Shown: one piece after another, positions 1 to 37,981 of the stretch
Layout of the letters: the number at the start of each line of letters is the position of its first letter
Numbering within the stretch: position 1 is the first letter of the stretch
From: a virus
IMG/VR virus record: IMGVR_UViG_3300042326_001926
Location: 1 to 37,981 of that record
Reading direction: 5' to 3' (one strand)
DNA length: 37,981 nt
Position numbers and translations under genes: made by a program
The notes under the pieces: generated by a model
What the model was told of the DNA's origin: nothing
Databases searched by the model: none
Seen by the model: only the letters and a program-made list of their open reading frames with translations

Positions 1-1
1 C

Positions 2-157
2 AATCACGATCTTGATATTGTAATTTTTGAAGCTAAAAAGGCTATTGATTGTTATGAAAAATATCTTTTAGATGTTGCTGATTGGAGAGAACTAGCAAAA
101 ATTATGAAAATTTTGGCTGAGACTATTGAAAAAATTGAAAATAAGAGAAAAAAATGA
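2..157 (+). CDS. 3' end of an unknown gene (partial)
   Basis: An open frame runs in from the left edge of the window and ends at TGA 155-157. It encodes 51 C-terminal residues, rich in Lys, Glu and Ile, with the character of an amphipathic helix (for example DWRELAKIMKILAETIEKIE). The stop overlaps the next start as ATGA, which is typical of translationally coupled phage genes and supports this being a real coding end. The upstream part lies outside the window, so I cannot name a family. Confidence 0.6.
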   Translation, partial: NHDLDIVIFEAKKAIDCYEKYLLDVADWRELAKIMKILAETIEKIENKRKK

Positions 158-1557
158 GTGGAAGTAGACGATGTTGTTGTGGAAATGCTGAAGGGTGTTT
201 GCGTTGCGAAACACCAAATACATTTTTAGGAACTCCATCAATAAGTTCGTGGTGTGGTATTGTTTATGGATTTACATTTACTGGTCTTTTACCAGAAATA
301 AAATCAAATCACTATTTCAGTGATTATATCATTAATGCAGAAGTTGGAACTGATCAAGGCTCTGGCTGTGAATGTGATACTGATGGCGATGGGATCATAG
401 ATTCAATACTTCCAGGAAATAATTTTAATTTTGTTAGAGTAAAAGGAACTACATTTTATTATAATATTAATTACACAAATATTCCAAATGCAGGATGCAC
501 TCATGATATAATGCAAATATATTCGTTTCCTTTTGATGAAACTACCGATTTTATTTTTGCTTTAAAATTTGATAGATATAATAATGATGCATGTCCTCCA
601 ACATGCGGAGAACAACTATATCCCGAAGATGTTGAAGGATTTCTAGCTCCAAAATATGACGGAATAACACAACACACGAATGCAAATTTTAAATGTATTT
701 TTAGAGCATGTGGATTTACTCCACCAACATTCGTAGGAGCACCTTTTTTTCCGTCAAATATTCCTCCGAAATGGACAGATGATTTTGATAATGTTACAAC
801 TACTACTAATAATTTTCTTGTTGGTGTAACATTATTCAATAATGCAGATCCGTTTATAATTAAAAGTATACAATATGCTCCAGTTATAAGAACTGTTGAT
901 GATACTATTCCAATACCAACTCCAGCTTGTCTTTATCGAAAACAAGAAGCTGCTATACCAGGAAGTTCAAATATTGCAACAGCAGTTTCAAAAACTTGCT
1001 TTAATTTAGATCCAACGGAAGAATGTAGATGCCAATCTGGATTAATAGTAAGACTTACTTCTAGAGCAGAATATCTTGAACAAGAAATAATATATGGACC
1101 TGTTTATGGCGTAGGACAGGGAGGAGAACCAATAGAATTAAGAGTTCCTTATGAACCTATAGGTAGCGGACCAGTTCTAGATCAAAATGGTAATCCAAGA
1201 CCAAGTAAAAATATGGGATATTTTGATCTTCACTTATATTACTATGGATGTATTGATGATATCATTTACGGAAACAATACACCAAGAGACAGATCATTTA
1301 TTCTTGATGGCGGACATTTTGCGTATCAAGGTGCATTCAAAGATATAGCAGAACCACCATTTACCGCTGGTATGCGAGAACAAACAATTCATAATATCAA
1401 TCTCATAAATCTTGATGAACATGAAATATGTCCTTATAGAAATTATTATACTTGCCCAAGTCAATCTTTTTACAAGTATAGTCAATATTTAACAGCAGAT
1501 TATATTTTGAAAAAATTTCAAATACCAAGAGAAATTATAGTTTCAAGACTTTCATAA
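154..1557 (+). CDS. Cysteine-rich protein of unknown function, possible virion protein
   Basis: This 467-residue protein is not one I recognise. It has more than 20 cysteines, many in pairs or short clusters (CCCGNAEGCLRC near residue 7, CECDTDGDG near 73, ACPPTCG near 145, CFNLDPTEECRC near 280, CPYRNYYTC near the C terminus). The Asp-rich stretch DTDGDGIID resembles calcium-binding loops of the dockerin or thrombospondin type 3 kind. There is no signal peptide or membrane segment. The start overlaps the preceding stop (ATGA), and no other good start lies nearby. The Tyr/Asn/Gly-rich, beta-type composition resembles the virion proteins of this phage. A role as a fibre or surface protein is inference only. 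Confidence 0.75.
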   Translation: MSGSRRCCCGNAEGCLRCETPNTFLGTPSISSWCGIVYGFTFTGLLPEIKSNHYFSDYIINAEVGTDQGSGCECDTDGDGIIDSILPGNNFNFVRVKGTTFYYNINYTNIPNAGCTHDIMQIYSFPFDETTDFIFALKFDRYNNDACPPTCGEQLYPEDVEGFLAPKYDGITQHTNANFKCIFRACGFTPPTFVGAPFFPSNIPPKWTDDFDNVTTTTNNFLVGVTLFNNADPFIIKSIQYAPVIRTVDDTIPIPTPACLYRKQEAAIPGSSNIATAVSKTCFNLDPTEECRCQSGLIVRLTSRAEYLEQEIIYGPVYGVGQGGEPIELRVPYEPIGSGPVLDQNGNPRPSKNMGYFDLHLYYYGCIDDIIYGNNTPRDRSFILDGGHFAYQGAFKDIAEPPFTAGMREQTIHNINLINLDEHEICPYRNYYTCPSQSFYKYSQYLTADYILKKFQIPREIIVSRLS

Positions 1558-1559
1558 TA

Positions 1560-1928
1560 TTAAGAAATATAAAATTCTTTTTTACTTTCTTTAGAATATA
1601 ATAAAAGTGGTTTTATTATTGGACTTGGCAAATTTAAAGAATTTGGTGGAAAATTAGATAATGGAATTAAATTATTTAATATTGCATCTTTTTCATAATA
1701 TACAAGACATTCTATATTTTTTTCTATAGGCGAAAAGACATATCCATAATATCTTAGTTCATTTTTTAATCTAATATCTGTATTATCATCTAAGATAACC
1801 ATTAAATCTATATCACTTTCTTCTGTTTCAGTTCCATATAAATGAGAACCAACAAGAAAAATAGCATTTACATATGGTCTTTTTATTGTTGATACTATTT
1901 TTTTAATTGTATCATTATCTAAATTCAT
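1560..1928 (-). CDS. Small nucleotidyltransferase (MNT/pol-beta superfamily)
   Basis: The 122-residue protein has the minimal nucleotidyltransferase signature. The loop GSHLYGT (Gly27-Ser28) is followed by SDIDLMVI, with Asp39 and Asp41 as the expected metal ligands. This is the GS-x10-DxD pattern of small stand-alone nucleotidyltransferases, which transfer NMP groups to protein, nucleic acid or small-molecule acceptors. It is an isolated reverse-strand gene, convergent with the cysteine-rich gene (2-nt gap) and divergent from the GMP reductase gene. I see no HEPN partner beside it, so a toxin-antitoxin role is not supported. Substrate unknown. Confidence 0.75.
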   Translation of the reverse strand: MNLDNDTIKKIVSTIKRPYVNAIFLVGSHLYGTETEESDIDLMVILDDNTDIRLKNELRYYGYVFSPIEKNIECLVYYEKDAILNNLIPLSNFPPNSLNLPSPIIKPLLLYSKESKKEFYIS

Positions 1929-1953
1929 AATTTATGTAGTCTAAAAATATCAC

Positions 1954-1981
1954 TGGACAGCATCATAAAAAGTGTTATACT
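1954..1981 (+). promoter_or_regulatory. Sigma70-like promoter of the GMP reductase cassette
   Basis: TGGACA (1954-1959) and TATACT (1976-1981) are separated by 16 nt. They lie in the divergent intergenic region just before the ATG at 1988. The -10 hexamer ends 6 nt before that ATG, so the predicted transcription start is at or next to the A of ATG. The gp32 promoter (9675-9702) has the same -10 sequence and the same spacing. Confidence 0.6.
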
Positions 1982-1987
1982 ATTAAT

Positions 1988-3004
1988 ATGACAATTCAGC
2001 TAGATTATTCGGATGTTCTAATCGTACCCCGTCAGTCATCGGTCAACTCGCGCTCAGATGTCAATCTGATGCGAACGATTGGTCGCGTTTCTTGGACTGG
2101 AGTTCCAATCGTGGCTGCAAACATGGCGACGATTGGTACGCTGGAGATGGCAGAAGCCCTCGGTAAGTATCAGTGGCTGACATGCCTGCACAAGCATTAT
2201 ACCGCAGAAGAAATTTTGTCCCTATCGTATCACGGGCAATATTTCTCTGCTCCAACTATCGGACTTGATACGACTAGCCAGCAGACATTCCGGCAAGTCA
2301 TGAAGTCTGAGAACAAGTTCAAGTTTGTTTGTATCGATGTTGCGAATGGTTACATCGATAATTTCAGTGAGTTAGTGTACAATATTCGCCAAGAGTATGG
2401 CGAAAGAGTAAATATCATTGCAGGGAATGTAGTAACACCAGAAGGAGTAAATCTACTATGCAAAGCAGGCGCGGACTTTATCAAGGTTGGAATCGGACCC
2501 GGAAGTGCTTGCACAACACGCAAGATGACCGGAGTAGGGTTTCCACAGTTCTCGGCAGTCCAGAACTGTGCAAAAGAAGCACAGAACAATCCAAGTCGAT
2601 TGGGAATAGTCGCGGATGGTGGGTGCGTACATCCCGGTGATGTCGCCAAGGCATTCGCTGCTGGCGCACAGATGGTAATGATCGGTGGTATGCTAGCAGG
2701 CCACGACGAATGCGGCGGGTGGGAGTTTGATTATAATACAAATACTATGGTTCCAACCTTCTACGGAATGGCATCGGAACATGCAATGAAGACGCATTAT
2801 AATCAACGAAACTCCTATCGTGCCGCAGAAGGAAAGCGAGTAATCGTTGAAGCTAAGGGACCAGTGGAGAATACTGTCACGGAAGTCATGGGCGGTATTC
2901 GTTCTGCGTGTACCTATGTTGGAGCAAAAAATCTTGATGAACTTTCTAAGAATGCCCGATTCATTCAGGTCAATCATCAGTACAATACCGTCTTCGGACA
3001 CTAA
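1988..3004 (+). CDS. guaC: GMP reductase
   Basis: The enzyme converts GMP to IMP and ammonia using NADPH, feeding guanine nucleotides back to the purine branch point. The 338-residue protein matches bacterial GuaC (about 347 residues) along its whole length: an N-terminal YSDVLIVPR motif, SGVP/AANM-type barrel strands, FVCIDVANGY near 113-122, and the active-site loop GIGPGSACTTRKMTG with catalytic Cys175. The loops DGGC and GGMLAGH and the C-terminal RGPVENT-like and GGIRSACTYVGA segments follow. The Thr-Arg-Lys-Met-Thr-Gly context after the Cys, and the absence of CBS domains, favour GMP reductase over IMP dehydrogenase. It is the first gene of a less AT-rich cassette and has no Shine-Dalgarno sequence. 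Confidence 0.93.
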   Translation: MTIQLDYSDVLIVPRQSSVNSRSDVNLMRTIGRVSWTGVPIVAANMATIGTLEMAEALGKYQWLTCLHKHYTAEEILSLSYHGQYFSAPTIGLDTTSQQTFRQVMKSENKFKFVCIDVANGYIDNFSELVYNIRQEYGERVNIIAGNVVTPEGVNLLCKAGADFIKVGIGPGSACTTRKMTGVGFPQFSAVQNCAKEAQNNPSRLGIVADGGCVHPGDVAKAFAAGAQMVMIGGMLAGHDECGGWEFDYNTNTMVPTFYGMASEHAMKTHYNQRNSYRAAEGKRVIVEAKGPVENTVTEVMGGIRSACTYVGAKNLDELSKNARFIQVNHQYNTVFGH

Positions 3005-3006
3005 CT

Positions 3007-3534
3007 ATGAATATCTTTGCTCTTCACTCAGATCCGCTCATGGCCGCTAGTTACATGTGCGATAAGCATGTCGTTAAGATGATCCTTGAAAGCGCACAAA
3101 TGCTTTCTACGGTTCATCATGTCAGCGAAAGCTCTATCAATAAGGAAACTTTGTACAAGAAGTGTTTCGTGAATCATCCCTGTACGCTATGGGCTGCATA
3201 TAGCAAGGATAACTATATCTGGCTCACGGATCATGCCATTGCACTTTCGCACATCTACGCTAGGCGTTATAACAAGTGCCACAAGTCCTTTCCTCTTTTG
3301 TACTCCATGAGCGTACAAATTCCTGAACTACCCAAGCGCGGTCTGACTCATTTTGCTCAGGCTATGCCAGATAAATACAAGGTTCACGGAGATCCCGTAC
3401 TTGCTTATCGTAAGTACTATGTGGGAGAAAAAAGTAAGTTTGCAAAATGGACTTGCAATCCTGAACCTGAGTGGTATACTGTAATGTTAAAGGAGAATGA
3501 AAATGAGCAATGTACAAATCTTGCGTTTAACTAG
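3007..3534 (+). CDS. Conserved phage protein with N-terminal CDKHVVK motif, function unknown
   Basis: This 175-residue protein begins 2 nt after the guaC stop. I recall related proteins in large tailed phages with the same opening pattern: Met-Asn-Ile-Phe, then DP, a Tyr/Cys-rich helix, CDKHVVKMILESAQML, then NHPC-x-LW. The C-terminal half has QAMPDKYK and a WT/W-rich end. No function is established for that family as far as I know. The conserved Cys, His and Asp residues could be a catalytic or metal site, but this is inference. Its 3' end overlaps the next gene by about 30 nt. Confidence 0.8.
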   Translation: MNIFALHSDPLMAASYMCDKHVVKMILESAQMLSTVHHVSESSINKETLYKKCFVNHPCTLWAAYSKDNYIWLTDHAIALSHIYARRYNKCHKSFPLLYSMSVQIPELPKRGLTHFAQAMPDKYKVHGDPVLAYRKYYVGEKSKFAKWTCNPEPEWYTVMLKENENEQCTNLAFN

Positions 3535-3823
3535 TGGTGAAGAACTTATCGGTAGGGTGGATTTCCATGACGAGGAAGGATATTATGCAATCAGTAAGGC
3601 ATATATCCTGATCCCGATGGGACAGGGGCAAATTGGATTTGCTCCATATATGCCATATACTCGCGCAGAGGACGGCTTTACAATCAGTGAAGAACATGTT
3701 ATGTTTATGATCCGTCCAATGAGTGAAATGGAAACACAGTATACTTCAGCAGTTAGCGGTCTTGTTACTGCCCCAGCAGGAGCAAATAAAATTCTAGGTT
3801 CTGGCCTGAAGCTTACTAACTAA
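3503..3823 (+). CDS. Sm-like (Hfq/LSm-type) small protein
   Basis: The 106-residue protein starts NVQILRLTSGEELIGRVDF, the pattern of the first strands of Sm-like beta barrels seen in many T4-like phages (LKSGEE-type opening). I place the start at ATG 3503. AAGGAG (3490-3495) lies 7 nt upstream of it, but only 1 nt upstream of the alternative ATG at 3497. Internal strands carry YYAISKAYILIP and a Met-rich segment, VMFMIRPMSEMETQY. RNA binding is inferred from the fold only. The tRNA cluster begins 6 nt after the stop, so the mRNA and tRNAs are probably co-transcribed. Confidence 0.6.
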   Translation: MSNVQILRLTSGEELIGRVDFHDEEGYYAISKAYILIPMGQGQIGFAPYMPYTRAEDGFTISEEHVMFMIRPMSEMETQYTSAVSGLVTAPAGANKILGSGLKLTN

Positions 3824-3829
3824 AAATAT

Positions 3830-3904
3830 ATTCCCGTAGCTCAGTTGGATTAGAGCAAGTGCCTTCTAAGCACTAGGTCGTAGGTTCGAATCCTATCGGG
3901 AATG
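3830..3904 (+). tRNA. tRNA-Arg (anticodon UCU)
   Basis: The cloverleaf is complete: acceptor ATTCCCG with CGGGAAT (7 bp), D stem GCTC/GAGC, anticodon stem AGTGC/GCACT with loop CTTCTAA (anticodon TCT), T arm GTAGG-TTCGAAT-CCTAT, discriminator G. CCA is not encoded. It reads AGA and AGG; AGA is visibly the main Arg codon in the AT-rich late genes. Confidence 0.95.
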
Positions 3905-3905
3905 C

Positions 3906-3976
3906 TGAAGATTGGTGTAACGGTAGCACAACTGACTCTGACTCAGTTTGTCCTAGTTCGAATCTAGGATCTTCAA
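3906..3976 (+). tRNA. tRNA-Gln (anticodon CUG)
   Basis: Acceptor TGAAGAT pairs with ATCTTCA (7 bp). The D arm is GTG/CAC; the anticodon stem is ACTGA/TCAGT with loop CTCTGAC (anticodon CTG); the T arm is CCTAG-TTCGAAT-CTAGG; the discriminator is A. CCA is not encoded. It is one base from the preceding tRNA. A CUG anticodon reads CAG, not the CAA that an AT-rich genome would favour, and is less expected in a phage than UUG. Confidence 0.9.
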
Positions 3977-3977
3977 T

Positions 3978-4049
3978 GAGGATGTAACTCAATGGCAGAG
4001 TGTGACCCTTCCAAGGTCAATGTTGCGGGTTCAAGTCCCGTCGTCCTCT
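3978..4049 (+). tRNA. tRNA-Gly (anticodon UCC)
   Basis: Acceptor GAGGATG pairs with CGTCCTC (7 bp with one G-T). The D arm is ACTC/GAGT, the anticodon stem TGACC/GGTCA with loop CTTCCAA (anticodon TCC), the T arm GCGGG-TTCAAGT-CCCGT, the discriminator T. CCA is not encoded. It reads GGA and GGG, and GGA is common in the late genes. Confidence 0.93.
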
Positions 4050-4052
4050 TTT

Positions 4053-4373
4053 ATGTCAACTCTTGATGAAGAAATCTACGCGCTACAACGCTGTAAAGAA
4101 TTTATTTACAGTCTTTTAGACCCAAAACAAACACCCAAAGTCCCGAAAGAAATTCGGCAAAGGGCAAGAAATGTTGTCAAACACTATCCAATAGTGGTTG
4201 ACTTCTTCGTTGAGAGATACTATAATGAGAAGATAGTCGGGTCAAAGGCGACTAATTATGATTACTCCGAAATTGAGCGTGAAATTAAACGACATTTTAG
4301 CGCAAACGATGCCGATTTGCCTCCAGATGGAGAGGCAAAAGAAGCATGTGAGTCTGATCTTCCACAAGAATAA
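4053..4373 (+). CDS. Small conserved phage protein, unknown function
   Basis: The 106-residue protein starts at ATG 4053, just after tRNA-Gly; an upstream in-frame ATG at 4002 lies inside the tRNA and is rejected. The sequence ALQRCKEFIYSLLDP, then TPKVPKEIRQRARNVVKHYP, is a short helical pattern (ERAL-x-REFL...LP-x-x-IR-x-x-A...LKHYP) that I recall in small bacterial and phage proteins of unknown function. The C terminus is acidic. There is no Shine-Dalgarno sequence between the tRNA and the start. The end overlaps the next gene. Confidence 0.65.
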   Translation: MSTLDEEIYALQRCKEFIYSLLDPKQTPKVPKEIRQRARNVVKHYPIVVDFFVERYYNEKIVGSKATNYDYSEIEREIKRHFSANDADLPPDGEAKEACESDLPQE

Positions 4374-4653
4374 ACTTGTTTCAATTGGAACTAACCAATT
4401 CAAAACACATCCACTTGCTCGTAAGTATGGATATGTAATTGACTGCGTTCATTCTGAGCTAGATGCGTTCAATAAGCTGCCAAAATGCTATAAAAGAGGC
4501 GAAAAGAGGTTGAAATTGATCAATTTTCGCATGAATCGGTTTAACGAACTGCGAAATTCTAAGCCTTGTAAGCATTGTTTGGCGTGGTGTGTTGACTTCT
4601 TTGACGAAATTTGGTACACTGACAACGAAGGTTTTCAAGAATTGGAGATTTAA
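4327..4653 (+). CDS. Cytidine/dCMP deaminase-like zinc protein
   Basis: The protein is 108 residues if it starts at ATG 4327. The cytidine deaminase-like metal motifs are present: VHSELDAF (His42, catalytic Glu44) and SKPCKHC (Pro80, Cys81, Cys84). The N-terminal strand pair, LIFHKNKLVSIGTNQFKTHP, matches the opening of phage nucleotide deaminase-like proteins. The HxE-PCxxC spacing is short, so the protein is compact. The substrate (dCMP, another base, or a nucleic acid) is unknown. The start is uncertain: GTG 4348 or the longer frame from 4258 are alternatives, and the gene overlaps the previous one in another frame. It sits in a nucleotide-metabolism and tRNA cassette, which fits such a role. 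Confidence 0.65.
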   Translation: MERQKKHVSLIFHKNKLVSIGTNQFKTHPLARKYGYVIDCVHSELDAFNKLPKCYKRGEKRLKLINFRMNRFNELRNSKPCKHCLAWCVDFFDEIWYTDNEGFQELEI

Positions 4654-4845
4654 ATGTATAAGCACGGAGAAAAAGTAGTAAATTCGGAAAATAGCCGTCC
4701 TTGCACTATTGTTGGTTCTCAAACCTCACGGGCAAAGGACAAGAAGGGTGTTCTTTACGAAGAAACTGAGTATTGCGTTCGGTATGAAGATGGTTCTACC
4801 GATTGGATCTCGGCAGAAAGCACAAAGAAGTTCCTAATCGACTAA
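4654..4845 (+). CDS. Small hypothetical protein, 63 aa
   Basis: The gene begins directly after the deaminase-like stop, with TTGGAGA as a ribosome binding site 5-11 nt upstream. The 63 residues look like a small beta barrel: KHGEKVVNSENSRPCTIVG, then EYCVRYEDGSTDWISAE. This is a pattern shared with SH3/KOW- or Tudor-like modules, but I cannot assign a family. The stop overlaps the next start as TAATG. Confidence 0.6.
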   Translation: MYKHGEKVVNSENSRPCTIVGSQTSRAKDKKGVLYEETEYCVRYEDGSTDWISAESTKKFLID

Positions 4846-5111
4846 TGGCATACCGAATCCACATTGACATTCCTCTCATGTCCTCCTGCCAAGAGGAGGC
4901 TGTGGTGGCTGCTAAGGCCATCATGGAGCGTCTAGCCTCCCCAGAGGCCCTAGAGTGCGTAAAGGCCCATAGCGGCACACAGGTCAACTATCGCCTTGGT
5001 GACGATACTGACCGCCAGAAGAGCAATTATTTGGTTTTGACTCCTTCTGGGCATGTTACTAACCAAAAATGCAGAATTCTCTTGACAGAGGAGCCATCAT
5101 CTGTAGAATGA
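4845..5111 (+). CDS. Small hypothetical protein, 88 aa
   Basis: The start is ATG 4845, which overlaps the preceding TAA by one base (TAATG) and implies coupling; an ATG at 4803 in the same frame lies inside the upstream gene. The 88 residues begin MAYRIHIDIPLMSSCQEEAV, with an Ala-rich helix following. It is less AT-rich than the late genes, using GCC, CTA and GTG codons. No family recognised. Confidence 0.6.
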   Translation: MAYRIHIDIPLMSSCQEEAVVAAKAIMERLASPEALECVKAHSGTQVNYRLGDDTDRQKSNYLVLTPSGHVTNQKCRILLTEEPSSVE

Positions 5112-5121
5112 TGGTGTAGCA

Positions 5122-5195
5122 GGGAACGACAAAGAGCAAATCGTTCCGCCCTAACGGGAAAGCGAGAACTAACTCGCCAGCACATAAGGTGCTGA
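5122..5195 (+). ncRNA. Candidate structured RNA with four consecutive hairpins
   Basis: Between the 88-aa gene and tRNA-Ile, about 75 nt fold into adjacent hairpins: GGAACGA/TCGTTCC (5123-5129 with 5141-5147, 11-nt loop), CCC/GGG around TAAC (5149-5158), GCGAG/CTCGC (5162-5166 with 5173-5177) and CAGCAC/GTGCTG (5178-5183 with 5189-5194, loop ATAAG). The last two are directly stacked. An alternative pairing of TTCCG (5144-5148) with CGGGAA (5155-5160) would compete with the first hairpin. There is no U run, so this is not simply a terminator. It could be a small RNA, a self-cleaving or processing element for the downstream tRNA, or a mobile RNA fragment. I do not recognise the family. Confidence 0.4.
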
Positions 5196-5199
5196 TATT

Positions 5200-5272
5200 G
5201 GGTAGGTAGTTCAATCGGCAGAACCTTCCGCTTATAACGGTAGATGTGTGGGTTCGACCCCCACCCTACTCA
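5200..5272 (+). tRNA. tRNA-Ile (anticodon UAU)
   Basis: Acceptor GGGTAGG pairs with CCTACTC (7 bp with one G-T). The D arm is GTTC/GAAC; the anticodon stem is TTCCG/CGGTA with one T-T mismatch and loop CTTATAA (anticodon TAT); the T arm is GTGGG-TTCGACC-CCCAC; the discriminator is A. CCA is not encoded. Most bacteria read AUA with a lysidine-modified CAU tRNA, so a genuine UAU tRNA is a notable addition for a phage rich in ATA codons. Confidence 0.9.
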
Positions 5273-5286
5273 TTGGAGATATAAGT

Positions 5287-5439
5287 ATGATTATGACTGA
5301 AGAAGATAGAAAAATCGTACTAGTTCTCAAGGATGAGATTGAAAAGATCAAGGTCAATATGATTCTGGAGAATCGAAAAATTGACCAAATTGTTTCAGTT
5401 TTAAGTAAAATTATTCAAAAGGAGAATAAAAATGATTAA
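5287..5439 (+). CDS. Small helical hypothetical protein, 50 aa
   Basis: The start is ATG 5287, with TTGGAG ending 8 nt upstream; an in-frame ATG at 5248 lies inside tRNA-Ile and is rejected, and ATG 5293 is a near alternative. The product is a single predicted helix, EEDRKIVLVLKDEIEKIKVN and onward, with heptad-like hydrophobic spacing, so probably a coiled coil. Its stop overlaps the next start by 8 nt. Function unknown; the pairing with a membrane protein suggests a joint role, which is inference. Confidence 0.55.
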   Translation: MIMTEEDRKIVLVLKDEIEKIKVNMILENRKIDQIVSVLSKIIQKENKND

Positions 5440-5743
5440 TTCTAATATTTTTGGTTTGCGTTGGCTTGCTGTGTTTACTGCGTTCGGTGCTCTGCTTCTG
5501 CATCTTGATAATGCAAAGGCCCCTCTGGTTTGGTCGTTTGTTGGCCTGACTGTTTTCCTGCTTGCCTGTGAAATTCGTGCGCTTCAGAAGCACATTTGCC
5601 AACTCCAAAAGGAATTTGACAATGTGACTTTCAATAATGAAATTCACAGCGTCCGAAATGATATGTGGCGAAATGTGGATGAACTGCATACTCGCCTTGA
5701 GCAGTGCTCAAACAGCTGCACAAAGACAAAGAATCGTATCTAA
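5432..5743 (+). CDS. Small membrane protein with coiled-coil tail
   Basis: The 103-residue protein is preceded by AAGGAG 9-14 nt upstream of the ATG. Two hydrophobic segments, about residues 9-25 (RWLAVFTAFGALLLHL) and 31-48 (APLVWSFVGLTVFLLAC), form a predicted hairpin in the inner membrane. A charged helical C-terminal domain follows (IRALQKHICQLQKEF and onward). Size and topology would fit a class II holin or a membrane-anchored accessory protein. No endolysin gene is beside it, so I do not call it a holin. It is the last gene before a strong terminator. Confidence 0.6.
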   Translation: MINSNIFGLRWLAVFTAFGALLLHLDNAKAPLVWSFVGLTVFLLACEIRALQKHICQLQKEFDNVTFNNEIHSVRNDMWRNVDELHTRLEQCSNSCTKTKNRI

Positions 5744-5765
5744 TACAATTAAATAGTTAGTTTTT

Positions 5766-5795
5766 AAACCCTCTGCTCCAGCAGGGGGTTTTTTT
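5766..5795 (+). terminator. Intrinsic terminator ending the GMP reductase/tRNA cassette
   Basis: The stem AAACCCTCTGC (5766-5776) pairs with GCAGGGGGTTT (5781-5791) around loop TCCA, with one T-G pair, and runs into seven T residues (5789-5795). This is a canonical rho-independent terminator on the plus strand. Confidence 0.9.
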
Positions 5796-5797
5796 CA

Positions 5798-5805
5798 TAT
5801 AAATA
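5798..5805 (+). promoter_or_regulatory. T4-type late promoter TATAAATA
   Basis: A perfect T4 late octamer lies directly after the terminator and 5 nt before ATG 5811. In T4 this element spans about -13 to -6, so the predicted transcription start is the A of the ATG and the mRNA would be leaderless. Confidence 0.75.
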
Positions 5806-5810
5806 GCTAT

Positions 5811-6059
5811 ATGGAAAACTTTAAATCAGCAACAAATATTTCTATGGATGGAACTGGAAAGACTCCAGGAAAAAATAAAGCATGTATGCTTAACGCCGGA
5901 ACAGCAACAAATCCGGGATTTACACTAAATTTTAGATCAAGTGATGGGATTCTTAATTCTACCCACATAAAAATAGGATCAAACACATCAGCATTTATTC
6001 CTACTCGCGTATATGGAATAACAGGAATATCCAACAGTTCAGCAGTATTTTTTAACTAA
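5811..6059 (+). CDS. Small hypothetical protein, possible virion component (82 aa)
   Basis: The gene is the first behind the late promoter at 5798 and has no Shine-Dalgarno sequence. The 82 residues are rich in Gly, Ser, Thr and Asn with no helix-forming runs (GTATNPGFTLNFRSSDGILN), suggesting a small beta-structured particle protein. The stop overlaps the next ATG (TAATG). No family recognised. Confidence 0.65.
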   Translation: MENFKSATNISMDGTGKTPGKNKACMLNAGTATNPGFTLNFRSSDGILNSTHIKIGSNTSAFIPTRVYGITGISNSSAVFFN

Positions 6060-6373
6060 TGTATAGTTCTTTTCCCTATAATATGTCTTTTGACGATGTA
6101 TATAAATCTGCAAAGGTTTTATACGAACTTGATTCAAATTCTGCTTTAAGTTTATCATTTCCTTTAACTGTTGAAAATAATAAAGCATTTATGTTTTTCT
6201 CAAATACATCTGATTCTGTTAATACAACAATAACAATCAATGAAAATATCAGTATTAAATTTTCTAAAAATGATTCAGATCCAAAATGTTTTGGATTTCC
6301 ATTTGAACTAAAAAAGATAAATGCATGGAATACTCCATCAACTGGAAAATTAATAATAATTGGTTTTAATTAA
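6059..6373 (+). CDS. Small hypothetical protein, possible virion component (104 aa)
   Basis: This gene is coupled to the previous one through TAATG and to the next one the same way. The 104 residues have alternating polar/hydrophobic strands (NTTITINENISIKFSKND, then TGKLIIIGFN at the C terminus). It is Asn/Ser-rich like its neighbour and shares a 'strand-Gly' ending with many virion proteins. The late promoter at 5798 probably serves it. No family recognised. Confidence 0.65.
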   Translation: MYSSFPYNMSFDDVYKSAKVLYELDSNSALSLSFPLTVENNKAFMFFSNTSDSVNTTITINENISIKFSKNDSDPKCFGFPFELKKINAWNTPSTGKLIIIGFN

Positions 6374-7089
6374 TGCATTATTTGCGTAAATTTTTACAAG
6401 AGTCATCAACCCTACAATATCATTCGGAATTGAATCCGAAGTTTTGGGTAAATATTTTTCTTAAAGATGAAGTAAAAAATCAGTTAATAGAGATTGCAAA
6501 AGAATGGCTGAAGTTTACAGAAACACCAAGTTCTTTTGTTGACGATATTGTTCTTACTGGCGGAAATGCAAATTACAATTATACTGAAAATTCTGATCTA
6601 GATGTTCATATAATTTTAAAACCAGAAAAATTAGATGTTTGCAAAAAAGATCCAAATTATTATAAAGATAAAAAATTAATTTGGTCATTAACACACGATA
6701 TAACAATTTACAATACTCCAGTTGAAGTATATGCCCAGACTGAAAATGTTGAAATACCAAAAAATCAGGGTGTATATTCTCTAAAGAAAAATAAATGGTT
6801 AGTTAAACCAGAAAATTTAAATTTAGATTTTTCATCTGATGCTCTATTGGATAAAAAAATAGAAGATCATATCTATGAGATAGAGCATGTATTAAATAAT
6901 ACAAGTGATGTTAAAGCAGCTGAAAAATTATTAAAAAGATATAAAAAGCTAAGAGAAGCTTCTATTGCAAAAGAAGGCGAGTTCAGTCAAGATAATTTAG
7001 TATTCAAAGAACTAAGAAATCGTGGTTATATTGATAGAATAAGAAAATTTATTCTAACCATGACTGATAAAAAATTATCTCTCAATTAA
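6373..7089 (+). CDS. Nucleotidyltransferase-like protein (phage type)
   Basis: The 238-residue protein carries the pol-beta-type core DDIVLTGGNANYNYT, then SDLDVHIIL, with Asp75 and Asp77 as metal ligands. A later acidic residue in PVEVYAQ (near residue 120) fits the third catalytic carboxylate. The usual Gly-Ser is Gly-Gly here. I recall similar proteins, TGS-x-ANYN-x-T-x-SDIDLH, in marine T4-like phages, with no proven function. The C-terminal half is helical (HVLNNTSDVKAAEKLLKRYK). It is coupled to the upstream small gene by TAATG and overlaps the convergent gene by 8 nt. It differs clearly from the small nucleotidyltransferase at 1560-1928. Confidence 0.75.
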   Translation: MHYLRKFLQESSTLQYHSELNPKFWVNIFLKDEVKNQLIEIAKEWLKFTETPSSFVDDIVLTGGNANYNYTENSDLDVHIILKPEKLDVCKKDPNYYKDKKLIWSLTHDITIYNTPVEVYAQTENVEIPKNQGVYSLKKNKWLVKPENLNLDFSSDALLDKKIEDHIYEIEHVLNNTSDVKAAEKLLKRYKKLREASIAKEGEFSQDNLVFKELRNRGYIDRIRKFILTMTDKKLSLN

Positions 7090-8347
7090 CATTAATTATA
7101 CCATAGACAGAAGGATTTCCTCTTTGGCTATAGTAAAAACTTCTTGGTGTAAAAGATGATATTGTCAGTAAAGTATAAGCTGTTTCTGTACCAGCAACAT
7201 AATTATTCGTAAAAATATTCAAATAATCTTCATTCGATAAATCATTTAATGTTTCAGCAAATACTATCTCAAAAGCTGATGTTTCTGAATAATTAGAAAA
7301 ATGGGATTGATCAAATTTAAATATTCCTTCTGATAAATTTAAAGTCGGATTTTCAGAAGAAACTAAATCTGTATAAAATCCAGTAACAAAATAATTATTG
7401 TTTTCAATTTTTAAGGAATATATTGCATCATAATTTAAACCATCAGTTTGATATCCAGCTGTAAATCCGGTGCAATTGCAATCTTCAGTCCAAGAATTTA
7501 ATACATTAGATTGCTCATATTTAAATCTTCTTAAATATGCTTGTAATTCATTTTGATTTTCAAAACATTCAAGATAATTTCCATCTACTGTATATGTTTT
7601 AGCACAACCATTTATAGATTTGTCTATTTCAGCTAAAGTAATTGGTGGAATTCCTCTAACATAAAGATTAATTGTAGATTTTTGACCAAGCCTATTATCA
7701 TTATTTACCGAATCTTTTAAAAATATAATCTCTTCATTCTCACTTGAAGTTTCTATTTTTTCTATTCTATATCTGTCAATGTTTGCAGTATTTCCTGCGT
7801 AGGAAATTTCTATTAAATCATTCTCAACAGCTCCAAGGTTTTCTACTACACCATAATTAGTCATTGATTTTACGACAAAATAAGGATCGCCAGTAAATCC
7901 TGAATTTAATGTAAATTGAGGAGATTCAACAAAATAATCTCTTTCATATCTACTTTCCGCTGTATTTAAACCAGAATTAGAAATAACAGATGTTAAAATA
8001 AGATTATCGTTTTGAGAACCATCAAATTGATATACTCCGTTTATATTTGATGTTATTCCGTCTTGATCTTTTACATAGTAACCATTTGAAATGGTAAATG
8101 TATTACCATTTGTAAGACCTTGAAGTAAAATTGAAATATATTCAAGATCATTTTCTGATTCAGTATTTGAATAATCAAAAATTGCTTTAGTAAATGAATT
8201 ATAAAATTGAACGAGCGGAGATGAATTTATTTTTTTGCCTAATAAATCAACATCTGTATATGAATTTATTATATTGATTCCATAGGAATCAAATGTCTTC
8301 ACCAAATATGGTGGATCATCATTTTTAAAAAATTCTTGATCAGACAT
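7082..8347 (-). CDS. Probable virion protein, unknown (421 aa)
   Basis: I do not recognise a family. The 421 residues are Asn/Ser/Tyr-rich and beta-like (for example DNLILTSVISNSG, YNYFVTGFYTDL-type strands), with an acidic N terminus and a small Cys group near residues 248-292 (GCAKTY, LECFE, CNCTGF). There is no signal peptide or membrane segment. It begins 3 nt after the stop of the reverse-strand gene upstream, with no Shine-Dalgarno sequence, so it is likely coupled to it. Composition and context suggest a fibre, baseplate or decoration protein; that is inference. Confidence 0.7.
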   Translation of the reverse strand: MSDQEFFKNDDPPYLVKTFDSYGINIINSYTDVDLLGKKINSSPLVQFYNSFTKAIFDYSNTESENDLEYISILLQGLTNGNTFTISNGYYVKDQDGITSNINGVYQFDGSQNDNLILTSVISNSGLNTAESRYERDYFVESPQFTLNSGFTGDPYFVVKSMTNYGVVENLGAVENDLIEISYAGNTANIDRYRIEKIETSSENEEIIFLKDSVNNDNRLGQKSTINLYVRGIPPITLAEIDKSINGCAKTYTVDGNYLECFENQNELQAYLRRFKYEQSNVLNSWTEDCNCTGFTAGYQTDGLNYDAIYSLKIENNNYFVTGFYTDLVSSENPTLNLSEGIFKFDQSHFSNYSETSAFEIVFAETLNDLSNEDYLNIFTNNYVAGTETAYTLLTISSFTPRSFYYSQRGNPSVYGIINVN

Positions 8348-8350
8348 ATA

Positions 8351-9415
8351 TTAATTTGCTAGGAAATATAATTTTTGTCCAGTAGAACCGCCGCCACTAA
8401 CTGCAAATAATTTATTTAGATTTGAGATTTCTAAGAATAAATTTTCTCCTGGATCAATTGGATAGCCATTAGTTGATCCTATGGCACTGGTAATTCCAAC
8501 AAATATCTGGAATGTATTTGTGTAATTGCTCTTTAGATTTACTCCTCTGGCACAAGTAAATCCAGAAACGCTAACGGCTGTTGGTGATGTAGTAGCAGTA
8601 AATAGCCCTGTACTTAATGTTGTTGGTAAAGTATAAGAGTCTAATTTGACCTTTGCAGTACCATCAGTAAGTAGTGTTTCAATAGCTGGGATTCTGGAAG
8701 TAAATGTTGAGCCAGAAATTCCAGAATTATTGATTGTTGTTAGTAAGGATTCTAAAGTAACTCCTGTAATGCTGACTGGTGAACCAGTAGATCCTCTAAT
8801 GTAGAGTGGAGTTGCATCTGTATTTGTGACCGCTACGCTTGCGCCTATAGTCGCAGTAAGAGCAATTGGTGCTCCAAGGACTTGGACGAGTAGAGCATTT
8901 GCTCCACCACCATTGCTAACTCCAGCTAATAAATTTGTATTTGGATCGAATAGGCGAACATATGCACCATTAGTAGTTCCATCTGGACCAGCTCCTATTG
9001 CCTTTATCCCATACTTGGAAGAAGCAAAATTTGATGATATACCCTGAATTCCAGCAAAGATATTTGCTAAAAGAGTGTTTCCAGCCTGGTCTTCTGTGAT
9101 AACAGCATTATTAAGACCAGAACCATTTACTTTTAGTGAAGTTGTGCTATAATTAACTACCTGTACTGATCCAGCAGTACCACCCCCAGTAATAGTAGCT
9201 CTGGTGTTTAAAGTAACACCAGTAGAGGCCAAATATGCTGGGAGTGGATTAGTAGAAGAAACGCGGGTGGCATCAGATGTACCACCAAAGACCATTTTAG
9301 TCAATTGAACATGAGAAGTAGTACCATAAACATCAATGACAAAATCAGTTGCTATGGAAGCGGTAAGACCACCAGCTATACCTACATTCAAATTGGGATC
9401 AGTATTATCGGGCAT
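8351..9415 (-). CDS. Probable fibre or decoration protein (354 aa)
   Basis: The 354-residue protein is rich in Gly, Ser, Thr, Ala and Asn. Its N-terminal stretch, DFVIDVYGTTSHVQLTKMVF then TNPLPAYL, resembles the starts of structural proteins in other tailed phages. The rest has repeated short beta-like segments (SGVTLNTRATITGGG, GSPVSITGVTLESLL), as in fibres or surface decorations. A clear GGAGA ribosome binding site lies 6 nt upstream on the reverse strand (9421-9425), so this gene probably leads the two-gene reverse operon. Family and position in the virion unknown. Confidence 0.7.
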   Translation of the reverse strand: MPDNTDPNLNVGIAGGLTASIATDFVIDVYGTTSHVQLTKMVFGGTSDATRVSSTNPLPAYLASTGVTLNTRATITGGGTAGSVQVVNYSTTSLKVNGSGLNNAVITEDQAGNTLLANIFAGIQGISSNFASSKYGIKAIGAGPDGTTNGAYVRLFDPNTNLLAGVSNGGGANALLVQVLGAPIALTATIGASVAVTNTDATPLYIRGSTGSPVSITGVTLESLLTTINNSGISGSTFTSRIPAIETLLTDGTAKVKLDSYTLPTTLSTGLFTATTSPTAVSVSGFTCARGVNLKSNYTNTFQIFVGITSAIGSTNGYPIDPGENLFLEISNLNKLFAVSGGGSTGQKLYFLAN

Positions 9416-9453
9416 TTTTTCTCCAAATTACACTACTATATAGGGTATTCATT

Positions 9454-9678
9454 ATGCTTATAGAACCAACATTTAAAAACGAATTTTCACGACTAATAAT
9501 AGAACATGTTTCAAAAACAAATTGCACATATATGGATGCAATTTTAAAATTTTGCGGAGATTATGAGATCGAACCAGAAGGAGCCGCAAAATTACTCACA
9601 AAACCAATAATCGAAAAACTAGTCGAAGAGGGAAGAGATCTGCATCTATTGCCTAAAAAGGCCAAACTTCCCTTTTGA
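9454..9678 (+). CDS. 33: gp33-like late transcription co-activator
   Basis: The 74-residue protein fits cyanophage/T4 gp33, which bridges RNA polymerase beta-flap, the late sigma gp55 and the gp45 sliding clamp to activate late promoters. Shared features are a helical core (NCTYMDAILKFCGDYEIEPE, then KLLTKPIIEKL; T4 has SYLEATTAFLEEN) and a short hydrophobic C-terminal tail, KLPF, in the place of T4's LDFLL clamp-binding motif. Position beside gene 32 also matches T4. It is shorter than T4 gp33 (112 aa). No Shine-Dalgarno sequence is visible. The 3' end overlaps the -35 box of the gp32 promoter. Confidence 0.65.
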   Translation: MLIEPTFKNEFSRLIIEHVSKTNCTYMDAILKFCGDYEIEPEGAAKLLTKPIIEKLVEEGRDLHLLPKKAKLPF

Positions 9679-9702
9679 CTAAACACCAATCTTTGGTATA
9701 CT
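9675..9702 (+). promoter_or_regulatory. Sigma70-like promoter of the ssDNA-binding protein gene
   Basis: TTGACT (9675-9680) and TATACT (9697-9702) are 16 nt apart. The spacer contains the inverted repeat ACCAA-TCT-TTGGT (9685-9697), a possible operator. The expected transcription start is near 9709, giving a leader of about 40 nt. Confidence 0.75.
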
Positions 9703-9712
9703 ACACCATCGG

Positions 9713-9729
9713 CCAAGGGAGTTCCTTGG
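9713..9729 (+). promoter_or_regulatory. Leader hairpin before gp32
   Basis: CCAAGG (9713-9718) pairs with CCTTGG (9724-9729) around GAGTT in the mRNA leader, 10 nt before the ribosome binding site AAGGAG (9738-9743). In T4 the gp32 mRNA leader is structured and is where gp32 binds to repress its own translation; this hairpin is in the corresponding place. The function here is inferred. Confidence 0.45.
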
Positions 9730-9748
9730 GTCAATATAAGGAGACTAT

Positions 9749-10621
9749 ATGTCATTTAGCGATTTTAAAAAGCGTTCGAAGTCAAGCATTGAAGATCTAA
9801 CCAAGAAGATCGAAGACCTAAACAAGACTGTCGATTACAAGGATGATCGGTTCTGGCGACCGGAAGTTGATAAGGCTGGCAATGGCTACGCCGTCATTCG
9901 CTTCCTGCCTGCCTGTGAGGGTGAGGATGTTCCTTGGGCCAAGGTCTACTCGCACGGCTTTCAGGGCAAGGGTGGCTGGCTAATCGATAACTGCCCAACC
10001 ACCATCGGCCAGAAGTGTCCGATCTGTGAAGCCAATAGTGAACTATGGAATAGCGGAGTCGAGAAGGACAAGGATCTTGCTCGTACCCGTAAGCGTAAGC
10101 TGACCTACATCAGCAACATTCTGGTCATTAGCGACCCATCGAACCCTCAGAACGAAGGCAAGGTGTTCCTCTTCAAGTACGGGACCAAGATCTTCCAGAA
10201 GGTCCAGGAGGCCATGCAGCCTCAGTTCAAGGATGAGGAAGCCATCAACCCATTCGACTTCTGGAAGGGTGCTAACTTCAAGCTAAAGATTCGTAAGGTT
10301 GCTGGTTACACCAACTACGACAAGTCTGAGTTTGATGGTGCTAGCGAACTCTACAAGGGCGATGACGAGAAGCTGGAAAAGCTCTGGAAGACGCTTTACA
10401 AGCTTCAGGATTTTGTTGCTCCGGTCGAGTTCAAGTCGTATGACGAACTCAAGAAGAAGCTCAATGATGTTCTTGGCGGTGACATTCGCAGCGTTGCCCC
10501 TGCCGCAAAGAGAGCGGAGGACGAGGATGAAGTTGAGTCGGCTCCTGCTCGTAAGGCTCCCAAGCCTGACGAGGACGAAGATGCGCTTGAGTACTTCAAG
10601 CGACTGGCTAAGGAAGACTAA
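9749..10621 (+). CDS. 32: Single-stranded DNA-binding protein gp32
   Basis: gp32 coats single-stranded DNA in replication, recombination and repair. The 290-residue protein (T4: 301) has all three parts. The basic N-terminal cooperativity region is FSDFKKRSKSS. The OB-fold core carries the zinc site His69, Cys82, Cys90 and Cys93 (YSHGF, then CPTTIGQKCPIC). The acidic C-terminal tail, which recruits other replication proteins, ends EDALEYFKRLAKED. It has a strong ribosome binding site, its own promoter and a terminator. Codon choice (CGT, GGC, AAG, CTG) is much less AT-rich than in the flanking genes, as expected for a highly expressed gene. Confidence 0.96.
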   Translation: MSFSDFKKRSKSSIEDLTKKIEDLNKTVDYKDDRFWRPEVDKAGNGYAVIRFLPACEGEDVPWAKVYSHGFQGKGGWLIDNCPTTIGQKCPICEANSELWNSGVEKDKDLARTRKRKLTYISNILVISDPSNPQNEGKVFLFKYGTKIFQKVQEAMQPQFKDEEAINPFDFWKGANFKLKIRKVAGYTNYDKSEFDGASELYKGDDEKLEKLWKTLYKLQDFVAPVEFKSYDELKKKLNDVLGGDIRSVAPAAKRAEDEDEVESAPARKAPKPDEDEDALEYFKRLAKED

Positions 10622-10641
10622 GAATCTTCAATATTCGACTC

Positions 10642-11319
10642 TCACAAGACCCTCCATATTGGAGGGTCTTTTGTTGAATTTAAAAAAGATGCTAGATCAC
10701 CTTTTTCGTCACTTAAACCAATTCCTTCATTATTCTTTATAGACCTAGCTGATGTAATATTTTTTCTTATTTCTGCTTCTGATGATCTAGAATCAGTTGC
10801 TTTTTCTTGCTCAAGATCTTTTATTCTTTTTTCTAAAGCAATTTTTTCTATATCCGTAAGTTTTTCAGATTTTTTTTGTACCAGTTTTAGTAGTGATAAT
10901 TCACTATTATCTAAAACCATTTCCTGAACAGCTTTATCATTTGCAGCTGGTTCTGGCATTTGATTATTAGGAGCATTTTCCAAGCTGTCTATCGGAAAAT
11001 TGTTGCTACTAGAAGAACCTTTTAAACTTTCATTTTTTGAATTTTGTTCTCCTACTTTTGCCTGATCTAAACTAGGAGTTTCAGAAATATTAGTTTCATT
11101 GGTAGATTTTGAGGATTGTTCATTAGATTCTGGAATTATATTATCTGAAACAATATTATTAGGATCTACTTGTAATGAACTAGTAGTTTCAGTTTCATCA
11201 GATATGACACTAGAATAATTTGAAACATCCATAGTTGGATTTCCAGATTCTATCATCTCCGCATTTGCTTGATTTTGTGATACGGAGTTATTAGTTTCAA
11301 ATATTTCTTTTTCAATCAT
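10642..11319 (-). CDS. Acidic, disordered hypothetical protein (225 aa)
   Basis: No family recognised. The first 130 residues are Ser/Asn/Glu/Thr-rich and probably unstructured. A charged helix follows (LTDIEKIALEKRIKDLEQEK), and the last residues are DPPIWRVL. The start overlaps the -1-frame extension of the gp26-like gene by 8 nt, so the gene is coupled to tail assembly genes and may be a hub assembly or tape-measure-associated factor; that is inference from position. The final codons are read through the hairpin of the convergent gp32 terminator. Confidence 0.65.
   Translation of the reverse strand: MIEKEIFETNNSVSQNQANAEMIESGNPTMDVSNYSSVISDETETTSSLQVDPNNIVSDNIIPESNEQSSKSTNETNISETPSLDQAKVGEQNSKNESLKGSSSSNNFPIDSLENAPNNQMPEPAANDKAVQEMVLDNSELSLLKLVQKKSEKLTDIEKIALEKRIKDLEQEKATDSRSSEAEIRKNITSARSIKNNEGIGLSDEKGDLASFLNSTKDPPIWRVL
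10646..10674 (+). terminator. Intrinsic terminator after gp32
   Basis: AAGACCCTCC (10646-10655) pairs perfectly with GGAGGGTCTT (10661-10670) around ATATT, followed by TTTTG on the plus strand. The reverse strand lacks a U run after the hairpin, so it should act mainly on gp32 transcription. Confidence 0.85.
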
Positions 11320-11485
11320 ATTCGTTTCTCTTCTCTTCTAATTTATTTTTATATTGATTAAAATATACATCTCTTTCCCAAGGAAACATATTTTCAATAT
11401 CTCCTATCGTTGATATATTATTTGATGATAAGAAAAAATTTATTTTATAATATAAAACTAAATCAATATGATTTAAGTTAATGTA
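11312..11485 (-). CDS. -1 frameshift extension of the gp26-like protein (tail assembly chaperone-type C terminus)
   Basis: After the slippery run, the -1 frame stays open for 57 codons (TAC at 11485-11483 to TGA 11314-11312). It contains helices LDLVLYYKINFFL-like, then IGDIENMFPWERDVYFNQYK and a Glu/Lys-rich end. The acidic-Met-x-Pro-(W/F)ER-(D/E)-x-Y pattern followed by a charged helix resembles, from memory, the C-terminal part of tail assembly chaperones made by frameshifting (lambda GT type). There is no good start for the whole segment; ATG 11387 with AGGAGA upstream could make only the last 25 residues. The fused product would be about 282 residues. Confidence 0.6.
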   Translation of the reverse strand, partial: YINLNHIDLVLYYKINFFLSSNNISTIGDIENMFPWERDVYFNQYKNKLEEKRNEYD

Positions 11486-12159
11486 AAAAAATTTAATACT
11501 CCATCCAATCTGAGTGTTCGTTCTACTCCATCCGATGTTTGATATTTCACATCTGAATGTATTTTTGGAAGCGATAATATAAAATCTTTTATTTGATTAT
11601 ACTCTTTTTTAGTTAAAGAATTTAAAATTTCATCTATATCAGAAGAACCTAAATCTTCAAAATTATAAACAGAATCTTCTTTTGATACTTTTTCTATTGA
11701 AGTTTTAATCAAATGATTAACATCAAAAGTTCCATCCATCGATATAATTTTATGAATAGTTGGTTGTTTAAATACTATAAAATAGTTTTCTGATAATTTT
11801 AATTCAAACTCTTTTTTTCCATTTCCAACTACTAGTTCAGTAAGATTAATTGTAGTTTTTATTTTTTCATTTGTAATTGGGCATGTGAAGTTAGTTTTTA
11901 CTATTTCCCCAACAGACTTAGCTCTTAAATTACAAAACAAATATTCAAGATCTTGTAATGTTATTGATTCTATTGAAATATCATCAAAGCATTTATCAAT
12001 AAGTTCAAGAACATTTTTTATAATTAAAGATGGATTTTTTTCTTCTTTAATTAGGAGTAAAGTCTTTTCGTCTGATACTAAAAATGGTCTAAAGTATATT
12101 TTTTTATTTGTGCTAGGAAGAATTAGTTCATATTTTGGATAGGATCTTTCAAATTTCAT
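11473..12159 (-). CDS. 26: gp26-like baseplate hub protein / tail assembly chaperone
   Basis: The 228-residue protein (T4 gp26 about 208) belongs by pattern to the T4 baseplate-hub gp26/gp51 family. An N-terminal strand region, LPSTNKKIYFRPFLVSDEK, is followed by helices and the conserved segment LEYLFCNLRAKSVGEIV. A short Cys-containing region (FTCPITNEK) and helix KDFILSLPKIHSDVKY come next. In T4 these proteins act in hub assembly rather than as abundant virion parts. The start overlaps the previous gene's stop. The 3' end carries a slippery heptamer that opens a -1-frame extension, so two products are likely. Confidence 0.7.
   Translation of the reverse strand: MKFERSYPKYELILPSTNKKIYFRPFLVSDEKTLLLIKEEKNPSLIIKNVLELIDKCFDDISIESITLQDLEYLFCNLRAKSVGEIVKTNFTCPITNEKIKTTINLTELVVGNGKKEFELKLSENYFIVFKQPTIHKIISMDGTFDVNHLIKTSIEKVSKEDSVYNFEDLGSSDIDEILNSLTKKEYNQIKDFILSLPKIHSDVKYQTSDGVERTLRLDGVLNFFTLT
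11485..11491 (-). promoter_or_regulatory. Slippery heptamer U-UUU-UUU for -1 frameshifting
   Basis: Seven T residues on the reverse strand (11491 to 11485) are read in the zero frame as AAT-TTT-TTT-ACA, which is a canonical X-XXY-YYZ heptamer. The zero-frame stop comes only three codons later, and the -1 frame is open for 57 codons. I see no obvious stable hairpin directly downstream; the AU-rich sequence could form only weak structure. Confidence 0.55.
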
Positions 12160-12710
12160 TATACTACCTCATAATTTCTAAATGAATAAAATACTTCAAA
12201 AGATGCAAAGTCGCCAATATCTGCTCGTAATTCAATTGGCTGAAGTTTTATTGGAAAAGCTTCTCTGAAGATAAAAGTGGATTTTATAGTCCCATTCATA
12301 TCAAGACATTCTACCCTAACAAATCCTTCTCTTATCCAATCATCATACGGTCGTGCAAATGATACTCCATATCCAGATCCAGGAATACTTCCATCATTTA
12401 CGATAACTTTCATCCAATTTTCTAACAGTTTATAAGTATTCCAGTTTTGTTCAATTGGAAATGTTATCAATAAATTAGAAGAATTAGAACCATAGTTACT
12501 ATAGTTTTGTGTGAAAGGAATATTCCTACCGAATCCTGGTCCCGGTAATTTATCAGCAATTGTATCCAATTGTCTTCCACCAAAAGCTACTTTAAGGGCT
12601 GGTATAGTATTAATACCATCTGGAGTATTTAAGATAACATTGAATCTGTTTGATCGTTGTATACCACCAGCACTATCAATAAGATTTTTTATGTCTGTAA
12701 TAGAGTTCAT
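12159..12710 (-). CDS. 54: gp54-like baseplate-tail tube protein (tube fold)
   Basis: The 183-residue protein has the tail-tube fold pattern shared by gp19, gp54 and gp48. The N-terminal GGIQRSNRFNVIL corresponds to the GGTR-x-NRF start of the two gp19-like proteins here. Mid-protein strands end in LLITFPIEQNWNTYKLLENW, and the last strand is FASFEVFYSFRNYEVV. T4 gp54 (320 aa) starts tube polymerisation on the baseplate; this one lacks the long C-terminal part. The gene lies between gp4 and gp26 on the reverse strand, overlapping both at ATGA/TAATG. An alternative reading is a third tube paralogue. Confidence 0.6.
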   Translation of the reverse strand: MNSITDIKNLIDSAGGIQRSNRFNVILNTPDGINTIPALKVAFGGRQLDTIADKLPGPGFGRNIPFTQNYSNYGSNSSNLLITFPIEQNWNTYKLLENWMKVIVNDGSIPGSGYGVSFARPYDDWIREGFVRVECLDMNGTIKSTFIFREAFPIKLQPIELRADIGDFASFEVFYSFRNYEVV

Positions 12711-13135
12711 CGAAATAGTGTCTTTTCTGTTAGAAGCTTAAAATCCCATTCATTGCAGTTGCATACATTTTTAGCAGCTTTCCATTTAGCCTCATTTATC
12801 AAAAAAGTCACCAATTCATTCTTATAAGATTTTTTTTTCTTATTTACTGGTTCTTTTGTTTGTTTTTCTGGCTTGACTTCCACAATAATAGTTTTTATAT
12901 CGCCAGTTTTTTCTCTTAGCATTACCATAAAGTCTGGATAGTATGTGTGTTTTTTCTTATCAATTGGAGACATGTAAGGTATTTTTACACACTCGTAACA
13001 CCATTTGATAACACTGTCTTGAACATCGAAGTATTTGCAAAGCTTTCTTTCCCATAAGGATTTGCACATTATTTTTTCGACATCTCCGACATATTTTTCT
13101 TTATTCAAAGGTACAAATTTTGTTTTGTACGGCAT
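12707..13135 (-). CDS. 4: Head completion nuclease gp4
   Basis: The 142-residue protein matches T4 gp4 (also called gp50; about 150 aa), needed to finish heads and to process DNA before tail joining. Conserved blocks are MPYKTKFVP, YVGD, the helix SLWERKLCKYFD, VKIPYMSPIDKKKHTYYPDF, IIVEVKPEKQT and NEAKWKAAKNVC. Asp68, Glu86 and Lys88 (PDF, EVK) form a PD-(D/E)xK nuclease site. I start at ATG 13135 because family members begin here; an upstream in-frame ATG at 13171 would run into the divergent gene. The stop overlaps the next start. Confidence 0.9.
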   Translation of the reverse strand: MPYKTKFVPLNKEKYVGDVEKIMCKSLWERKLCKYFDVQDSVIKWCYECVKIPYMSPIDKKKHTYYPDFMVMLREKTGDIKTIIVEVKPEKQTKEPVNKKKKSYKNELVTFLINEAKWKAAKNVCNCNEWDFKLLTEKTLFR

Positions 13136-13160
13136 CGAAATATATATAACAGATTTAAAA
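13136..13160. promoter_or_regulatory. Short bidirectional promoter region between gp4 and gp48-like genes
   Basis: Only 25 nt separate two divergent start codons. The centre is an alternating AT tract, ATATATATA (13139-13148), that can be read as a degenerate late octamer in both directions (TATATAAC at 13143-13150 for the plus strand; TATATATT for the reverse). There is no Shine-Dalgarno sequence for either gene. Neither octamer is a perfect match, so the promoter assignment rests mainly on the divergent arrangement. Confidence 0.45.
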
Positions 13161-13946
13161 ATGCCATACATTTATCCTACATCCGATCAAGCCGAAATAC
13201 CATATTGGGTACTATTTTATAATGCTCCTTATAGCGTATTAGCTCAAGATAGAACTAGAGCCGCTATTTTAAGTAGAGCATATGATTATGTTCAATTACC
13301 ATTACCAACTAATTTGGAATATGAAGCTGCACATAGTTATGCAGAGGATTCAAATAGCAGTTTAAATCCTCAATTTGGAAGTGCCGCTACTGAAATAAAT
13401 TTAGGTGGTAGAATAGAAGTTGTAAAAAAGATGTTCTTGGATCCACTTATTATCCAACTAGAAAGATTATCCTCTACCTCTACTTTTAGATCATATGGTA
13501 ATATGACCGAAATGAGATTAGTATCAGAGGCTCGTAGAGAATTTACTTTTGATTACATATTAGTTCCTAAAAATTTTGATGATTCTGTAATTATAAATGG
13601 ATTATGTAATTATTTTAGAGCCTCATCTTATCCCTGGAGAGCTGATTCTCCAGAAAAAATATATCCACCTTCTTTATGGGCCATGCAAGTGGTAGGAGCG
13701 GGTGATTCTGCTTTCCTTACGCAATCTTGGCTTTCAGATCCATTAGTATGTGTATTAACAAATGTTGTAATTAATAAAATTCCTTTTGAAGATAAATCTA
13801 TCGCAAGAGTATTCCAAGATGGAAGTTCTATGGCTACCAGTATTACACTATTATTTAAAGAATTTGAAACTGGTACTTACGATCCGACATTTGATAGGGT
13901 ATTGAGCAAATCAGAAATAGCAGTAAATCAACAATCAACTCCATAA
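13161..13946 (+). CDS. 48: gp48-like baseplate tail tube cap
   Basis: The 261-residue protein starts at ATG 13161 (MPYIYPTSDQAEIPYWVLFY); a longer frame from 13035 would overlap gp4. The C-terminal half has the gp48 pattern: a helical segment with NYFRASSYPWR, IYPPSLWAMQVV, then CVLTNVVINK with F-x-DGSSMATSITLLFKEFET, the last strand being typical of the tube fold. In T4 gp48 (364 aa) and gp54 cap the hub and nucleate the tube. The neighbouring genes are baseplate genes. The N-terminal half is less clearly conserved, so the family call is moderate. Confidence 0.6.
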   Translation: MPYIYPTSDQAEIPYWVLFYNAPYSVLAQDRTRAAILSRAYDYVQLPLPTNLEYEAAHSYAEDSNSSLNPQFGSAATEINLGGRIEVVKKMFLDPLIIQLERLSSTSTFRSYGNMTEMRLVSEARREFTFDYILVPKNFDDSVIINGLCNYFRASSYPWRADSPEKIYPPSLWAMQVVGAGDSAFLTQSWLSDPLVCVLTNVVINKIPFEDKSIARVFQDGSSMATSITLLFKEFETGTYDPTFDRVLSKSEIAVNQQSTP

Positions 13947-13949
13947 AAT

Positions 13950-14693
13950 ATGTTTAATAGATTTAAAACAATAACCTATACAATAAATGATAAAGATCTA
14001 TCAGTAAAGGATCTATCAAAATCTTTTGATTTAACTGATATTAAAGATAAAATTTATTCAAAAAGAGCAGACACAAACACATTCTTAGATACTATTTCTG
14101 ATAATAACTATAGATCTTTTGATTATTATCATGTACCTCTTTACGCTGGAGATATTTTAAATCCGTATAAAGAATTACCACCAACTTCAAAAGAAGTTGA
14201 AAAATCTCTTAATGATTACAGTGCAATATTTTTTACAAATATTGCAGGAAGTTGTTTTTCAGCTGGTGATTTAATCGCAAAATCTAATTCTGGGTTCTGT
14301 GCTGGATTTGATATAACTGATGATTTTGGATATGTAGTAGAAGTAGATTCTAATATAAACAAATTAAAAGCTCTTATTATTGGTTCTGTTGGAACTGGAC
14401 CGTGCTTAATAATAAGAAAAGAAAATAACTCTTGGGGGATTTTTGCAACATTTTACAACAATCTTGAAGAAGAATATTCAGATTCAGCTAAACAATTTTT
14501 AGATGATTATGGAATTGAAACAAATAATTCTACTATTTTAAATCAATATTATTCCTTCAAATCTGGAGAAACAGCAATAAATTATTCATATAATAGTGAG
14601 ATTGATATATTTAATAAAAATAGATCTATAATTTATCTAATAGATCAAGGTGCTATAAAATCTTTTGAGGATGTAATGAATGTCGGTAGCTAA
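13950..14693 (+). CDS. Baseplate protein, possibly gp53-like wedge subunit
   Basis: The 247-residue protein opens MFNRFKTITYTINDKDLSV, resembling gp53 wedge proteins (F-x-x-FP-x-I-x-Y and onward; T4 196 aa), and lies between gp48-like and hub genes. The characteristic LysM-like part of gp53 (DG-x-x-PE-x-IA) is not evident; instead there is a beta-rich middle (KSNSGFCAGFDITDDFGYV, then VGTGPCLIIRK). The function is therefore inferred mainly from location. The 3' end overlaps the next gene by 14 nt. Confidence 0.5.
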   Translation: MFNRFKTITYTINDKDLSVKDLSKSFDLTDIKDKIYSKRADTNTFLDTISDNNYRSFDYYHVPLYAGDILNPYKELPPTSKEVEKSLNDYSAIFFTNIAGSCFSAGDLIAKSNSGFCAGFDITDDFGYVVEVDSNINKLKALIIGSVGTGPCLIIRKENNSWGIFATFYNNLEEEYSDSAKQFLDDYGIETNNSTILNQYYSFKSGETAINYSYNSEIDIFNKNRSIIYLIDQGAIKSFEDVMNVGS

Positions 14694-16761
14694 TTTTACA
14701 ACGATAGTAGAACTTAAAATAACTCATGGGCGCGATGGTACTGAGTGGTTTATAGTAAATCCCACAAATACTAATCAGTCCTATGGTTATTTCGAAAGCC
14801 TTTTTATAGAAGAAGGTATGCTTAATGTGATTCCAAGTGGAACATTAGTATTGAATGATGTTGGTGATATACTTTCAGACTTTAATTTTACAGGAAAAGA
14901 TAAATTTTATCTCAAGATAAAAGACTCTGATGGTAATGAAATAGAATTGAAAGATTATTATGTTTATCAGTATGGAAGATTGACTGATTATAATGACAAG
15001 ACTTCACCGAGATTACTTTCAATTAAATTTATTCACGAATCTTACTATTTTAATGAAAGATCTGTTTTTGAATTTGAAGAAGATATAAAACCAATATGCA
15101 AAACTGATAATGAGGATAACTGGGTAGATAGAATATTCTCACAATATTTCTCATCAGATTGGAATGCGGGAAAAGCATATGCTTCAGATACAAAAAATTA
15201 TGCATGGTTAAAGCATAAAAATTTAGCATTTCCTAATGGGAGAAAAACTGATCAAACAAAAATACTTACACTACTAAATTATCTTGCAGAGAACGCAAAC
15301 GCTGATAGTGATCCCCCAAGAGCAGACTTTGTTTTCTGGAAAGATTTAAGCGGAGTTAATTTTTTATCTATAGGAGATGAACTTGATGCATCACCAGAAC
15401 CACAGGGAAAATATGGTGTTTTTGAAAGAGATAGCATTGCTCCTGACGGAGTAGTAAAAATTGATGATATCAATATTTTTAATTTTTCTTCTATGGATCT
15501 TGAGACTAATGGTGTTTTTCAATCATATTATGAAAGAGTAGATCCAAACTTAGATCAACCTCATTTTTATTTAATGGATTCTTCTAATTCATTAAAAACT
15601 AAGATTATTAATTATAATATTTTAGATTATTATGATGAATTTCCTTATGTTGATAAGGTTCCTTCTGAAAAAGAACCTAAAGGAGGAAGTGAACCACCAG
15701 AAACACCTGGAGGAGTTGCCTGGAATTCAGATTCTGATGTTGCTAATTATGAAATTATAAATTTTGGTGGCCAACAAATAGACATATCAAGCCTTCAAGG
15801 AGCAACTTCAACAAAATATACTAAAAGAGTATATGATGAAGAAAAATTTGGATATTTTGATTACGGCTCAAACAATTCATCTATTATAGAATCGCCTTAT
15901 TATTACAATACAGAGGGAGGAATTACTAATACTAATTTCTTTTCTAATAGAAGAAGTTCTGTTTTATGGCAAACAATGTTTGACATAGATGAAGAAAGTC
16001 CATTGGATCCAGACAATCCGGCTACTAATATTGGTAAACTTTATATACAATTAAAGAAGCAAAAAAAAGATGCAGCTAATGTTTTTTTTAAACTTAGAAA
16101 TTTAAAAGAACAATGGAATATTTTTAAATATGTTATTTGCTGTCTAAGGCAAGATTCAACATTCGATTTTTGGGCAATAGTAACACCAAAATCAATAGCT
16201 GCCAGTAAAACAGGAATAAACACTTATAGCTTTAAAGAAGTATATTTTATTCCAAAATCAGGATTACCATCAAATGATAAAATAAATTTTTTGAATGGTT
16301 TAACTCTTGAAGCTAAAGGCATTACTTCTTTGAAGAGTCCTCTGGATAATATTCCAACAAGTGGATTTACATTCATGGAAGCTATTAATAATATTGGGAC
16401 TAATCGAACAGCATTCAATATAAATGAAATAAGAAATTTTTCTGGAACTATTGGATATCCAAATGTAAATTTTGCATATGCTGGTCCAGGTACAAACATG
16501 TCTACTACAGGATATCCTTCGGCGTTTAAAAACATGCCAATTGGTTCTGCATTAGGTAATGATCCGGCAAATCCACCGACTGCTGGAATATATGAGATAG
16601 GTCAAATTGTAAAAATGACCGCTATTGACTGGAAGACTATTAGAGGAATTAGTATAGACGAAACATATTATCAAAATAATAGGTATCTTTTTGTCTTTGA
16701 TTCTCAGAACGATAAAGAAGGATTCTGTGATGGTTCAAATATAACCATACAGGGAGTTTGA
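14680..16761 (+). CDS. Baseplate hub protein, gp27-like (enlarged)
   Basis: The 693-residue protein has an N-terminal region like gp27/VgrG-type hub domains: YFESLFIEEGMLNVIPSGTL and LVLNDVGDIL, then strand-rich YVYQYGRLTDY. Near residues 215-235 is ADFVFWKDLSGVNFLSIG, the 'F-x-F-x-(E/D)-x-x-(D/E)G-x-NF-x-S-x' motif of hub proteins. T4 gp27 is 391 aa; the extra length is a Pro/Gly-rich linker (about 325-345, KEPKGGSEPPETPGG) and a C-terminal domain. It forms the trimeric hub under the tube, around the spike. No lysozyme domain is present. It overlaps the previous gene and is followed closely by a second hub-like gene. Confidence 0.6.
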   Translation: MSVANFTTIVELKITHGRDGTEWFIVNPTNTNQSYGYFESLFIEEGMLNVIPSGTLVLNDVGDILSDFNFTGKDKFYLKIKDSDGNEIELKDYYVYQYGRLTDYNDKTSPRLLSIKFIHESYYFNERSVFEFEEDIKPICKTDNEDNWVDRIFSQYFSSDWNAGKAYASDTKNYAWLKHKNLAFPNGRKTDQTKILTLLNYLAENANADSDPPRADFVFWKDLSGVNFLSIGDELDASPEPQGKYGVFERDSIAPDGVVKIDDINIFNFSSMDLETNGVFQSYYERVDPNLDQPHFYLMDSSNSLKTKIINYNILDYYDEFPYVDKVPSEKEPKGGSEPPETPGGVAWNSDSDVANYEIINFGGQQIDISSLQGATSTKYTKRVYDEEKFGYFDYGSNNSSIIESPYYYNTEGGITNTNFFSNRRSSVLWQTMFDIDEESPLDPDNPATNIGKLYIQLKKQKKDAANVFFKLRNLKEQWNIFKYVICCLRQDSTFDFWAIVTPKSIAASKTGINTYSFKEVYFIPKSGLPSNDKINFLNGLTLEAKGITSLKSPLDNIPTSGFTFMEAINNIGTNRTAFNINEIRNFSGTIGYPNVNFAYAGPGTNMSTTGYPSAFKNMPIGSALGNDPANPPTAGIYEIGQIVKMTAIDWKTIRGISIDETYYQNNRYLFVFDSQNDKEGFCDGSNITIQGV

Positions 16762-16764
16762 AAT

Positions 16765-17469
16765 ATGGCAAATGATAAAATAAAAGATGTAGGTACTATA
16801 GGATTTGATCTTATCGTAGCCGCAGAAAAATTTTTAGATGCTAAAGAATATAGATGTGCAAATCCAGATGCAGCTGAAAATGGTGGACCATTATCAATAA
16901 CAGATTGCGAACAAAAATATTTTCAGGGATATGACGGTGTAACATTTAAGCCAGGTTCCCCAGAACCATCTGATAGTGATTTAGAATCTGCTTTCAACAA
17001 TCTGAAAGGATGTACATTCATAAAAGATAATATGGGTGCTCAATACTTAGGATGTTTTCCAGAAGATCCTGATGCATTTTTTAGCTGCAATTGTCCAAAG
17101 ATTGGGAAAAAATTTCCAAAATTATTAAAATTTGCTACTAAGAATTCTACATTTTGGAATACAGATTTAAGAACTCCTCTAGCAAGAAATTCTTTTACTA
17201 AATTATTGACTGCATTTAAAATTTCAATAACAGTCAATGGTAATTTTAGATTATATCCAGGAGCTGTTATAGAAATTATTGATACTCCTTTATTGGGATT
17301 TCAATATAGTATTCCTAAAATAGCAGGAAAATGGCTTATCTTATCAGCTCAACATTCTATAGGAAAAGATAGAAAACACGAAACAAAGTATATTTTATCT
17401 GCTATTCCAAATCCTGCTTTCTATGACACATTAACAAGCTATATAAACGAAATAAATATTCAGAGATGA
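16765..17469 (+). CDS. Second hub-type protein, C-terminal hub domain
   Basis: The 234-residue protein has an N-terminal Cys-containing region (CANPDAAENGG, DCEQKY, GCTFIKD, CFPEDPDAFFSCNCP). A domain like the last part of gp27/VgrG hubs follows: KLLTAFKISITVNGNFRLYP, GAVIEIIDTP, then AGKWLILSAQHSIGKDRKHE and a strand TKYILSAIPNP. This is the 'value-low-point, G-x-x-V-x-I, GKYLI-x-x-x-H-x-F' pattern. Together with the upstream gene it may make up the hub normally encoded as one protein. The ribosome binding site is GGGAG, 9 nt upstream. It overlaps gp25 by 4 nt. Confidence 0.5.
   Translation: MANDKIKDVGTIGFDLIVAAEKFLDAKEYRCANPDAAENGGPLSITDCEQKYFQGYDGVTFKPGSPEPSDSDLESAFNNLKGCTFIKDNMGAQYLGCFPEDPDAFFSCNCPKIGKKFPKLLKFATKNSTFWNTDLRTPLARNSFTKLLTAFKISITVNGNFRLYPGAVIEIIDTPLLGFQYSIPKIAGKWLILSAQHSIGKDRKHETKYILSAIPNPAFYDTLTSYINEINIQR
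17451..17458 (+). promoter_or_regulatory. Late promoter-like octamer AATAAATA before gp25
   Basis: AATAAATA lies 7 nt before ATG 17466 within the end of the upstream gene. It matches NATAAATA. The predicted mRNA would start within two bases of the ATG. Confidence 0.4.
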
Positions 17470-17825
17470 AAAAAAATCTAGACATTTATTTTAAAGCAAA
17501 TACAAGAAAATCAATAAGTTCTGTTGAAGAATCTTTTGCAATAAAACAGCAAATTAAAAATTTGTGTTTATCTGAGCTTGGAGAATTTAGATTCAATAAT
17601 CAAGTTGGATCTCTGATTAATGAATTTAAATTTGATAAGGGTTCAGCCAGACAATATTATATTTTGAATGTTCTGGAAAATAAGTGCAAAAATCATATCA
17701 GAGGTCTTAATAGTATTAATATAACTGTTGATAAAAAAGAACTCATAAATCGTAAAATCTCTATAAATGTAAATTATGTCGTTTACGGTAAGGATTCTTC
17801 GTTTAGGTTTTATTTGAATAAATAA
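17466..17825 (+). CDS. 25: Baseplate wedge subunit gp25
   Basis: The 119-residue protein (T4 132) matches the gp25/GPW family. An N-terminal D-x-x-F-x-x-(N/H) opening (LDIYFKANTRKSISSV) is followed by the helix EESFAIKQQIKNLCLSELGE and the signature R-x-x-x-x-x-x-G-S-x-I-x-x-x-x-F (FRFNNQVGSLINEFKFD). Terminal strands follow. The E-[LIV]-x-[LY]-R-type 'EPR' sequence is ELGEFRF here. gp25 sits in the inner wedge and contacts the sheath start. The gene lies before gp6, as in many contractile systems. Confidence 0.88.
   Translation: MKKNLDIYFKANTRKSISSVEESFAIKQQIKNLCLSELGEFRFNNQVGSLINEFKFDKGSARQYYILNVLENKCKNHIRGLNSINITVDKKELINRKISINVNYVVYGKDSSFRFYLNK
17817..17824 (+). promoter_or_regulatory. 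Late promoter-like octamer AATAAATA before gp6
   Basis: AATAAATA ends exactly 5 nt before ATG 17830, the same spacing as at 5798 and 20315. The gp6 start has no Shine-Dalgarno sequence. A leaderless transcript is predicted. Confidence 0.6.
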
Positions 17826-17829
17826 TTCT

Positions 17830-19557
17830 ATGAACGAGCCAAAAAATATAGATCTGGTAAATATAGACTGGGATTCTTTAAGAGAAAATCTAGTAAATTA
17901 CCTAAAAACGACAGAATTTGCAAACGACTATGACTTTGATAGTCGTGGTACTACCATAGATCTACTGTTAGGTCTATTTTCATATAATACCACAATAGGA
18001 TTACACTACCTTCATATTTTAAACAATGAAAGTTTTGTGTATTCAGCCAAGAATAACTCATCATTAGTAAAGCTTTTACAGACTTATGGTTATACTGCAA
18101 ACCGCTACAAGTCATCCACTGCTCTAGTAACATTTGCCAAAAACGATAGCTCTCTAGCTCAAGTGGATAGATATGCCAGCCTAAGATCAAAAAATGATAA
18201 AAATTCGAATGTAAATTTTTACTATATTGGTCCAAAGACAACTCTAGATCTTTCAACCACTTTACCATTTTATGCTGGTATAAAACTGGTAAAAGAACAG
18301 ACTGTTACTGTAGATCTCGACAATCAAGAAATAGAAATACCAGATTCATCTGTTGATGTAAAAACTATAGTAGTAAAGGTTAATGAAGATTATTGGATAA
18401 ATTTCACCAATGAGCCAGTAATAGGTACAGATGAATCTTCTAAGATATTCTTTATCGTTAATAAAGGCGATAAGATATTCATAAAATTTGGTAAAAATAT
18501 TCAAAATATCGAAACTACAAAAGGCAAATCAATCCTATCTACTGATATTGTAAAGATTTCTTATGTTGTCTCCAATGGAGATGTTGGAAATAATGTTTCA
18601 TTTGATGAAATTTCTCAATTTACAAGTAACGGAACATTAAGTGTCCCTAATGTATCAATATCGTCAAATACCTCAAGCGGTGGATATTCTACACTAGATA
18701 CTGAATATTTAAAATATGTTGCTCCAAGAGCTTATGGTTATTCGTCACTAGTTACCAAATCTGATTATGAATATGTAATCGTAAATTCTGGTTTATTGCC
18801 AGAAATAACAGATGTAAACCAAAGAGTATCGGTATTTGACGGACAAGATTTTAACGATGTTGGAGGAACAGTTTATTACTCTATAATAGATTTAGATGTA
18901 GATTCAGAAGAAATAGATTCCATCAATCAATTAATAGAAGAAAAACAGATAATAGGTCTTTCCACCGAGTATTTGCCAAGTGATGATTTTGTATGTAATT
19001 TAACTATATCTTGCTCATTTGATGCAAGAAAATCAAAATCTAATAAAAATATATTGAAGGATGAATTAATAGCTTCTATTGAAGATCTTTATGGAACTAA
19101 GTTATTTTTCAACGATCTTTCAAAAAGTGATTTAATTTCAATCATAATCAATAAAGATAGAGGTCTTTCAGTCTCAGAATCTGAAATCGTCTTTAGCGTT
19201 GATAAAAATATTGATTTATCTACCCAGAGAACTATAAGATTTTATAATGGAATTTTCTCAATCACTAGTGATTTGGTTTCAACAAATCTATCGACTTCTC
19301 AAGTTAAATTTAATAGCACATCCACTACAGTTCCTGGATTAAACGGATTCTATTACTTAGCTGCATATAATTCTTCTGGTACTCTAATAAAAAATAAAGT
19401 TGGAGTGTATAGCCCAAATACAGGCATGATTGTTTTCTACGATTCAGTTGTACCAGATTCAGCTTTTGATTTAATAATTTCTCCGTCTGCATCTTCTATC
19501 GTAGCTATTAATAATATGGCTATAGAGTATTCAGTAAATTCTCTGACAATAACATGA
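17830..19557 (+). CDS. 6: Baseplate wedge protein gp6 (baseplate J-like)
   Basis: The 575-residue protein (T4 660) has the gp6 opening: DWDSLRENLVNYLKT, EFANDYDFDSRGTTIDLLLG, LFSYNTTIGLHYLHILNNES, then SLVKLLQTYGYTANRYKSS. gp6 dimers form the inner ring of the baseplate and rearrange on contraction. The middle region has the J-like fold strands, and YLKYVAPRAYGYSSLVTKSD (about 293-312) is the typical 'AP-x-x-Y-x-x-x-x-R-x-V-T-x-x-DY' segment. It ends inside the next gene by 4 nt. Confidence 0.9.
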   Translation: MNEPKNIDLVNIDWDSLRENLVNYLKTTEFANDYDFDSRGTTIDLLLGLFSYNTTIGLHYLHILNNESFVYSAKNNSSLVKLLQTYGYTANRYKSSTALVTFAKNDSSLAQVDRYASLRSKNDKNSNVNFYYIGPKTTLDLSTTLPFYAGIKLVKEQTVTVDLDNQEIEIPDSSVDVKTIVVKVNEDYWINFTNEPVIGTDESSKIFFIVNKGDKIFIKFGKNIQNIETTKGKSILSTDIVKISYVVSNGDVGNNVSFDEISQFTSNGTLSVPNVSISSNTSSGGYSTLDTEYLKYVAPRAYGYSSLVTKSDYEYVIVNSGLLPEITDVNQRVSVFDGQDFNDVGGTVYYSIIDLDVDSEEIDSINQLIEEKQIIGLSTEYLPSDDFVCNLTISCSFDARKSKSNKNILKDELIASIEDLYGTKLFFNDLSKSDLISIIINKDRGLSVSESEIVFSVDKNIDLSTQRTIRFYNGIFSITSDLVSTNLSTSQVKFNSTSTTVPGLNGFYYLAAYNSSGTLIKNKVGVYSPNTGMIVFYDSVVPDSAFDLIISPSASSIVAINNMAIEYSVNSLTIT

Positions 19558-20312
19558 TTTTATTCTTTAATCAAAATAAAGATCAAGTTTTTACAGTAAA
19601 CCAGTTGGATACTAATGCTGGTGCTGAATATGCAATTAAGTTGATAAATTCAACATATAATCTTTCGGATACACTAAATCAAAGAAGAAATTTTGCCTAT
19701 TTTGTGGAAAATCAGTTTCCAAATTGGCTAATAAAAGATGTTGAACAAAACTCATCTTATAAGATTATTGATTTTATTCAAGAGTTATATAATTGGACAT
19801 ACGCTCCAAGCGGATTGGATTTATATCCAAACTTTGAGAATCTGCAAAATATTTTTTATACAAATGAAGATTCTTTGAGAAAAATATATGCATCGTTGTT
19901 TACTGATTTTGATTTTGATGATTTCACCGATTTACAAGCTCTAAGAGAATTTTTAATCTCAAATAAAGCTAAGTTTATTGAGAAAAAGGGTACTGAAAAT
20001 TCTATAAAGTATTTCTTAGAAACATTCTTCAACAGTCAATTTAATGACTATAGCATAGAATATGGAGTAAATGATGTCTTTATTTTGAATGATTCAAATA
20101 CTAATGAAGATACTTTATCTGATGGTTCTTCTTTACAAGAGTTTTCTATCAGGCTTGAGGTTGATGTGGATGAAAAATATCAGGATGACATGATCAATTT
20201 GATGAAGCCTATGGGATTCAATTTTGACTTGGTAAAGGCTGAAACTAGCATTTACTCTGGTTCGGTTACAGGAACAGATAAAGTTGAGCCTTATGAAATA
20301 GTGGTTTCTTGA
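19554..20312 (+). CDS. Baseplate wedge protein, gp7-like / tail protein I-like
   Basis: The 252-residue protein follows gp6 with a 4-nt overlap, where gene 7 lies in T4. An internal block, LREFLISNKAKFIEKKGTEN then SIKYFLETFFNSQF, matches the 'K-x-x-x-x-x-KGT-x-x-SI-x-x-x-x-x-x-F' motif of tail protein I and the N-terminal part of gp7. T4 gp7 is 1032 aa, so only the core would be present. The C-terminal half is acidic with strand EFSIRLEVDVDEKYQDDM. The wedge-organising function is inferred from motif and position. Confidence 0.6.
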   Translation: MILFFNQNKDQVFTVNQLDTNAGAEYAIKLINSTYNLSDTLNQRRNFAYFVENQFPNWLIKDVEQNSSYKIIDFIQELYNWTYAPSGLDLYPNFENLQNIFYTNEDSLRKIYASLFTDFDFDDFTDLQALREFLISNKAKFIEKKGTENSIKYFLETFFNSQFNDYSIEYGVNDVFILNDSNTNEDTLSDGSSLQEFSIRLEVDVDEKYQDDMINLMKPMGFNFDLVKAETSIYSGSVTGTDKVEPYEIVVS

Positions 20313-20314
20313 TC

Positions 20315-20322
20315 TATAAATA
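20315..20322 (+). promoter_or_regulatory. T4-type late promoter TATAAATA before gp8
   Basis: A perfect octamer follows the gp7-like stop and ends 5 nt before ATG 20328 (spacer ACTGT). There is no Shine-Dalgarno sequence, so the mRNA is predicted to be leaderless. Confidence 0.75.
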
Positions 20323-20327
20323 ACTGT

Positions 20328-22199
20328 ATGCCAAACGATTCGTCATCAAGATATTCATCATCTATTGAAAAATTCATAAATAGTGCCATAGCTAATGATT
20401 ACTATATTGGCTTAGGTGTAGAATCTATTGGTTACGAAGATCATGATACCAGACTTAATAAAAAGGTATCAAATGTAGCCAGCCTTATTAAGAGAGTAAA
20501 AATAAGCGAAATTAATGCTGCATTCGAAAGAAATTCGTGGTCTGAAGGCAAATCATTCAAAGTTTTTGATTCTACTGATCCAGATATAAAAAGCAGCACA
20601 TGCTACAATTCATCTACAAATGAACTATTTCTTTGCATAGAGAATGAATCAAATAATGTTTTTAGTAGAAGAGATCTTAATAATAGATCAAAATTTGCTC
20701 CATCTGGATCAAATGGAACTATTATTCAAATGGGCGATGGGTATAAATGGTTAAAAATTAATTATGATCCATCACCAATATCCACAAGTTACATCAAAAT
20801 TTTTGGAATAGAATCTTTACAGAACTTTAAGGGATATACTGCTGATTCCCAGGGGCCTACAGCAGCCGCAACAACTCTCCACGGGGCATCTGGGCTAACA
20901 TATGGAACATGCTGCCTATATGTCAAGGAAGCCTTTATTGAGCCTATTACAGGCAAAACATATGCTGCTGGAGATATTTTAGCTGCTTATAAAGTACCTA
21001 ATGCTTGGAGTTGTGACTTATTAGGTTCTTTGACTAATCTGCAACCAGTATTTAAAACTAGTGTTACTGGAACTGAATATGGAGGCTTTTATAATATTTC
21101 TAGTACTGCTGGATGTGCTCCATGCGATGCCACAAATACAAATGTAACACCAATTCTATCTTACTCTTCTGGTGGATCTGCTGGATATTCTTCATCTGAT
21201 TCGTTTAAGAAAAATTACGAAATTTTATCTTCAATTCCTTCTGGATGTATAATAAATGCAGTTTTAAATACTGATTCAACAATAAATTATTATGTCAGTG
21301 AAGAACGACCAGAAATTTTACTTTCTGTCGATGGTAATATTGGTTCTTGCAAAGCCTATTTGAAGACTGAATATGTTGGTGGAACCAATGGCTGGAAGGT
21401 AATAGGAATAGAGATTGAAAATCAGTTAACAAGTAGCAATATCACATATGTCGAACCAATAAATCTTGTTACTGCTATAGGAAGTGCCTCTGAAGGTAAA
21501 TTTTCAAAACTATTAGCAGCAATACAATTTAATTTATCTCCGATCACAAAGACCGGAGAATCATACCTATCAATTTATGATTTATTAAGAACTAAGCTCC
21601 TGTCAGTTACATCGAATATCAATTCGACAGATATTCAAACTTACATAACGACTGCTGGAGCTACATTCAATTATTCAAGCGCATTCTTAATCGGAAATGT
21701 AAAAAATTCAAGTAGCTATAAGCTTGCTCCCAAGGTTTATAGAAATTATACAGAATTTGCAAAAGCCAGTTCTACTGTAAAGATTGAGTCTATTGAAGGT
21801 AGTATAAATGATATTACCTTTGAAACTACATGCACTGATATAGCGTCATCTTTGATTGCTGATGATTATTTCATCAGCAAAGCTGGATTTGATAAGAGCA
21901 TAGGAGATGGTTCAACTGAATTTGAGCCATTCAAGGCAGTATCAAGCTATAATTTAGGATTTGATAATGTCTCTGCCGGAAATACCACAGGAACATTTGA
22001 GCTTTCTCACTACTCATCTTACTCTTTAACTTCTGGCAATACTTATTACTACGAAGATGTTGGTAGTACTGGTGGTATTTTCCAGATAACAGGGGTTACG
22101 GCAAGTTCAATAAATATATCTGATTGTGATGTTCTTTTCGCCACTGACACCACATTCAACGAGTCAAAAACATCACTAACCCTAATTTTCAATATCTAA
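20328..22199 (+). CDS. 8: Baseplate wedge protein gp8-like (enlarged)
   Basis: The 623-residue protein shows the gp8 plan. An N-terminal strand segment (NSAIANDYYIGLGVESIGYE) corresponds to the 'F-x-x-G-R-x-x-x-W' start. A core includes ISEINAAFERNSWSEGKSF and a Cys pair (TCYNSSTNELFLCIEN), and PSGSNGTIIQMGDGYKWLKI matches 'P-x-G-x-x-x-x-x-x-GDGY-x-W-K' of gp8. T4 gp8 is 334 aa; the surplus includes an inserted domain with a distinctly GC-richer patch near 20846-20960. Wedge assembly with gp6, gp7 and gp53 is the known role. The C terminus (SKTSLTLIFNI) resembles the gp8 ending. Confidence 0.75.
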   Translation: MPNDSSSRYSSSIEKFINSAIANDYYIGLGVESIGYEDHDTRLNKKVSNVASLIKRVKISEINAAFERNSWSEGKSFKVFDSTDPDIKSSTCYNSSTNELFLCIENESNNVFSRRDLNNRSKFAPSGSNGTIIQMGDGYKWLKINYDPSPISTSYIKIFGIESLQNFKGYTADSQGPTAAATTLHGASGLTYGTCCLYVKEAFIEPITGKTYAAGDILAAYKVPNAWSCDLLGSLTNLQPVFKTSVTGTEYGGFYNISSTAGCAPCDATNTNVTPILSYSSGGSAGYSSSDSFKKNYEILSSIPSGCIINAVLNTDSTINYYVSEERPEILLSVDGNIGSCKAYLKTEYVGGTNGWKVIGIEIENQLTSSNITYVEPINLVTAIGSASEGKFSKLLAAIQFNLSPITKTGESYLSIYDLLRTKLLSVTSNINSTDIQTYITTAGATFNYSSAFLIGNVKNSSSYKLAPKVYRNYTEFAKASSTVKIESIEGSINDITFETTCTDIASSLIADDYFISKAGFDKSIGDGSTEFEPFKAVSSYNLGFDNVSAGNTTGTFELSHYSSYSLTSGNTYYYEDVGSTGGIFQITGVTASSINISDCDVLFATDTTFNESKTSLTLIFNI

Positions 22200-22200
22200 A

Positions 22201-22911
22201 ATGAGCACTAATTACCCATTTGACGATCAATTCCCGTTAACCAACTACCCATATTCCAGTAGATCTTGGGGGTTGAATGTAGATTCTGACACAAAGAAGA
22301 ATTATAATTTTGTTGGATTTAAGCCAAAGTCTAGATTACAGGCTTCGGAACTAAACGAGATTCAAGAAATTTTTGCAATGCAAAATACTCTTAATCTTAA
22401 CATGATTAGAGAATGGTTTAATGAGATCAATGGAACTACTTGCGACGGTCCTGCTTGGAACGGGGCAACACCACTATTTCCTAAGTCTCATCCATCTGGG
22501 GGTACATTCGAAGCCCTGGTTGGTTATACCTACACAGGTACTGGCGGCATAACTTTAACCTTTAATGAAGGATGGTATTTGATTACTCTTGATTCTGGAA
22601 TCAAGCAGTGGATTTATCTAAACAGCGAAAAAAATACAAATATAGTCCCAACATCTACTGTTCAGTATTATTCAGGCCTTTCATTTAGCTCGGATTATAT
22701 CGATTGCACAGAAGATACTAGCCTTCTTGATAATTCTTCTGGTTCACCTAGCCAGTCTATCTGCGGTGCTGATCGTTATCAAATCAATTTCACTACAGCT
22801 GGGATTACTGGTGTAACTGGATTTAACGAAGGTACATTCCAAAAAGTAGTAAAATTCACCTTGACAGGTTCCACATTATCTGTAAGTTATATTAATGGTT
22901 TAACTATTTAA
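22201..22911 (+). CDS. Baseplate/tail protein with fibre-connector-type N terminus
   Basis: The 236-residue protein occupies the gene 9-11 position of T4. The N-terminal segment YNFVGFKPKSRLQASELNEI resembles the 'F-x-P-x-x-x-(L/V)QA-x-E-(L/F)N-x-(I/L)Q' motif at the start of DUF4815-type baseplate and fibre-network proteins of T4-like phages. The rest is Gly/Thr/Ser-rich with beta strands (TGTGGITLTFNEGWYLITLD). No helical trimerisation tail is seen. The exact T4 counterpart is unclear. It follows gp8 by one base and has no Shine-Dalgarno sequence. Confidence 0.55.
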   Translation: MSTNYPFDDQFPLTNYPYSSRSWGLNVDSDTKKNYNFVGFKPKSRLQASELNEIQEIFAMQNTLNLNMIREWFNEINGTTCDGPAWNGATPLFPKSHPSGGTFEALVGYTYTGTGGITLTFNEGWYLITLDSGIKQWIYLNSEKNTNIVPTSTVQYYSGLSFSSDYIDCTEDTSLLDNSSGSPSQSICGADRYQINFTTAGITGVTGFNEGTFQKVVKFTLTGSTLSVSYINGLTI

Positions 22912-22925
22912 AATAGGAATATTTT

Positions 22926-23549
22926 ATGATGAAGAAAAAGCCTTGCGGTTGCGGAAACAGTAATCCTAAAAAAATAGAAAAAATAGAAAAAAAAGAAATA
23001 ATCAGAGAAGAAAAAAATTTTTCTGAAACTCCTTTAACTCACGGAAATTCTATTATGAGAGGTATTAGCATGGTTCAAAGCTATGCGATATCTTTAATTT
23101 CTCGCGGAATATCTGCAAAAAAGGTAGAACCCACAACAAAAAAACTTAGATCATTGAGTTGTTTTGGAAATAAAGACGATGGTGGTGATTTGCCCCCATG
23201 CTCCCATTTAATTAAATCTGAAACTGAAGGTAAATTTTATTGTGGTGCTTGCGGATGCGGGGATAAAAAAACCACATGGTTAAATGGAAAAGATACAGAA
23301 TATAGCAAATTAGATTATCCAATTTTAACTTGTCCAATAACAATGCCAGGTTTTAATAATTATTCTCCTAGTACTCCAGACGAATGGAAAGAACCTATTA
23401 CTAGAAAAAAATATATTGAAACCATGAGAATGGCTGATGTAACTAAAGTTGATATTTCAATAAATGAAATACCGCTATCTGTTTTAGAAATATTACAAAA
23501 GATGCAACAGAATAGCGATGAAAAAAATAATGGCCAACAAGATGCATAA
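22926..23549 (+). CDS. Cysteine-rich, probably zinc-binding protein, unknown function
   Basis: The 207-residue protein begins MMKKKPCGCGNSNPKK and has a second Cys group: CFGNKDDGGDLPPCSHL, then FYCGACGCGDKKTTWL and LDYPILTCPITMPGF. This is likely a treble-clef or iron-sulphur-like site made from about eight cysteines. The middle has a hydrophobic helix (IMRGISMVQSYAISLISRGI). The ribosome binding site AGGAA is 9 nt before the first of two adjacent ATG codons. It lies where T4 has fibritin (wac), but is not like it. No function assigned. Confidence 0.65.
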   Translation: MMKKKPCGCGNSNPKKIEKIEKKEIIREEKNFSETPLTHGNSIMRGISMVQSYAISLISRGISAKKVEPTTKKLRSLSCFGNKDDGGDLPPCSHLIKSETEGKFYCGACGCGDKKTTWLNGKDTEYSKLDYPILTCPITMPGFNNYSPSTPDEWKEPITRKKYIETMRMADVTKVDISINEIPLSVLEILQKMQQNSDEKNNGQQDA

Positions 23550-23552
23550 ATA
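23545..23552 (+). promoter_or_regulatory. Late promoter-like octamer CATAAATA before gp13
   Basis: CATAAATA overlaps the stop codon of the upstream gene and ends 6 nt before ATG 23559. There is no Shine-Dalgarno sequence. It fits NATAAATA; a leaderless or one-base-leader mRNA is predicted. Confidence 0.6.
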
Positions 23553-23558
23553 ATCTAA

Positions 23559-24362
23559 ATGGCCAAACCAAATTCAAAAGAATCACTTATTGAATACACT
23601 TTTAGGAAGCTCGGAGCACCTGTAGTCGAAATAAATGTCGATTATCAGCAAGCATTAGATCGTCTTGATGATGCTCTAGAATTCTTTTCAGAGCGTCATT
23701 TTGATGGCGTAGAAAAAGCATATTTTTCATATCAATTAACAGATACTGATATAACCAATAAGTATATTAATACAAATAATTTTGGTCCAATTGTAGGTGC
23801 TTCTGGTGGAAATCCAAACGGATATGATGTTTTATCAATAATTAGAGTTTTCCCTTTCGGGACATTGAATACGAATGAACTTTTTGATGTCAGATATCAA
23901 TTAGCTTTAAATGATGTGTATGGTATTAATACCAATCTAGGATTTGTAAATTCTACTCCTATTGCAAATTTTGATCTTACTAAACGGTACATTCGTCTTA
24001 TTGAGATGATGTTCGATCCAGAAAGAACAATTCGTTTTAATAAAGTAACAAATAAACTTTATATTGAAACTGATTGGACTGCTTTAAAGGCTGGTACTTA
24101 CATAGCAGTAGAAGCTTATGTAAATTTAAATCCAGATTTATATCCAGAAATTTACAATGATAGGATGTTAAAAAAGTATTTTACTGCTCTGGTCAAGAAG
24201 CAATGGGGACAAAATTTATCTAAGTTTGATGGTGTTGCTCTTCCAGGTGGAGTTCAATTGAGAGGCGGAACAATATTAACAGAAGCAGAAAGAGAAATAC
24301 AGCTTTTGGAAGATCAGATTATTTCTGCGTATGAACTTCCACCAGATATGATGACGGGTTAA
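23559..24362 (+). CDS. 13: Neck protein gp13
   Basis: The 267-residue protein (T4 309) matches gp13, the neck ring joined to the portal. Conserved blocks: LIEYTFRKLGAPVVEINVD, then QALDRLDDALEFFSERHFDG; strands around DVLSIIRVFPFG; and the C-terminal helices DRMLKKYFTALVKKQWGQNL and GGVQLRGGTILTEAEREIQ. It is followed at 1 nt by gp14, its partner, in the T4 order. Confidence 0.93.
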   Translation: MAKPNSKESLIEYTFRKLGAPVVEINVDYQQALDRLDDALEFFSERHFDGVEKAYFSYQLTDTDITNKYINTNNFGPIVGASGGNPNGYDVLSIIRVFPFGTLNTNELFDVRYQLALNDVYGINTNLGFVNSTPIANFDLTKRYIRLIEMMFDPERTIRFNKVTNKLYIETDWTALKAGTYIAVEAYVNLNPDLYPEIYNDRMLKKYFTALVKKQWGQNLSKFDGVALPGGVQLRGGTILTEAEREIQLLEDQIISAYELPPDMMTG

Positions 24363-24363
24363 T

Positions 24364-25302
24364 ATGGCGTTAAATCCATACTTTAGATTTCAATCAACAG
24401 AACAAGATGTTGCCGAAACAAACATCATTGAAATTATTCGTATGATGGGAAAGAATGTATATTACATTCCAAGAGAAAATGTTCAGCTTGATAGATTATT
24501 CGGTGAAGATCCTCTAACTAAATTCACAAAAGCCTATCAAATTGAGATGTATGTTGCGTCTGTATCTGGATTTCAAGGAGCGGATGTTGTCACTAAATTT
24601 GGCCTTGAAATCAAGGATACTTTAAATTTAATTGTAAGTAAAAAAAGATTTACTAAAGAAGTAACAGAAAAAAATCAAACGATTATTCGTCCTAGGGAAG
24701 GAGATATAATCTATTTTCCTTTATCAAAGACTATGTTTGAAATTAATTTTGTTGAGCATGAATTGCCATTCTATCAATTGGATAAAAATTATGTGTTTAC
24801 ATTATCATGCGAAACATTTGCATATTCTATGGAAAAATTTGAAACTGGTACACAGGAAGTGGATGCTATTACAAATTTCAAGCAAACTATATACAATTTC
24901 TTGATTGGTGCTACAGCCAATGGCTTCACATCTGCATTCAATCAGACAATTCGCGGAGAAAAGGTCTTTGTACCAGGAACTATATCAGGTACAACATCTT
25001 TCTTCAGAATATTGGATTTGGATCTTTCTGGAAAGACTCTAACAGCAGAGTTGCTATCTCTAGACGGAATAACATTCTCCAATCCAACGCAACTTACAAG
25101 TTCAGTTTCCGGTGTTACATTTGAAATCAAGAGCTATAGCAGCAATAACTCGTATGGAACAATTAATACTGTTCTTCAAGATAATGCTGGTGAAGTACCA
25201 CCATTTGATTATCAGCGTGGATTTACTGGATCTGGTAGCAAGTATGAAGATCCTATAATTAATTTCACGGATGTAGATCCTTTCTCAGAAGGTAATTACT
25301 AA
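24364..25302 (+). CDS. 14: Neck protein gp14
   Basis: The 312-residue protein (T4 256) has the gp14 pattern: LNPYFRF near the start, NIIEIIRMMGKNVYYIPRE, LFGEDPLTKFTKAYQIEMYV, and GFQGADVVTKFGLEIKDTLN. The conserved segment IRPREGDIIYFPLSKTMFEI and the strand KNYVFTLSCETFAYSMEKFE follow. The C-terminal 120 residues look like an inserted or added beta domain relative to T4, ending SEGNY. gp14 forms the neck ring to which the tail docks. Confidence 0.93.
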   Translation: MALNPYFRFQSTEQDVAETNIIEIIRMMGKNVYYIPRENVQLDRLFGEDPLTKFTKAYQIEMYVASVSGFQGADVVTKFGLEIKDTLNLIVSKKRFTKEVTEKNQTIIRPREGDIIYFPLSKTMFEINFVEHELPFYQLDKNYVFTLSCETFAYSMEKFETGTQEVDAITNFKQTIYNFLIGATANGFTSAFNQTIRGEKVFVPGTISGTTSFFRILDLDLSGKTLTAELLSLDGITFSNPTQLTSSVSGVTFEIKSYSSNNSYGTINTVLQDNAGEVPPFDYQRGFTGSGSKYEDPIINFTDVDPFSEGNY

Positions 25303-26393
25303 TGTTTAACGCATTTAATAATCAATCTATAAGAAAATTAGTTGTAGCATTTGGTTCTTTATTTGATGAGATCTATGTTATAAGAAAAAATAATACAACA
25401 AATGTTGAAGAAAAATATAAGGTTCCTATTACTTTTTCTTCAAAGGAAAAGTTCTTGAGAAGATTAGAATCAACATCTTCTATTTCAGAAGGTGTAAAAA
25501 CGCAGATAAATTTACCTTATATAAGTTTTGATATTGGTGGAATTGCTTATGATAGCAACAGAAAAAGAAACAAGCTTAGAGTAGCTTCAACTTCAGAAAC
25601 AAACGAAGAAACTGGAGAAACAACCACATATAAAACATTTGCAGAAACACCAGTTTCTATAGGTTTAAATTTATTCTTTTACACAAGAAATTTGGATGAA
25701 CTTTTTCAGATAATAGAACAAGTTACTGCATATTTCAATCCAGAATTTAATATTAGATTGAATTTTAATGAAATTCATAAGAATATAAATGTACCAATAT
25801 CAATGAGGGATGTTAGAATATCTGATGATCATGAAGGGGCTTTAAATTCCAGAAGAACAATAATTGGAACCATAAATTTTGTGGCTTCAAGCTATTTGTT
25901 TGGGGAAATAAAATCTGGATCTTCTATTTCCACTTTTACTTTCAATATCGATGAAGATCCAGATGATACAGCATATGCGGCTTTATTAAATTCTCAAACA
26001 TCTAATATAATTTTAAATCCTGATTATTTAAATCAGACTTATAATTTAACAGGAACTTCAGATCCCACATTCATAAGTAAATTTACTTGGACTGAAAATA
26101 ATGTAACTGAAGATTTTACAAAAATTTTACTTTATGATGCTGTTACTAATGAATCCATAGGTTCTATCAAAATTCTAGCCAATACTTTGACTTTAAATCA
26201 AACTGATGTTGGGTATTTTACTAAACAATTAGCACTTGCAGTAAATGAAGATCCATATGATACTGTTCCATGTGTTATTCCTGGTATTGTTTTAATAGAT
26301 TATCAAAAACCAAAATATTATTTTAAGATTTCTAATGGACAAGTAAGCACAACTTTCCCGGCAAAAATAAATACTATATCTGTTTGTACTTGA
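25302..26393 (+). CDS. 15: Tail completion and sheath stabiliser protein gp15
   Basis: The 363-residue protein aligns with T4 gp15 (272 aa), the ring that ends the tail at the head side. Shared blocks: MFNAFNNQSIRKLVVAFGSL, KVPITFSSKEKFLRRLES, LPYISFDIGGIAYD, and FFYTRNLDELFQIIEQVTAY followed by FNPEFN, then RRTIIGTINFVASSYLFGEI. The last 150 or so residues have no T4 equivalent and look like a separate beta domain (TWTENNVTEDFTKILLYDAV). It overlaps gp14 by one base. Confidence 0.9.
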   Translation: MFNAFNNQSIRKLVVAFGSLFDEIYVIRKNNTTNVEEKYKVPITFSSKEKFLRRLESTSSISEGVKTQINLPYISFDIGGIAYDSNRKRNKLRVASTSETNEETGETTTYKTFAETPVSIGLNLFFYTRNLDELFQIIEQVTAYFNPEFNIRLNFNEIHKNINVPISMRDVRISDDHEGALNSRRTIIGTINFVASSYLFGEIKSGSSISTFTFNIDEDPDDTAYAALLNSQTSNIILNPDYLNQTYNLTGTSDPTFISKFTWTENNVTEDFTKILLYDAVTNESIGSIKILANTLTLNQTDVGYFTKQLALAVNEDPYDTVPCVIPGIVLIDYQKPKYYFKISNGQVSTTFPAKINTISVCT

Positions 26394-26395
26394 TT

Positions 26396-26812
26396 ATGAA
26401 TGAACTAAATGAATTTTTTAATATAAAACCTACAGAAAACGCTAGCAAAGAAATTCAAGAAATCCCAGAAAAGGATTTTGAATATGCCAAGCGTAATATG
26501 TACGACATCATTGAGAAGTCAAAGCTTGCTCTTGAGGGTATTATGAAGGTTGCCACTGAAGGCGATTCTCCAAGAGCATATGAGGTAGTAACTCAAATGC
26601 TGAAAACCATGTCAGAGATCAACAAAGATCTTATAGATCTTGAGAAGATAAAGAACGAAGCAAATAAGACTACTATAAAAACAACGAATAATAATTCATT
26701 CTTCATAGGCTCTACTAGTGATTTACAGGATCTAATCAATCCTGAAAGAAGCAAGAATAAAGCTATAGAAATGATTGATGCGAAGGTGGTAGAGGATGTC
26801 AAGGAAGTTTAA
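26396..26812 (+). CDS. 16: Small terminase subunit gp16
   Basis: The start is ATG 26396 (MNELNEFF), just past the gp15 stop; an in-frame ATG at 26384 overlaps gp15. The 138-residue protein (T4 164) has a central helical pair (YAKRNMYDIIEKSKLALEGI, then SPRAYEVVTQMLKTMSEINK) that is the typical small-terminase oligomerisation core. It also has a C-terminal FIGSTSDLQDLI segment, as in gp16 of T4-like phages. It recognises or regulates packaging with gp17, which it overlaps by 17 nt. Confidence 0.9.
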   Translation: MNELNEFFNIKPTENASKEIQEIPEKDFEYAKRNMYDIIEKSKLALEGIMKVATEGDSPRAYEVVTQMLKTMSEINKDLIDLEKIKNEANKTTIKTTNNNSFFIGSTSDLQDLINPERSKNKAIEMIDAKVVEDVKEV

Positions 26813-28439
26813 GGGTTACTTAGGTAATCCAAATCTAAAAGAAGCTGGAGTAAAAATTGACTTTACCGAAGAACAAATTCGGGAATATGTTCGTTGCTCC
26901 CAAGATCCCATTTATTTTATTAAGAAATATGTCAAGGTAGTCTCTCTTGATAAGGGCCTTGTTCCTTTTGATTTATACGATTATCAAGAGGATATGATCA
27001 AAAAGATGCATGACAATCGTTACATTATTGCCAAACTACCTCGTCAGTCTGGTAAGAGCACAACGATTGTTGCATTCATTCTTCACTACATTCTTTTTAA
27101 CCAGAGCATGAGCGTTGGTATTCTGGCCAACAAGATGAATACGGCTAGAGAAATTCTTGGCCGTCTTCGTCTGGCCTATGAATATCTTCCAAAGTGGCTT
27201 CAGCAAGGTATCATCGAATGGAACAAAACATCCATTCAGCTAGAGAATGGCTCAAAGGTCATGGCATCTGCCACATCATCATCGGCAGTTCGTGGTGGAT
27301 CATTCAACCTCATCTTCTTGGACGAATTTGCCCATGTCTCTCAAAACATAGCAGAAGAGTTCTTCAGTTCAGTTTACCCTACAATTACCTCCGGTCAAAC
27401 AACGAAGGTATTCATGGTATCTACTCCAAACGGACTCAACATGTTCTATTCCTTCTGGAAGGGGGCTACAAGGAAGCAGGGAGAGGAGGGCAAGAACGAG
27501 TACATACCAATAGAGGTGTCTTGGAGACAGGTTCCTAAGTACGCTGGTGGGCCTCTGCGCGACGAGCAATGGAAGCAGCAGATGATTGCCCAGACCAGCG
27601 AACAACAGTTTGAGCAGGAGTTTGAATGTTCATTCCTTGGTTCGTCAAATACTCTCATCAGTGCCAGCAAGCTAAATTTGCTTCAGTTTGATAAACCAAT
27701 AGCAAAGGAGCCAGGAGGTCTTTACATCTACGACGAGCCAGTTGAAGGCCATGCCTACTTCATCATGGTCGATGTCGCCAGAGGTCAGGGAAGAGACTAT
27801 ACGGCTATGGTGGTGGTTGATTCCACAGAAAAGCCTCATAAGGTCGTGGCAAGGTATAGAAATAATCTTATATCTCCATTTGATGTTCCGCCGGAACTTT
27901 ACAATTTGGCAATAAAATACAATAACGCACACTTACTTATTGAAGTAAACGATATCGGAGGTCAGATTGCCGATGCCATGCACGAAGATTATGAGTATGA
28001 AAATATCATTCAGACTCAGATGATGGGCCGTGCAGGACAAAAAGTAACCTTGGGATTCGGTCGCGGAACAAAACAAAGAGGCGTAAGAACCAGCTCTGCG
28101 GTCAAAAAACTAGGTTGTGCGGTTTTAAAAAATTTAATTGAGCAAGACAGGCTCTTGGTCAGAGATTTTGATATTATTCAAGAATTGATGACATTTGTTT
28201 CAAAACACCAGACCCATTGTGCAGATGATGGCTATACGGACGATTTGGTTATGTGTTTGGTTCTTTTTGGATGGCTAACTCGTCAGGGTTACTTCGAAGA
28301 GATTATTGACCTACAGAAAAAGAAAATCATAAATAAAAGCGAGCAGGAGGAAGAAGAAAATACTACCTTTTTTGTTGGTCCAGACAAATTAGACAATGTA
28401 TTCAAAGATTCAGACACCCTTTGGTTCACGCAGGAATAA
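26796..28439 (+). CDS. 17: Large terminase gp17 (ATPase and nuclease)
   Basis: gp17 pumps DNA into the prohead and cuts it. The 547-residue protein (T4 610) has the adenine-binding YDYQEDMIKKMHDNRYIIAK region and Walker A RQSGKST at 83-89. Walker B is LIFLDE (Asp176-Glu177), with coupling motif ST-PNG at 209-213. The RNase H-like nuclease domain includes VDVARGQGRDYTAM (Asp326), EVNDIGGQIAD near 383-393, and TDDLVMCLVLFGW. Codons in the middle of the gene are less AT-rich than at its ends. The ribosome binding site AAGGTGG is within gp16. Confidence 0.96.
   Translation: MSRKFKGYLGNPNLKEAGVKIDFTEEQIREYVRCSQDPIYFIKKYVKVVSLDKGLVPFDLYDYQEDMIKKMHDNRYIIAKLPRQSGKSTTIVAFILHYILFNQSMSVGILANKMNTAREILGRLRLAYEYLPKWLQQGIIEWNKTSIQLENGSKVMASATSSSAVRGGSFNLIFLDEFAHVSQNIAEEFFSSVYPTITSGQTTKVFMVSTPNGLNMFYSFWKGATRKQGEEGKNEYIPIEVSWRQVPKYAGGPLRDEQWKQQMIAQTSEQQFEQEFECSFLGSSNTLISASKLNLLQFDKPIAKEPGGLYIYDEPVEGHAYFIMVDVARGQGRDYTAMVVVDSTEKPHKVVARYRNNLISPFDVPPELYNLAIKYNNAHLLIEVNDIGGQIADAMHEDYEYENIIQTQMMGRAGQKVTLGFGRGTKQRGVRTSSAVKKLGCAVLKNLIEQDRLLVRDFDIIQELMTFVSKHQTHCADDGYTDDLVMCLVLFGWLTRQGYFEEIIDLQKKKIINKSEQEEEENTTFFVGPDKLDNVFKDSDTLWFTQE
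28328..28335 (+). promoter_or_regulatory. Possible late promoter octamer CATAAATA upstream of the sheath gene
   Basis: CATAAATA lies inside the 3' part of gp17, 107 nt before the first sheath gene. It matches NATAAATA and could give sheath mRNA an extra start with a leader of about 100 nt, but a chance match in AT-rich coding DNA is possible. Confidence 0.25.
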
Positions 28440-28442
28440 AAT

Positions 28443-29621
28443 ATGCCACAAATTAACATTACAGAAAATTCACCAAATTTATCAGGCGCAGTACAATCAC
28501 AGGGATCTTCCCATGTTTCTGTTTTTATGTGTGGTGCTTCTTTCATGCAAAAATTGACTGAAGGGGATTCTCCAGTACCAGCATATAAACAATATAACTC
28601 TCCACAAGAACTAATTGCCGAATTTGATTCTGCGGTTCTTGCAGGAACTTCAAGCGGATTTTCTTCCAGTCCTATTGAAAAAGGATTTACTGGTGGTTCT
28701 ACACTTGATAGAGAACTGCATTCAGCTTTAAATTATCTTGAATATGGTGGAATTTTAATTGCAGCAACTGGTGCTACCTCACTTGCTGCATCAAATATTA
28801 AGATTGATTCTAGTTTCTATGAGAGAAAAGATAAATTTAACGAAGTAGTTAATTTAGTAAATCTATTTGAAGATGTCATTGGAATTGTTGGATCTTCATT
28901 TGAATTTCATAATGGAACTACTGGATTATATCCAATAGATTTTTCAAGTTCTGGATTTTTTGGCCTTACTGCTATTACTGGCGTAAGCGGATCTACCTTC
29001 GACAATAATATTTTCTCTGTAATTGGTAGAAAAGAAAGAGCAAGACTTTATGGTGGAGAAACCGCAAATATTCCAATTTTGATGGTATCTGACGCTGCTG
29101 GTTGCCTTGCTAGAACTGATAGCAGTTTCTTCCCTTGGTATGCTCCAGCAGGAACTATTAGAGGCGAAGTCAATACCATTACCAAGCTTTATCCATCAAT
29201 AGACGATACTGATATTACAAATTTACAAGGTCAGTTTGTAAATGCATTTAATAATGTTCTTGGTATCGATGGAATTTATCTACTAGGTGATAAAACATGT
29301 GAACTTACTGTTGCAAATAAACAACAAATAGGTATTACTAGACTTATAAACTATGTCAATAGACAAATAAAGCCAATCGTAGCAGAAGCATTATTTGAAT
29401 TAAATGATGCTGAAACAAGATCAAAGATTACTGCTGCTCTAACTTCTATTATGGAATTTATCAAGTCTGGTAGAGGCGTTTCAAGCTATGTAATAGTTTG
29501 CGACGATACAAATAATCCTGTTTCTGTGCAAGAAGCTAGGCAGATTGTAGTCGATCTATCGTTCAAGCCAGTATTCTCAATAAATCAAGTTTCGTTCAGA
29601 TTTGTAATTAATCAATCTTAA
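28443..29621 (+). CDS. 18: Tail sheath protein gp18 (first paralogue)
   Basis: The 392-residue protein is the contractile sheath subunit. The core strand/helix ILMVSDAAGCLARTDSSFFP, then WYAPAGTIRGEV, is the 'D-x-AG-x-x-AR-x-D-x-x-x-x-PW-x-APAG-x-x-RG' sheath signature. The C-terminal domain runs RLINYVNRQIKPIVAEALFE, FELNDAETRSKI, then the insertion strand FSINQVSFRFVINQS, which links neighbouring subunits. T4 gp18 is 659 aa; the outer protruding domains are reduced here. An AGGA ribosome binding site precedes the ATG. A second sheath-like gene follows directly. Confidence 0.93.
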   Translation: MPQINITENSPNLSGAVQSQGSSHVSVFMCGASFMQKLTEGDSPVPAYKQYNSPQELIAEFDSAVLAGTSSGFSSSPIEKGFTGGSTLDRELHSALNYLEYGGILIAATGATSLAASNIKIDSSFYERKDKFNEVVNLVNLFEDVIGIVGSSFEFHNGTTGLYPIDFSSSGFFGLTAITGVSGSTFDNNIFSVIGRKERARLYGGETANIPILMVSDAAGCLARTDSSFFPWYAPAGTIRGEVNTITKLYPSIDDTDITNLQGQFVNAFNNVLGIDGIYLLGDKTCELTVANKQQIGITRLINYVNRQIKPIVAEALFELNDAETRSKITAALTSIMEFIKSGRGVSSYVIVCDDTNNPVSVQEARQIVVDLSFKPVFSINQVSFRFVINQS

Positions 29622-30904
29622 TGGATGATTTAACATTTAATTTTGAAGTAATAGAATCTAAAAAGGACATAGACATTGGAATATTGATCTATGATTCCAC
29701 ATATATTAATTTTCTAAAACTTCAAAATGAAAAATATTACAAAATAGATTCGCAAACAAAATTAACAGACTTAATTAAAAATGGAGATTATACTCAAATC
29801 TCCTCATCAATTACTACATTTGAAGATTTTATCGAATTAGTAACTTCTACCTCTGGACCATTACCACAGCTTTATCAGATAGCTAGAAAAGTAAATTTTT
29901 ATAATAATTTTTTAGTTGATTGTTCTCATTACAATTTTAATATAATTTTAGTCAATTGTTCTTCTAATGAAATACCATCAATAAAAACTGCTTTTAGTGA
30001 AAATAAAATAAAAGCATTTTCTTATGATCCTTTAAGATTGACAATAACAACAGAATTAAAAACATTTATAAAGGATAAAAAAACTCCAATTATTTTTAAT
30101 TGTTTAAATTCATCTAATAGATTGCTTGAAGATGGTTATATAACATCAAATCAGATAATAAATTCAATATCAATTAATAATTTAAATCTTAGAAACTTCA
30201 ATGATGAAGATTTTCAAATTTTAACATATTCAATAGCAGGACTAAAAAATAAATTTTGGTATTATAGATCTGACAATGTTATTAGTGATAAAAAATTAAT
30301 TCCAATACCGTTAATTTCTGATGCTATTGGTTGTTTTTCTAGAAGTTTAAATAGTATTCCTTGGCTACCACCAGCTGGTTATGTTCGTGGTAAAATACTC
30401 AATCAGGATTTTGAAGCTATTGAAAATCCTACAACTGCAACCTCTCCAAAAGAAGGAATCGTTCCTTCGACACCATCCAATCTAAATGATCTTGAATCAA
30501 TTTATGATAAAGGTATAAATTTACCAATTGAAATATTTGGTGCTGATAATATTAAATCTTTCTATATCAATAGCGATGTTTCTGGTTATACTGGAACAAT
30601 TTTTCCGCTAAAACAATCAATTTCTTATTCTAATTTAATTTTTGATGTGGTTAGCAATATTCAATATGTGTTAAATAGTTCATTATTTGACTTTAATGAC
30701 GAGGCAACTAGAAATTTAATAAAAATTAGAATAGAGCAATATCTTCAATTCACTAAGGCTAATTCAGGAATAGATGATTTTGTTGTAATTTGCGACTCTT
30801 CAAATAATAATGAAACTGACTATATCAATAGAAGAGTAAATGTAGATGTGTCAATAAAGCCATCACAAAGTATAAATTTTGTTGAATTGAGCTTTACTAC
30901 ATAA
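29621..30904 (+). CDS. Second, divergent tail sheath-like protein
   Basis: This 427-residue protein is a paralogue of the preceding sheath: PLISDAIGCFSRSLNSIPWL, then PPAGYVRGKI, matches the same core. The C terminus SSLFDFNDEATRNLIKIRIE and DDFVVICDSSNNN, then SIKPSQSINFVELSFTT, follows the same plan as gp18 here (FELNDAETRSKI, SYVIVCDDTNN, FSINQVSFRF). The N-terminal 200 residues differ strongly and are Asn/Ile/Lys-rich. It starts on the gp18 stop (TAATG), so the two are coupled. It could mix with gp18 in the sheath, form a special ring (baseplate- or neck-proximal), or be a minor variant. Confidence 0.8.
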   Translation: MDDLTFNFEVIESKKDIDIGILIYDSTYINFLKLQNEKYYKIDSQTKLTDLIKNGDYTQISSSITTFEDFIELVTSTSGPLPQLYQIARKVNFYNNFLVDCSHYNFNIILVNCSSNEIPSIKTAFSENKIKAFSYDPLRLTITTELKTFIKDKKTPIIFNCLNSSNRLLEDGYITSNQIINSISINNLNLRNFNDEDFQILTYSIAGLKNKFWYYRSDNVISDKKLIPIPLISDAIGCFSRSLNSIPWLPPAGYVRGKILNQDFEAIENPTTATSPKEGIVPSTPSNLNDLESIYDKGINLPIEIFGADNIKSFYINSDVSGYTGTIFPLKQSISYSNLIFDVVSNIQYVLNSSLFDFNDEATRNLIKIRIEQYLQFTKANSGIDDFVVICDSSNNNETDYINRRVNVDVSIKPSQSINFVELSFTT

Positions 30905-30907
30905 TAC

Positions 30908-31414
30908 ATGGCATCTATTACGAGTTTTATTTCAAATTTTAAAGGTGGTACTAGAAGAAATAGATTTTCTGTTTCTGCTGCTTGGCCATCTGGAGTTTCT
31001 AATAATATAGCAACATATCATATTCTTTCTGCATCCTTGCCTCCATCTGATCTGGGTAGAATATCAATACCGCATAGAGGAAGACTCATTCACTATGCTG
31101 GAGATAGGACTTATGGTGATTGGGATATAGCAATCTTAGATGATACAGAAAAGTCATTGTGGAATTCTTTTCAGCAATGGCACAAAAGAATAAATTCTCA
31201 TGTAACAAATGTCCATTCGTCATCTTCAGATGCTTTTAAAGATTTAAAAACTGACTGGACAGTAAGACATCTAGACACCAATGGAAATGTGTTAAAAACT
31301 ATGATTTTGAAAGGGTGTTTTCCTGCTTTGATTGGTCCAGTAGAATTTGATATGAGTTCTCAAATATACAATACTTTTTCTGTCAAATTAAGTTACGATT
31401 TTTTCACTGGGTAA
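30908..31414 (+). CDS. 19: Tail tube protein gp19 (first paralogue)
   Basis: The 168-residue protein (T4 gp19 163) is a tail tube subunit: FISNFKGGTRRNRFSVSAAW, HRGRLIHYAGDRTYGDWDIA, ILDD, then the helix LWNSFQQWHKRINSH and final strand FSVKLSYDFFTG. It follows the second sheath gene by 3 nt and has no Shine-Dalgarno sequence, in contrast with the next tube gene. Confidence 0.9.
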   Translation: MASITSFISNFKGGTRRNRFSVSAAWPSGVSNNIATYHILSASLPPSDLGRISIPHRGRLIHYAGDRTYGDWDIAILDDTEKSLWNSFQQWHKRINSHVTNVHSSSSDAFKDLKTDWTVRHLDTNGNVLKTMILKGCFPALIGPVEFDMSSQIYNTFSVKLSYDFFTG

Positions 31415-31425
31415 TGGAGAAATAA

Positions 31426-31956
31426 ATGGCTCAATCAATAAATGATTTTAAATCAAACTTTTCTGGTGGTACTAGAAAAAATCGCTTCAGAATAACTGGA
31501 AATTTTCCATATGGAGGAGCGTTTAATATTTTTCAGGTAATGTCAGCAGGAATGCCTCAAAATAATTTATTTGTCGTAGAATATGATTATAGAGGAAGAA
31601 AACTTAAACTTCCTGGCGATAGAACTTATGGAGGCCAGGGAAGTAGTGTTTGGCAAGTAACAATTTTAGATGATGCAAACACAAATCCATCTCAATTATG
31701 GAGCAAACTTCATGATTGGAGCAATAGTATCAATAATCATTTAAGCAATACAGGAGATCAAATAACGCCATCTACCTATAAAGCTAATGGATGGGTTGTC
31801 GATCAATTAGACTTAAATTGCACTAATGTATTAAAATCCGTAAAATTATATGGGTGCTGGCCAATTTCTGTTGGAGAAATACAACTAGATATGAGAGTAC
31901 CAGATGAATATGTGACATTTAGCGTGGCATTTTCTTTTGATTATATTGATCAATAA
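31426..31956 (+). CDS. 19: Tail tube protein gp19 (second paralogue)
   Basis: The 176-residue protein shares the tube plan with its neighbour: FKSNFSGGTRKNRFRITGNF, YRGRKLKLPGDRTYGGQG, WQVTILDDAN, the helix LWSKLHDWSNSINNHL and final strand VTFSVAFSFDYIDQ. A good GGAGA ribosome binding site is 6 nt before the ATG, so this may be the more highly made subunit, expected for the tube proper. Identity to the first copy is visible but moderate. Confidence 0.9.
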   Translation: MAQSINDFKSNFSGGTRKNRFRITGNFPYGGAFNIFQVMSAGMPQNNLFVVEYDYRGRKLKLPGDRTYGGQGSSVWQVTILDDANTNPSQLWSKLHDWSNSINNHLSNTGDQITPSTYKANGWVVDQLDLNCTNVLKSVKLYGCWPISVGEIQLDMRVPDEYVTFSVAFSFDYIDQ

Positions 31957-31969
31957 TATGGAGATTTAA

Positions 31970-33505
31970 ATGGATATTAAGCTTTTTGGATTTAAACTAG
32001 TAAAAGATACAAAAGAAGATACAGCAAATCTTCAGAACTTTACTCCCCCGGAAGAATTTGATGGAGCCTATACACTTGAGGGATCTGGTGTATATGGAAC
32101 ATTTATCGATTTCATGGGATCTGCAAAAGATGAACATGCAACGATTTCACAATATCGTGCAATGGCCTTATATCCAGAAGTAGATACTGCGATTGATGAA
32201 ATAACCAATGAAGCCATTGTCTCTGGTAATGATAGAAAACCAATAAAATTAGATCTATCAAAGATAACTTTTTCAGAAAATATAAAAAGTAGAATATATT
32301 CTGAATTTGATTCAATTCTTCAATTATTAGATTTTCAAGATAAATGCTACGAAATATTCCGTAGATGGTATATCGATTCAAAACTGTATTTTTATGTTTC
32401 TATCGATATGGACGATCCGTCTGCTGGCATTAAACAATTAGTTCCTCTTGATTCTACCAAGATTAAAAAGGTAAGAAAAGTAAAGTCAAATCCAACAAAG
32501 CAGACTGGAAATTCTTTATCAATCATTCAAGATGTTGAAGAATTCTATGTTTATTCAAATAATGATAAAAATTCAGTAATCGGTACTGGGGCGGCTGGTC
32601 TTAGAATATCTCCAGATTCAATTTGTTATGTTCATTCTGGAATGGTTGATATGAATTCCAAGAGGGTCTTAGGATTCCTCCACAAGGCAATCAGACCACT
32701 AAACATGCTTAGACAGGTCGAAGATGCAATAGTCGTATATCGTATCTCCCGCGCCCCAGAAAGAAGAATATTCTATGTGGATGTTGGTAATCTGCCAAAG
32801 CAAAAAGCAGAACAGTATGTTCGTGAATTAATGAACAAATATAGAAATCGTATGATTTATAACCAGACAACTGGTGAAATTAAAGACGATAGAAATCAAA
32901 TGGCAATGCTTGAGGATTTCTGGCTACCCAGAAGAGAAGGTGGTAGAGGAACTGAAATTACCACCTTGGATGGGGGACAAAATCTTGGTGAATTGACGGA
33001 TGTTGAATATTTTAAGAAGAAACTATATTTTGCTTTAAATATTCCACCCTCAAGATTGGCGGGAGAAAATGGCTTTAATATGGGAAGATCAGCCGAAATC
33101 ACGCGAGATGAGGTCAAATTCTACAAATTTATTGAAAGATTGCGTTATAAGTTCTCCGGTATGTTCTCGCAATTATTAAAAGTTCAGCTAATACTAAAGG
33201 GTGTTATAACTGAGGATGATTGGAATTTAATTTATCCTCATATAAATTTCTCATTTAATCGTGATTCTTATTTCAATGACTTAAAGGATGCTGAAATTTT
33301 AGCTTCAAGAATGGATTTAGCTGCTCAAATGGAGCCTATGATAGGCAGATATTATTCCAGTAATTATATTCGTAAAAACATTCTAAAACAAACAGAAGAA
33401 GAAATGGAACTTATTGACAGAGAAATGGCTGTAGATATTGCCAAACGAAAGCAAGAAGAACTAGAACAAATGCAAATGCAACAGGCTACACAAGCTCAAG
33501 AATAA
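31970..33505 (+). CDS. 20: Portal protein gp20
   Basis: The 511-residue protein (T4 524) is the dodecameric portal. Typical blocks: YRAMALYPEVDTAIDEITNE, FDSILQLLDFQDKCYEIFRR, WYIDSKLYFYV, ISRAPERRIFYVDVGNLPKQ, KAEQYVRELMNKYRNR and EDFWLPRREGGRGTEITTL. GENGFNMGRSAEITRDEVKF and helix FIERLRYKFSGMF follow. The Gln/Glu/Met-rich C-terminal helix (KQEELEQMQMQQATQAQ) fits the barrel/crown end. A GGAG ribosome binding site is present. Confidence 0.96.
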   Translation: MDIKLFGFKLVKDTKEDTANLQNFTPPEEFDGAYTLEGSGVYGTFIDFMGSAKDEHATISQYRAMALYPEVDTAIDEITNEAIVSGNDRKPIKLDLSKITFSENIKSRIYSEFDSILQLLDFQDKCYEIFRRWYIDSKLYFYVSIDMDDPSAGIKQLVPLDSTKIKKVRKVKSNPTKQTGNSLSIIQDVEEFYVYSNNDKNSVIGTGAAGLRISPDSICYVHSGMVDMNSKRVLGFLHKAIRPLNMLRQVEDAIVVYRISRAPERRIFYVDVGNLPKQKAEQYVRELMNKYRNRMIYNQTTGEIKDDRNQMAMLEDFWLPRREGGRGTEITTLDGGQNLGELTDVEYFKKKLYFALNIPPSRLAGENGFNMGRSAEITRDEVKFYKFIERLRYKFSGMFSQLLKVQLILKGVITEDDWNLIYPHINFSFNRDSYFNDLKDAEILASRMDLAAQMEPMIGRYYSSNYIRKNILKQTEEEMELIDREMAVDIAKRKQEELEQMQMQQATQAQE

Positions 33506-33510
33506 AAAAT

Positions 33511-33518
33511 TCTAAATA
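33511..33518 (+). promoter_or_regulatory. Late promoter variant TCTAAATA before the prohead core gene
   Basis: TCTAAATA lies in the 27-nt gap after gp20 and 14 nt before ATG 33533, with AAGGA between them. It differs from TATAAATA at one position (C for A). Here the mRNA would keep a short leader with a ribosome binding site. Confidence 0.4.
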
Positions 33519-33532
33519 TAAAGGAAAAAACC

Positions 33533-33889
33533 ATGAAAAGCAAAAAAATAATCCACTCAATATTATCAGAAAACGCAATTGACGCTAAAAAGTTAATTCA
33601 GCAAGACTTAACTGTAAAACTTGGCGAAAGACTTGCCGAAGAATATGTCCGTATTGCCAAAAAAACCTTCAATGAAGAATATGAAGAAGATGAAGAAGAA
33701 GTTTCATCTGAAAACGAAGAAGGTCTAGAAAGCGAAGATGAAGAAGAAGACGAAGAGCCAATGACTGAATCTTCAAAATCTAAATTAGCAGCAATGTATC
33801 CCCCAGAAGATGAGATAACAAGAGGAGATATTATCGCAGCTGCTCAAATGAAGAATGCTCAAATGAAGAAGAAGAAGAAGAAAAAATGA
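33533..33889 (+). CDS. Prohead core protein, gp67/gp68-like
   Basis: The 118-residue protein lies between portal and protease, where T4 has genes 67 and 68. It has a helical N terminus (KKIIHSILSENAIDAKKLIQ), a very acidic middle (EEYEEDEEEVSS and onward), and a poly-Lys C terminus (seven Lys). ILSE-N near residue 13 fits the L/I-x-E cleavage consensus of T4 gp21. Acidic core proteins of this kind are cut to peptides during maturation. The Lys-rich tail is unusual, and its A-rich codons overlap the start of gp21. Confidence 0.75.
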   Translation: MKSKKIIHSILSENAIDAKKLIQQDLTVKLGERLAEEYVRIAKKTFNEEYEEDEEEVSSENEEGLESEDEEEDEEPMTESSKSKLAAMYPPEDEITRGDIIAAAQMKNAQMKKKKKKK

Positions 33890-34533
33890 AATTAATAACA
33901 GAAACAGTCGAAGAGATAAAATTTCTTACTGAAAAAACCGATAGCGGTGAAAAGCAATATTTCATCGAAGGTATTTTCATGCAAGCTGATCAAAAGAATA
34001 AGAATGGAAGAATTTATCCAAGAAATATTCTAATGAATGAAGCTCGTCGTTATGTTACTGAATATGTACATAAAAATCGTGCTTTGGGAGAATTAAATCA
34101 CCCAACTGGTCCATCAGTAAATTTAGACCGCGTATCTCATAGAGTTACTTGGCTTAATGAAAGCGGAAGTGACATTTATGGAAAAGCAAAAGTCCTTGAT
34201 ACCCCATGCGGACAAATTGTAAAAAATCTAATGAATGAAGGTGTTAAGCTAGGAGTATCGACTCGCGGCATGGGTTCTTTGGAGAAAAAAGGCGCAGTCA
34301 ACTATGTAAAAGAAGATTTCATGCTTGCTGCTATTGATATCGTTGCAGATCCATCTGCACCAAATGCTTTCGTTGATGGAATTATGGAAGGCAAGGAATG
34401 GGTTTGGGATAATGGTATTCTAAAAGAACAAGATATTGCTGGATATCATAGAAGAATTTCAGGTGCTTCAAAGAGAAAACTTCAAGAAGAATCTATAAAA
34501 GCATTTGCAGATTTTTTAAGAAAAATAAAATGA
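33886..34533 (+). CDS. 21: Prohead maturation protease gp21
   Basis: The 215-residue protein (T4 212) is the scaffold/capsid protease of the herpesvirus-like S78/U9 type. Evident are NKNGRIYPRNIL, ALGELNHPTGPSVNL with catalytic His72, DTPCGQIVKNLMNEGVKLGV with nucleophile Ser125 in GVSTRGMG, and DIVADPSAPNAFV. It cleaves core proteins and gp23 after L/I-x-E before DNA packaging. The start overlaps the core protein stop (ATGA), and the gene ends within the next ORF by 4 nt. Confidence 0.95.
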   Translation: MKLITETVEEIKFLTEKTDSGEKQYFIEGIFMQADQKNKNGRIYPRNILMNEARRYVTEYVHKNRALGELNHPTGPSVNLDRVSHRVTWLNESGSDIYGKAKVLDTPCGQIVKNLMNEGVKLGVSTRGMGSLEKKGAVNYVKEDFMLAAIDIVADPSAPNAFVDGIMEGKEWVWDNGILKEQDIAGYHRRISGASKRKLQEESIKAFADFLRKIK

Positions 34534-35291
34534 AACGCTTAAATGCACAAGAATTAAAGTCATTGAACGAGTGTGTATATCATACTCTAAATCAAGATCA
34601 ATTAGATGAAAATCTTCTGAGGGCACTTGCTAGCGGTATTGCAAGAAGTGGAAGAGTAGCTCTAAGAACTACAACTGCTGCTGGGCGACAGATAAATAAA
34701 CAATCATTAGGACGAGCAATTAGCAGGCCTGGTATAGCAGTTCGAAGAGGATTTCGTGATTTAAAAGATAAAATTGTAGATGTTGCTACTGGTGGTACAC
34801 AGGGGCGTTTAGCTACTAGAAGACAGAATATTTCTGTTGCTGCTCAAAGAAGGGAAGCGGCTAGATTAGGACAAGTAAGTACAGATGTAGGAGATGCATT
34901 AGCTGCTGGTAGTAGAGGACCAATGACTACCGCTGATGCTTTAAGAAACGCAGAAGCACAACGGTTATTGAACGCAGGAGATCCAGATGCTGCTCGTAGA
35001 GTTATTTTAGGTGGAGGTGCTGGCGGTGCTGGCGGTGCTGGCGGTGCTGCTGGTACTGCGGCCACTAGTGGGCCTGGAGTATTAACTACAGCTGCTGCTG
35101 CGGCGGCAGGAACACAGCTACCAAGTATTTTTGGTGGCAAAGGGGTTATTGCTGGTGGATTAGAAGATGTTCGGAACTCTGCAACACAAGGAATGCAAGA
35201 TGTTTTATTTAGAACAGCTGCACGAAATCTTCGCGGTAGACCTGCTAGCGTACAACGATCATTAGGAATAGATAGATTAATCGGACAATAA
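34530..35291 (+). CDS. Basic Ala/Gly-rich head protein of unknown type between protease and scaffold
   Basis: The 253-residue protein is not one I recognise; T4 has no gene here between 21 and 22. It is Arg- and Ala-rich (GRVALRTTTAAGRQINKQSL, REAARLGQV) and strongly basic, with a Gly-Ala run near 163-172 encoded by a triplicated 9-bp repeat. QLDE-N near residue 28 fits the gp21 cleavage consensus. Coupled to gp21 by a 4-nt overlap and followed by gp22, it is well placed to be an internal head protein, packaged with DNA or processed with the core. That role is inference. Confidence 0.75.
   Translation: MKRLNAQELKSLNECVYHTLNQDQLDENLLRALASGIARSGRVALRTTTAAGRQINKQSLGRAISRPGIAVRRGFRDLKDKIVDVATGGTQGRLATRRQNISVAAQRREAARLGQVSTDVGDALAAGSRGPMTTADALRNAEAQRLLNAGDPDAARRVILGGGAGGAGGAGGAAGTAATSGPGVLTTAAAAAAGTQLPSIFGGKGVIAGGLEDVRNSATQGMQDVLFRTAARNLRGRPASVQRSLGIDRLIGQ
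35016..35042 (+). repeat. Three tandem copies of a 9-bp unit
   Basis: GGTGCTGGC is repeated three times without change at 35016-35042 and begins a fourth time. It encodes Gly-Ala-Gly in each unit. It is much GC-richer than its surroundings and is a likely site of length variation by slippage. Confidence 0.9.
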
Positions 35292-35294
35292 ATA
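35287..35294 (+). promoter_or_regulatory. Late promoter-like octamer AATAAATA before gp22
   Basis: AATAAATA overlaps the stop of the upstream gene; the predicted start near 35300 gives a leader of about 20 nt containing GGAG (35311-35314). A second weaker match, TATAAAAC, is at 35303-35310. Confidence 0.45.
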
Positions 35295-35320
35295 AAATAA
35301 TATATAAAACGGAGAATATA

Positions 35321-36316
35321 ATGTTACCACAAAATACACAATCAGATGAACAGGATATCCTTGGAGGTGGAGCTTTTGATACCACAGGTCGAGGATTTGT
35401 TTTAAATAAGCCAGTAGGCGAATATTACGCACAAAATGCAGCTTCAATTCAGACCCCAAAAATGGGAGGACCAATGCAGATGCCAGGTTCTCCTATGGGA
35501 ACTGAAGATGAAATGGACGAAGAACCAATGGATTATGATCAAATGGAAGCAGAATCGGAAGAGGCTCTAAAAGAGCATCTTGCTGCTTTATTTGCCAATT
35601 CAAATCTCTCAGAAGACTTTGTTGAAAGAGCAAAGACAATTTTTGTCGCTGCCGTAAATCAAAAGTTAAATGAAAGATCATATAAACTTCAGGAAGCATA
35701 TCAAAGAAGATATTCAGAAGCACTAGCTTCAACTGTATCTGAATTGTCTGAAAAGCTAGATGATTACTTAACTTATGTCGTTGAAGAATGGGTTACTGAA
35801 AATCGTCTACAAGTCGAAAGAGGAGTTAAAGTTGAATTGGCAGAGAATTTTATCTTTGGTTTAAAGAAACTCTTTGAAACTAATTTCATTGATGTTCCTG
35901 ATGAAAAATATGATGTTCTTGATGAACTTTATACCGAAATCGACAATAAGAATGAAGAACTAAACAAGAGCATAAATGAAAATGTTTCTCTTCGCAAGAA
36001 GCTTTTAGATACTGCTGCCATAGCAGTCTTTGCCGAAGAAACTGCTGGTTTAGCTGCAACTCAAGTAGATAAATTAGCTAATCTAGCCGAAGGAGTTGAA
36101 TTTGATAACGCAGACGAATTCCGCAGAAAACTAAGAGTCATCAAGGAAAGCTTCTTTGCTCGTCCAGTTCAAGTTCAACCACAAGCACTACCAAGAATAC
36201 AATCAGTAAATCGCGCTATTGACATTCTTGAAACATCAACAGTACCCGAAACACTAACTGAAAGTACTGTTAATGTATACGCAAATGCGATCAGTAGACA
36301 CCTTAAGCACAGATAA
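35321..36316 (+). CDS. 22: Prohead scaffold core protein gp22
   Basis: The 331-residue protein (T4 269) is the main scaffold. The N terminus is Met/Pro/Gly/Glu-rich, followed by long helices (EALKEHLAALFANSNLSEDF, FVERAKTIFVAAVNQKL, LSEKLDDYLTYVVEEWVTEN) and ENFIFGLKKLFETNFIDVP, matching gp22 of T4-like phages. A coiled-coil stretch, NKNEELNKSINENVSLRKKL, follows. It directs gp23 shell assembly and is degraded by gp21. A good ribosome binding site (GGAGA) precedes the start. Confidence 0.93.
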   Translation: MLPQNTQSDEQDILGGGAFDTTGRGFVLNKPVGEYYAQNAASIQTPKMGGPMQMPGSPMGTEDEMDEEPMDYDQMEAESEEALKEHLAALFANSNLSEDFVERAKTIFVAAVNQKLNERSYKLQEAYQRRYSEALASTVSELSEKLDDYLTYVVEEWVTENRLQVERGVKVELAENFIFGLKKLFETNFIDVPDEKYDVLDELYTEIDNKNEELNKSINENVSLRKKLLDTAAIAVFAEETAGLAATQVDKLANLAEGVEFDNADEFRRKLRVIKESFFARPVQVQPQALPRIQSVNRAIDILETSTVPETLTESTVNVYANAISRHLKHR

Positions 36317-36318
36317 AT

Positions 36319-36326
36319 TATAAATA
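36319..36326 (+). promoter_or_regulatory. T4-type late promoter TATAAATA of gp23
   Basis: A perfect octamer lies 19 nt before ATG 36346. The predicted start near 36332 leaves a leader of about 14 nt with the strong ribosome binding site AGGAGA (36336-36341). The arrangement differs from the leaderless type seen at 5798 and 20315. Confidence 0.85.
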
Positions 36327-36345
36327 AAAATACACAGGAGATACA

Positions 36346-37770
36346 ATGTTAGAAGACACAACACCATACGATATTTTAACTGAGAAGTGGGAGCCAGTTT
36401 TAAGCCACAGCGCACTCCCTGCAATTGAAGATAGCTACAAAGCTAAAGTCACCGCAGTTCTTCTTGAGAACCAAGAATCTGCAATGCGTCAGCAAAGACT
36501 TGTTGAAGACAACACCCTAGGTGGACCAATCAGCAATGTTTTTGGTAATGCTTCATCAACCAACATCGCTGGTTACGACCCAATCCTAATCAGCCTTGTT
36601 CGTCGTGCAATGCCAAACCTCATTGCTTATGACATCTGCGGCGTTCAGCCCATGACCGCTCCAACCGGACTCATTTTCGCAATGCGTCCCAAGTACGATC
36701 CAACTGGTGGTCCTCGTAAGGATGCCATGTACCAGGAACCATTCGTACCATTCGGCGGTTCAGGTGGTACTAACGGTAGCGGTAATGCGTATACTGATTA
36801 CTTCGGTGGTTCTGCCGATTATGGTCTAACCCTATTCGGTGGTGGCGTATCTGGTGCAACAAGAACATCAGCTCTATTTTCAGACAACTTAAAGGGTCTA
36901 CTAGTTGGTGATGCCGAAAACCTCGGTGGATCTGGTGGTAAGCCTTTCCAGGAAATGGCATTCACCATTGACAAGGTTGCTGTTCAGGCTAAGACTCGCG
37001 CTCTAAAGGCCGACTACACCACTGAACTCGCTCAGGACCTCAAGGCTGTTCACGGACTTGATGCTGAAACCGAACTCGCCAACATTCTCAGTACTGAAAT
37101 TCTTGCTGAAATCAACCGCGAAGTCGTTCGTGGCATCTACCATGTTTCAAAGATTGGCGCACAGCAAAGCGACCTATTAGGTAAATCTGGTACTGGTGCT
37201 GCTGGTTTCGGTGGCATATATGACCTACTTGTTGACTCAGATGGTCGTTGGTCAGCTGAACGCTTCCGTGGCCTCATGTTCCAGATCGAACGCGAAGCTA
37301 ACCAGATTGCCAAGGAAACTCGTCGTGGTAAGGGTAACTTCATCATCTGCTCGTCAGATGTTGCTTCAGCCCTCGCAATGGGTGGATTCCTCAACATCAG
37401 CCCTGCTCTAAATCAGCAGCTTGAAGTTGATGACACTGGTAACACCTTCGCTGGTGTACTAAACGGCAAGATGCGCGTTTATATCGATCCCTATGTTCAG
37501 TCTGGCGTAGACTTCGTTTGCGTAGGATACCGTGGCTCAAGCCCATACGATGCTGGCTTGTTCTACTGCCCCTATGTCCCACTCCAGATGGTTCGTGCAG
37601 TCGATCCCGACACCTTCCAGCCCAAGATTGGATTCAAGACCCGCTACGGCATGGTTGCTAATCCATTCGTTCTCAAGGATGGTGTTCCAGACGGCGAAAC
37701 ACTAACCGCCAATCTAAATCAGTACTACAGAATTTTCCGTGTACTAAACCTTCACGGTAACTCAGCCTGA
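36346..37770 (+). CDS. 23: Major capsid protein gp23
   Basis: The 474-residue protein (T4 521) is the capsid hexamer subunit. Landmarks: VAGYDPILISLVRRAMPNLI-type segment (here IAGYDPILISLVRRAMPN), AYDICGVQPMTAPTGLIFAM, EMAFTIDKVAVQAKTRALKA, LAQDLKAVHGLDAETELANI and the C-terminal KTRYGMVANPF. RLVE-D at residues 51-55 fits the gp21 cleavage consensus and would release a propeptide of about 54 residues. Codons are host-like and less AT-rich (CGT, CGC, GGT, AAC, ATC), as expected for the most abundant protein. It has its own promoter, a strong ribosome binding site and a terminator. Confidence 0.97.
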   Translation: MLEDTTPYDILTEKWEPVLSHSALPAIEDSYKAKVTAVLLENQESAMRQQRLVEDNTLGGPISNVFGNASSTNIAGYDPILISLVRRAMPNLIAYDICGVQPMTAPTGLIFAMRPKYDPTGGPRKDAMYQEPFVPFGGSGGTNGSGNAYTDYFGGSADYGLTLFGGGVSGATRTSALFSDNLKGLLVGDAENLGGSGGKPFQEMAFTIDKVAVQAKTRALKADYTTELAQDLKAVHGLDAETELANILSTEILAEINREVVRGIYHVSKIGAQQSDLLGKSGTGAAGFGGIYDLLVDSDGRWSAERFRGLMFQIEREANQIAKETRRGKGNFIICSSDVASALAMGGFLNISPALNQQLEVDDTGNTFAGVLNGKMRVYIDPYVQSGVDFVCVGYRGSSPYDAGLFYCPYVPLQMVRAVDPDTFQPKIGFKTRYGMVANPFVLKDGVPDGETLTANLNQYYRIFRVLNLHGNSA

Positions 37771-37797
37771 TACTGAGTAAAACCTGACACTTCGGAG

Positions 37798-37824
37798 ACA
37801 GGAGCCAGAAATGGCTCCTGTTTT
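37798..37824 (+). terminator. Intrinsic terminator after gp23
   Basis: ACAGGAGCC (37798-37806) pairs with GGCTCCTGT (37813-37821) around AGAAAT, followed by TTTT-C-TTTT. It lies 28 nt after the gp23 stop. Confidence 0.9.
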
Positions 37825-37840
37825 CTTTTCTACATACTTT

Positions 37841-37981
37841 ATGGCAAATACACAAATTAATACTCTTGGAATTAATTACTTTCATTTTGAAATGGAAAGA
37901 ATTCCAACTGTTATTTACAATTGTACAGATGTAAATTTACCTAACTTAAGTATGGCTGCTGTTGATCAGCCAACAACATTA
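37841..37981 (+). CDS. 5' end of a probable tube-fold tail protein (partial)
   Basis: An ATG at 37841 opens a frame that runs off the right edge (47 codons). The pattern YFHFEMERIPTVIYNCTDVN, then LPNLSMAA and QPTT, resembles the first strands of tail tube-type proteins of T4-like phages ('F-x-(F/I)-x-I-x-R-(I/L)P-x-x-x-x-x-x-C-x-x-V-x-LP-x-(I/L)S'). There is no Shine-Dalgarno sequence. The rest of the gene is outside the window, so the family call is tentative. Confidence 0.55.
   Translation, partial: MANTQINTLGINYFHFEMERIPTVIYNCTDVNLPNLSMAAVDQPTTL

Follow-up and report, generated by a model that had tools for sequence, protein, structure and literature searches.

A predicted -1 ribosomal frameshift that yields two tail assembly chaperones from one gp26-gp51 gene in a marine T4-like phage

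The closest described relatives of the locus presented here are the tail assembly chaperone genes of T4-like phages, which were reportedly identified, together with a mechanism other than frameshifting, in a 2022 study in Virology by Vladimirov, Gautam and Davidson, to go by its title. Papers citing that study report from it that some T4-like phages have a short gene and, in addition, a longer one that is a fusion (PMC10885494), and credit it with the finding that the TAC-N genes of such phages contain poly-T slippery sequences (PMC12846349). Because T4-like chaperones and poly-T sites are already attributed to Vladimirov et al. 2022, on the account given in these citing papers, we regard our locus as a further case of a known frameshift type. 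The poly-T chaperone frameshift is, as far as that account goes, widely conserved in T4-like phages and was probably already described there. The literature that we searched, in which Vladimirov et al. 2022 is represented by the papers that cite it, contained no mention of the upstream Shine-Dalgarno (SD)-like element or of the clade with a run of ten T's (T10) that are discussed below.

The frameshift predicted from the sequence of our locus is of the lambda G/GT type of tail assembly chaperone frameshift, and an earlier review describes the G-T frameshift as conserved except in T4 (PMC5009743). As in lambda (gpG/gpGT) and P2 (E/E'), the gene is sited among tail genes (PMC5009743), but it differs from both in that no recognisable tape measure gene comes directly after it. 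A slippery heptamer combined with an upstream SD-like stimulator is also a feature of E. coli dnaX, the frameshift of which has a 5' SD stimulator (PMC5009743). The differences from dnaX are that the heptamer is A_AAA_AAG there and U_UUU_UUN here, that RNAalifold gave no consensus downstream stem-loop for the homologues of our locus, and that the dnaX products are made at about 1:1 while the long product is expected to be the minor one in our case. The chaperones of Vandenendeviridae and Andersonviridae (PMC12846349) are likewise predicted to slip by -1 at a conserved T-rich motif, and their frameshifted tail is either annotated as a separate gene or left unannotated, but the motif is GTTTTT and the phage group is a different one.

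The window, i.e., the whole stretch of DNA that was analysed, is the 37,981-nt IMG/VR record IMGVR_UViG_3300042326_001926 (positions 1-37,981), which comes from a bacterial virus that is marine and T4-like. The locus lies on the minus strand and consists of the following features.

11473..12159, minus strand: gp26-like ORF of 228 aa, the short 0-frame product (TAC-N, lambda gpG-like; PF12322, PHROG_150)
11498..11505, minus strand: Shine-Dalgarno-like sequence GAUGGAGU, predicted anti-SD pairing -5.9 kcal/mol
11485..11491, minus strand: slippery heptamer T_TTT_TTT of the X_XXY_YYZ type, 0-frame register (AA)T TTT TTT
11473..11475, minus strand: 0-frame stop TAA, three sense codons past the heptamer
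11312..11485, minus strand: -1-frame gp51 tail, 57 codons plus TGA (11314-11312), PHROG_634
11312..12159, minus strand: predicted frameshift fusion gp26-gp51 of 282 aa, the two frames joined (TAC-NC, lambda gpGT-like)
10642..11319, minus strand: next ORF, 225 aa, retained across the lineage; its first 8 nt overlap the end of gp51

The gp26-like ORF matches the Pfam family PF12322 (T4_baseplate) at E=2.9e-49 and PHROG_150 (baseplate hub) at E=2e-52. Its 3' end reads GTA TTA AAT TTT TTT ACA TTA ACT TAA; the -1 frame is full of stops upstream of the slip site and from position 11485 onward is translated as YINLNHIDLVLYYKINFFLSSNNISTIGDIENMFPWERDVYFNQYKNKLEEKRNEYD. A first-pass annotation of the same DNA had described a 228-codon ORF with the heptamer at 11491-11485, three codons before the stop, which proved exact to the base. 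Its -1 frame open for 57 codons and product of about 282 aa were confirmed as well, with the frame ending at 11312 and a product of 282 aa.

We estimate the probability at about 95%, judging from the sequence comparisons below, that the window makes two tail chaperone products from one gene by -1 ribosomal frameshifting. The majority of ribosomes would read gene 26 to its stop and thereby make the 228-aa short chaperone. A minority would pause at U_UUU_UUU, aided by the SD-like stretch just upstream, and both tRNAs of the paused ribosome would move back by one base, so that translation would run on into gp51 and produce the 282-aa fusion. Slippage in the host and how efficient it would be, like the roles of the products as chaperones, are our inference; by analogy with lambda gpG/gpGT and T4 gp26/gp51, the short form may coat the tape measure or hub protein, the long form may recruit tube or hub subunits, and both would depart before the virion is completed.

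A tblastn search with the fusion matched 847 phage records, cyanophages for the most part, whose annotation gives gp26 and gp51 a gene each or overlooks gp51. The slip site and the -1 tail are present in S-SSM5, S-H9-1, P-SSM2, Melnitz, HTVC008M and S-MbCM6 as well as in Ochrobactrum phage OC, Acidovorax phage ACP17, Vibrio phage nt-1 and Cronobacter phage LPCS28. We surveyed 321 related loci, chiefly from IMG/VR. Of the 321, 304 keep both the slippery run and a -1 segment of the PWER type, the features whose retention among homologues the first-pass annotation had named as a check; gp51 lies in the -1 frame in these 304, is in frame 0 in 14 loci and unassigned in three, two of which are incomplete while the third, nt-1, has a -1 tail on inspection. 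An in-register T_TTT_TT(C/T/A) precedes gp51 in the 304 loci with the single exception of L277, which has a T9 run. An automatic rule reported the T run missing in just two of the 304 (L144 and L284), both of which are canonical when inspected.

In a non-redundant set of 94 loci with less than 70% mutual identity, the first Phe codon of the slip site is TTT in 94/94 (TTT makes up 71% of Phe codons in the background), the codon before the Phe pair ends in T in 94/94 (background 58% for the same preceding residue classes) and the second slip codon varies (TTC 62, TTT 29, TTA 3), with the caveat that slip-site counts are biased by the T run of at least 6 that was demanded in gathering the loci. 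The 0-frame stop comes 0-1 codon after the heptamer in 83 of the 94 loci and after three codons in the window's lineage. A separate observation concerns Stenotrophomonas phage IME-SM1 (locus L029, ~2216-2240), which has a shorter T run and a gp51-like tail that is +1 relative to the annotated 280-aa gp26; this arrangement is either a real variant or a sequencing error.

The stimulatory element for the -1 frameshift is, as predicted from the sequences, a 5' SD-like stretch. Among the homologues, predicted pairing with the anti-SD peaks in 8-mers that begin 15 nt ahead of the slip (mean -6.6 kcal/mol, z=-12), and at an upstream Glu codon of the non-redundant loci GAG outnumbers GAA 44 to 13, compared to a background of 26% GAG (p=1e-15). 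The preference for GAG over GAA and the anti-SD peak therefore indicate selection on the RNA and not on the protein. The GAGG of this Glu codon ends 10 nt before the heptamer; the SD stimulator of E. coli dnaX lies about 10 nt upstream of its heptamer. The element of the window is nearer the heptamer than in most homologues, and its GGAG core is lost in one relative (L012). On the downstream side, a weak local folding signal peaks directly after the slip, with a mean z of about -1.3, and no base pairs shared among the homologues account for it; in the window itself, the fold downstream of the slip does not stand out (z -1.2). A hairpin between an upstream GAGGG and a downstream CCCTC, seen by eye, was rejected, as the pair counts in 95 sequences show no covariation.

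The long form could also come from altered mRNA, if RNA polymerase added or dropped U's at the T run. The seven T's of the window would suit such transcriptional slippage, and so would a related clade with an invariant T10, an in-frame gene and stops in both other frames, which is the layout of Thermus dnaX (PMC5009743). However, the run of a typical homologue is six T's followed by C, the run holds exactly to the X_XXY_YYZ register while its last base varies, a constraint that tandem tRNA slippage would impose and slippage of the polymerase would not, and the SD-like element is meaningful only for ribosomes. We consider transcriptional slippage in the window very improbable and prefer ribosomal frameshifting.

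The -1 segment matches PHROG_634, "baseplate hub assembly catalyst", at E=1.7e-14; because it thus matches gp51, we identify the predicted 282-aa product as a gp26-gp51 fusion. With the -1 tail attached, the PHROG_150 score of gp26 goes up from 179 to 205 bits, and the gp51-type C-terminal tail is found in the long form only. The tail is stop-free over its first 49 codons in 91/91 non-redundant homologues, against an average of 6.0 and 4.8 stops in the two other frames of the region, and in the window's lineage the substitutions fall mainly at third positions of the -1 frame (for example, 13/22 and 16/28). The open -1 frame does not arise by chance, because of these third-position substitutions, the 91/91 stop-free tails and the recurrence of the heptamer in register. 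The first-pass annotation had proposed that this gp26 homologue makes a -1 fusion, a claim that homologue conservation and the constraint on the -1 frame support at the sequence level. Its account of the -1 segment, a PWER motif plus a charged helix, holds in that the segment is open and constrained, and is refined in that the segment is the known gene 51.

The same two products have counterparts in T4: gp26 and gp51 are both classed as hub assembly chaperones, of which gp51 is required yet does not form part of the virion (PMC3004832). T4 has two PF12322 matches, with gene 26 scoring 215 bits and gene 51 scoring 178. When a profile built from 85 gp26 sequences is aligned with T4 gp26, the match extends up to Phe-Phe, three residues from the end of the protein. 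T4 gp26 does not match the tail profile, and gp51 of T4 and 44RR matches both the gp26 profile and the tail profile, i.e., it has a full-length gp26-like domain plus the tail. These domain and tail matches lead us to regard T4 gp26 and gp51 as the short and long products, separately encoded. In T4 they are two separate, divergent genes with no frameshift at this site, in contrast to the one gene with a slip site in the window, and the first-pass remark that the frameshift was not known as standard in T4 agrees with this.

Alternatively, gp51 could be a separate gene with its own start or translated by coupling, as the GenBank annotation of cyanophages has it. Many cyanophage records do carry an annotated start (e.g., S-SSM5 and P-SSM2), and an ATG is present near the beginning of gp51 in 40 of 95 surveyed sequences. 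Within the first 15 codons of its gp51 tail, however, the window offers no ATG, GTG or TTG, none of the three occurs around the gp51 beginning in 31/95 sequences (the window and 30 others), and a start with a convincing SD exists in only 6/95, a strong start of the -1 segment being among the findings that the first-pass annotation had named as speaking against the frameshift. Moreover, the T run, its register and the upstream element are kept well past the needs of the protein, and T4 gp51 has a gp26-like domain of its own. We consider a separate gp51 gene very improbable. Homopolymer runs are prone to error, but that a single ORF has been broken by sequencing or assembly can be practically dismissed, given that hundreds of contigs and isolate genomes, obtained independently, show the identical frame change at the same place.

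The -1 frameshift reading bears on a puzzle noted in 2010, when gp51 of cyanophages was found to be without the first 200 residues of T4 gp51 and about a fifth of the length of other gp51 proteins (PMC3037559). The short cyanophage gp51 is explained if gp26 supplies the missing ~200 residues via the frameshift. Consequently, hundreds of deposited marine phage genomes would encode two products of one gene where their annotation shows either separate gp26 and gp51 genes or no gp51 at all.

A distinct clade has gp26 and gp51 joined in frame through T10 (AAT TTT TTT TTT; L112-L118, L272-L276, L330, L331, L333, L334 and L336-L339). Exactly ten T's are present in 13 of the 14 in-frame survey loci, the tract lying about three codons downstream of the usual site, and each of the 14 gp26 loci recovered by a scan of one context that permitted 9-11 T's has T10. 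Members are 45-75% identical to L118; L119 has no T10, and bacterial genome contigs yielded only two distant relatives. The -1 frame stops immediately (TGA/TAG) in 10 of the 11 loci examined, although the residue after T10 (Asp, Glu or Ser) alone largely dictates this stop, and in all 11 the +1 frame stops two codons later; the chance of matching such a stop pattern is about 2-5% per gene position. The SD-like element is absent, weak or misplaced in the clade.

One tentative reading, at somewhat under even odds, is that roles are reversed in the T10 clade, with slippage making the short chaperone and normal decoding the long one. Such slippage would most likely be by RNA polymerase, by analogy with Thermus dnaX (PMC5009743). 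Alternatively, the T10 gene is a plain fused gp26-gp51 gene without slippage. In the T10-clade contigs, which at 146 and 154 kb are possibly partial genomes, no more than one PF12322 copy and no additional short gene turned up. A relative of the clade, L277 (1347-1355), has nine T's and gp51 in the -1 frame, which is the ordinary layout, and therefore a one-base change would swap the roles of the two layouts. The two-gene layout of T4, the one-gene slip and the T10 layout form a natural series on how the chaperone ratio is set, which bears on how phages switch among frameshifting, gene duplication and possibly transcriptional slippage.

AlphaFold modelled the window's gp26 with a pLDDT of 90 and the long protein of L118 with a pLDDT of 91, the tail of the latter being helical. 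Foldseek gave no significant PDB match by fold for either model, and a sequence search of solved structures likewise returned nothing significant. In HTVC008M the chaperone gene is followed by a short ORF and then a putative tape measure. The 225-aa ORF of the window (10642-11319, minus strand) occupies the place where other T4-like phages have the tape measure; it ends in PPIWRVL and had no family match. Elsewhere on the plus strand of the window, two adjoining genes at 28443-29621 and 29621-30904 each have matches to tail sheath families, an IMP dehydrogenase/GMP reductase-like gene (1988-3004) lies near a pyrimidine dimer glycosylase-like gene (3007-3534), and four tRNA genes (Arg-TCT, Gln-CTG, Gly-TCC and Ile-TAT) are found at 3830-5273.
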